In this document: one piece after another, positions 1 through 36,084 of the stretch
Position numbering within the stretch: the first letter of the stretch is position 1
Layout of the letters: each line of letters starts with the position of its first letter
NCBI GenBank assembly: GCA_900314905.1
Contig: OMXA01000024.1
Location: 1 to 36,084 of the forward strand
Direction: 5' to 3'
Source: an uncultured Erysipelotrichaceae bacterium
Lineage (GTDB): Bacteria; Bacillota_I; Bacilli_A; Erysipelotrichales; Erysipelotrichaceae
DNA: 36,084 nucleotides
Translations under genes and position numbers: made by a program
The notes under the pieces: model-generated
Databases searched by the model: none
What the model was told of the DNA's origin: nothing
The model's input: the letters and a program-made list of their open reading frames with translations, nothing else

Positions 1-7
1 TATTCCA

Positions 8-52
8 CTGAAAAGAAGAAAATCCTGGCCAGTATCAGAACCGGTCAGGATT
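8..52 (-). terminator. Rho-independent terminator after the dCMP deaminase operon
   Basis: Read on the minus strand, AATCCTGACC (52-43) pairs with GGCCAGGATT (30-21), allowing one G-U pair, and is followed by the T-rich tract TTTTCTTCTTTTC. It lies about 60 bases after the stop of the deaminase gene and closes the minus-strand operon that starts near 3052. Confidence 0.8.
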
Positions 53-111
53 CTCATCCAAAATTTTGTTTACAATCCCTACTTTGTCAGCAGACTCGCC
101 GCAAGGCAGTT

Positions 112-606
112 TTATTGTTCGGTATTCGGGACTTTTCTGACTTCAAGATGAATCGTGTTCTCGATCCGCACGAGTTCGACCCCCGCTGCTTCCAGCATTC
201 TGCGGGAAGCTTTCGTGGAGTCCGTGTCAGCATACTTATCAGATTCATAGACAATCCTGCGGATGCCGGACTGAATGATCGCCTTGGCACACTCATTGCA
301 TGGAAACAGACTCACATACAGCGTGCAGCCGGAAACCGGACGCGGCGCATTCAGAATCGCATTGAGCTCGGCATGAACCACATAGGCATACTTGCTGTTG
401 AGAAAGGTGCCTTCCCGGTTCCATGGAAAGACATCATCGCTGCATCCCTTCGGAAAGCCATTGTAGCCGACTGATACCACTTTGTGGCTGCCGTCGACGA
501 TCGCTGCGCCTACCGCGGTATTCGGGTCCTTGGAGCGCAATGCACTCAGATGGGCAAGGCCCATGAAGTATTCATCCCAGGTCAGAGTTCCTTCCCGTTT
601 ATTCAT
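112..606 (-). CDS. dCMP deaminase (ComEB-type zinc-dependent deaminase)
   Basis: The protein (164 aa) belongs to the cytidine/deoxycytidylate deaminase superfamily. The zinc site is visible: HAE at residues 78-80 (ligand His and proton-shuttle Glu) and PCNEC at 102-106 (two Cys ligands). Family members convert dCMP to dUMP and so supply thymidylate synthesis in the cytosol. The length fits the ComEB-like dCMP deaminases of Bacillota. I chose the ATG at 606: GGGAGG stands seven bases upstream, while the in-frame TTG at 612 would leave almost no spacing. It begins two bases after the rhomboid gene stops and is the last gene of the operon. Nothing is missing. A guanine or tRNA adenosine deaminase is less likely because of the long loop between the two zinc motifs. 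Confidence 0.93.
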   Translation of the reverse strand: MNKREGTLTWDEYFMGLAHLSALRSKDPNTAVGAAIVDGSHKVVSVGYNGFPKGCSDDVFPWNREGTFLNSKYAYVVHAELNAILNAPRPVSGCTLYVSLFPCNECAKAIIQSGIRRIVYESDKYADTDSTKASRRMLEAAGVELVRIENTIHLEVRKVPNTEQ

Positions 607-608
607 CT

Positions 609-1415
609 TCAATCCTCCCTCAGGGTCTCTTCCAGATAAGAGATTTCATAGAGATCATCAATTCGTTCTGCCATTCCCTCTGCATAATTCTGCAGGCCAT
701 GATCTTTTTCGTAAACCAGAATCCTTGCATCCGTTTTGAGATACCGTTCCTCTTCAGGAATGGAAAGATGAGAAGGAATCAGGAACACCAGCACTGCAGA
801 AAAAGCAATCGTGCATAGAAGCGCACTTCTGCGTACGCTCTGCCATTGCGGATCCCGCGTGAACAGAATTCCGAGAAGAGCACCCATGAACAGCCCGCCC
901 AGATGAACCTGATAGCCGATGCCGGGCATGAAATTCATGAGCAGGTTGAGGACCAGGACTTCCAGGCTGGAATTGCGAACCTGGGGAATCCGGAATCCCC
1001 CTGCTTTATACACGAGGATGAAGTACGCAGCCATCAGACCGTACAAGCCGCCGGATAAGCCGACTGCCACCGTATTGCCCCCGGTGACAAACAGAAATGC
1101 ATAGCCGGCAATACTCGAAAGGCTGAGCAATAGGAAATAGCGCAGCGGGCGGAATGTCCGTTCCAGCACGCCCCCGAGCAGATACAGGGTGTACATGTTC
1201 ATCAGCAGATGCCAGAAATTCACATGCATCAATCCGGCAGAAGCCAGGCGCCACCACTCCCCGGCAGCGATAAACGTTTTGTAATAGGCTCCGAACAGAA
1301 TTGCCTTCTCTGTGGAATTTCCTTCAAAGGGAAACACATGAATCAGAACCGTGATCGCGATGCATGCAATCAGCAGGGTCTTCGTGACAGGCGGAATCAG
1401 CTTCCATTGCTTCAT
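609..1415 (-). CDS. Rhomboid-family intramembrane serine protease
   Basis: This membrane protein (268 aa) is a rhomboid protease, which cleaves transmembrane substrates within the bilayer. The catalytic dyad is visible: Ser121 in GLSGGLYG and His171 in VHLGGLFMG. The family's His/Asn-rich helix is present as HVNFWHLLMN near residues 64-73. Hydrophobic segments lie near 12-28, 66-82, 92-110, 117-137, 151-165, 170-186 and 197-215, so six or seven helices. A hydrophilic tail of about 50 residues (after 218) is probably cytoplasmic. The frame stays open to 1658, but the ATG at 1415 has GGGAG upstream and forms an ATGA overlap with the stop of rluD, so translation is probably coupled. The substrate cannot be read from the sequence. 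Confidence 0.92.
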   Translation of the reverse strand: MKQWKLIPPVTKTLLIACIAITVLIHVFPFEGNSTEKAILFGAYYKTFIAAGEWWRLASAGLMHVNFWHLLMNMYTLYLLGGVLERTFRPLRYFLLLSLSSIAGYAFLFVTGGNTVAVGLSGGLYGLMAAYFILVYKAGGFRIPQVRNSSLEVLVLNLLMNFMPGIGYQVHLGGLFMGALLGILFTRDPQWQSVRRSALLCTIAFSAVLVFLIPSHLSIPEEERYLKTDARILVYEKDHGLQNYAEGMAERIDDLYEISYLEETLRED

Positions 1416-2326
1416 TGCATGCTCTCCCTGCGCAGCATGTCCAGCAGGGTCTGGAAATATTCGGGAAGCGGTGCTTCGAACACCATTTCCTTTCCAGTCC
1501 GCGGATGGATCAGGGTCAGACGGTATGCATGCAGAACCTGTCCCTGGGTATCCATATACCTGCATGGAGTTCCGTATTTCGTATCTCCCAGGACCGGATG
1601 TCCGATATAGCGCATATGCACGCGGATCTGATGAGTCCGTCCGGTTTCCAGCGCACATTCGAGATACGTCGTATCCCGGAACCGTTCGAGCACATGGAAA
1701 TGGGTAACCGCTGAGCGGGAATGATGTTCCGTTACCGTCATCTTCTGGCGGTCTTTCGGATCTCTTCCGATCGGGGCATCAATCATGCCCTCGTCATGAT
1801 CCAGCACACCGGTCACGATAGCCCGGTATTCCCGGTGGCAGGTTTTGGTCTCAAGCTGCTTCGCAATCGCTTCATGCGCGAAATCATTCTTGCAGGCGAC
1901 CAGGCATCCGGTCGTATCCTTATCGATCCGATGCACGATGCCAGGCCTCAGGACCCCGTTGATTCCGGAAAGGTCCTGGCAGTGATACAGCAGGGCATTG
2001 ACCAGTGTGCCATGCTGTGCCCCGGGAGCAGGATGCACGACCATGCCTTTCGGCTTGTTGATCACAATGAGATCTGCATCTTCATACAGGATATCAAGTG
2101 GAATATTCTCAGCCTCAGCCGCCAGCGGTTCATCTTCGGGGATCGAGACGGAGATCTCTTCGCCTGGTTCCGGCTTATACGAGCTCTTAACGGGCTTTCC
2201 ATTGACTTTGACCAGGCCTTCATCGCAGAGCTTCTGCGCTCTGGTACGCGAAACCTCGGTCTGTTCGCTGAGCAGGCGGTCGATCCGGACTTTGCCGGTT
2301 TCCGCAGTCAGATTCACGATCTTCAT
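1412..2326 (-). CDS. rluD: RluD-type 23S rRNA pseudouridine synthase
   Basis: The protein (304 aa) isomerises uridine to pseudouridine, most likely in 23S rRNA. An S4 RNA-binding domain occupies about residues 13-60, followed by the RluA/RluD catalytic domain. The catalytic aspartate is Asp135 in HRIDKDTTG. The later motifs GRTHQIRVH and GHPVLGD are typical of the family. Position directly after lspA is the widespread Bacillota arrangement (ylyB in Bacillus subtilis), which supports the RluD subgroup. It starts with an ATGA overlap on lspA and ends with an ATGA overlap on the rhomboid gene. A second, more divergent synthase of the family lies at 29476-30546. The exact uridine targets are inferred from the family. 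Confidence 0.93.
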   Translation of the reverse strand: MKIVNLTAETGKVRIDRLLSEQTEVSRTRAQKLCDEGLVKVNGKPVKSSYKPEPGEEISVSIPEDEPLAAEAENIPLDILYEDADLIVINKPKGMVVHPAPGAQHGTLVNALLYHCQDLSGINGVLRPGIVHRIDKDTTGCLVACKNDFAHEAIAKQLETKTCHREYRAIVTGVLDHDEGMIDAPIGRDPKDRQKMTVTEHHSRSAVTHFHVLERFRDTTYLECALETGRTHQIRVHMRYIGHPVLGDTKYGTPCRYMDTQGQVLHAYRLTLIHPRTGKEMVFEAPLPEYFQTLLDMLRRESMQ

Positions 2327-2784
2327 GAATGCTTCTCCTCGCCTTCCCCCTTCAGCATGCCGATGATCAGAAGAATCACCCCGATCGTGAGGGCGCAGTC
2401 GGCGACATTGAACACCGGGAAGTCATAGCCAAACGGATAGAAATGAAGAAAGTCTCTGACATAGTTCAGCATGAGCCGGTCGATCAGATTGCCAGCTGCA
2501 CCGGCAATCATCATTGCCAATGCAATGAAGGACAGCTTACTCTGTTCTTTTTTCGCTTTCCGCATGAATTTCCACATCACGCCGATCGCGACTGCAGCAA
2601 TCAGGCTCAGAAGCACCTGATGGCCCGAAAGCATGCTCCAGGCAGCACCGGTATTCTGCACGTAATTCAGATAGAAAAAGCCGGGGATCACTTCTGTCCC
2701 TGCTTTTACAGCGGCACTGTTCTGGATAACTGCTTTGGTGATCTGATCCAGAATCAGGATCACTGCAATGATTCCATATTCCAT
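2323..2784 (-). CDS. lspA: Lipoprotein signal peptidase II
   Basis: LspA (153 aa) is the aspartyl protease that removes the signal peptide from diacylglyceryl-modified prolipoproteins in the cytoplasmic membrane. The two catalytic aspartates are Asp102 in GAAGNLIDRL and Asp129 in FNVADCALTIG. The NTGAAW motif at residues 44-49 is also typical. Four membrane segments lie near 3-18, 56-74, 84-100 and 126-143. The ATG at 2784 gives the normal family length; the frame is open further upstream, but that extension (40 aa) is hydrophilic and atypical. A GGA-type ribosome site precedes it, and the TSCPD gene stops ten bases earlier. Several substrates are encoded nearby (15140, 21321, 21763, 26791, 30569). 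Confidence 0.96.
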   Translation of the reverse strand: MEYGIIAVILILDQITKAVIQNSAAVKAGTEVIPGFFYLNYVQNTGAAWSMLSGHQVLLSLIAAVAIGVMWKFMRKAKKEQSKLSFIALAMMIAGAAGNLIDRLMLNYVRDFLHFYPFGYDFPVFNVADCALTIGVILLIIGMLKGEGEEKHS

Positions 2785-2794
2785 AATGGGTTCC

Positions 2795-3052
2795 TTATTT
2801 CCTGCCTGCCTTGTATGCCATAAGCGCCTTGGCCATCTGATCCGGGCAGGACGTGCTCTTGAATCCGCACTGGATGCCATCCAGCCGGGCAATGACCTCA
2901 TCAATGGGCATTCCCTTGATCAGGGAAGCAATTCCCTTCAGGTTGCCATTGCAGCCATTCACGACGGTCAGTCCTTCTACTTTATCTCCGTCCAGCTCGA
3001 ATCTCATTTCGGTGGAGCAGGTTCCTTTCGGGTGATAAATAAATGTTTCCAT
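2795..3052 (-). CDS. Small TSCPD-domain protein (TIGR03905 type)
   Basis: This small protein (85 aa) carries the hallmark TSCPDQMA near its C terminus, which defines the TSCPD family. Other conserved features are the N-terminal GTCS near residues 10-13, the central VNGCNGNLKGI and the IDGIQCG-like segment (here LDGIQCG). Four cysteines suggest metal binding, but no function is established for this stand-alone form; the same domain also occurs at the end of some ribonucleotide reductases. The ATG at 3052 has a strong GGAGG at 9-base spacing, and the longer open frame to 3115 has no such site. It is the first gene of the operon leading to lspA, rluD, rhomboid protease and dCMP deaminase. A link to nucleotide metabolism through the deaminase is only suggestive. 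Confidence 0.88.
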   Translation of the reverse strand: METFIYHPKGTCSTEMRFELDGDKVEGLTVVNGCNGNLKGIASLIKGMPIDEVIARLDGIQCGFKSTSCPDQMAKALMAYKAGRK

Positions 3053-3114
3053 TCCGCAGTACCTCCGATATTCGAGTAGTATGATAACACGGACCGGAAA
3101 GGATACGACACCCA
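3053..3114. promoter_or_regulatory. Divergent intergenic region, TSCPD operon / DExD helicase
   Basis: These 62 bases separate two divergent genes, so both promoters must lie here or overlap the starts. The stretch GTATGATAAC contains TATGAT on plus (3080-3085) and TATCAT on minus, either of which could act as a -10 element. No good -35 hexamer is visible for either direction. GGAGG for the minus gene lies near 3061-3065. Confidence 0.4.
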
Positions 3115-4308
3115 ATGACTTCAGAAACCTTCACAGAGAACCCCTTCCTTCAGAACAGGCTTCAGGAACTAGGCATCCGGGAATACTCTGCCATTCAGAA
3201 AGCAGTGATTCCCCATGCAGAAAACAAAGAAGATATCTTTGCCATTGCCCCGGCAGGCTCTGGCAAGACGTATGCCTATCTGATCCCCATTCTGGAATGC
3301 ATTCCCCATCAGAACACTGCAAAGCATAAGCCTTCCGCCCTGATCCTTTCTCCGACCAGAGAACTGTGCAGTCAGATTGCTGACACTTCCCGCTCTCTCT
3401 TAGCTGGACAGGAGGGCATACGCACTGCGCTATTGACTGGCGGAGCTGACATGAACACGCAGGTCAGAAAGTTCTCAAAGGGAGCAGATATCGTCGTCGC
3501 CACTCCTGCCAGGATCCTGGACCATCTGCGCCGGCATTCCTTTCATCCGGACCAATGTTCGATCCTGGTTCTCGATGAGTGCGATGAGATGCTTTCGATG
3601 GGCTTTCTGGAACAGGTACAGCAGGTCATCAGAGAAGTCAGTCCTCAGCAGATCATGCTGTTCAGCGCCACTGCGTCAGACCAGGTCAGAAGTCTTGCAG
3701 AATCCATGCTGAAGCATCCTTTTTCCATCACCATCGAAGCAGATCCCTCATTCCAGGCAGAACCGGATCTTTATCACCTCATCCTCCCGGAAGAGCAGCA
3801 GACCGATGCGATCGCAGCACTTCTCAGGCACCAGTCAAAGGCTCTGGTCTTCTGCAATACGAGATCCGGATGCGATCGTCTCTCAGTCCAGCTGAATCAT
3901 CGCGGCATCCGCTGCGGCAGCCTTCACAGCCAGATGGATCCCGCCTTTCGCCGGAAGCTTCTGAAAGAATTCCGGGCCGGATCACTGCCAGTGCTGATCG
4001 CCACCGACGTTGCCGCAAGAGGTCTCGATCTTCCTGATCTCGATCTGGTGATCTCCGCGGGATGGCCTGACCAGGAAGAATTTCTCGTTCACCGGATCAG
4101 CCGGACCGCAAGAAACAGAAAGTCAGGAAAAGCGATTCTTCTCTTACTGCCGAAGGATCAGAACCAGATCCTGAAGATCCCGGCGCTGACTGGAAAAAGG
4201 AGCAGACCGTATCCATACAGATCAGGGGAACGTCACAGACCTTCTTCATCAGATAAACGCCGACCCATCAGGAGAAACAGATCCCATTCAGCCGGAAACA
4301 GAAGATAA
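3115..4308 (+). CDS. DExD-box ATP-dependent RNA helicase
   Basis: The protein (397 aa) is a DEAD-box-type helicase that unwinds or remodels RNA with ATP, probably in ribosome assembly or mRNA decay. Motifs in order: Q-motif Gln28, Walker A APAGSGKT (45-52), PTREL (80-84), TPAR (130-133), Walker B written DECD instead of DEAD (154-157), SAT (184-186), LVFCNT, ATDVAARGLDLP, and HRISRTAR in place of the usual HRIGRTGR. The last 40 or so residues are basic and rich in Arg and Ser, a likely RNA-binding tail. The ATG at 3115 places the Q-motif at the usual distance; GGAAAGG lies about 12 bases upstream. DECD is seen in some subfamilies and should not abolish activity. It ends just before a broken AraC gene. 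Confidence 0.93.
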   Translation: MTSETFTENPFLQNRLQELGIREYSAIQKAVIPHAENKEDIFAIAPAGSGKTYAYLIPILECIPHQNTAKHKPSALILSPTRELCSQIADTSRSLLAGQEGIRTALLTGGADMNTQVRKFSKGADIVVATPARILDHLRRHSFHPDQCSILVLDECDEMLSMGFLEQVQQVIREVSPQQIMLFSATASDQVRSLAESMLKHPFSITIEADPSFQAEPDLYHLILPEEQQTDAIAALLRHQSKALVFCNTRSGCDRLSVQLNHRGIRCGSLHSQMDPAFRRKLLKEFRAGSLPVLIATDVAARGLDLPDLDLVISAGWPDQEEFLVHRISRTARNRKSGKAILLLLPKDQNQILKIPALTGKRSRPYPYRSGERHRPSSSDKRRPIRRNRSHSAGNRR

Positions 4309-4335
4309 ATTTCTCCTGATTTCCTTCAAGGTTGA

Positions 4336-4656
4336 GAATCAGGGATCTGTCAAAGTCCAGTTCTTCAAGAAAAGAACCAGCTTCCCCCCATCTCTACGAC
4401 CTGGCAAGGATCATATGTATCTGAGCTGACTGCCGAATGCCTGCGCTGTTTCCGGGAAGGGATCCCGCTTTCTCCCATTCAGTATCTGAGAAAATACCGG
4501 CTGTTCGTCGCTTCCGGCTACCTGAAGACCACGGACTGGCCGATCAGTGAGATCGGAGCCAGATGCGGGTTTGCGGAAATGGGTTACTTTGCCATGCAGT
4601 TTGGCAGAGAATACGGAGTCACGCCGTCTGAATACCGGAAACAGAGCAGAATCTGA
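4336..4656 (+). pseudogene. Remnant of an AraC-family transcriptional regulator (C-terminal HTH only)
   Basis: In the frame ending at the TGA at 4654-4656, the last 75 codons clearly encode the second half of an AraC/XylS DNA-binding domain: SPIQYLRKYRL, then ISEIGARCGF (second helix-turn-helix), then FGREYGVTPSEYRKQ. The first HTH helix and the whole sensory domain are missing. The frame opens after a TGA at 4333-4335, has no plausible ATG before the HTH (the first in-frame Met lies inside GFAEMGYF), and codons before about 4415 do not resemble the family. This is therefore a decayed gene; its 5' part was lost, probably when the helicase gene came to lie directly upstream. Identity of the fragment is firm, function is not. 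Confidence 0.8.
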
Positions 4657-4658
4657 GA

Positions 4659-4700
4659 TCAGAAATAAAGCAGGCCTGTCGTTTCCGGCAAACCTGTTTT
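4659..4700. terminator. Possible bidirectional terminator between the AraC remnant and the histidine kinase
   Basis: AGCAGG (4669-4674) can pair with CCTGTT (4693-4698), one G-U pair included, and is followed by TTTTCTC on plus and by CTTTATTTC on minus. The stem is short with a large loop, so the call is tentative. Its position after the kinase stop (4712) fits. Confidence 0.4.
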
Positions 4701-4711
4701 CTCAATGCATG

Positions 4712-6178
4712 CTAAGCAGTCTTCTGCTTCGTTTCCTCAGCAATCGGCAGTTCAAACCAGAAGGTGCTGCCTTCATTTTCCCGGCTGATGACACCGTACT
4801 CTGCCCGGTGAAGCTCCAGCACCTGACGGGCAATCGATAATCCGATTCCGGAGGAATTGACCCGGCGGATATGTTCCTTATCGACCTTATAATAACGGTC
4901 CCAGATATCTTTCTGCTGATCTGCCGGAATGCCTTCGCCATGATCCTGGACTTCCAGATGGGCCTTGCTGCCCTTCGGGTATACCCGGATTTCAATCTTC
5001 CGGCTGTTTCCCGAATAATTGATGGCATTGATCACGAAGTTGTTGAACACCTGCGCGATTCTTTCAGCATCGGCATTGACAGGAAGACCAGGCGTGCATT
5101 CACTGGTGATTTCAAAGCCATCGGAAACCCGATAGACATCATATTTGCGAAGTTCCCGTTCGGCCAGAGCAGAGAGATCGAATCTGCTGCAATTAAGCTT
5201 GATCTTGTGTTCTTCCAGCTTTGAAAGATCGAGCAGATCATTGACCAGGTAAGTCAGCCGATGCGATTCATCGATGATCACCTGGATATTCTCATCGGTC
5301 TTTTCGCCAGGCAGATCGCGCATCATCTCGCCGTATCCGCTGATCATCGTCAGCGGAGTTCTCAGATCATGCGAAACATTCGCGATCAGATCGCGTTTTG
5401 CCTTATCTGCTTTCTGAATGTCCACTGCCGCATGAGACAGGGTTGCATTCAGTTCCTCTGCTTCCCGGTATTCCGAAGCGCTCACCGGTGCATCATAGGT
5501 TCCCTGCGGGAGCGTCTTCGCAGCGTCATTGATCCTCAATAGCGGCGTTGCAATATACTTGTTCATCAGGTAGACCAGCAGAATCATCGCTGCCGCAACC
5601 ATCAGCGAGATATACAGGATCTGCATTCTCAGAGTCTGCATCGTCGCATTGACCGGAGTCAGTCCGGTATAGATCATGACGGTTGTGGAAACGCCATCCG
5701 CATCTTCAATAATCCGCGTGAGCGTGATGTTCTTCATCAGATCATCATGTCTGCCAAACAGTCCCTGCGCACCATTGACCCCGCCTGCAGGCCCGAAACC
5801 GGTAACCGTCGTGGACAGGTAGGAATTGTGATTCGCCCTGGCAAGGTTGTACTGCTCGATCAGTTCACTCGTATCCATCCGGTACAGAGCACAGCCCATA
5901 TTGCCCGTCATGACATCCGAATTTCCGCTCAGGATGCGCACGCACGTATCATTCTGAGCACTGACTTCATAGATCTTCTCATTGAGGTCTGAAGAATCCG
6001 CGGACTGAAGCGCAGAAACAATCGCATCGCCAGCTCTGCGCACGGTTGCGATCTTGTAGCGCTCATACATCGGTTCCAATAGAAGAAGCTGAAACACTGC
6101 CAGCAGACCGATCAGCCCGACCGCAAAGAACAGGAGATACCTAGCGATTTTCCACTTCAGACTGATTTTCTTTTTCAA
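4712..6178 (-). CDS. HAMP-domain sensor histidine kinase
   Basis: This membrane kinase (488 aa) is the sensor partner of the response regulator just upstream. Domains: transmembrane helix 1 at about 12-34, an extracytoplasmic sensing region to about 183, helix 2 at about 186-206, HAMP to about 260, HisKA with phospho-acceptor His270 in NVSHDLRTP, and the ATPase domain with the N-box NNFVINAINYS (379-389), DHGEGIP (412-418) and the G2 box GIGLSIA (444-450). The start is a TTG at 6178, overlapping the regulator by 38 bases; GAGAGGAG lies 12 bases upstream, and the next in-frame ATG would cut off the first helix. The sensing domain matches no fold I recognise, so the signal is unknown. It is the last gene of mrp-regulator-kinase. 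Confidence 0.93.
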   Translation of the reverse strand: MKKKISLKWKIARYLLFFAVGLIGLLAVFQLLLLEPMYERYKIATVRRAGDAIVSALQSADSSDLNEKIYEVSAQNDTCVRILSGNSDVMTGNMGCALYRMDTSELIEQYNLARANHNSYLSTTVTGFGPAGGVNGAQGLFGRHDDLMKNITLTRIIEDADGVSTTVMIYTGLTPVNATMQTLRMQILYISLMVAAAMILLVYLMNKYIATPLLRINDAAKTLPQGTYDAPVSASEYREAEELNATLSHAAVDIQKADKAKRDLIANVSHDLRTPLTMISGYGEMMRDLPGEKTDENIQVIIDESHRLTYLVNDLLDLSKLEEHKIKLNCSRFDLSALAERELRKYDVYRVSDGFEITSECTPGLPVNADAERIAQVFNNFVINAINYSGNSRKIEIRVYPKGSKAHLEVQDHGEGIPADQQKDIWDRYYKVDKEHIRRVNSSGIGLSIARQVLELHRAEYGVISRENEGSTFWFELPIAEETKQKTA

Positions 6179-6839
6179 AGCGGTATCCGACTCCTCTCAG
6201 CGTGACAAGATATCTGCTGTATTCGCCGAGGTTCTTCCGCAGCAGCTTGATATGCGTATCGAGCGTCCGGTCATCGCCATAGAAATCATAGCCCCAGACC
6301 GTCTGCAGGATCTGTTCCCGAGTCAGTGCAATGCCGGCATTCTTCACAAGATAAACCAGCAGCTCATACTCTTTCGGAGAGAGATTCAGACGCTCTCCTC
6401 TGATCGTGACCACCCGGGCATTGTAGTCAATCGCAAGATCTTTCAGATGGAATGTCTCCTGGCCTCCTGAAGAGGGATGAACCCGCTTCAGGATTGCATG
6501 GATCCGCATCATCAATTCCTTGCTGGAGAAAGGCTTGACGACATAATCATCGACGCCGAGATCGAATCCGTGCACCTTGTCGTATTCTTCGCCAAGTGCC
6601 GACAGCATGATGAACGGCAGATCCGGCTGGGTCTTCTTGATCTCCTTGCAGGCGCTGAAACCATCCAAGTTCGGCATCATGATATCCATGACTACCAGAT
6701 CATAATGATTCCGGCTGCATTTCTCGACTGCCTTCAGGCCATCTTCTGCTTCATCGGTTTCAAATCCTTCGAATTCAGCATACTTCCGGATCATCTGGCG
6801 GATCTTCTCTTCGTCATCGACGATCAGTATTCTCGTCAT
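6141..6839 (-). CDS. OmpR/PhoB-family response regulator
   Basis: The protein (232 aa) is a two-domain DNA-binding response regulator. The receiver domain (1-115) shows the acidic pocket DDE (8-10), phospho-acceptor Asp52 in VVMDIMMPNLDG, the conserved Ser/Thr region MLSALGE and the Lys of VKPF. The C-terminal winged helix runs from about 130 to 225, with LSPKEYELL, the recognition stretch TLDTHIKLLRKN and the wing RGVGYRFE. It should be phosphorylated by the overlapping kinase gene. A clear AGGAGA lies eight bases before the ATG at 6839. The gap to the Mrp gene is only 44 bases without a terminator, so the three genes are probably one transcript. Target genes cannot be inferred. Confidence 0.95.
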   Translation of the reverse strand: MTRILIVDDEEKIRQMIRKYAEFEGFETDEAEDGLKAVEKCSRNHYDLVVMDIMMPNLDGFSACKEIKKTQPDLPFIMLSALGEEYDKVHGFDLGVDDYVVKPFSSKELMMRIHAILKRVHPSSGGQETFHLKDLAIDYNARVVTIRGERLNLSPKEYELLVYLVKNAGIALTREQILQTVWGYDFYGDDRTLDTHIKLLRKNLGEYSRYLVTLRGVGYRFEKENQSEVENR

Positions 6840-6883
6840 ATTCTTTTCTCCTTGCTGAGTATTCTGACAGCGTTCTGTGAACT

Positions 6884-7705
6884 CTATCTGAACTTACTGC
6901 AGTTTTTCGATGAGATCGGCAGCCCTGCTGATCTCAGGAACCTCAATGCATTTTCTTCGCGCAGCGGAATCCGGGCAAGCACTTCAAGGCCATGCTTCCG
7001 GGCAACTTCCTCGATATGAGACGGGCCGAAGACCTGAATCTTCCTGCCGCAGTCCGGACATTCGACATAGCTCATATTCTCGATGAGGCCGAGAATCTTC
7101 ACATGCATCATATCTGCCATGTTGATCGCCTTCTCAACCACCATCGAAACAAGGTCCTGCGGACTGGAAACGACAATGATGCCATCCAGCGGCAGGCTCT
7201 GGAACACCGTCAGCGGCACATCTCCGGTTCCGGGGGGCATATCGACAAACATATAGTCCACATCTTCCCAGTAAACCTCCTGGTAGAACTGACGGATCAC
7301 GCCAGCCACAATCGGTCCTCTCCAGATGACCGGCTGATCATCCTGTTCCAGCATCATATTGGTCGTGACTACCTGAATCCCGCTCTTCGTCTTTGCCGGA
7401 TAAGCCACTTCGCCATCGCCATACATCTTCTCCGTGATGCCGAATACCTTGCCCATGGAAGGACCGGTGATATCAGCGTCCATGACCGCAGCATGATGGC
7501 CCCTTCTCTGCATCTCGCTTGCCAGGATCGAGGTCACGAACGACTTTCCTACTCCGCCTTTTCCGGATACGACACCGATGATCCTGCGGATCTTCGACTT
7601 GGCATTCGGTTCAATCCGGAATGACTCCGGTTTCTCTCGTTCTGCACAATTGGAACTGCAGCCTTCACAGTTATGGCTGCAGGTTTCCGGGTTCTGTTCA
7701 CTCAT
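6884..7705 (-). CDS. Mrp/NBP35-type P-loop ATPase, putative iron-sulfur cluster carrier
   Basis: This cytosolic P-loop ATPase (273 aa) belongs to the Mrp/ApbC/NBP35 group, which carries or delivers Fe-S clusters. Visible are the deviant Walker A GKGGVGKS (48-55), MDADITGPSMG (75-85), DMPPGTGDVPL (155-165) and the bridging CPDC pair (216, 219). An N-terminal cysteine motif C-x3-C-x2-C-x3-C (residues 9, 13, 16, 20) resembles that of NBP35. No MIP18-like domain is present. I prefer the ATG at 7705: AAGGAG lies about 12 bases upstream and a -10-like TAAAAT at 7741-7736 would give a short leader. The ATG at 7726 (7 aa longer) has no ribosome site. The gene leads the two-component operon. Confidence 0.92.
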   Translation of the reverse strand: MSEQNPETCSHNCEGCSSNCAEREKPESFRIEPNAKSKIRRIIGVVSGKGGVGKSFVTSILASEMQRRGHHAAVMDADITGPSMGKVFGITEKMYGDGEVAYPAKTKSGIQVVTTNMMLEQDDQPVIWRGPIVAGVIRQFYQEVYWEDVDYMFVDMPPGTGDVPLTVFQSLPLDGIIVVSSPQDLVSMVVEKAINMADMMHVKILGLIENMSYVECPDCGRKIQVFGPSHIEEVARKHGLEVLARIPLREENALRFLRSAGLPISSKNCSKFR

Positions 7706-7735
7706 AGTTTCCTGTTTCTCCTTCATCCAGGGACT

Positions 7736-7789
7736 ATTTTATCAAAACACCGCATTGTCAGCACGGAAAACGACTTTCCGTGATAGAAT
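7736..7789. promoter_or_regulatory. Shared mrp/purA divergent promoter region with a perfect inverted repeat
   Basis: CACGGAAA (7762-7769) and TTTCCGTG (7775-7782) form a perfect 8-base inverted repeat with a 5-base centre. Directly after it stands TAGAAT (7784-7789), a good -10 for purA. On minus, TAAAAT (7741-7736) is a candidate -10 for the mrp gene. The repeat covers the -35 region of both promoters and has no T-run, so an operator is more likely than a terminator. The bound protein is unknown. Confidence 0.5.
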
Positions 7790-7813
7790 GTTCCACGTTA
7801 CGGAGGAATATTC

Positions 7814-9103
7814 ATGGCAGGATACGTAGTAGTCGGATGCCAGTGGGGAGACGAAGGAAAAGGAAAAGTCGTCGACCTGCTCGGCACCCATATGGACATG
7901 GTAGTCAGATTCCAGGGTGGCAATAATGCCGGTCACACGGTCGTAGTGGGAGACCAGAAGGTCATCCTGAGACTGCTGCCCTCAGGCATTCTTTCTCCTG
8001 AAGCACAATGCGTCATCGGTGCAGGCGTCGTCGTGGATCCATTCGTGCTCTTAAAGGAACTCGCTTCTCTCTCTGAAAAAGGATTCCGGATGCCGGAAGG
8101 ACATCTGATGATCAGCGACCGCGCTCATCTGCTCATGCCCTATCACCGCTATCTGGATGAACTCGAAGAAGCAGATGCCGGAGCCATGAAGATCGGCACC
8201 ACAAAGAACGGAATCGGTCCCTGCTATGCCGACAAATACAACCGGACCGGAATCCGGATGTGCGATTTCCGCGACCGCGAAGTATTCAACGAGAAGCTGA
8301 AATACATTCTCGAAAAGAAGAACCGCGAGATCGTCAAGCTCTACGGCGGCACTCCATTTGACTATGACGAGCTGGTGGCTCAGTTTGACGAACTCCGCAC
8401 GCAGATTGCTCCGATGATCTGCGATGCCGTAGATCTGGTCAATCGCGCACTTGATGAAGGAAAGAACGTCCTGTTTGAAGGTGCCCAGGCAAACATGCTC
8501 GATATCAACTACGGAACTTATCCGTATGTCACCTCTTCCTCCCCGACTGCGGCAGGTGTCTGCGAAGGTGCTGGCGTCAGCCCGAGAAAGCTGGACCGGA
8601 TCATCGGAATCTCGAAAGCCTACGCAACCAGAGTCGGCGAAGGCCCTTATGTCACGGAAGAATTCGGACCGATCGCAGAGGAATTACGGGCAAAAGGCGG
8701 AGAATACGGAGCCGTCACGGGCAGACCGAGAAGACTCGGCTGGATGGACCTGCCGGTTCTGAAACAGGCAGCCAGGATCAATGGACTGACTGATCTCGCA
8801 CTGACCAAGATCGATATTCTCACCGGTCTGGACAGAATCCCGGTATGTGTTGCCTATGACCTCGACGGCAGGCAGATCGATACCGTTCCTGCAAGCCTGA
8901 AAGACTACGGCCGCGCAAAACCGGTCTATCGGTATTTCGATGGCTGGAAAGAAGATCTCTCCGCGATCCGCAAGTATGAAGACCTGCCGGAAAACGCAAG
9001 AAAATACATCGAATTCATTCAGGAATACACCGGTGTCCCCATCTGCATGGTGAGTGTCAGCCCTGAACGCGATGCGGATATCATCCTGCGCAAGCTGATC
9101 TGA
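7814..9103 (+). CDS. purA: Adenylosuccinate synthetase
   Basis: PurA (429 aa, normal length) joins IMP and aspartate with GTP to form adenylosuccinate, the first step of the AMP branch. The glycine-rich P-loop GDEGKGK is at residues 12-18 with catalytic Asp13, the NNAGHT motif at 37-42 and the general-acid His in it. Later motifs include GTTKNGIGPCYADK (136-149), the family signature GAQANMLDINYGTYP and TGRPRR. The C-terminal GTP-binding end is complete. The ATG at 7814 has GGAGG at eight bases. The gene stands alone between a promoter with an inverted repeat and a strong terminator. purB for the next step is encoded at 17864, in a separate unit. Confidence 0.98.
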   Translation: MAGYVVVGCQWGDEGKGKVVDLLGTHMDMVVRFQGGNNAGHTVVVGDQKVILRLLPSGILSPEAQCVIGAGVVVDPFVLLKELASLSEKGFRMPEGHLMISDRAHLLMPYHRYLDELEEADAGAMKIGTTKNGIGPCYADKYNRTGIRMCDFRDREVFNEKLKYILEKKNREIVKLYGGTPFDYDELVAQFDELRTQIAPMICDAVDLVNRALDEGKNVLFEGAQANMLDINYGTYPYVTSSSPTAAGVCEGAGVSPRKLDRIIGISKAYATRVGEGPYVTEEFGPIAEELRAKGGEYGAVTGRPRRLGWMDLPVLKQAARINGLTDLALTKIDILTGLDRIPVCVAYDLDGRQIDTVPASLKDYGRAKPVYRYFDGWKEDLSAIRKYEDLPENARKYIEFIQEYTGVPICMVSVSPERDADIILRKLI

Positions 9104-9113
9104 ATCCCATCTC

Positions 9114-9173
9114 AAAAAAAGGATGCATCCCCGGAATATGGTTCTCCATACCCGGAAGGATGCATCTTTTCTT
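9114..9173. terminator. Strong terminator after purA, probably bidirectional
   Basis: AAAAGGATGCATCC (9117-9130) pairs with GGATGCATCTTTT (9158-9170, one base bulged), and an inner stem ATATGG/CCATA extends it. The A-run before and the T-run after mean it could stop transcription from either side: purA on plus and the GTPase gene ending at 9262 on minus. Bases 9174-9261 show nothing else. Confidence 0.85.
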
Positions 9174-9261
9174 GTGATTCATGAATCGCAATGGATCCGA
9201 AGCTATGCCTTGCTTTCCTCATCTCCCGCCAGGGAGCTAAGGTTCTCTATCAGGAACAGAT

Positions 9262-11739
9262 TCACTTTTCCAGGAACATCTGCTTCACTGACATCACTTC
9301 TGCTTCAAGCTGCCGGGCACTCATGCGCATTGCCCCCATCGCAAAGATGCTGTTCTGAATCAGGCCGTCAGACGAGGCAACGAGATAGTCATATTCTTCT
9401 GCGTGTTCATAGACTTCCCGCTCAATCCAGGCATCGGCGGTTTCATCCGCTCTGGTATAGACGATCGTCATCGTCCCTTTTTCGTAAGAAGAGCCGATGC
9501 TGTCCTTCTGCCGGTATCCGTCAAACACGAGAATCATCTTCATGCCGGCATATCCCTGCCAGCTGAAAAGTTCATCAATCAGCTTCTCGCGGGCAATCAT
9601 CAGATTCTCATGAGCAAGCTCCTTCAGGCTGTCCCATCCGAACAGCATATTGTAGCCATCGATGAGGATGCACTTTTCCTTTGAGACTGACGGCTTCGGT
9701 TTCCTGACCTTCTCCTCGACCCGCTGCGGCCGGTTCTTTTCCGGCTTCCGGTTGCGGCCGGACTCATTCTGCATGATCAGATTCAGTTCCTCATCGCTGA
9801 TCCGCATCGTCTCATGACGCATGCCTTCTGATTCGGACTTCTGCTTCAGCTGCAGGTGCATCTTAGCATCCGCTTCTCTCCAGGGCACATAAACCCCTGA
9901 ACCATGCACGCAGAAGATCGAACCGGCAGGATGGTCCGGATCATGTTCTGCATCATAGCCTGATTCCTGAATGATGGCCGTCTGATCCGGACTTTCCTCA
10001 TAGCCTGAGGATTCATAGGAGAACCTTCCTGATCCATGGGTATAGGAGCGGACCTCTTCTTCATAATTTCGAAGAAGTCTAAGAGGACCTTTCCCGGAAA
10101 CCTGACTGATTCCAGCCTTCAGCGATTCGGTCTTCGCATCGGCATGGCGCTGTTCGAGATCGAAGAGAGCTCTGGAAAGAGCAGCATCCGGGATTCTCAG
10201 GACAAAGGAAACATAGGGTTCCAGCACCAGATTATCTGCCTTCATCAGGGCCTGACGTACTGCCCTGAGGGCAGCTTCCCGGAAATCACCGCCTTCCGTA
10301 TGCTTCACGCTGCCTTTTGCGGCAATAAGAGAAATCTTCACATCCGTTAACGAGGAACAGGTCAGCACCCCTCTCAGATCTGAGGAAGCAAGTGCAGAAA
10401 GAATGGCATTCTGAAACACAGATGAAACTTCATCCGTGCTCATCAGACTTTCCAGGATAATTCCGCTGCCCCGTTTCAATGGAGAAAGGTGCAGATGTAC
10501 TTCTGCATAATGGCGAAGCGGTTCAAAATGTCCTGCTCCATCCGTCTCAGAGCGGATCGTTTCAAGATAGCGGATCTTTCCTTCTCCGAAAGAAACGGGA
10601 ATCCCGCTTCGCTCTGCGATCAGATGCGCCAGCACCTCCTGCTGGAGCCTGCCGCTGACCGGTACCCGGATCGTATCTCCTTCCATCGCAAACTGCAGTT
10701 CCGGATAATCCTTCTGCAGGGATCGGCATACGGAAAACAGCTGATTCAGATCCGTTCCGGAAGGAACTTCCAGCGCATAGGAAATCGAGGACTTCATCGT
10801 TTCCTTCCTCTGATCCGGTTCAAATCCATAGCCGGTTCCTGCTTCCGCAGATTCCGGCCCCATGACGGTCACGATCATGCCGGCGGAAGCCTCCTTCACC
10901 TGCACGGCTTCCTGCCCATTCATAATCCGGATCTGATCTGCTTTCTCTTCCTTGCTCAGGCGGTCTCTGACCTTCAGATTCCCGCCGGTAATCTTCATAT
11001 GAACAAGACGGTGCCCGTCTTTATCTCTGGAAATCCGGTAGACTCTGGCTCCGAACGAGTCCGGATAGACCGGTGCACGAAGATAGAGATCAATCTGATC
11101 GAGAAGATCGGCGATGCCTTCCTGCTTCAGCGCACTGCCGAACACGACTGGAGAAACAGAACCTCCAGATACCGCATTGCAGATCATCTCATCCGTGATT
11201 TCTCCGCCTGCACTGTATGTCTCCAGCATCTCATCGCTGCAGGTAGCCAGCAGCTCTGAAGCATCTTCAGAAGCAAGGTCGACCGCCCCAGGCAGATCTT
11301 TCTGCAGATCCGAAAGCAGCTTCTGTTTTTCAGGATGCGGAAGATCCATCTTGTTGAAGAAGACCAGAACCGGAATATGAGATTCCTTCAGGGCATGGAG
11401 AATGGTCTCCGTATGGGGCTGAATGCCTTCCGGTGCAGAGATCACGACAACCGCGGCGTCAAGAACTGCAAGTGCCCGTTCCATCTCAGCAGAGAAATCG
11501 ACATGGCCAGGCGTATCGATGACATAGCAGTCGGTATTCTTCCAGACAAAATGTGCCTCCTTATCATATATCGTGATGCCATGATTCCGTTCCAGCACAT
11601 CGTAATCCAGAAACGAGTCCTGATGATCGACTCTGCCTTTTCTCCGGATGGTTCCGGACTCATAGAGCATCGCTTCAATGCATGTAGTCTTGCCCGCATC
11701 GACATGGGCAAGAATTCCGATCGTAATTCTTCCTGACAT
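9262..11739 (-). CDS. TetM/EF-G-like translation GTPase fused to a C-terminal NYN (YacP-like) nuclease domain
   Basis: A large fusion (825 aa). The N-terminal 620 or so residues resemble ribosomal-protection GTPases (TetM/TetO, EF-G-like): G1 AHVDAGKT (11-18), NHGITI (52-57, TetM has QRGITI), DTPGH (75-79), NKMD (129-132), then EF-G-like domains. A basic linker (about 655-690) leads to a NYN/YacP domain (690-825) with the acidic residues of LIDGYN, LVFDGYR, ADETADAW and ASSDG. YacP-like proteins (Rae1) cut mRNA at the ribosome, so one protein may both engage a ribosome and cleave RNA; that is inference. The ATG at 11739 fixes the G1 distance. It lies just after a terminator; TAAAAT ends seven bases before the ATG and no well-spaced ribosome site exists, so the message may be leaderless. 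Tetracycline resistance should not be assumed. Confidence 0.87.
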   Translation of the reverse strand: MSGRITIGILAHVDAGKTTCIEAMLYESGTIRRKGRVDHQDSFLDYDVLERNHGITIYDKEAHFVWKNTDCYVIDTPGHVDFSAEMERALAVLDAAVVVISAPEGIQPHTETILHALKESHIPVLVFFNKMDLPHPEKQKLLSDLQKDLPGAVDLASEDASELLATCSDEMLETYSAGGEITDEMICNAVSGGSVSPVVFGSALKQEGIADLLDQIDLYLRAPVYPDSFGARVYRISRDKDGHRLVHMKITGGNLKVRDRLSKEEKADQIRIMNGQEAVQVKEASAGMIVTVMGPESAEAGTGYGFEPDQRKETMKSSISYALEVPSGTDLNQLFSVCRSLQKDYPELQFAMEGDTIRVPVSGRLQQEVLAHLIAERSGIPVSFGEGKIRYLETIRSETDGAGHFEPLRHYAEVHLHLSPLKRGSGIILESLMSTDEVSSVFQNAILSALASSDLRGVLTCSSLTDVKISLIAAKGSVKHTEGGDFREAALRAVRQALMKADNLVLEPYVSFVLRIPDAALSRALFDLEQRHADAKTESLKAGISQVSGKGPLRLLRNYEEEVRSYTHGSGRFSYESSGYEESPDQTAIIQESGYDAEHDPDHPAGSIFCVHGSGVYVPWREADAKMHLQLKQKSESEGMRHETMRISDEELNLIMQNESGRNRKPEKNRPQRVEEKVRKPKPSVSKEKCILIDGYNMLFGWDSLKELAHENLMIAREKLIDELFSWQGYAGMKMILVFDGYRQKDSIGSSYEKGTMTIVYTRADETADAWIEREVYEHAEEYDYLVASSDGLIQNSIFAMGAMRMSARQLEAEVMSVKQMFLEK

Positions 11740-11751
11740 AGCCTCTATTTT

Positions 11752-11785
11752 AAAAGAAAACCTCTGCAGATGCATGCCGCAGAGG
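11752..11785 (-). terminator. Rho-independent terminator after the MetE-like gene
   Basis: On minus, CCTCTGC (11785-11779) pairs with GCAGAGG (11767-11761) around an 11-base loop and is followed by TTTTCTTTT. It sits eight bases after the methyltransferase stop and only 12 bases before the start of the GTPase-NYN gene, so it separates the two unless read through. Confidence 0.85.
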
Positions 11786-11793
11786 TCCATGAT

Positions 11794-12912
11794 TCAATCA
11801 TTCCATACGCGTCTGGCAATCCGCTTCACGAGTTCAAGCTTCGCCCACTGCTGATCGGCAGTAAGCTTATTGCCGATTTCGCAGGAGGCGAATCCGCACT
11901 GCGGACTGAGACAGAGACGATCCAGCGGAAGATACCGCTCTGCCTGATGGATTCTGCGGATCACTGCATTCTCATCTTCCATCTGAGGAGCCTTTGTCGT
12001 GACAAGACCAAGCACGACCTTCTTTCCCTCTGACACTTCGGCAAGCGGTTCAAAACCTCCGGAACGGGAATCATCGTATTCCAGATAGAATGCATCGACA
12101 TTCTCTCTGGCAAACAGATACGCCGCAACGCTGTCATAAGCACCGGAATTCGCATAAGTAGAATGGAAATTGCCCCGGCAGACATGCGTATTGATCTTCA
12201 GATCTTCGGGCTTTGAGGCGATGACACGGTTATTGATCTCGAGATAGGTTTCCTTGATTTCGTCCAGTCCGCTGCCGCTTACCCCATAGTACCGGTCCGC
12301 ATGCGGATCTGCCAGCATGCCCCAGGTACAGTCATCGAACTGCAGATTCCGGCAGCCGGCATCATACAGCTGATGGATCACGGCCGTATAGCATGAAACA
12401 AGATCCTCGATCAGCTCTGCATCATTACCGTAATACTTCTTCGTATTCTCTTTTGCAAACGGCATGATCAGCTGCGCCAGAAACTGGGCAGGCGCAGGGA
12501 TGGTCTGCTTGGCAATCGTATTCTCATCTTCATACTGCTTCACGAAGCGATAATGATTCACGAATGGATGCTCTCCTTGAAGACCGAGCTTTCCGATGAG
12601 ATACGTATCATCGATCATGGCCTGTTCGCCATGGAACGGCAGTCCGTACTTTGCCGGACTGTGACCAATGCCTTCAAAGCCCCACATGAAATCCAGATGC
12701 CATGCAGAACGACGGAATTCGCCATCGGTGATCACATGATAGCCAAGTTCCTTCAGCTTGCTCACCAGTTCGCTGATGCATTCATTCTCGGTTTCCGTCA
12801 GCTGTTCTCTGGAGATGGTTCCCTTCGCAAATGCTTCTCTTGCCTGCTTCAGCCTGTAAGGTCTCAGGAAGCTTCCGACATAGTCATAATGAAACGGGGT
12901 AGTCAGTGTCAT
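11794..12912 (-). CDS. MetE-like (YxjG/YxjH-type) cobalamin-independent methyltransferase
   Basis: The protein (372 aa) corresponds to only the C-terminal, catalytic barrel of MetE, as in Bacillus YxjG/YxjH and archaeal core enzymes. These transfer a methyl group to homocysteine-type thiols to give methionine; the methyl donor for this short class is uncertain. The zinc site is visible as His243-x-Cys245 (THVCRG), Glu278 (YLEYD) and Cys339 (SPQCGF). ITDGEFRR (61-68) is the usual N-terminal motif. The ATG at 12912 has AAGGAG seven bases upstream, and the acetyltransferase gene stops one base before it, so the two are co-transcribed. A terminator follows. No S-box or T-box is seen upstream. Confidence 0.9.
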   Translation of the reverse strand: MTLTTPFHYDYVGSFLRPYRLKQAREAFAKGTISREQLTETENECISELVSKLKELGYHVITDGEFRRSAWHLDFMWGFEGIGHSPAKYGLPFHGEQAMIDDTYLIGKLGLQGEHPFVNHYRFVKQYEDENTIAKQTIPAPAQFLAQLIMPFAKENTKKYYGNDAELIEDLVSCYTAVIHQLYDAGCRNLQFDDCTWGMLADPHADRYYGVSGSGLDEIKETYLEINNRVIASKPEDLKINTHVCRGNFHSTYANSGAYDSVAAYLFARENVDAFYLEYDDSRSGGFEPLAEVSEGKKVVLGLVTTKAPQMEDENAVIRRIHQAERYLPLDRLCLSPQCGFASCEIGNKLTADQQWAKLELVKRIARRVWND

Positions 12913-12913
12913 T

Positions 12914-13399
12914 TCAGTTCTCCTTCTGTTCCAGAATCTGTTCCATCACGGTTTCCATCGGCTTCATGCCCATGGCTTCATAGAATTTCTGTGCATTGAT
13001 ATTCTTTGCCCATACATTCAGAGTGAGATTGTAGAAGCCCTGCGCAATCGCCCAGCTCCTGACATACTCGTAGAGCTGCTCGCCGACATGCATGCCCCGG
13101 CATTTCTCATCCACGCAGAGATCATCGATGAACAGGGTTGTGACATCCTTCATATTATTCGAATGGACCCGATGCTTCCGGATCGTCATGGCGTATCCGA
13201 GCACCTGATCCTCATCATTGACTGCACAGAATACAGGGGTATCCGGGTTCTGAAACATCGTCTTCAGCTCGTCCGGAGTGTATTTCACCGTATCAGGAAT
13301 AAAAAGATCGGGCCTTTCTTCGGCATGAATATTCAGAACCTGCACCAGCAGCTTTCCGATCGCCGGAATATCCTTTTCTTCAGCCATGCGTATCTTCAT
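12914..13399 (-). CDS. GNAT-family N-acetyltransferase
   Basis: The protein (161 aa) is a single GNAT domain that should transfer an acetyl group from acetyl-CoA to an amine. The N terminus MKIRMAEEKDIPAI is typical, and the acetyl-CoA site is in DDLCVDEKCRGMHVGEQL (R/QxxGxG/A written CRGMHVG), followed by LNVWAKNINAQKFYEAMGM, the usual last strand and helix. The ATG at 13399 has GGAGG at seven bases, and a TATAAT -10 lies at 13427-13422. The frame continues upstream to 13606 but would run into cutC. The substrate is unknown; sharing a transcript with the MetE-like gene is the only clue. Confidence 0.9.
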   Translation of the reverse strand: MKIRMAEEKDIPAIGKLLVQVLNIHAEERPDLFIPDTVKYTPDELKTMFQNPDTPVFCAVNDEDQVLGYAMTIRKHRVHSNNMKDVTTLFIDDLCVDEKCRGMHVGEQLYEYVRSWAIAQGFYNLTLNVWAKNINAQKFYEAMGMKPMETVMEQILEQKEN

Positions 13400-13421
13400 G
13401 AAAAAACCTCCGTTTCGATGA

Positions 13422-13450
13422 ATTATACTGGAGAAGAACATCGCTGAAAA
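13422..13450 (-). promoter_or_regulatory. Promoter of the acetyltransferase-methyltransferase operon
   Basis: On minus, TATAAT (13427-13422) is a perfect -10 and TTTTCA (13450-13445) stands 17 bases upstream as a partial -35. The predicted leader is about 15 bases and just includes the GGAGG site. The same 63-base gap must hold the promoter of cutC, for which no clear -35 is seen. Confidence 0.6.
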
Positions 13451-13462
13451 GAGAGGAACCCT

Positions 13463-14269
13463 ATGTTTGCACGCTGGAAAGTGGAAATCTGCTGCGGAAG
13501 TCTCCTGGACGTCATGACCGCTTCCAGATTTCCGATTGATCGGATTGAACTGAACTCTGCCCTGGAACTCGGCGGGCTGACCCCGACGATCGCAGAGCTC
13601 CGCCATGCCCGCAGCTGCACGGATCTGCCGATTGTATGCATGGACCGGCCGAGATCTGCCGGCTTCTGCTATGATTCTGCAGAACTCGAAGTCATGGCAG
13701 AGGATGCAGAGATTCTATTGGAGAATGGCGCGGACGGAATCGTGTTCGGCGCTCTGAATCCGGATCATACCGTCCATGAAGAGTTTGTCAGAACCATGAC
13801 CCGGAGAATTCATGAAGCCGGAAAGACTGCGGTATTCCATCGGGCCTTTGATGAAACGAGAGATCCCGATGAAGCCTGCCGCACGCTGATTGCCTGCGGG
13901 GTGGACCGGATCCTGACAAGCGGTCAGAAGGAAACGGTTCAGGAAGGTGCAGATCTGGTCCGCCATCTCATTGAAACCTATGGAGCTCAGATCGAGATTC
14001 TGCCTGGCTGCGGAATCCATGCAGACAATATCCGGGAAGTGCTTTCGAAAACCGGTTCGAATCAGTTCCATATGACCGCCAAGAGCATGCGCATGGATAC
14101 GTCTCCGTATGCCGCAGTCGATGCGAGGAATCTCAATGCAGTCTATCAGGCACTTGGCAGGATCCCGGAATCTCAGCACCTCGTCCTGACGGGCGAAGAT
14201 CAGGCAATGCTCGAGAATGACCGCTTTGAAGAGGAAGAAGAGCACTATGATGACGAAGAACGCCGCTGA
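13463..14269 (+). CDS. cutC: CutC-family protein
   Basis: The protein (268 aa) is a TIM-barrel member of the CutC family, historically linked to copper homeostasis, although the enzymatic role is not established. Family features visible: VEICCGS near the N terminus, RIELNSALELGGLTP (27-41), DGIVFGALN, FHRAFDETRDP, ILTSGQ, LPGCGI (usual PGGGI) and the late FHMTAKS (usual FH). GAGAGGA precedes the ATG at 13463. The last dozen residues are extremely acidic (EEEEEHYDDEE), an addition beyond the family's normal end. The MerR-family gene follows after 21 bases and could regulate the pair, which is inference. Confidence 0.9.
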   Translation: MFARWKVEICCGSLLDVMTASRFPIDRIELNSALELGGLTPTIAELRHARSCTDLPIVCMDRPRSAGFCYDSAELEVMAEDAEILLENGADGIVFGALNPDHTVHEEFVRTMTRRIHEAGKTAVFHRAFDETRDPDEACRTLIACGVDRILTSGQKETVQEGADLVRHLIETYGAQIEILPGCGIHADNIREVLSKTGSNQFHMTAKSMRMDTSPYAAVDARNLNAVYQALGRIPESQHLVLTGEDQAMLENDRFEEEEEHYDDEERR

Positions 14270-14274
14270 TCGTT

Positions 14275-14289
14275 CAGGAAGGATTCCTG
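14275..14289 (+). promoter_or_regulatory. Small inverted repeat covering the ribosome site of the MerR gene
   Basis: CAGGAA (14275-14280) and TTCCTG (14284-14289) form a perfect 6-base inverted repeat with the 3-base centre GGA, immediately before the ATG at 14291. It includes the only Shine-Dalgarno-like run, AGGAAGGA. As RNA the loop is tight, so it may limit translation, or as DNA it could be an operator. Confidence 0.35.
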
Positions 14290-14290
14290 C

Positions 14291-15106
14291 ATGAAGGTCC
14301 ATGACTTTGCCCTTCTGACTGGCATCAATGCAGAAACCATCCGTTCCTACCGGCTGAAAGGTCTGATTCATCCAGCCCGGGAGAAGAACGGATATTATGA
14401 CTATACGATCGCAGACTTCGTCGAGCTTGCCTATGTCCGGAAGATGCGGGAATTCCAGGTTCCGCTTCAGAATATTCAGCAGATCTATGAGGGATCCGGG
14501 AATGCACAGCTGATCGGAATCCTGGAAGAAGAAATCTCTGAGCTGAACCAGCAGATCGCGCAGCTGAAGAAACAGGTACGGTTCCTGGAACTGGAATGCC
14601 AGCATGTCTCGGAATCAGACTACCCTTCCAGCCAGGTTCAGGTCATGGAATCCACGGATGAGAAGATCGATTACTATGATCTGAAAGATATCCCGAAAGA
14701 ACTGCTGGACTCTGCAGGCAGGTACTATCTGACCCAGACTCCCGTCATCCGCATTCCGAAAGAGGTTCTGAACGGCCCGATCGAGGATCGCCGGATCCGG
14801 ATCCAGACTGGACTCGGCACGTATCTCTTCATGCTGGAAGAGCGTGGAATCCCGGTCAATGAACATGCGGTGATCATCCCGCATGGGAAATGTCTTTCGA
14901 TGATGGTCCTCATCAGCAACCTGGAAGAGATGGATCTTCTGCAGATCGCTCCGATGATGCAGTATGCAGAAGACCGCCATCTGAAATTTCTGTCAGACAC
15001 GACGGGATATCTTGCCAGAGTAGAACGAAGAGACGGAAAGATGCTGTACCATTTCCGGATCCGGGCATGCATTGAAATTCACGAGCGCACAAGAAAAGCA
15101 GGCTAG
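14291..15106 (+). CDS. MerR-family transcriptional regulator with a large C-terminal domain
   Basis: The protein (271 aa) opens with a MerR-type winged helix (residues 1-70): FALLTGINAETIRSYRLKGL, then YYDYTIADFVELAYVRKMREFQ split as usual by the wing. Residue 20 is Arg-Leu where most members have Tyr-x-x-Gly-Leu. A coiled-coil dimerisation helix covers about 73-103 (EEEISELNQQIAQLKKQ). The remaining 165 or so residues probably form an effector-binding domain of the GyrI-like or BmrR type, but I cannot assign a ligand. No metal-binding cysteine pattern is present, which argues against a metal sensor despite the adjacent cutC. It ends inside the loop of a terminator hairpin. Confidence 0.87.
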   Translation: MKVHDFALLTGINAETIRSYRLKGLIHPAREKNGYYDYTIADFVELAYVRKMREFQVPLQNIQQIYEGSGNAQLIGILEEEISELNQQIAQLKKQVRFLELECQHVSESDYPSSQVQVMESTDEKIDYYDLKDIPKELLDSAGRYYLTQTPVIRIPKEVLNGPIEDRRIRIQTGLGTYLFMLEERGIPVNEHAVIIPHGKCLSMMVLISNLEEMDLLQIAPMMQYAEDRHLKFLSDTTGYLARVERRDGKMLYHFRIRACIEIHERTRKAG

Positions 15107-15126
15107 AAAACCTGCTCTTCTTTTTA
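15094..15126. terminator. Bidirectional terminator between the MerR gene and the flavin reductase
   Basis: GAAAAGCAGG and CCTGCTCTTC pair across the loop CTAGAAAA and are followed by TTTTT on plus; on minus the stem is followed by TTTTCTTG. The stop codon of the MerR gene lies in the loop. It can serve both convergent genes. Confidence 0.8.
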
Positions 15127-15139
15127 ATCTGCTGTGAGA

Positions 15140-17698
15140 TTACTGGTTGTCTTCGTCAATTGCGTTTGCCGCAGTTCTTCCGGAAACAAGCACTTCGACA
15201 ATCGCATTGCCGCCAAGACGGTTGCCGGCATGAATGCCGCCAGTCACTTCGCCTGCTGCGTAGAGACCAGGAATGACAGAACCATCCGCGTTCAGAACAT
15301 GGCGCTTTGTATCAACGACCAGACCGCCCATCGTATGGTGGGTAGACGGTGCCATGACGCGGATTCTCAGAAGCTCGCCTTCCAGCTTGTATTCGCCGCT
15401 GTCATCAACGGTTCCGATCGTAGCGTTCCAGGCGCTCTTCTTGATGCCGTCGGAAGGAACTTCATCATTCAGATATGCTTCATCATACTGACGGATCGTA
15501 TCATAGATTTCTTCCGGAGAAGCTGTCATGCCATACTGATCCAGGACTTTCTGAATGTCTTCCGCACTGGAGACATAGTAGACCCGGTTCTCAACATCGT
15601 CATGAGAGATCTCGACAACCTGTCCCTTCTCATACTTGTCATACGGATACGGAATGCCGATTGCCGTATTGGCATTCGTGATTTCGAGGAACACGCCCTT
15701 GGTCCCATTGTATTCGACTCCGTTTGCGAATTCACCAAGTGAAAGGACATCACGTTCTGCTGATTCATCAACGAACCGCTTGCCGGTGGTCGGATTGATG
15801 TAAACCGCATACTGGCCGCCGCCGAATGCCAGGTTGCCATTGTCAACCCAGGAGATCGGCATCATCTGCGGGAAACCCATACCGGTGAGAGCAGCTCCTG
15901 CCTCTTCGCCCATCTTGATGCCATCGCCCTGCAGAGAGGAACGGTTGGTCGTCTTGATGCCGGTGGTCAGATAATCCGGATCCCAGTATTCATTATCATC
16001 GACAACCATCTGGATATTCGCAGCATAGCCGCCGGTTGCCATCACGACGCCTTTCTTTGCATGCAGCGTGACCGGAGTTCCGTCATACTGCGTGCCGGTC
16101 ACACCGGTCACCTTGCCGTCTTCGAGGATCAGATTTTCTGCCTTGGTTCTGGTCATGATCGCATTGCCATCGGCATTCATGACAGTTGTGCTTAATGGCA
16201 GGAAGTAGGTGCCCCAGTTGCCAGTCGCATCTGTGACGCCGTCTTTATCAATATCGCAGCCCATGTTCTGGTTCTCACGATACCAGAGCGCTCCGATCAG
16301 CGTCAGCTGCTTGTCATCTGCAAACAGGGATCCCTGGTCTTCGAGCCATTCCTTCAGGCCCTGGCCGTCATTGATGAACTGAGATACCAGATCATAATTG
16401 CCATAGATCCATTCAGATCCGTCGGCAGATCTTCTTAATCCGCCGTAATACGTCTGGAAGATATGGAGATTGACCGTGGAGAACAGGGTCAGATCGGACT
16501 CCGATGCACCGGAAGCAAGCTTCGGTTCTGCATAGTCGAGATATGCCTGAATCTCTTTCTTCAGAGCCTGCAGCGTTCCGAGGTATTCCTGATGGACTCC
16601 CGCCTGAGACAGGGTATCGATTTCGCCTGCCACGTAGTCATGGGTATCAAAGTAAGAAGGATCAAACGGTTTCTCAGACCAGTTCAGAATCGTCTTCAGA
16701 ACACTCAGCTGCCCCTGGGTAGCCTTGAGCTTCGTATACGTCTTTCCGTTGTAATCCCAGGTTCCTTCGGTCGCTTCCGGATCAGCAGGATCCCAGACGA
16801 GATACGGCATCACCGACTGGAACTGTCCGCCGGAGACGAGGGTGTTTCCGCCGATTTCTGCATTCTCTTCGACCACAACGACCGAATCCCCATTCTGGAC
16901 TGCCTGCGCTGCCGCAGCCAGGCCGGCGCCGCCGCCGCCGATGACGACAACATCATAGGTTTCCTCAATCGGATCGCCAGCCGTATGTTTCACGGTCTTC
17001 TTCTGGAACACAGAGAGATCGGATACGCCAGCCTGTTCTGCCGCATCATCCAGAGCTGCCTTGATGGCTCTGGAGGTGAAGGTCGCACCGGAAACGGAAT
17101 CAATTCCGGATCCGCCTGCTTCCTTGGCATCCGCAAACATAATGTCATACGCCACATCGCCGACATGAGCGGTTTCGCTGGATGTCTTGACCTGAATGTC
17201 ATCAATGCCGCTGTCAGAGAACGTGACATCAAGCTCCACAGGGCCATTGTAACCTTCCGAGCTGCCCGTATAAGTTCCTGCCTTGAAGCTCAGAGCAGCA
17301 TCCGCATCCGCGGCTGCTGTCCCTTCTTCGGTCGCATCAATCGCAGCCTGAACTGCTCCCCTTACGCCGTTGGAAGTCATCGTCGCACCGGATACGCCAT
17401 CGATGTCGGCACTGCCTGCATCCAGAACCTGCTGCTTCAGTTTTTCCAGCGCAGCTCCTCCGACCGTCGGTGTCTCACTGTCGCCTGTGAGCACGACATC
17501 CGTGATCTTGCCATTGTCAAATGTGACATCTGCAGCCACTACCCCGCCGAAGCCCTGTGCTTCGCCATGGTAGGTTCCGGTCTTGCCGGAAGCTGCTGAA
17601 GATGATGTTCCCTGTCCGCATCCGCCGAGGCTTCCGAGGACAGCTGCGACTGCGAAAAGTCCGCAGACAGCAGAAGTTGTAACCTTGTTTCCCTTCAT
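15140..17698 (-). CDS. Surface lipoprotein flavin reductase (flavocytochrome c/fumarate reductase type) with two FMN-binding domains
   Basis: A lipoprotein (852 aa): signal peptide and lipobox LGGC (Cys27), then two tandem FMN-binding domains with flavinylation motifs SGATMTS (103-109) and SGATFTS (203-209), whose second Thr is the expected covalent FMN site (ApbE-type), then an FAD-binding reductase domain starting at GGGGAG (254-259). Related enzymes use extracellular acceptors such as fumarate, urocanate or other enoates as electron sinks. Substrate-clamp residues are conserved: Arg649 (SAERD), His788 (HHTMGG), Arg827 (GNRLGG). By my alignment from memory the histidine of fumarate reductases (QAHP in Shewanella Fcc3) is Met613 here (QMMP), so the acceptor may not be fumarate. 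GGGAGG precedes the ATG at 17698. No apbE, cytochrome or membrane electron donor is in the window. Confidence 0.9.
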   Translation of the reverse strand: MKGNKVTTSAVCGLFAVAAVLGSLGGCGQGTSSSAASGKTGTYHGEAQGFGGVVAADVTFDNGKITDVVLTGDSETPTVGGAALEKLKQQVLDAGSADIDGVSGATMTSNGVRGAVQAAIDATEEGTAAADADAALSFKAGTYTGSSEGYNGPVELDVTFSDSGIDDIQVKTSSETAHVGDVAYDIMFADAKEAGGSGIDSVSGATFTSRAIKAALDDAAEQAGVSDLSVFQKKTVKHTAGDPIEETYDVVVIGGGGAGLAAAAQAVQNGDSVVVVEENAEIGGNTLVSGGQFQSVMPYLVWDPADPEATEGTWDYNGKTYTKLKATQGQLSVLKTILNWSEKPFDPSYFDTHDYVAGEIDTLSQAGVHQEYLGTLQALKKEIQAYLDYAEPKLASGASESDLTLFSTVNLHIFQTYYGGLRRSADGSEWIYGNYDLVSQFINDGQGLKEWLEDQGSLFADDKQLTLIGALWYRENQNMGCDIDKDGVTDATGNWGTYFLPLSTTVMNADGNAIMTRTKAENLILEDGKVTGVTGTQYDGTPVTLHAKKGVVMATGGYAANIQMVVDDNEYWDPDYLTTGIKTTNRSSLQGDGIKMGEEAGAALTGMGFPQMMPISWVDNGNLAFGGGQYAVYINPTTGKRFVDESAERDVLSLGEFANGVEYNGTKGVFLEITNANTAIGIPYPYDKYEKGQVVEISHDDVENRVYYVSSAEDIQKVLDQYGMTASPEEIYDTIRQYDEAYLNDEVPSDGIKKSAWNATIGTVDDSGEYKLEGELLRIRVMAPSTHHTMGGLVVDTKRHVLNADGSVIPGLYAAGEVTGGIHAGNRLGGNAIVEVLVSGRTAANAIDEDNQ

Positions 17699-17712
17699 TT
17701 TTTCCTCCCACC

Positions 17713-17778
17713 GATTTGTACACGATTTCACAAATCAGGGCATTCGTATGTTAAACCCTGTATTGAATACAGAGTCAA
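17713..17778 (-). promoter_or_regulatory. Reductase promoter with spacer palindrome and Rex-like operator
   Basis: On minus, -35 TTGACT (17778-17773) and -10 TTTAAC (17755-17750) are 17 bases apart. The spacer holds the perfect palindrome CTGTATTCAATACAG (17772-17758). Downstream of the start point lies GATTTGT/ACAAATC, 7-base repeats at 17736-17730 and 17719-17713. Inside it, TTGTGAAATCGTGTACAA (17733-17716) matches the Rex consensus TTGTGAAnnnnTTCACAA at 12 of 14 fixed positions. Rex senses NADH/NAD+ and represses fermentative and anaerobic genes in Bacillota, which suits this gene. The spacer palindrome would need another regulator. Confidence 0.65.
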
Positions 17779-17814
17779 CGGGAAATCAGGAAAATTCGTG
17801 AAATCATGAACAGA

Positions 17815-17846
17815 ATAAAAAAAGCGTTCCCGTTCTTCAGGAACGC
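17815..17846 (-). terminator. Rho-independent terminator after purB
   Basis: On minus, GCGTTCC (17846-17840) pairs with GGAACGC (17830-17824) and is followed by TTTTTTTATT. It lies 18 bases after the purB stop and isolates purB from the reductase promoter. Confidence 0.88.
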
Positions 17847-17863
17847 CAGGCTGCTGAGTCTGA

Positions 17864-19159
17864 TCAGAGAATCCCGACCCGTCTGTAGATCGTATCCACG
17901 TTCTTCGTGTGATACATCGGGTCAAAGCAGTCATCCATTTCTTCTTTGGAAAGAGAAGCCTGCACTTCCGGCACAGCTTCGATCAGATCGCGGAAATTCT
18001 TTCCTTCTTCCCATGCTTTAGCCGCCAGCGGCTGCACGAGGTCATATGCCTTTTCTCTCGGCCAGCCCTTCTCAATCAGCTTCAGCATGAATCTCTGCGA
18101 GAAGATGATGCCATGCGTCAGCCAGATATCCTGCTTCATCTTTTCCGGGAACACCGTCAGATTCTTCAGGATTCCGCCGAAGCGCACCAGCATGTAATCC
18201 AGCAGTTCCGTCGCATCCGGAGCGATGATCCGCTCCGCAGAAGAATGCGAGATATCGCGTTCGTGCCAGAGTGCAATGTCTTCATAGCTCGTTATCATAT
18301 AGCCCCTCAGAACTCGCGAACATCCGCAGATATTCTCAGAGCCGATCGGATTATGCTTATGCGGCATCGCGCTGCTGCCCTTCTGGCCTTTGCTGAAATG
18401 TTCCTCGACTTCATGAATCTCCGTGCGCTGAAGACCGCGGATCTCCGTAGCCATCTGCTCCAGCGTGGAGCCGATCAGGGCCAGGGTGGCAAAATAATGC
18501 GCATGACGGTCGCGCTGCAGAACCTGGGTGGAAATATTCGCCGAATGGATGCCAAGCTGCTCACAGACATAATCCTGCACAAACGGAGGAATATTGGCAA
18601 ACGTTCCGACCGCACCGCTGATCTTGCCTGCTTCGACATCTGCGGCAGCCGCATCAAACCGTTCGAGGTTCCGCTTCATCTCTTCATACCAGAGCGCAAA
18701 CTTCAGTCCGAAGGTCGTGATCTCCGCATGGACGCCATGGGTTCTTCCCATCATGACGGTATCCTTGTACTTCAGGGCATTGGCTTTCAGGATTTCCATG
18801 AAATCGAGAATATCCTGGCGCAGAATGGCGTCTGCTTTCTGAAAGCGGATGCCATTTGCCGTATCGACGACATCAGTGCTCGTCACGCCATAATGCACCC
18901 ACTTCTTTTCCTCACCGAGACTCTCGGAAACACAGCGCGTGAACGCGACGACATCATGTTTTGTCTCTGCTTCAATCTCATGAATCCGGCTTACCTCGAA
19001 CTTTGCGTTTCTGCGGATCGCTTCCACATCCTCAGGCGGAATCTCTCCGAGCTTGCTCCAGGCTTCATCAATCAGGATCTCGACCTCCAGCCATGCCTGA
19101 TACATTGCCTGTTCGCTCCAGACATCACGCATCACTTTCCTAGAATACCGTTCAATCAT
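17864..19159 (-). CDS. purB: Adenylosuccinate lyase
   Basis: PurB (431 aa, normal length for Bacillota) splits adenylosuccinate to AMP and fumarate, and SAICAR to AICAR and fumarate. Motifs of the fumarase/aspartase superfamily: [13 protein letters not shown] (catalytic region near 85-100), GRTHGVHAE with the catalytic His near 140, and the flexible signature loop [16 protein letters not shown] with its catalytic Ser. The ATG at 19159 has AGGAG at eight bases; a longer frame upstream lacks support. It has its own promoter (19185-19214) and terminator. The fumarate it releases is a conceivable acceptor for the downstream reductase, but they are separate units. Confidence 0.97.
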
Positions 19160-19184
19160 TCTTCCGCTCTCCTTTGACAGCACA

Positions 19185-19214
19185 ATTCTACTTACAGCAT
19201 CCAGCACTTGGCAA
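19185..19214 (-). promoter_or_regulatory. Promoter of purB
   Basis: On minus, TTGCCA (19214-19209) and TAGAAT (19190-19185), each five of six to consensus, are separated by 18 bases. It lies downstream of the terminator at 19251-19273. The inverted repeat of the purA promoter is not found here, so no common purine operator is evident. Confidence 0.7.
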
Positions 19215-19250
19215 GCAGGATTTCATCCAGGCTGAATCCGGAGGATCAAT

Positions 19251-19273
19251 AAAACCCCGGAGAAATTCTCCGG
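19251..19273 (-). terminator. Terminator after the exported unknown protein
   Basis: On minus, CCGGAG and CTCCGG pair with a 5-base loop (CCGGAGAA/TTCTCCGG at 19273-19257) and are followed by GGTTTTATT. It ends the transcript of the gene at 19310-19921. Confidence 0.75.
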
Positions 19274-19309
19274 AGCAGATTCCGTTTCCTATCACATCAG
19301 AGAGAGGTC

Positions 19310-19921
19310 TTACCTATTCTGAGATGCTCTGTAGTTATCCAGCAATTTCTGAGCTTCTGAAAGATCCTGTTCCAGAGTTTCTTTCATCTCTTCGATCTCC
19401 TCCGGATCCGCCTGGTAATAGACAAACTCCTGCACATCTGGATCAAAAAGCGCAATCACGCCATCTTCGCGGGCATGAAGAAAGACGTCCTGCCTGCGAT
19501 TCAGGAGACTGAATGCAATCTTTACGGTTTCATCTGTTCTGGGCCGCTCTTCCAGCAGCGTGAGCTCAGACGCATCCAGAAAGCCAGTAATTTCTTCCAT
19601 CATCCGGTTTCTGAGCTTCTGAAAGGAAATCTGAAGAGATTTCGGATATCCCGTGGCAGGCGATCCGTCAATTACCCTGTTGGAATTCAGAGAAATGTTT
19701 ACGAAACAATAGCCAAGCTCAGAAGACTGGCAGGAGGCAGAAGAATAATCGTAATCTGCAGCCACCTCGATGTTCCATTTCTGATCTTCTGAAAAAGCAG
19801 AAAACCGCTGATCTTCAGGTTCTGCAGCAGCAGGCAGTACAAGCACCAGCAGACATAGCATCCCTGAAGCTGCGATGCAGGGAATCAATTTCTTTCCTAT
19901 GCTGAATGTGTTATGAATCAT
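19310..19921 (-). CDS. Exported protein of unknown function
   Basis: I do not recognise this protein (203 aa). It begins with a basic segment and a hydrophobic signal sequence (about 11-33) ending in PAAAEPE, a likely signal peptidase I site, so the mature chain should be outside the cell. The mature part is mixed and slightly acidic, with two cysteines (SASCQS and LGYCFV), possibly one disulfide, and a C-terminal helical stretch rich in Glu and Leu (EEIEEMKETLEQDLSEAQKL) that could be a coiled coil. The ATG at 19921 is preferred; AGGAAACT precedes it and GGAAGGG lies further up. The ATG at 19945 (8 aa longer) has no ribosome site. It is a single-gene unit. Confidence 0.72.
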   Translation of the reverse strand: MIHNTFSIGKKLIPCIAASGMLCLLVLVLPAAAEPEDQRFSAFSEDQKWNIEVAADYDYSSASCQSSELGYCFVNISLNSNRVIDGSPATGYPKSLQISFQKLRNRMMEEITGFLDASELTLLEERPRTDETVKIAFSLLNRRQDVFLHAREDGVIALFDPDVQEFVYYQADPEEIEEMKETLEQDLSEAQKLLDNYRASQNR

Positions 19922-19945
19922 AGTTTCCTGTCCCTTCCTGATCAT

Positions 19946-20234
19946 AAATCATATTCTCTCTGCTCCGAGCACTTAGCGGTGTGTCAGCACTCAGAAATAC
20001 TCAGAGACGATCTTGTTCCGGCGGCTTGCTGGATTCATCAGGCACACCCTTTTATCAATCCTCCGGAATTTCAGTTTCCGATTGACCGGATGTTCGCTTT
20101 TTATAGCCGAATTCTCTTGCTCTGTGAACTGGAAAAAGAATGACTGGTCCATATCCATGCCAGCAGATCCTGTCTTGCAATTCATGAAAGGAAATTCCCC
20201 TCGAGCGGTATAATGGACCAGGACTCACTCATTT
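19946..20234. other. Intergenic region before the Crp/Fnr gene
   Basis: About 290 bases without a supported gene. It holds two near-direct repeats (GAGCACTTAG and CAGCACTCAG near 19967 and 19985) and, at its right end, a perfect -10 TATAAT (20209-20214) 20 bases before the ATG at 20235. No -35 is found at 16-18 bases, which suggests an activator-dependent promoter, possibly autoregulated. Short frames here (for example 20013-20213) lack ribosome sites and family features. Confidence 0.5.
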
Positions 20235-20918
20235 ATGCGCAAATACCTTGAAACGATCAAGAAAGCCCGGATCTTCCGCGGAATTCCGGACAATGAATTT
20301 GAAACCATGCTGGAAACCCTTGATATCCAGCTGAAGCATTATTCCGAAGCACAGATCATCGTCCGCGAAGGACAGCGGATTCATCGCGCTGCCGTCCTTC
20401 TGGAAGGAAAAGCAGTGCTCTATCAGGATGACTTCTGGGGCAGACACCAGGAACTCACCGTGATCGAACCAGGCGATCTGTTTGCGGAAAACTATGCCTG
20501 TGCCCGCAACCTGCCTGCTGACTGCAGTGCTTCGGCGAAAGAGCCATCGGTGGTGCTCTGGTTCAGCATCCAGGACCTCATTTCAGACCAGAACGGCAGC
20601 CCGTTCCGGGAGCTGATCCTGAAGAACATGCTCAGCGAGCTGGCCAGACGGAATATGAACCTTTATGCGACGATCCGCCATGTAAGGCCTCAGAAGACCA
20701 GAGAAAAGCTTCTTTCCTATTTATCAGAAGAAGCATTGCGTGCTCATTGCGCGGAATTCGATATTCCCTATGACCGCAGACAGCTGGCCGAGTATCTTGG
20801 CGTCGAGCGCTCGGCGATGTCTTCCACCCTGTCTTCCCTTGCAAAAGAAGGCTGGCTGAAGACAGAAAAGAATCATTTCATCCTGCTGAAAAGACCAATG
20901 GATCATCTGCCGGAATGA
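20235..20918 (+). CDS. Crp/Fnr-family transcriptional regulator
   Basis: The protein (227 aa) has an N-terminal cyclic-nucleotide-binding-type beta-barrel (about 10-120; IIVREGQRIHRAAVLLEGKA then IEPGDLFAEN) and a C-terminal Crp-type winged helix (about 150-220) with REKLLSYLSEEA, then DRRQLAEYLGVERSAMSSTLSSLAKEGWL as turn and recognition helices. The FNR N-terminal cysteine cluster is absent and the cAMP-contact Arg-Ser pair of CRP is not evident, so the ligand is unknown. Many relatives in anaerobic Bacillota respond to redox or nitrosative signals; that is family knowledge only. The start has a poor ribosome site (AGGA at 12 bases). Its targets cannot be told from the sequence. Confidence 0.92.
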   Translation: MRKYLETIKKARIFRGIPDNEFETMLETLDIQLKHYSEAQIIVREGQRIHRAAVLLEGKAVLYQDDFWGRHQELTVIEPGDLFAENYACARNLPADCSASAKEPSVVLWFSIQDLISDQNGSPFRELILKNMLSELARRNMNLYATIRHVRPQKTREKLLSYLSEEALRAHCAEFDIPYDRRQLAEYLGVERSAMSSTLSSLAKEGWLKTEKNHFILLKRPMDHLPE

Positions 20919-21207
20919 CCATTGAAACAGAGGAGGATCTGAAATCGGAAGGCTTTCTCCCTTTAAAGAAGCACAGTCTGAAAATTCGGAAGTGCATCTG
21001 AGTCTGTAAACCAGTATGGGGGAGGAGGAAAGGCCTTCCCGTTTCATTTTCCATTCGGATGCGCTTAAGATCTTCAGAGGATAGAAAATAGATCAGAGAC
21101 AGGCTTCGATGATCCCGGCGTTGAATTCTGAGGAATCCCTGCTGGCCTGGCACATAATACAGTTTCTCAGGATGCGCATTCATAAAGGCGATGGCTTCCT
21201 GATTCAT
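20878..21207 (-). CDS. Doubtful small open frame, unknown
   Basis: A minus-strand frame (109 aa from the ATG at 21207) fills the gap between the Crp/Fnr gene and the terminator at 21237. The first 60 or so residues look protein-like (MNQEAIAFMNAHPEKLYYV near the start), the rest is basic and compositionally odd, and it runs 41 bases into the 3' end of the Crp/Fnr gene. There is no ribosome site and a terminator stands directly upstream. It could be a gene remnant. I would not rely on it. Confidence 0.2.
   Translation of the reverse strand: MNQEAIAFMNAHPEKLYYVPGQQGFLRIQRRDHRSLSLIYFLSSEDLKRIRMENETGRPFLLPHTGLQTQMHFRIFRLCFFKGRKPSDFRSSSVSMVIPADDPLVFSAG
20915..21001 (+). pseudogene. Possible start fragment of a lost gene coupled to the Crp/Fnr gene
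   Basis: An ATG overlaps the Crp/Fnr stop as ATGA and opens a frame of 28 codons that begins MTIETEEDLKSEGFLPLKKH and ends at a TGA. The start looks like a normal coupled gene start, but the frame stops early and I can find no continuation in the other frames. It may be a short peptide or the stub of a deleted gene. Weak evidence. Confidence 0.22.
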
Positions 21208-21236
21208 GAAGGATAAATGATAAAAGAGACTCAAGT

Positions 21237-21283
21237 AAAAAAAGACCCTTCAGTCCTGAGAGACAGACTGTAAGGTCTTTTAC
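21237..21283. terminator. Terminator after the DUF4358 lipoprotein gene
   Basis: AAAGACC (21241-21247) pairs with GGTCTTT (21274-21280), and CAGTC (21251-21255) with GACTG (21266-21270) inside. On minus the stem is followed by TTTTTTTAC, a strong terminator for scpA-scpB-SGNH-DUF4358; on plus only TTTTAC follows, so it may also act weakly for the Crp/Fnr side. Confidence 0.82.
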
Positions 21284-21320
21284 GGATCATGCGATTGCTC
21301 GCACCATTCAGAAGCCCTTC

Positions 21321-21785
21321 TTATTTGCCGAGAATGCTGTCGGCTTCTTTCTTTGCGCCTTCCAGATCGCTGCAGGCAATCAGGATCACCGTGCTGCCAT
21401 TGTCTTCCACGACAGCATTGTCGAGCTTGAATACCTCATCCGGAAAATAGTTCTGCATCTGCGTTTTCGCAGAATCGAGATACGTCTGAATCGCTTTGCG
21501 GCAGGAATCCGCATCCGTAGTTTCAAATACGCCGACCACATCGGCAGACTTGTCATTGGCAATATAGACAGCAGACTGCGTCACAACGCCTTCATCGAAG
21601 AAGAACAGACCGGAGACAATCCGATCCTGGACCTGGTCCATATGATCTGAAAGATTCAGATCTTCGACGATTTTCGCTGCATCAGAAGCAGGATCTGCGG
21701 CAGCAGCAGCTTCCGCAGAAGATCCGGATGAGCATCCTGCCAGCAGGAACAGTGCAATCATGCTAGTCACAAACTTCTTTAACAT
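21321..21785 (-). CDS. DUF4358 lipoprotein
   Basis: A small lipoprotein (154 aa): signal peptide with lipobox LLAGC (Cys18), a low-complexity Ser/Ala-rich linker to about residue 33, then a DUF4358-like domain. Typical features are SGLFFFDEGVV, YIANDKSADVVGVFETTDADS and YFPDEVFKLDNAVVEDNGSTV written in pieces along 58-140. The domain's function is unknown; in many Bacillota it is encoded beside MBOAT acyltransferases or SGNH/DHHW proteins, which points to cell-surface acylation. Here the SGNH gene directly upstream overlaps it by 23 bases. AAGGAGG at seven bases supports the ATG at 21785. It ends the scpA operon. Confidence 0.82.
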   Translation of the reverse strand: MLKKFVTSMIALFLLAGCSSGSSAEAAAAADPASDAAKIVEDLNLSDHMDQVQDRIVSGLFFFDEGVVTQSAVYIANDKSADVVGVFETTDADSCRKAIQTYLDSAKTQMQNYFPDEVFKLDNAVVEDNGSTVILIACSDLEGAKKEADSILGK

Positions 21786-22536
21786 AGGTTTCCCTCCTTA
21801 CGATATGTGTCGCAATATAATCCTCAAAGGCATGAGCCCCTTCCGGCGTGAAGTGCAGACCATCCGCAACATACTCATCCTTGATCGTTCCATTCTCGTC
21901 ATCCAGCCCGTTATCGGTATCGAGATAGTAGAGATAGTTCTGCTCTGCCATGCTGACAAGCCGGGAATTGATCCACTGCAGATGCTCGCTCAGTTCAGGT
22001 TCTTCCAGTCCCGAAATCGAATCGGGGTGATACGTCAGAATAATATAGATGGATGCGTCCGGGTTATGGTTCAGGATCTCCGTAACCACCGACTGGTACT
22101 GCTCAATCCAGCCGTCAAAATACGACTCCGTATTGCGGATCTCATTGATGCCGAACATCAGGTAGATATTCTGACGATCGGTTTCCTGAAGAATCTGTTC
22201 CAGGGTGACGCCATCCTCATGGTTATCCGCTTCTGTCGTTCCGATCAGAAACAGGTTCAGAGAGGTCACATATTCCACCTGGGCATTCTTATGAGTGCCA
22301 TAGAGATACAGAGAACCCATGCGGGAATCCCCTGCAAAGAGCGCAGAATCGTAGTAGCTGTCTTCTATCGCCTCAGAAGCAGGCACCGGATCTGCATATG
22401 GATAATAATCAACCAGACGGCAGGCATACTTTGCTGGTTCCGAAGAACCAGAAGGTGCTGCAGACGCTGCTGCAGTTTTGCCGCCGCAGCCGCTGATCAG
22501 CAATGCCAGCGCAATCAGACTCGTGATCTTCTTCAT
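21763..22536 (-). CDS. SGNH/GDSL-hydrolase-type lipoprotein
   Basis: The protein (257 aa) is a surface lipoprotein (lipobox LISGC, Cys17) with an SGNH esterase fold. The four blocks are visible: GDSRMGS with nucleophile Ser71, Gly near 99-100, FGINEI with Asn131, and DGLHFT with Asp225 and His228. Such enzymes add or remove acyl groups on polysaccharides or lipids outside the cell. It is joined by an ATGA overlap to scpB and by a 23-base overlap to the DUF4358 lipoprotein, so it is translated with both. The substrate is unknown; a role with the DUF4358 protein in envelope acyl modification is inference. Confidence 0.88.
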   Translation of the reverse strand: MKKITSLIALALLISGCGGKTAAASAAPSGSSEPAKYACRLVDYYPYADPVPASEAIEDSYYDSALFAGDSRMGSLYLYGTHKNAQVEYVTSLNLFLIGTTEADNHEDGVTLEQILQETDRQNIYLMFGINEIRNTESYFDGWIEQYQSVVTEILNHNPDASIYIILTYHPDSISGLEEPELSEHLQWINSRLVSMAEQNYLYYLDTDNGLDDENGTIKDEYVADGLHFTPEGAHAFEDYIATHIVRRETYVKEVCD

Positions 22537-23240
22537 TGCCGGAACAGATCTTCACTTTCTTCTTCCTGCCCGAACTTCGGCAGTTCCGGCAGTTCCTTGA
22601 GACTCATGAGCTTGAACGAGTTCATGAACTCTTCCGTCACTTCATAAAGGATCGGCCGGCCTGGCGCATCGCTGCGTCCGTTCTCCCGGATCAGATCTCT
22701 TGCCAGCAGCTTTCGGAGCATCATATCTGCACCGACACCGCGGATCTCTTCGATTTCCACTCGGGTGATCGGTCCCTTATACGCAATGATCGCCAGCGTC
22801 TCCAGGGCTGCTTGCGACAAGGTGGCAGCCTTGCCCATCTGAAACAGCTTTCTGGCATAATCATGCACGAATGATTTTGACAGAAACCGGTAGATCCCGC
22901 CGAATTCCGTCACTTCAATGCCATAGGCATCCCCGGAATACCGTTCTTTCAATCCCGCAAACAGCTCTTCGCACCGCTCGCTGCTGACGCCAAGCGTTTC
23001 TGCTGCCTGCTCAAGGCTGATTCCATCATCGCCAACCAGAAACAGAAGGCCTTCAAGGATCGCTTCGCCGCGTCCTTCTTCCTGATTCAAGGAAGCATCT
23101 GCTTTGTCAGAACTCTGCCCGAAGGCGGATTCTTCTGCAGGAGTTTCTTCCGATTCAGAAGAGTTCTCTTCTGCTGAAACCAGGATCCGGGCTTCTGATT
23201 GCCTATCTTCTGTTTCTTCGATCTTCTTTTCTTCGCTCAT
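22533..23240 (-). CDS. scpB: Segregation and condensation protein B
   Basis: ScpB (235 aa) is the winged-helix kleisin-interacting subunit of the SMC-ScpAB condensin, needed for chromosome segregation. The core runs from about residue 57 (GEAILEGLLFLVGDDGI) through two winged helices, with TLSQAALETLAIIAYKGPITRVEIEEIRGV, written in parts, and LIRENGRSDAPGRPILY as the family's best conserved blocks. An extra N-terminal region of about 55 residues is acidic and low in complexity, longer than in most ScpB proteins. The ATG at 23240 forms an ATGA overlap with scpA, so the extension is probably real. Its end overlaps the SGNH gene in the same way. Confidence 0.95.
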   Translation of the reverse strand: MSEEKKIEETEDRQSEARILVSAEENSSESEETPAEESAFGQSSDKADASLNQEEGRGEAILEGLLFLVGDDGISLEQAAETLGVSSERCEELFAGLKERYSGDAYGIEVTEFGGIYRFLSKSFVHDYARKLFQMGKAATLSQAALETLAIIAYKGPITRVEIEEIRGVGADMMLRKLLARDLIRENGRSDAPGRPILYEVTEEFMNSFKLMSLKELPELPKFGQEEESEDLFRQ

Positions 23241-23977
23241 GCTAACCCTGCTCCTCTGGAAAACCAGATTTCATCCTGATCATTGACTGTGAAAACAAGT
23301 GTATGAAGACGGGCAAGATCAAGTACCGCAAGAAAAGTTGCGATGAACATCGGCAGATCATGCACATCTTCCAGAAGCTGTTCAAAGCGGAAATTCTGCG
23401 GCAGATGATCCAGTCTAGCCCGGATTTCCAGTTCCCGGTCTTCCATGGAGATTTCTTTCCTGGTGAATTTCGTTTCAATCGGCCGGCTCAGCTGCATCCG
23501 CCTCATCACCCGCATCATCGCCCGCATCAGCTCATACGGATTGCCTTCATAATGCGCAGGTTCCTGAGACTGATCAGACCATTGCTCGCTTTCTTCCGAA
23601 AGCGGCTTGCCAAGCAGTTCCTGGCGGTCTTCATACATCTGCTCCAGGGTATTCGTCACTTCCTTGAACTGCTGATATTCCAGGAGTCTTCTGACCAGAC
23701 GGTCCTTCGGATCTTCTTCATACGTATCCGGATCATCCTCGCTCTGCTGCGGCAGCAATTTCCTGGACTTGTACTCAATCAGTTCGGCCAGCTCCACGAG
23801 ATACTCGCTGGCAACCTCCAGATGCAGGTCGTTCATCGCATTCAGATAGGAGATATATTCATCGGTCAGGACATTCACATCCAGATCGAAGATATCCATT
23901 TCTTTTTCCTTGATCAGATGCAGCATCAGGTCGAGGGGACCTTCAAACTGATCGATCGTCACCTTGAATTCTTCCAT
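23237..23977 (-). CDS. scpA: Segregation and condensation protein A (kleisin)
   Basis: ScpA (246 aa, normal length) is the kleisin that bridges the SMC dimer and binds ScpB. The N-terminal motif FEGPLDLMLHLIKEKEMDI (11-29) is diagnostic, followed by YLVELAELIEYKSRKLLP. The acidic middle (about 78-150) is the ScpB-binding linker, and the C-terminal winged helix ends with FLAVLDLARLHTLVFTVNDQ in pieces. The ribosome site is moderate (AGGGAA at eight to nine bases). A perfect -10 TATAAT (24000-23995) is 18 bases upstream. It leads the operon into scpB, SGNH and DUF4358. Confidence 0.96.
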   Translation of the reverse strand: MEEFKVTIDQFEGPLDLMLHLIKEKEMDIFDLDVNVLTDEYISYLNAMNDLHLEVASEYLVELAELIEYKSRKLLPQQSEDDPDTYEEDPKDRLVRRLLEYQQFKEVTNTLEQMYEDRQELLGKPLSEESEQWSDQSQEPAHYEGNPYELMRAMMRVMRRMQLSRPIETKFTRKEISMEDRELEIRARLDHLPQNFRFEQLLEDVHDLPMFIATFLAVLDLARLHTLVFTVNDQDEIWFSRGAGLA

Positions 23978-23994
23978 GTTCTGATTCCCTGTGA

Positions 23995-24038
23995 ATTATA
24001 GCAAAAAGGCAGAAAGAGCTCCATACTGCAGGAGCTCT
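23995..24038 (-). promoter_or_regulatory. scpA promoter with upstream hairpin
   Basis: On minus, TATAAT (24000-23995) is a perfect -10. A perfect 8-base inverted repeat AGAGCTCC/GGAGCTCT (24038-24031 and 24022-24015, 8-base centre) lies just upstream and covers the -35 region; it is followed by TTTCTGCCTTTTT, so it may be a second terminator for leuS or an operator. No consensus -35 is seen. Confidence 0.45.
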
Positions 24039-24070
24039 CTCATCTTAAGAATCCTAGAGAAAAGCCATAG

Positions 24071-24105
24071 CGGAAAAGAAAAGAGGCCGGAATTCCTCCA
24101 GCCTC
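24071..24105 (-). terminator. Terminator after leuS
   Basis: On minus, GAGGCTGGA pairs imperfectly with TCCGGCCTC (24105-24083) and is followed by TTTTCTTTTCC. It starts eight bases after the leuS stop. Confidence 0.7.
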
Positions 24106-24112
24106 AGTCTCT

Positions 24113-26509
24113 TCAGCCGACGACAATATTCACAATCTTGTTCGGAATGGCAATCACTTTGCGGATCGTCTTTCCTTCCAGATACTTCTGGACTTCCGGA
24201 AGCTTCTCTGCCTGGCTGATCAGTTCTTCTTGAGATGCATCCTGTACCGTTTCGAACTTTGCCCTTACTTTGCCATTGATCTGAACGACAATGACTGCCT
24301 TCTGCAGGACCAGCTTCGATTCCTCATAAGCAGGCCATGGCTCATAGGCGATGGTGCCCTCTTTTCCAGTCAGATCGGCATACAGCTCCTCGCCCAGATG
24401 CGGGGCGAAGCAGCTCAGCATCTTGACGAAGTTCTCTGCCATCGTCCGATTCAGCCGGCCGTTCCTGTAGACCTCATTGACGAAGATCATCATCTGCGAG
24501 ATCGCTGTATTGAAGTTCAGCGTCTCGATATCACTCGTAACCTTCTTCACCGTGAAGTTGTAGACATAATCCAGCTCTCCGGTCGGTTCATCCGTGATCA
24601 TTCCTTCGCTCGTGATCATGCGATCGACACGTTCCAGCCACTTTCTGGCCCCATCCATGCCCTTGTCGCTCCATGGCAGAGAGGCTTCCAGAGGACCCAT
24701 GAACATTTCATACACGCGCAGCGCATCTGCACCATGGCTTGCGACAAGTTCATCCGGGTTCACGACATTGCCGAGGGATTTCGACATCTTGACCCCGTTG
24801 GAGCCGAGAATCATGCCCTGGTGGAACAGTTTCTGGAAAGGCTCGTTATTGGAAACCACCCCGCAGTCATGCAGCACCTTATACCAGAACCTGGAATACA
24901 GCAGATGCAGCACCGCATGTTCCGCACCGCCGATATACAGATCCACCGGCAGCCAGTGATCCATGAGCTTGCGATCGGCAATCTCCTTGTCATTGTGCGG
25001 ATCCAGATAGCGGATATAGTACCAGCAGGAACCAGCCCATTGCGGCATTGTATTCGTTTCACGCTTGCCCTTCATGCCGTCAATCGTGACATTCAGCCAG
25101 TCGGTGCAGTTGGCAAGCGGAGACTCGCCATCCGCAGAAGGCTGATAGTTATCAGTTGCCGGCAGTTCAAGCGGCAGATTGTCTTCCGATACCGCCCTCA
25201 GCGTTCCGTCTTCCATATGGATGATCGGAATCGGCTCGCCCCAGTAGCGCTGACGCGAGAACAGCCAGTCTCTGAGCTTGTACTGAATCTTGCGCTGACC
25301 GACCTTGTTTTCCTCAAGCCAGTCAATCATCTTCGCAATTGCTTCTTCCTTGCCCAGACCATTCAGCCATTCGGAGTTGATATGCACCCCATCGCCAGTA
25401 TAGGCCTCTGCTTCGATATTGCCGCCCTCCAGAACCGGAATGATCGGCAGATGGAACTTCTTTGCAAACTCATAGTCACGCGTATCATGCGCAGGAACTG
25501 CCATGATCGCACCGGTGCCATAAGTAGACAGAACATAATCCGAAATCCAGATCGGAATTTCTCTGCCATTGACCGGATTGATCGCATATGCGCCTGTGAA
25601 GACACCCGTCTTTTCCTTGTTCAGATCCGTACGGTCCAGATCGCTCTTCTTGGCCGCTTCCATCTGATAAGCCCTGACTGCTTCTTTCTGCTCGGGCGTC
25701 GTGATGAGATCGACAAACGGATGCTCTGGTGACATGACGCAGTAGGTCGCTCCGAACAGCGTATCGCAGCGCGTCGTGAAGACCGTGAATTCCTTATCGG
25801 TATTCTTGATCTTGAAGATGACTTCTGCACCGACCGACTTGCCGATCCAGTTGCGCTGCATATCTTTCGTGGACTGCGGCCAGTCGACCGTATCCAGATC
25901 ATTCAGCAGCTGCTCTGCATAGGCCGTGATGCGCAGCACCCACTGCCGCATCATCTTCCGCACGACCGGATATCCGCCGATGGCAGACTTGCCTTCAATG
26001 ACCTCTTCATTGGCCAGCACCGCGCCAAGCTGCGGGCACCAGTTCACCGGCATCTCCGCGGTATAGGCAAGGCCTCTTTCATACATCTTCAGGAAGATCC
26101 ACTGGGTCCAGCGATAATAATCCGGATCGCAGGTGCAGATTTCCCGGTCCCAGTCATAAGAGAATCCGAGCGACTTGATCTGATCACGGAAGTGATCAAT
26201 GTTCCGATACGTGAATTCACCCGGATGATGGCCGGTCTTCAGGGCATACTGTTCTGCCGGCAGACCGAATGCATCGAATCCCATCGGGTGCATGACGTTG
26301 TATCCCTGCATCCGCTTCATGCGGGCAACCACGTCAGTTGCCGTATAGCCTTCCGGATGCCCTACATGCAGGCCCTGGCCGGACGGATACGGAAACATAT
26401 CCAGAACATAATACTTCGGCTTCGAGAAGTCATAGGCATCCGTTCTGAAGGTCTTATGATCTTCCCAGTACTTCTGCCATTTCTTCTCAATCTTCTGATG
26501 ATCGTACAT
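24113..26509 (-). CDS. leuS: Leucyl-tRNA synthetase
   Basis: LeuRS (798 aa, the usual bacterial length) charges tRNA-Leu with leucine. The class I signatures are HVGH (48-51) in [13 protein letters not shown] and KMSKS (574-578). The CP1 editing domain (about 220-410) carries the threonine-rich [14 protein letters not shown] stretch and [18 protein letters not shown], both key to post-transfer editing. The zinc-binding [15 protein letters not shown] is the bacterial form. The C-terminal tRNA-binding domain ends normally. GGAGGAAGC precedes the ATG at 26509; the short upstream extension of the frame lies inside the T-box terminator. Expression is controlled by the T-box leader described next. 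Confidence 0.98.
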
Positions 26510-26533
26510 GAGCTTCCTCCATCTCTCTTCCTC

Positions 26534-26755
26534 GCTCCGGGAAAACAAAAGACGTCCCGGAGAATCTAAGGACGTCTTTCAACGCGGTACCACCTTAGTT
26601 CACAGCAATGCTGTGCGCTTTTCAGTGCTATTAACGCAAGCTCTGTCTGCGGCCGCTCCCGGGCCGAGTTCAGCATCGTTCCGGTTCAGGTTTCACCAGC
26701 CCCTGACTCTCTTCTTCCGGAAACAGACCACCTACTGCTGCCCGTTCTTCGCAAC
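26534..26755 (-). ncRNA. T-box leader of leuS (tRNA-Leu-sensing riboswitch)
   Basis: On minus, the invariant T-box core AAGGTGGTACCGCG is at 26596-26583. It is followed by a terminator, AAAGACGTCC pairing with GGGACGTCTTT (26580-26548) and a TGTTTTC tail; the core can instead pair to form the antiterminator. Stem I, with the AGAGAGTCAGGGGCTGG-type region and returning CCTGAACCGG arm, spans about 26745-26640. Two leucine codons, CTG and CTC, stand in the returning arm (GATGCTGAACTCGG) where the specifier loop is expected; I cannot decide between them. Uncharged tRNA-Leu should turn leuS on. Confidence 0.93.
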
Positions 26756-26761
26756 ACAAGC

Positions 26762-26790
26762 ATTCTAACAAGTTTGAAAGTCAAAAACAA
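26762..26790 (-). promoter_or_regulatory. Promoter of the leuS T-box transcript
   Basis: On minus, TTGTTT (26790-26785) and TAGAAT (26767-26762) are 17 bases apart, so transcription should begin near 26755, directly before stem I. No terminator separates it from the esterase gene that stops at 26791, so some upstream transcripts may read in. Confidence 0.65.
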
Positions 26791-27786
26791 TCACCGTTTC
26801 TGATCACTCGTCCCGAAAAGAATCGGCAATCCATTATAAAGATAGCAGCCAAGCGCATCATACGAATGCTGAGCGCCTTGCTGCAGGCGCCAGAAGAGAT
26901 TCTCTTCCGTGAACATCCCGGTCTTTCTCATTTCTTTGATCTGCTCTTCCATCGGCGTCAGAAAGTAATCCTCGGAACCGCTTTCTGCCACAATCAGAAA
27001 ATCATCAGAATCAAATCCCTGATCTCTGACGGCCTGTTCCAGAAGCCCTGCAGTCTCTGCATAGTCCGTTTCCGCCCCATCGGTTTTCGTCTTCCAGCAG
27101 TCTCCGCTGATTGCCAGAAATCCATGAAAGAGGTCAAGGTTCTCCAGAAACTCATACCAGACGGTGACACCGCCCATCGAGAATCCGCCGAAATAATGAT
27201 CCTGACGATCCTCTGAAATCCGGTAATTTTCCAGAAGATACGGAAGAAGATCATTTCTCGTCTCGGAGGCGAATGGTTCCAGTTCCGTTTCAGACTTTTC
27301 CCAGGAAGCAGATTTATTCCTGGTATCAAAGGTCGGCGTGACGACGATGCAGGCCGGAATCACTCCCTCAGCAATCATATGATCCAGCACATTCACGACT
27401 GCGCCATCCTCGGCAGTGAAGATTGTCGAGTCGTTGCCCTGCCAGCCATGCATCAGGATCACTGCCGGATACGTATCGCTGCTTTCGCCATAGCCTGCCG
27501 GCAGATAGACTTCTGCTTCCTTGCTCAGCGTGCTGCCATCGTCTGCCACATAGTTTTCTGCAGAATACGTGATCGTTTCAATCATCCCGCCATGTTCCAT
27601 CGCTTCAAGATAGGCTTCCGGCAGTGCTTCCGCATCCATATCGTCGATTACTTTCGGCTCCGGAACCGGAGTTGCAGAAGGAGTCGGACTGAAAGAAGGA
27701 ACCGCTGCTGCTTCAGAAGCAGAACCGCAGCCGGAAAGAAGGAGCACCGCCGCCAGGATCAGAATTCGTCTTCGATTGCCTACCAC
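26791..27786 (-). CDS. Lipoprotein esterase of the alpha/beta-hydrolase fold (EsterD/feruloyl-esterase type)
   Basis: A surface lipoprotein (331 aa): signal peptide with lipobox LLSGC (Cys20), a Ser/Pro/Thr linker to about residue 43, then an alpha/beta-hydrolase domain. AVILMHGWQGND (109-120) is the oxyanion-hole strand, GFSMGG (201-206) holds nucleophile Ser203, and GAQHSYDALG holds the catalytic His307. This layout matches the enterochelin/feruloyl esterase (Fes, XynZ) group, which acts on ester-linked groups of polysaccharides or siderophores; the substrate cannot be read. The start is a GTG at 27786, overlapping the DUF2804 gene by seven bases, with AAGGTG upstream. Confidence 0.87.
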   Translation of the reverse strand: MVGNRRRILILAAVLLLSGCGSASEAAAVPSFSPTPSATPVPEPKVIDDMDAEALPEAYLEAMEHGGMIETITYSAENYVADDGSTLSKEAEVYLPAGYGESSDTYPAVILMHGWQGNDSTIFTAEDGAVVNVLDHMIAEGVIPACIVVTPTFDTRNKSASWEKSETELEPFASETRNDLLPYLLENYRISEDRQDHYFGGFSMGGVTVWYEFLENLDLFHGFLAISGDCWKTKTDGAETDYAETAGLLEQAVRDQGFDSDDFLIVAESGSEDYFLTPMEEQIKEMRKTGMFTEENLFWRLQQGAQHSYDALGCYLYNGLPILFGTSDQKR

Positions 27787-28814
27787 CGGTTCTTCACCTT
27801 CTCTGCAAATCCGAGGAAATCCTTCAGAACTACCTTTCTTCCATCATCCAGGATGCAGGTCCCGGAAAATCTTCCGAACACCTGATGCTGAAGCGAATAC
27901 AGCAATTTCACATCAGTTTCCGCATGCCGATCCAGGATCGGTTCAAATAAGAGATTCACGCGGCCGTTGTTTTCCGTGAAATGCCAGGCAGAAAGGAAAT
28001 CATCGCTTCCATCTGCTTTCTTCGGGATCCAGAACGTCACCCGATCCAGCTTATGGCCATTGCCGTCATAGAACAGAATATTCTCGCTGGCTGCCGAAGT
28101 ATCGCCGAACCCATATCCGAAATTGAAGCCGAACGGATGGCCATCGGCATACCCGCTGGCATTGGACCAGTACCAGGTTCCTTCCCTGAGCCATACGCCT
28201 CTGCCCCAGTCAAGACATCCGGTCGCAGAGTCAGAATGAAACGGATGGACCCGTCCGCCCAGGGCAGCGTATCCTTCTGCCTTCAGGCAGCAGATTTTCT
28301 GATTGTAATAGAACGCCTTGGGATCTTCAGCATATGGCGTCAGGATGACCAGAGAATCCTCTGGTTCCTCAGAAAGCCAGACATCCGCATCCAGCGGCAG
28401 CCCGTCAGAAAAATCAAGCACATGCGCCGTCAGATGCCGTTTCCCGTTTTCATGCGTGAACGCCAGATCCATCTTCTGATTCCGCCAGAACACATCCCCT
28501 GTCCTGGAATCAGAAGGAAGATGTGTCCTGCCCATCGGCATCACGTTCATCTCCGATTTCGTCACTTCTTTCCGCGCATTGAAATCGAGAAGGCTTACGC
28601 TTCCAAGTCCCATATAGGAATTATCATCAATCGTCAGAGCCAGGCCGGAATCCTGATCCGTGATGAGATAGTAATCCCATTCCTTGATGCGAAGCGGATT
28701 TGCCTTGATCCCTCTGCGGTCATAAGTCCTGATCAGACTTCTTGCCCAGCCGCGTTCGATCAGCTCGCCATGGGAATCCAGAAGCTGACCGCGTTCTGTG
28801 AGTTCGTGTTCCAT
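27780..28814 (-). CDS. DUF2804-domain protein
   Basis: The protein (344 aa) covers one full DUF2804 domain. Recognisable family features are the N-terminal ELTERGQLLD, RIKEWDYYLI, the Gly/Trp-rich blocks DWGRGVWLREGTWYWSNASG (in parts) and FGFNFGYGFGD, and a mostly beta-strand pattern to the end. There is no signal peptide or membrane segment, so it should be cytosolic. The family has no proven function; the beta-rich fold resembles lipocalin-like or carotenoid-hydratase-like proteins, which is only suggestive. GGAGG stands eight bases before the ATG at 28814. It is co-transcribed with the lipoprotein esterase. Confidence 0.85.
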   Translation of the reverse strand: MEHELTERGQLLDSHGELIERGWARSLIRTYDRRGIKANPLRIKEWDYYLITDQDSGLALTIDDNSYMGLGSVSLLDFNARKEVTKSEMNVMPMGRTHLPSDSRTGDVFWRNQKMDLAFTHENGKRHLTAHVLDFSDGLPLDADVWLSEEPEDSLVILTPYAEDPKAFYYNQKICCLKAEGYAALGGRVHPFHSDSATGCLDWGRGVWLREGTWYWSNASGYADGHPFGFNFGYGFGDTSAASENILFYDGNGHKLDRVTFWIPKKADGSDDFLSAWHFTENNGRVNLLFEPILDRHAETDVKLLYSLQHQVFGRFSGTCILDDGRKVVLKDFLGFAEKVKNRW

Positions 28815-28855
28815 GTGCACTCCCTCCTCTTTCTATTCATCGTAGCATATTCCCT

Positions 28856-29479
28856 CTAGTCCTGCTTCACCTGGATTCCAAGCAATCCTGCAAGGGCGAT
28901 GGCCTGTTCGGGATTGACGATGATGCCCTTCAGATCTTCTGCGCTCACCAGCATTCCGCTGATCGAACAGCTGCTGAAATCCATGCCGGAAAGCCTGCAG
29001 CTTTGAAACTCAGCCTGCTCGAAGAGATCCTCTGACAGTTCCATATCCGAAAACGTGCAGGAAGAAAAAGCGCATTCTGAGCAGTCCGAAGAAAGAATGG
29101 CGCCGCGCTTCCACCTGGAAGCATTGAAGTTGGCATATCTGCAGCCGCAATGATCGAACCTGACATCTTCAAAATACGAATCTTCCAGGTCTGTTCCGAT
29201 CATCCGGCAGTCCGCAAATGCGCATCTGCGGAAGGCTGATTCTTTCATATGGCAGTTTGAAAAGTCGCAATGCACAAAAAGACAGTCCGCATACCCGCAC
29301 GATTCCATGCTCTGCGGCATCGTCACATGATCGAACCGGCATTCGGAGAATCTGTGATCAATGATCTCTCCGGTGATGGATTCCTGTTCATACCATTCCC
29401 GCTCATGTCTCATGCTTTCCGCATCGAAGAACGCCTTCTCCAGAGCTGCCGGGAAGGAAGGCTCGGACCGCTTCTTCAT
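28856..29479 (-). CDS. Pentapeptide-repeat protein, Qnr/McbG-like
   Basis: The protein (207 aa) has pentapeptide repeats of the pattern A/C-[D/N/F]-[L/F]-x-x from about residue 42 to 175, for example CRFDH, CLFVH, CDFSN, SAFRR, CAFAD, TDLED, SYFED. These fold into a right-handed quadrilateral beta helix. The C terminus (LKGIIVNPEQAIALAGLLGI) matches the cap of Qnr and McbG proteins, which mimic DNA and protect DNA gyrase. A gyrase-related role is thus possible, but length and sequence alone do not show quinolone resistance. Many cysteines occupy repeat positions. It begins with an ATGA overlap on the pseudouridine synthase gene. Confidence 0.87.
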   Translation of the reverse strand: MKKRSEPSFPAALEKAFFDAESMRHEREWYEQESITGEIIDHRFSECRFDHVTMPQSMESCGYADCLFVHCDFSNCHMKESAFRRCAFADCRMIGTDLEDSYFEDVRFDHCGCRYANFNASRWKRGAILSSDCSECAFSSCTFSDMELSEDLFEQAEFQSCRLSGMDFSSCSISGMLVSAEDLKGIIVNPEQAIALAGLLGIQVKQD

Positions 29480-30546
29480 TCTTTTTCTGCCTGTACGTTC
29501 TTCTGATCCGGCTTTTTCCGGCGGAAGAGAGAATAGAACTCTTCCGGAACCGGAGCTTTCATCTTCATGATCTCATGCGTCTCGGGATGGATGAAATCCA
29601 GTTCGCTTGCATGCAGGCCAAGTCTTCCGAACGGACTAATGCCATCACCGTACTTCTCATCTCCGACAATGGGATGACCGATCGAAGCCATCTGCACCCG
29701 GATCTGATTCTTCCTTCCGGTTTCAATCGTGACTCTCAGAAGCGAATACTCGTCATTCTCCTTCACGACCTCATAATTCGTGATGGCTTTCTTGCCCTTC
29801 TTCTTATTCTTCGTGAGATAGACGATATTGTTTTCATTCTCGGCAAGATAGTGGACGAGCCGTCCTTTCTTTTCGGGCAGCGTGCCGTTAACGACTGCGT
29901 AGTATTCTCTCAGTGAAATATCTTCATTCCAATGCATCCGCAGCATGCTGTGGACTTTGATATCCTTGGCAAACACCAGCACACCGGAGGTTTCCTTATC
30001 AATGCGATGCAGGATATAAGGACGATTCGAAGCCCCCTTCATCCGCAGATAATCGCAGGCATACGAATAAGCACACACCCGTTCCTGATCCGATTCCACC
30101 GAGAGCAGCCCATGCGGCTTATCGATCGCAAGAAACTGATCATCTTCATAAATGATCCATTTGACCAGCGGACTGTCGATCGTCTTCTTCCGGCCAAGCT
30201 TTGCGCTGTTTTCCATGCGGACCGGATTTCTTGCAATACGGACTTCATCATCTTTTGCCAGCGGGTAATCAAACTGCGTCACCGGCTTGCCATTGACGAG
30301 TACTTTGCGATCATGAAGCAGCTTCTTGACGCTGTTGCGGGATAGCGGGATTTTGCTCAGCAGAAAATCCAGCAGCGAAGCACTGTGCGGAATCACCCAG
30401 GTATAGGTATACCGAACTGCCGGTCTCCTTCCTTCCGGTTTCTTCGCTTCTTTCTCTCTGCTTTTCCTTGTTTCTGAAACAGCTTTTTTCTTCGGTGCTT
30501 TCGCCTGCACCGGGCGGCGATCTGTTTTTTTCTTCATTGCAACCAT
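29476..30546 (-). CDS. RluA/RluD-family pseudouridine synthase with basic N-terminal extension
   Basis: A second synthase of the family (356 aa). A very basic N terminus (residues 1-45, Lys/Arg-rich) is followed by an S4 domain (about 57-105) and the catalytic domain with Asp183 in HRIDKETSG, then GRKNQIRVQ and GHPIVGDEKYG. Its substrate is likely 23S rRNA or tRNA, at a different site from the enzyme at 1412-2326. The start is uncertain: ATG at 30546 (AGG ten bases upstream) or ATG at 30537; neither has a strong ribosome site. It follows the broken PEBP gene by 22 bases and overlaps the pentapeptide gene as ATGA. Confidence 0.9.
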   Translation of the reverse strand: MVAMKKKTDRRPVQAKAPKKKAVSETRKSREKEAKKPEGRRPAVRYTYTWVIPHSASLLDFLLSKIPLSRNSVKKLLHDRKVLVNGKPVTQFDYPLAKDDEVRIARNPVRMENSAKLGRKKTIDSPLVKWIIYEDDQFLAIDKPHGLLSVESDQERVCAYSYACDYLRMKGASNRPYILHRIDKETSGVLVFAKDIKVHSMLRMHWNEDISLREYYAVVNGTLPEKKGRLVHYLAENENNIVYLTKNKKKGKKAITNYEVVKENDEYSLLRVTIETGRKNQIRVQMASIGHPIVGDEKYGDGISPFGRLGLHASELDFIHPETHEIMKMKAPVPEEFYSLFRRKKPDQKNVQAEKE

Positions 30547-30568
30547 GATATCATGCCTGTCTACCGGC

Positions 30569-31147
30569 TCAGTTTCCGGCGGTATAAGTTCCGCGGATCA
30601 TTTCCGATACAATCACATTTCCGCTATCACCGCCGGCAGTATCTATGCCTGCATAGAGATCTTCAAAGGAATTTCCGCCCGCATCGAAGCTTCCCGGAAG
30701 CGCATCCGGAGCTGCCTTCAGGGCAAAAACCGTCACTTCATAGGTATGCGTCCCGGAAGGCGGATACGGTCCTTTATAGCTTCACGGGTTCTCGCCCTGT
30801 TCCAGGCGTGTATCCCTGATTCCATCCGCGATCCAGTGAAGCCAGTCATTTCCATCCGGATCAATCATCACGACCGCATATTCTTCTGCACCTTCCACCG
30901 GATCAAAAGACAGTTCCGGCGACAGGTTCTGTCCGCTTCCTTCCGAGGCAATCAGAGAATTCCAGACGCCGTCAGAAAGATCTTCAGAAGACAGATGAAG
31001 CGCTGCCGCAGGCTTTGAAGAAGCCTCTGGCACTTCTGAAGAACTGCCTGGTGTCATTGCGGCAGTCGGCTGCACCTCAGGCTTTGCAGAAGAACTGCCG
31101 CAGCCTGATGCGGCCAGCACGAATAGGAACAGCATGAACTTTTTCAT
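30569..31147 (-). pseudogene. PEBP (YbhB/YbcL-like) lipoprotein interrupted by an in-frame TGA
   Basis: The first 121 codons encode a lipoprotein (lipobox AASGC, Cys16) with the N-terminal half of a PEBP/Raf-kinase-inhibitor-like domain, including LSPELSF and VVMIDPDGNDWLHWIADGI, and end at a TGA (30784-30782). The same frame then stays open for 70 codons and encodes the missing half, starting SYKGPYPPSGTHTYEVTVFA and ending RGTYTAGN before the true stop at 30569. So one nonsense codon, with no frameshift, splits an otherwise complete gene of about 191 codons. TGA is the ordinary stop of many genes here, so recoding to Trp is unlikely. A recent mutation, a sequencing error or programmed readthrough remain. 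It overlaps the PfkB gene as ATGA. Confidence 0.82.
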
Positions 31148-32076
31148 CCGATCATCTCCTCTGCGGCTTTTCTTACAAGTTCATCCGGAATGGAAGCCCC
31201 ATGCTGGGCAACAGCAAGGGCACTGATGCGGCTGGCAAACGCCAGAGCATGATCCACGTCAAGCCCGAGCAGCCTTCCGGCAAGAAATGCGCCGATATGC
31301 GAATCCCCTGCCCCATTGCCGTCAATATGAGCCGCCGGATAGGCAGGCGCTTCATGGTAGGAGCCATCCGGTTCCATGCATGCACTGCCATAGCGGCCAT
31401 CCGTGATGATGACCAGATTCCCGGTTATTTCTTCCAGCAGACCGCAGCAGCGCTTCAGGGTATTCTCACCAGGAATGATCAGCCCTTCCCGCGCAAGGAA
31501 GGAATACGCCTCCCGGTGATTCAGATGCAGAATCGGGTGAATGGCAAGCAGACGGTTCTGCCGTTCCCGGTCGATATTCAGGATTCTTGCGCCCGGAGCA
31601 TAATACAGCAGCAGTTCCGGGTGTTCTTCGAGATATGAAACAATGGCTTCGCCTGTATCCTCTTCAATCTCCAGCCCGCAGCAGTAGACACACTGATATT
31701 CCGAAGCATCCATGGCATCCAGCCAGGCTTTCTGAAAATGATATTCTGCGCCATGGATAGCAAGGAAGGTCCGGTTTCCTTCCTGGTCCACGATGCAGTA
31801 GCAGCAGCCGTTTTCTTCGTCTGGCCGCACCCATGGTTCCAGGCCCTCTTTCCTTAACCCCTCGGCCACCATCTGACCGTAGAAGCCGGTTCCGACTGGC
31901 GAGCATTGCGTCATCGGCACGGAAAGCTGGCGCAGGATTTTTCCGACATTGTAGGAACATCCGCCCATGGACAGAGTCTGTCCATATGGGTTCACATCTT
32001 CCTCTACTTTGGGAAGATGATCAACCCGGATCGTGACATCAATCACGCTGGAACCAATAACCATTGCTTTTTTCAT
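31144..32076 (-). CDS. PfkB-family sugar kinase (ribokinase fold)
   Basis: The protein (310 aa) is a ribokinase-type kinase of cytosolic small molecules. GGCSYNVGKILRQL (38-51) is the N-terminal sugar-binding motif and DGNGAGDSHIGAF (252-264) is PfkB signature 2, with catalytic base Asp258; the usual DTxGAGD has Asn in place of Thr. Substrates in the family include ribose, fructose-phosphate, nucleosides and pseudouridine; with pseudouridine synthases near, a pseudouridine kinase is imaginable but I see nothing specific. The ATG at 32076 has no ribosome site, while TATGAT ends six bases upstream, so the message may be leaderless. Confidence 0.88.
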   Translation of the reverse strand: MKKAMVIGSSVIDVTIRVDHLPKVEEDVNPYGQTLSMGGCSYNVGKILRQLSVPMTQCSPVGTGFYGQMVAEGLRKEGLEPWVRPDEENGCCYCIVDQEGNRTFLAIHGAEYHFQKAWLDAMDASEYQCVYCCGLEIEEDTGEAIVSYLEEHPELLLYYAPGARILNIDRERQNRLLAIHPILHLNHREAYSFLAREGLIIPGENTLKRCCGLLEEITGNLVIITDGRYGSACMEPDGSYHEAPAYPAAHIDGNGAGDSHIGAFLAGRLLGLDVDHALAFASRISALAVAQHGASIPDELVRKAAEEMIG

Positions 32077-32123
32077 GGGAATATCATAGCCCCCGCAGGC
32101 AGGAAAAAACAGGCAGAAATGAC

Positions 32124-32657
32124 TTAAAGTCTTGTCTTTTCCCAGTAAGCTCCCATCGACTGGCCAGGCTGTCCGGTGACCTCATGACTCAGGAAGGAAG
32201 AAAGGCAGTCTTCCGAAGGATCATAAGCCAATGCTGTTTCCGGATCCGGAAATTCAATTTCCGCATACCAGAACTCGCTGGGCTGACCGGCATCGACATG
32301 ATTCACTTCCAGATGAAGCCCGCTGTCAAGCAGATAGGTTCTTCGGGTTTTCGGAATCAGAGGCTTGCCGATCAGATCTTCTATTTCATGATATTTCTGT
32401 TCCGGGATTGCAATCTCGATTTCCTTCCTGCTTAAGGTGCCGCCTGACTTCAGGCAGAGAATCCACGCATTCTGGCAGGACACTTCCGGAAGTGCAGAAA
32501 ATACCGTGCTTTCTCTGCGGATCCGCACGGTGGGATGAACGGAGATATATCCCTGGTCCATTTCCTGTTCCAATAGCAGCGGCAGTGTCTCTTCGGGCCA
32601 GTCATTCACGAGCCACTTGCGTTCCGTTTCAATCGGTGCCTTGATATCTTCTTTCAT
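32124..32657 (-). CDS. CYTH-domain protein (triphosphate tunnel metalloenzyme)
   Basis: The protein (177 aa) is a single CYTH domain. The defining ExExK motif is Glu10-Thr-Glu12-Arg-Lys14 (ETERKWLV). Further tunnel residues are VRIRRE (about 57-62), CLKSGGTLSRKEIEIAI (in parts), RRTYLL and the late EVNHV and AEIEFPD. Bacterial members are usually inorganic triphosphatases or thiamine-triphosphatase-like, some adenylate cyclases; the small size without a CHAD domain favours a triphosphatase, as inference. GGAGA stands eight bases before the ATG at 32657. It is divergent from the MocR-like gene, with TACAAT (32682-32677) as a possible -10. Confidence 0.88.
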   Translation of the reverse strand: MKEDIKAPIETERKWLVNDWPEETLPLLLEQEMDQGYISVHPTVRIRRESTVFSALPEVSCQNAWILCLKSGGTLSRKEIEIAIPEQKYHEIEDLIGKPLIPKTRRTYLLDSGLHLEVNHVDAGQPSEFWYAEIEFPDPETALAYDPSEDCLSSFLSHEVTGQPGQSMGAYWEKTRL

Positions 32658-32736
32658 ATTGTGTTCTCCGTTTCTATTGTACTTCTTACGAGCCAGGCGC
32701 AGCCAGCATGTTAGAATCATGGCAGAGAAAGCAAGT

Positions 32737-33822
32737 ATGAATATTGCGATTGATCCTGATTCTGGAGTCCCTGCTTACCTGCAGCTGTACCGGCAGCTAA
32801 GAGAAGAGATCGTGAAAGGAATGTACCCCTATCGTTCCCGGTTTCCGAGCAAGCGTACCTGTGCCGAAGAAACCGGTCTCAGCGTGATCACGATTGAACA
32901 CGCCTATGCTTTGCTGTGCGAGGAAGGCTACCTCGAGAGCAGAGAACGTTCCGGCTTCTTCGTTTCCTATACGGAAGAAGAAGTGCGTCCGGTCCAGGAA
33001 GCTCTTTCTGACCTGAAGCCGATGGCTCCGATTTCTTTCGACCAGGAAGCCTTTCCCCGTTCCGTGTTTGCAAAGACGGTGCGGAACGTGCTTTCCATGC
33101 GGGAAAGCGAGATTCTTGAGAAATGCCCTGGCAAGGGATTGCCGGAACTACGCCAGGTACTGGCCGCATATCTTGCCAGATCGAGGGGAATCCAGGTAGA
33201 CCCAGAGCAGATCGTGATCGGCAGCGGCAGCGAATATCTGTATTCTCTGATTGTCCAGCTGCTAGGCAGAGACCGCATTTTCGGCATTGAGGATCCTTCT
33301 TATGAACGCATCAGGGAAATGTATCAGTCCCTTGGCGTTCCCACAGATCTTCTGAAGATGGGGCGCAATGGCATCCGCACGGATGAACTTGCCCGTACCA
33401 GAGCGACTGTCCTTCATCTGACTCCGTTCCACAGCTTCCCGACCGGGATCTCGGCCGATGCTTCGAAGAAGCAGGAATACCTGCAGTGGGCCCAGAAACA
33501 TCATGGCATCCTGATTGAAGATGATTATGACAGTGAGTTCACGGTTTCTTCCAAAGCGGAAGATACGCTGTTTGCGATGGAGCCGACGCATACGGTGTTT
33601 TATCTGAACACCTTCAGCCGGACGATTTCCCCTTCGTTAAGAATCTCCTATATGCTGATGCCGGAAGCCTTCATTGACACCTACGAAAAACGGGCAGGCT
33701 TCAATGCCTGCACCGTATCCACATTGATTCAGCTGGTCACTGCCGAACTGATCGAGCACGGCGATTTCGAGCGCCATATCAACCGCGTCCGCAGAATCAG
33801 AAGACGTCAGCTTCCGAAATGA
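32737..33822 (+). CDS. MocR-type regulator (GntR HTH plus aminotransferase fold), truncated and lacking the PLP lysine
   Basis: From the ATG at 32737 the product has 361 aa. A GntR winged helix (about 10-75; YLQLYRQLREEIVKG, TGLSVITIEHAYALL) is followed by an aminotransferase-like domain with GSGSEYLYSL, LTPFHSFPTG and EDDYDSEF. Two defects stand out. The PLP lysine motif TFSKTLxPxLR reads TFSRTISPSLR, with Arg295 in place of Lys. And the chain stops right after HINRVRRIRRRQ, about 85-100 residues before the usual MocR end, the MATE gene beginning one base later on the other strand. It probably cannot bind PLP covalently, so it is a decaying gene or a repurposed repressor. The ATG at 32719 is an alternative start, but TAGAAT (32712-32717) almost touches it. 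Confidence 0.83.
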   Translation: MNIAIDPDSGVPAYLQLYRQLREEIVKGMYPYRSRFPSKRTCAEETGLSVITIEHAYALLCEEGYLESRERSGFFVSYTEEEVRPVQEALSDLKPMAPISFDQEAFPRSVFAKTVRNVLSMRESEILEKCPGKGLPELRQVLAAYLARSRGIQVDPEQIVIGSGSEYLYSLIVQLLGRDRIFGIEDPSYERIREMYQSLGVPTDLLKMGRNGIRTDELARTRATVLHLTPFHSFPTGISADASKKQEYLQWAQKHHGILIEDDYDSEFTVSSKAEDTLFAMEPTHTVFYLNTFSRTISPSLRISYMLMPEAFIDTYEKRAGFNACTVSTLIQLVTAELIEHGDFERHINRVRRIRRRQLPK

Positions 33823-35193
33823 TCAGGAATTCTTTTCCATCAGCTTCTGTCTCTGCTTCAGAGACCGTCTCAGCCAGCCGCCCTGGGCGTAATAGATCAG
33901 AAACAGAATCGAAGTAGCCACCCAGGAAATCGGATAGCACCGCAGCGTATCGAAAATGGTCAGGGATGGATAAAACAGAATCCAGACAATCCGGAATGCG
34001 CCGATGCCAAGAGCAGTCATGATCATCGGCATCAGCGAGTCTCCGCAGGCACGGATGCTGGAAGAAAGAATCTCCACGCCCAGGAATGTGATCCACCATG
34101 GTGCCAGATAGTCAAGCATGCTCTGGCCGATTGCGATGACATTCTCATCCGGCGTGAACAGACGGAACAGCCACTGCCCTGCCATCAGGCAGACTGAAGT
34201 GATCATCATCGTCCCGATCGTATCCATGATAAAACTCTGCCCGATTCCCTTCTTTACCCGATCGATCTTTCCAGCCCCGAAGTTCTGCCCGGCACAGGTA
34301 AGAACCGCAGTGCCGATCGCACCGGAATAGTTCCAGAACATTGCGTCGATCTTTCCGAAAGCCGTATAAGCCGCCACCGTATCGGTGCCATAGCTGTTGA
34401 CGCTTGCCTGGATGAAGAGATTGGCAACACTATACAGACAGGACTGAATGCCTGTCGGAAGCCCGATGATCACAATCTGCTTCAGTGTTGCCGGATCATT
34501 GGAAAGGGTGCGAAGCGTGAACCGGCTTCCTTCTTCTCCTTCGGCCAGAACTTTCAAGGTCAGCACGCAGCTGACAATCTGAGCAATGACCGTAGCCAAG
34601 GCTGCTCCGGTGATGCCCCACGGGACCACAGCGACAAACAGAATATCGAGAACGATATTCGTGATGCATGCAGCAATCAGAAAATACAGCGGCCTTCTGG
34701 AATCCCCCATTGCCCTCAGGATTCCAGCCCCGGTATTGTAGATCAGCGTCGGCAGCAGACCGGAAAAATAAATCCGCATATAGATCAGCGAATACGAAAA
34801 GATGTCCTCCGGCACATTCAGAAGATGAAGGATACCGGGAGCTCCCCAGATTCCGACTGCAGTCAGGATGATGCCGAGCACCACTGCCAGATACATGCCG
34901 GAATTGACGCCTTTCTTCACGCCTTCCCAGTCTCTTCTGCCGTAATACTGCGCCACGACGACCGTAGCGCCGGAAGAAAGACCGGTCACGAACCCGACGA
35001 GCAGATTGATGACCGTACCGGTGGATCCTCCGACCGCAGCCAGTGCTTCCTTGCCGACGAAGTTTCCGACAACAATTGCATCGACTGTATTGTAAAGCTG
35101 CTGAAAGATCGTTCCTGCAAAAACCGGAAGAAAGAAGAAGAACAGCTCCTTCCAGATTACCCCTTCCAGAAAATCAGTCTGATGACGTTTCAT
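33823..35193 (-). CDS. MATE-family multidrug/metabolite exporter
   Basis: An integral membrane protein (456 aa) with about twelve hydrophobic segments in two similar halves. The N-terminal pattern LFFFFLPVFAGTIFQQLYNTVD (in parts) followed by VGNFVGKEALAAVG is typical of MATE antiporters, and the second-half repeat starts near LKQIVIIGLPTGIQSCLYSV. These pumps export drugs or metabolites using Na+ or H+ gradients; the substrate is unknown. The ATG at 35193 has GGAGG at nine to ten bases; the frame is open nine codons further. It converges tail to tail with the MocR-like gene, with no gap for a terminator. Confidence 0.94.
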   Translation of the reverse strand: MKRHQTDFLEGVIWKELFFFFLPVFAGTIFQQLYNTVDAIVVGNFVGKEALAAVGGSTGTVINLLVGFVTGLSSGATVVVAQYYGRRDWEGVKKGVNSGMYLAVVLGIILTAVGIWGAPGILHLLNVPEDIFSYSLIYMRIYFSGLLPTLIYNTGAGILRAMGDSRRPLYFLIAACITNIVLDILFVAVVPWGITGAALATVIAQIVSCVLTLKVLAEGEEGSRFTLRTLSNDPATLKQIVIIGLPTGIQSCLYSVANLFIQASVNSYGTDTVAAYTAFGKIDAMFWNYSGAIGTAVLTCAGQNFGAGKIDRVKKGIGQSFIMDTIGTMMITSVCLMAGQWLFRLFTPDENVIAIGQSMLDYLAPWWITFLGVEILSSSIRACGDSLMPMIMTALGIGAFRIVWILFYPSLTIFDTLRCYPISWVATSILFLIYYAQGGWLRRSLKQRQKLMEKNS

Positions 35194-35324
35194 GAAACAC
35201 CCCCTCCTTCCGCTTTTCAAGACATGTTATCACACATGAATCCAGAGAAGAAGAAAGAACATAATCCCGATCGTTTAACCGTTTTCCGCGTATTCTTCCT
35301 GCGGCATGAATTGCCTCATTGGGA

Positions 35325-35720
35325 TCAGAGCCTGTGCTTTGCTCTGATCAGTCTCCGGCTTTCTTCTGCCATCTCCTCAAACATCTGATCGCTGACTGGT
35401 CCATCAAGCACAACGCTGATCCACAGGCGATGGTTCATATGCCAGGCCGGATAGACGCCTGGCTTAGTTCTTCTGGTATCCTTTCTGAGATTCACGATTT
35501 CAGCAATGCCATTCCTGCCTGATTCCAGCTTTTCATACGGAACTGTCATGATCAGGGCATACCATTTTCCTGCGGTCCGGAAAACAGACATCGTCTGATC
35601 CTCCCGGAATGGATGATCCGGTTCTTCTCCATAGTTCTGTTTCAGATATGCCGCCAGCCGGGCAGCCTGATCAGAGCGGAAGCAGACTTCATCAAAACAG
35701 GTGTCCCGCACCTGTTTCAA
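35325..35720 (-). CDS. MmcQ/YjbR-family protein
   Basis: The protein (131 aa) is a MmcQ/YjbR-family member: GKWYALIMTVPYEKL (about 51-65), IVNLRKDTRRTKPGVYPAWHMN (in parts) and HRLWISVVLDGPVSDQ are the conserved blocks. The fold is CyaY-like and has been proposed to bind DNA, but the role is unproven. The start is unusual: an in-frame TGA stands immediately before a TTG at 35720, a GTG follows at 35711, and no ATG or clear ribosome site exists. The IscB-like element ends about 40 bases upstream, so its insertion may have removed the original start. The 131 bases between this gene and the MATE start hold nothing else I can support. Confidence 0.8.
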   Translation of the reverse strand: MKQVRDTCFDEVCFRSDQAARLAAYLKQNYGEEPDHPFREDQTMSVFRTAGKWYALIMTVPYEKLESGRNGIAEIVNLRKDTRRTKPGVYPAWHMNHRLWISVVLDGPVSDQMFEEMAEESRRLIRAKHRL

Positions 35721-35738
35721 TCATTCTTCATGTTATAG

Positions 35739-35804
35739 GTGCGGATACCCCGTCCATAGCTGTTAAGCTTGGGCGGGGAGGAAGCGCCATCCTCCTTCCT
35801 TTTT
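35739..35804 (+). other. Two adjacent stem-loops and T-run at the end of the IscB-like gene
   Basis: On plus, CCCCGTCC (35748-35755) pairs with GGGCGGGG (35771-35778) using one G-U pair, and AGGA/TCCT with flanking GG/CC (35777-35795) forms a second hairpin, followed by TTCCTTTTT. On minus the first stem would have an A-C mismatch, so the folding favours a plus-strand RNA. It overlaps the last codons of the IscB-like frame in antisense. It may be a transposon end, a terminator or a small RNA. Confidence 0.4.
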
Positions 35805-36083
35805 GATGCATGTCAAATCAGTCGCCTTGACTGATTTCCCTGTATCTAGAATTACACGAGTTCCCTTGCAATGGGAGCCATTGACAACGAACGTCTGAGA
35901 GTGAAACACAATCGTATCGCCGGGCTGATAGGCATAACGATTCTTCCGAACTGATGTGCGGCCAGAAGAGCACTTATTTCCTCGCTAGATGCGCTGATTC
36001 TTGTCCGATCTTCGGCTCTCCCTGCGGTTTGTCCGTCCACATGAGAGCAACGCACCAGATTTTTTCTTCCCGTCTCTGATGTC
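35763..36083 (-). pseudogene. C-terminal part of an IscB-like (RRXRR/HNH endonuclease) gene with an in-frame TAG
   Basis: In one frame entering from the right edge, codons read DIRDGKKKSGALLSCGRTNR then more basic residues to NQRI, a TAG (35987-35985), and in the same frame RGNKCSSGRTSVRKNRYAY, QPGDTIVFH, NGSHCKGTRVIL, TGKSVKATDL and GGWRFL before the TAA at 35765-35763. This resembles, from memory, the C-terminal region of RRXRR-domain HNH endonucleases (IscB group of IS200/IS605-type elements), which are guided by an RNA. The TAG most simply arose from TAT or TAC (Ile-Tyr-Arg-Gly). The main RuvC/HNH domains lie outside the window, so I cannot judge the rest. A perfect 9-base inverted repeat (35815-35837) lies within the coding part. 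Confidence 0.5.
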
Positions 36084-36084
36084 G

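Follow-up and report, generated by a model that had tools for sequence, protein, structure and literature searches.

The dyad in the 5′ leader of a gene for a secreted-type flavin reductase is probably a Rex operator of modest affinity (17716-17733); we infer binding by Rex, repression, the response to NADH and the gate proposed below from sequence data. Gut anaerobes use FMN/FAD reductases as respiratory outlets. If true, placing the reductase family under Rex together with a MerR-type activator would tie acceptor use to the NADH/NAD+ balance. Features of the window, meaning the whole 36,084-nucleotide stretch of DNA analyzed, are collected in Table 1.

Table 1. Features at and near the reductase promoter, with strand and basis of assignment.
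Feature	Position	Strand	Basis
MerR-family regulator gene	14291..15106	+	ORF/domain annotation; convergent with reductase
Secreted-type flavin reductase, 852 aa; two FMN_bind stretches and FAD_binding_2	15140..17698	-	Domain searches
Predicted 5′ mRNA hairpin, main stem 17738-17729/17720-17711	17708..17740	-	Fold prediction, arm co-variation in relatives
Rex-like operator candidate TTGTGAAATCGTGTACAA (12/14), in 5′ leader	17716..17733	-	Pattern match, inverted-repeat list, matrix rank 1
MerR-type promoter: TTGACT, 19-bp spacer, TAACAT	17748..17778	-	Read by eye; dyad in inverted-repeat list
Second, weaker Rex-like site TCGTGAAATCATGAACAG (10/14)	17796..17813	+	Inverted-repeat list, matrix rank 2 or 3
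Terminator-like hairpin after upstream adenylosuccinate lyase gene; promoter region boundary	17823..17847	-	Terminator scan, annotation
Crp/Fnr-type regulator, cNMP-binding and HTH_Crp_2 domains, near reductase	20235-20918	+	Domain search

The minus strand was read from 17733 to 17716 against the Rex pattern TTGTGAAnnnnTTCACAA. TTGTGAAATCGTGTACAA agreed at 12 of the 14 fixed positions with the correct spacing, as the first-pass annotation had stated, and this 18-mer was enclosed by the longer perfect 7-base inverted repeat that it had described (GATTTGT/ACAAATC, 17713-17719/17730-17736). Its placement of the site just past the predicted transcription start was also borne out: the promoter was found where implied (−35 element TTGACT at 17778-17773, −10 element TAACAT at 17753-17748, spacer 19 bp, predicted start ∼17741 on the minus strand), with the site spanning ∼+9 to +26 as read by eye from that predicted start. 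The second site is an inverted near-copy of the leader site, 80 bp away and upstream of the −35 element, and the pair flanks the promoter.

The Rex operator of S. aureus is TTGTGAAW4TTCACAA, an 18-bp dyad in or beside promoters, an arrangement shared by the leader site; in S. aureus, binding suffers most from substitutions at positions 4 and 5 and is strongest with an A/T-rich spacer (PMC2883068). Unlike that operator, the leader site has two mismatches, both in one half (the right one, positions 5 and 6), and the spacer ATCG, which is not A/T-only; positions 4 and 5 are conserved in its left half. By the S. aureus rules on positions 4 and 5 and on the spacer (PMC2883068), the right half is therefore poor. 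Surveys of Rex sites in S. aureus and Listeria allowed up to 3 mismatches (PMC2883068, PMC8389512).

In the window, the leader site was the only place with up to 2 mismatches to the Rex pattern; at up to 3 mismatches, 3 places were found against 1.63 expected, a number equalled in 26 of 100 shuffles. The whole genome held 7 places at up to 2 mismatches and 76 at up to 3; the backwards pattern gave 2 and 41. On letters alone, chance should therefore supply about two such places in each genome, and a chance palindrome in an A+T-rich leader could give the site; the position at a promoter, the second copy flanking that promoter and the recurrence in orthologs described below make this very improbable.

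Further copies of the site in the genome, as expected of Rex control, were found in part: 7 places stand against 2 for the backwards pattern, and 3 of the 7 lie within open frames and were attributed to chance. The remaining 4 precede genes, namely gap (∼65 nt), iPGM, a Fer4_20 protein/LysR pair and the reductase under study; a longer version of that frame would run into the Fer4_20/LysR site. A Rex-like site was also present before a fucO-type dehydrogenase in this genome. Genes were inspected at 15 loci, among the first 50 of the 76 places with up to 3 mismatches listed. Among the matches listed, a 3-mismatch site (L017, G000:C19:10241) separates a divergent gene from a second reductase with FMN_bind and FAD_binding_2 domains, and a further reductase of this domain make-up is preceded by a 1-mismatch site in species G035 (L077, G035:C67:28227). 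Both are ∼50-60 nt ahead of their reductases, hinting that the FMN/FAD reductase class may be under Rex.

A rex gene, on which the first-pass reading depended, was present in this genome (E 1.2e-17), above the NCBIfam Rex cut-off (NF003989, 201 bits against 177). Across the genus rex was found in 56 of 61 genomes; the five in which the search was negative were G028, G036, G061, G063 and G079, four of them at most 84% complete and G061 95%. At 24 of 30 rex loci (hand count), a TTCACAA half-site was one of the two top-scoring sites lying no more than 200 nt from the rex start, and the region upstream of the genome's own rex was without it. Of 21 regions upstream of fucO-type dehydrogenases, 6 matched at 12/14 or better and 12 at 11/14 or better; four of the regions (L228, L231-L233) had been chosen in the knowledge that they held a site. 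None of the other Fe-ADH rows scored above 10/14; the AdhE-type starts are internal, with the true upstream outside the scan. At up to 1 mismatch, the 61 genus genomes gave no excess (37 places against 34 in the backwards control, our own summing). By the half-site and fucO counts, the genus seems to use the Rex motif.

A weight matrix was constructed from 27 sites of other genes (17 of the 30 rex rows and 10 fucO sites). The leader site ranked first in the window with this matrix, at 12.4 bits, and the near-copy at 17796-17813 third; with a matrix of the 10 fucO sites only, they ranked first and second. The training sites had been picked by consensus likeness, so the ranking is not blind, and the score of the leader site is lower than that of all 27 (13.8-22.8 bits). 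With this score, the two mismatches in one half and the spacer, the first-pass description of the site as near-consensus was overstated.

The reductase gene was present in 38 of 70 other genus genomes, and 80 loci of species genomes were kept for ortholog comparison. A start set of 97 upstream regions (17 genus loci including the window and the 80 species-genome loci) was reduced to 72 regions of 250 bases by dropping 25, comprising 11 duplicates, 1 near-duplicate, 9 with non-ATG starts (including L058, which has a non-Rex dyad) and 4 shorter than 250 bases; two loci lacking a usable start (L062, L063) and every locus from L248 onward lie outside this set. With the window left out, a match of 12/14 or better to the TTGTGAA or the clostridial TTGTTAA form was found in 11 of 71 orthologs and in 2 of 172 neighboring-gene upstreams (P 3e-5), the A+T-matched expectation being 1.4 and the backwards patterns giving 2 of 71. 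The other 60 ortholog upstreams were without a 12/14 site, and against the A+T-rich controls alone the two forms, taken separately, gave P values of 0.03 and 0.08. Sites were located in the leader in L051, L057 and L109 and upstream of the −35 element in L047, L053 and L131; L109 (Lachnospiraceae) carries the clostridial form TTGTTAAGGTAATAACAA at the equivalent leader position. Genus members read later and unused in forming the idea had 12/14 sites in 4 of 16 (L250, L256, L267, L268), all in the leader. This later set omits L248, L251, L254 and L266 (genomes of L091, L131, L134 and L061) and L253 (no start); L250 was scored by hand from the sequence and L252 was judged site-free by eye.

Sites were found at 7 of 28 loci with a rex match of E 1e-15 or better and at 0 of 20 with a weaker match or none, the line having been drawn after the E-values were seen and the comparison covering 50 of the 80 loci. 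A split at the family cut-off gave 7/38 and 0/10 and was not significant (P 0.17). Upstream A+T differed between the rex groups (0.644 against 0.584) and, since several weak-group loci are Treponema, descent is a confounder of the split. A point against Rex is that a leader dyad persists in several relatives whose letters there do not resemble the Rex site: in L058, L059, L061, L249, L258 and L265, dyads of unrelated letters (e.g., TTCTGTGTATACACAGAA, TTGTCCTATAGAAGGACAA) occupy the place of the Rex-like one. The weight of these varied dyads against Rex is lessened by the ortholog sites and their enrichment. The relatives in which the site was apparently acquired, relocated or lost would serve as natural controls.

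A Crp-type core (TGTGA-N6-TCACA) has the same spacing and fits the site nearly as well on letters, and a gene for a Crp-like protein lies ∼2.5 kb away. The core was matched at 8/10 or better in 31 of 85 ortholog upstreams and 6 of 86 A+T-rich controls and in S. aureus such motifs are bound by ArcR (PMC2883068). The additional Rex positions were tried as a discriminator and given up, the control sites being nearly as good: 90/152 in ortholog sites (38 sites chosen on the Crp core alone) against 19/40 in control sites (P 0.13), so that letters alone do not tell Rex from Crp. Set against a Crp/Fnr-family operator, perhaps for the regulator at 20235-20918, are the forms TTGTTAA (L109) and TTGTCAA (L250), which stand at the same place and are poor Crp sites, and the score of the window site, which is only 8/10. 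The enriched core is itself contained in the Rex motif. At the S. aureus fermentation genes tested, the shared motif acted through Rex (PMC2883068). The same motif is also borne by rex and fucO, which are expected Rex targets; together with the L109 and L250 forms this favors Rex over Crp, and we regard control by a Crp/Fnr-type protein as quite unlikely.

The cre consensus was taken to be TGWAANCGNTNWCA and the Fnr motif TTGATnnnnATCAA. With the former, TGAAATCGTGTACA agrees at 10 of 11 fixed positions, and two LacI-type genes are present in the genome. Neither of these reaches the CcpA cut-off (best 254 of 442 bits), the pattern is common (22 window places at up to 2 mismatches against 26 expected), and no clear enrichment was found in orthologs (26 of 85; A+T-rich controls, 28 of 86; all controls, 36 of 172, P 0.06). 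A cre site for a CcpA-like LacI regulator was rejected as highly improbable despite the good local match. The Fnr motif, found in 26 of 85 orthologs and 18 of 86 A+T-rich controls, was likewise rejected.

MerR-type promoters have a 19-bp spacer with an operator dyad between the −35 and −10 elements. The reductase promoter shares this layout, with the dyad ACCCTGTATT/AATACAGAGT (17755-17775) within the spacer and a linked MerR gene; it was not detected in a generic sigma-70 scan with spacers of 16-18 bp only. Unlike MerR-type promoters in general, it is flanked by Rex-like sites, and the MerR gene is convergent with the reductase here and divergent in relatives. The reductase is preceded by the same MerR-type motif in 30 other loci (22 distinct genomes by hand count), plus further ones; all 30 contain a match to the MerR protein of the window, divergent from the reductase by coordinates. 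In relatives, the arms of the spacer dyad had no pairing excess (own arms 17.3, swapped 18.4), so this dyad behaves as a DNA operator. The first-pass choice of Rex as regulator is upheld in part: the presence of rex, the first rank in the window and the ortholog enrichment support it, and the MerR-type promoter, the weaker upstream copy and the hairpin described next had been missed.

The leader was predicted to fold with −13.4 kcal/mol (z −2.58), matched by 3 of 200 shuffles. In the leaders of 18 relatives, own arms scored 14.3 and swapped arms 10.2, with 0 of 10,000 permutations as good; the pairing was present in six leaders without Rex-like letters (P 0.006) and in eight Rex-like leaders (P 0.03). 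A sliding control placed the leader arm excess as the largest of 52 windows, and the arm test is somewhat liberal, since three other windows gave P ≤ 0.002 (at −58 and, within the gene, at 170 and 176). In 15 long leaders the best dyad was centered 17 to 26 nt past the −10 element, 11 of them within 19.5-22.5, with differing letters. An Rfam search of 17600-17900 with E up to 1 gave no match. As the arms co-vary even where the letters are not those of Rex, there seems to be pressure on the leader dyad to keep its pairing that goes beyond any single operator, and the co-varying hairpin may explain the 7-base repeat no less well than Rex.

Alternatively, the dyad might matter only as a 5′ stem-loop of the mRNA, protecting against decay or setting translation, with the likeness to Rex incidental. 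The predicted hairpin begins at the predicted +1, own arms outpair swapped arms also in the non-Rex-lettered leaders with no such excess in the MerR dyad, and the variation in the loops between the best stems, from 4 to 12 nt, is unexplained by a rigid 18-bp operator. A stem-loop role on its own nevertheless appears rather unlikely: it leaves the Rex-like sites outside leaders and the clostridial form of L109 unexplained, only 7 of the 15 long leaders fold singly better than shuffles at P < 0.05, the hairpin is absent from four relatives with short leaders, and the arm test is somewhat liberal by the sliding control. More tentatively than the operator itself, we suggest that one dyad may have two jobs, as DNA a Rex operator closing a MerR-activated promoter until NADH rises and as RNA a 5′ hairpin. 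Selection on the RNA would then keep the paired arms even in lineages that have lost the Rex letters or shifted the Rex site to a place upstream of the −35 element, and the result would be a substrate-and-redox gate on the extracytosolic flavin reductases of gut anaerobes.

For the preferred reading of the leader site as a Rex operator, the following sequence of events is proposed. With NAD+ plentiful, a Rex dimer at ∼+9 to +26 would block the reductase promoter, perhaps assisted by the weaker site upstream of the −35 element. Upon accumulation of NADH, Rex would dissociate and the cell would produce the electron-accepting reductase. As the promoter is of the MerR type, full expression probably also requires the linked MerR protein with its ligand, which would give the substrate-and-redox gate; the same dyad probably folds in the mRNA as well.

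The site at the reductase promoter is probably a sensible new example of known Rex biology. A literature search on Rex with flavin or fumarate reductases found no report on this reductase family, which is no proof of absence. Listeria FrdA presumably resembles this reductase. As a published precedent for the proposed logic, frdA (lmo0355) of L. monocytogenes was 85-fold up in Δrex, and in the passage on that rise frdA is absent from the genes credited with a predicted Rex site (PMC8389512). There, a fumarate reductase flavoprotein gene is repressed via Rex as judged by expression, whereas the present case is known from sequence alone.

The start codon of the reductase is the ATG at 17698, and its N-terminus was judged lipoprotein-like by eye. 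The best NCBIfam match was flavocytochrome c, at 209 bits, below the cut-off of 285. Elsewhere in the window, 9262-11790 on the minus strand encodes an 842-aa ribosomal-protection/EF-G-like GTPase with a C-terminal YacP-like NYN domain, for which the best NCBIfam match was tet_protect (388 bits, under the cut-off of 775). To our knowledge, the fusion of such a GTPase to a YacP-like NYN domain is unusual.
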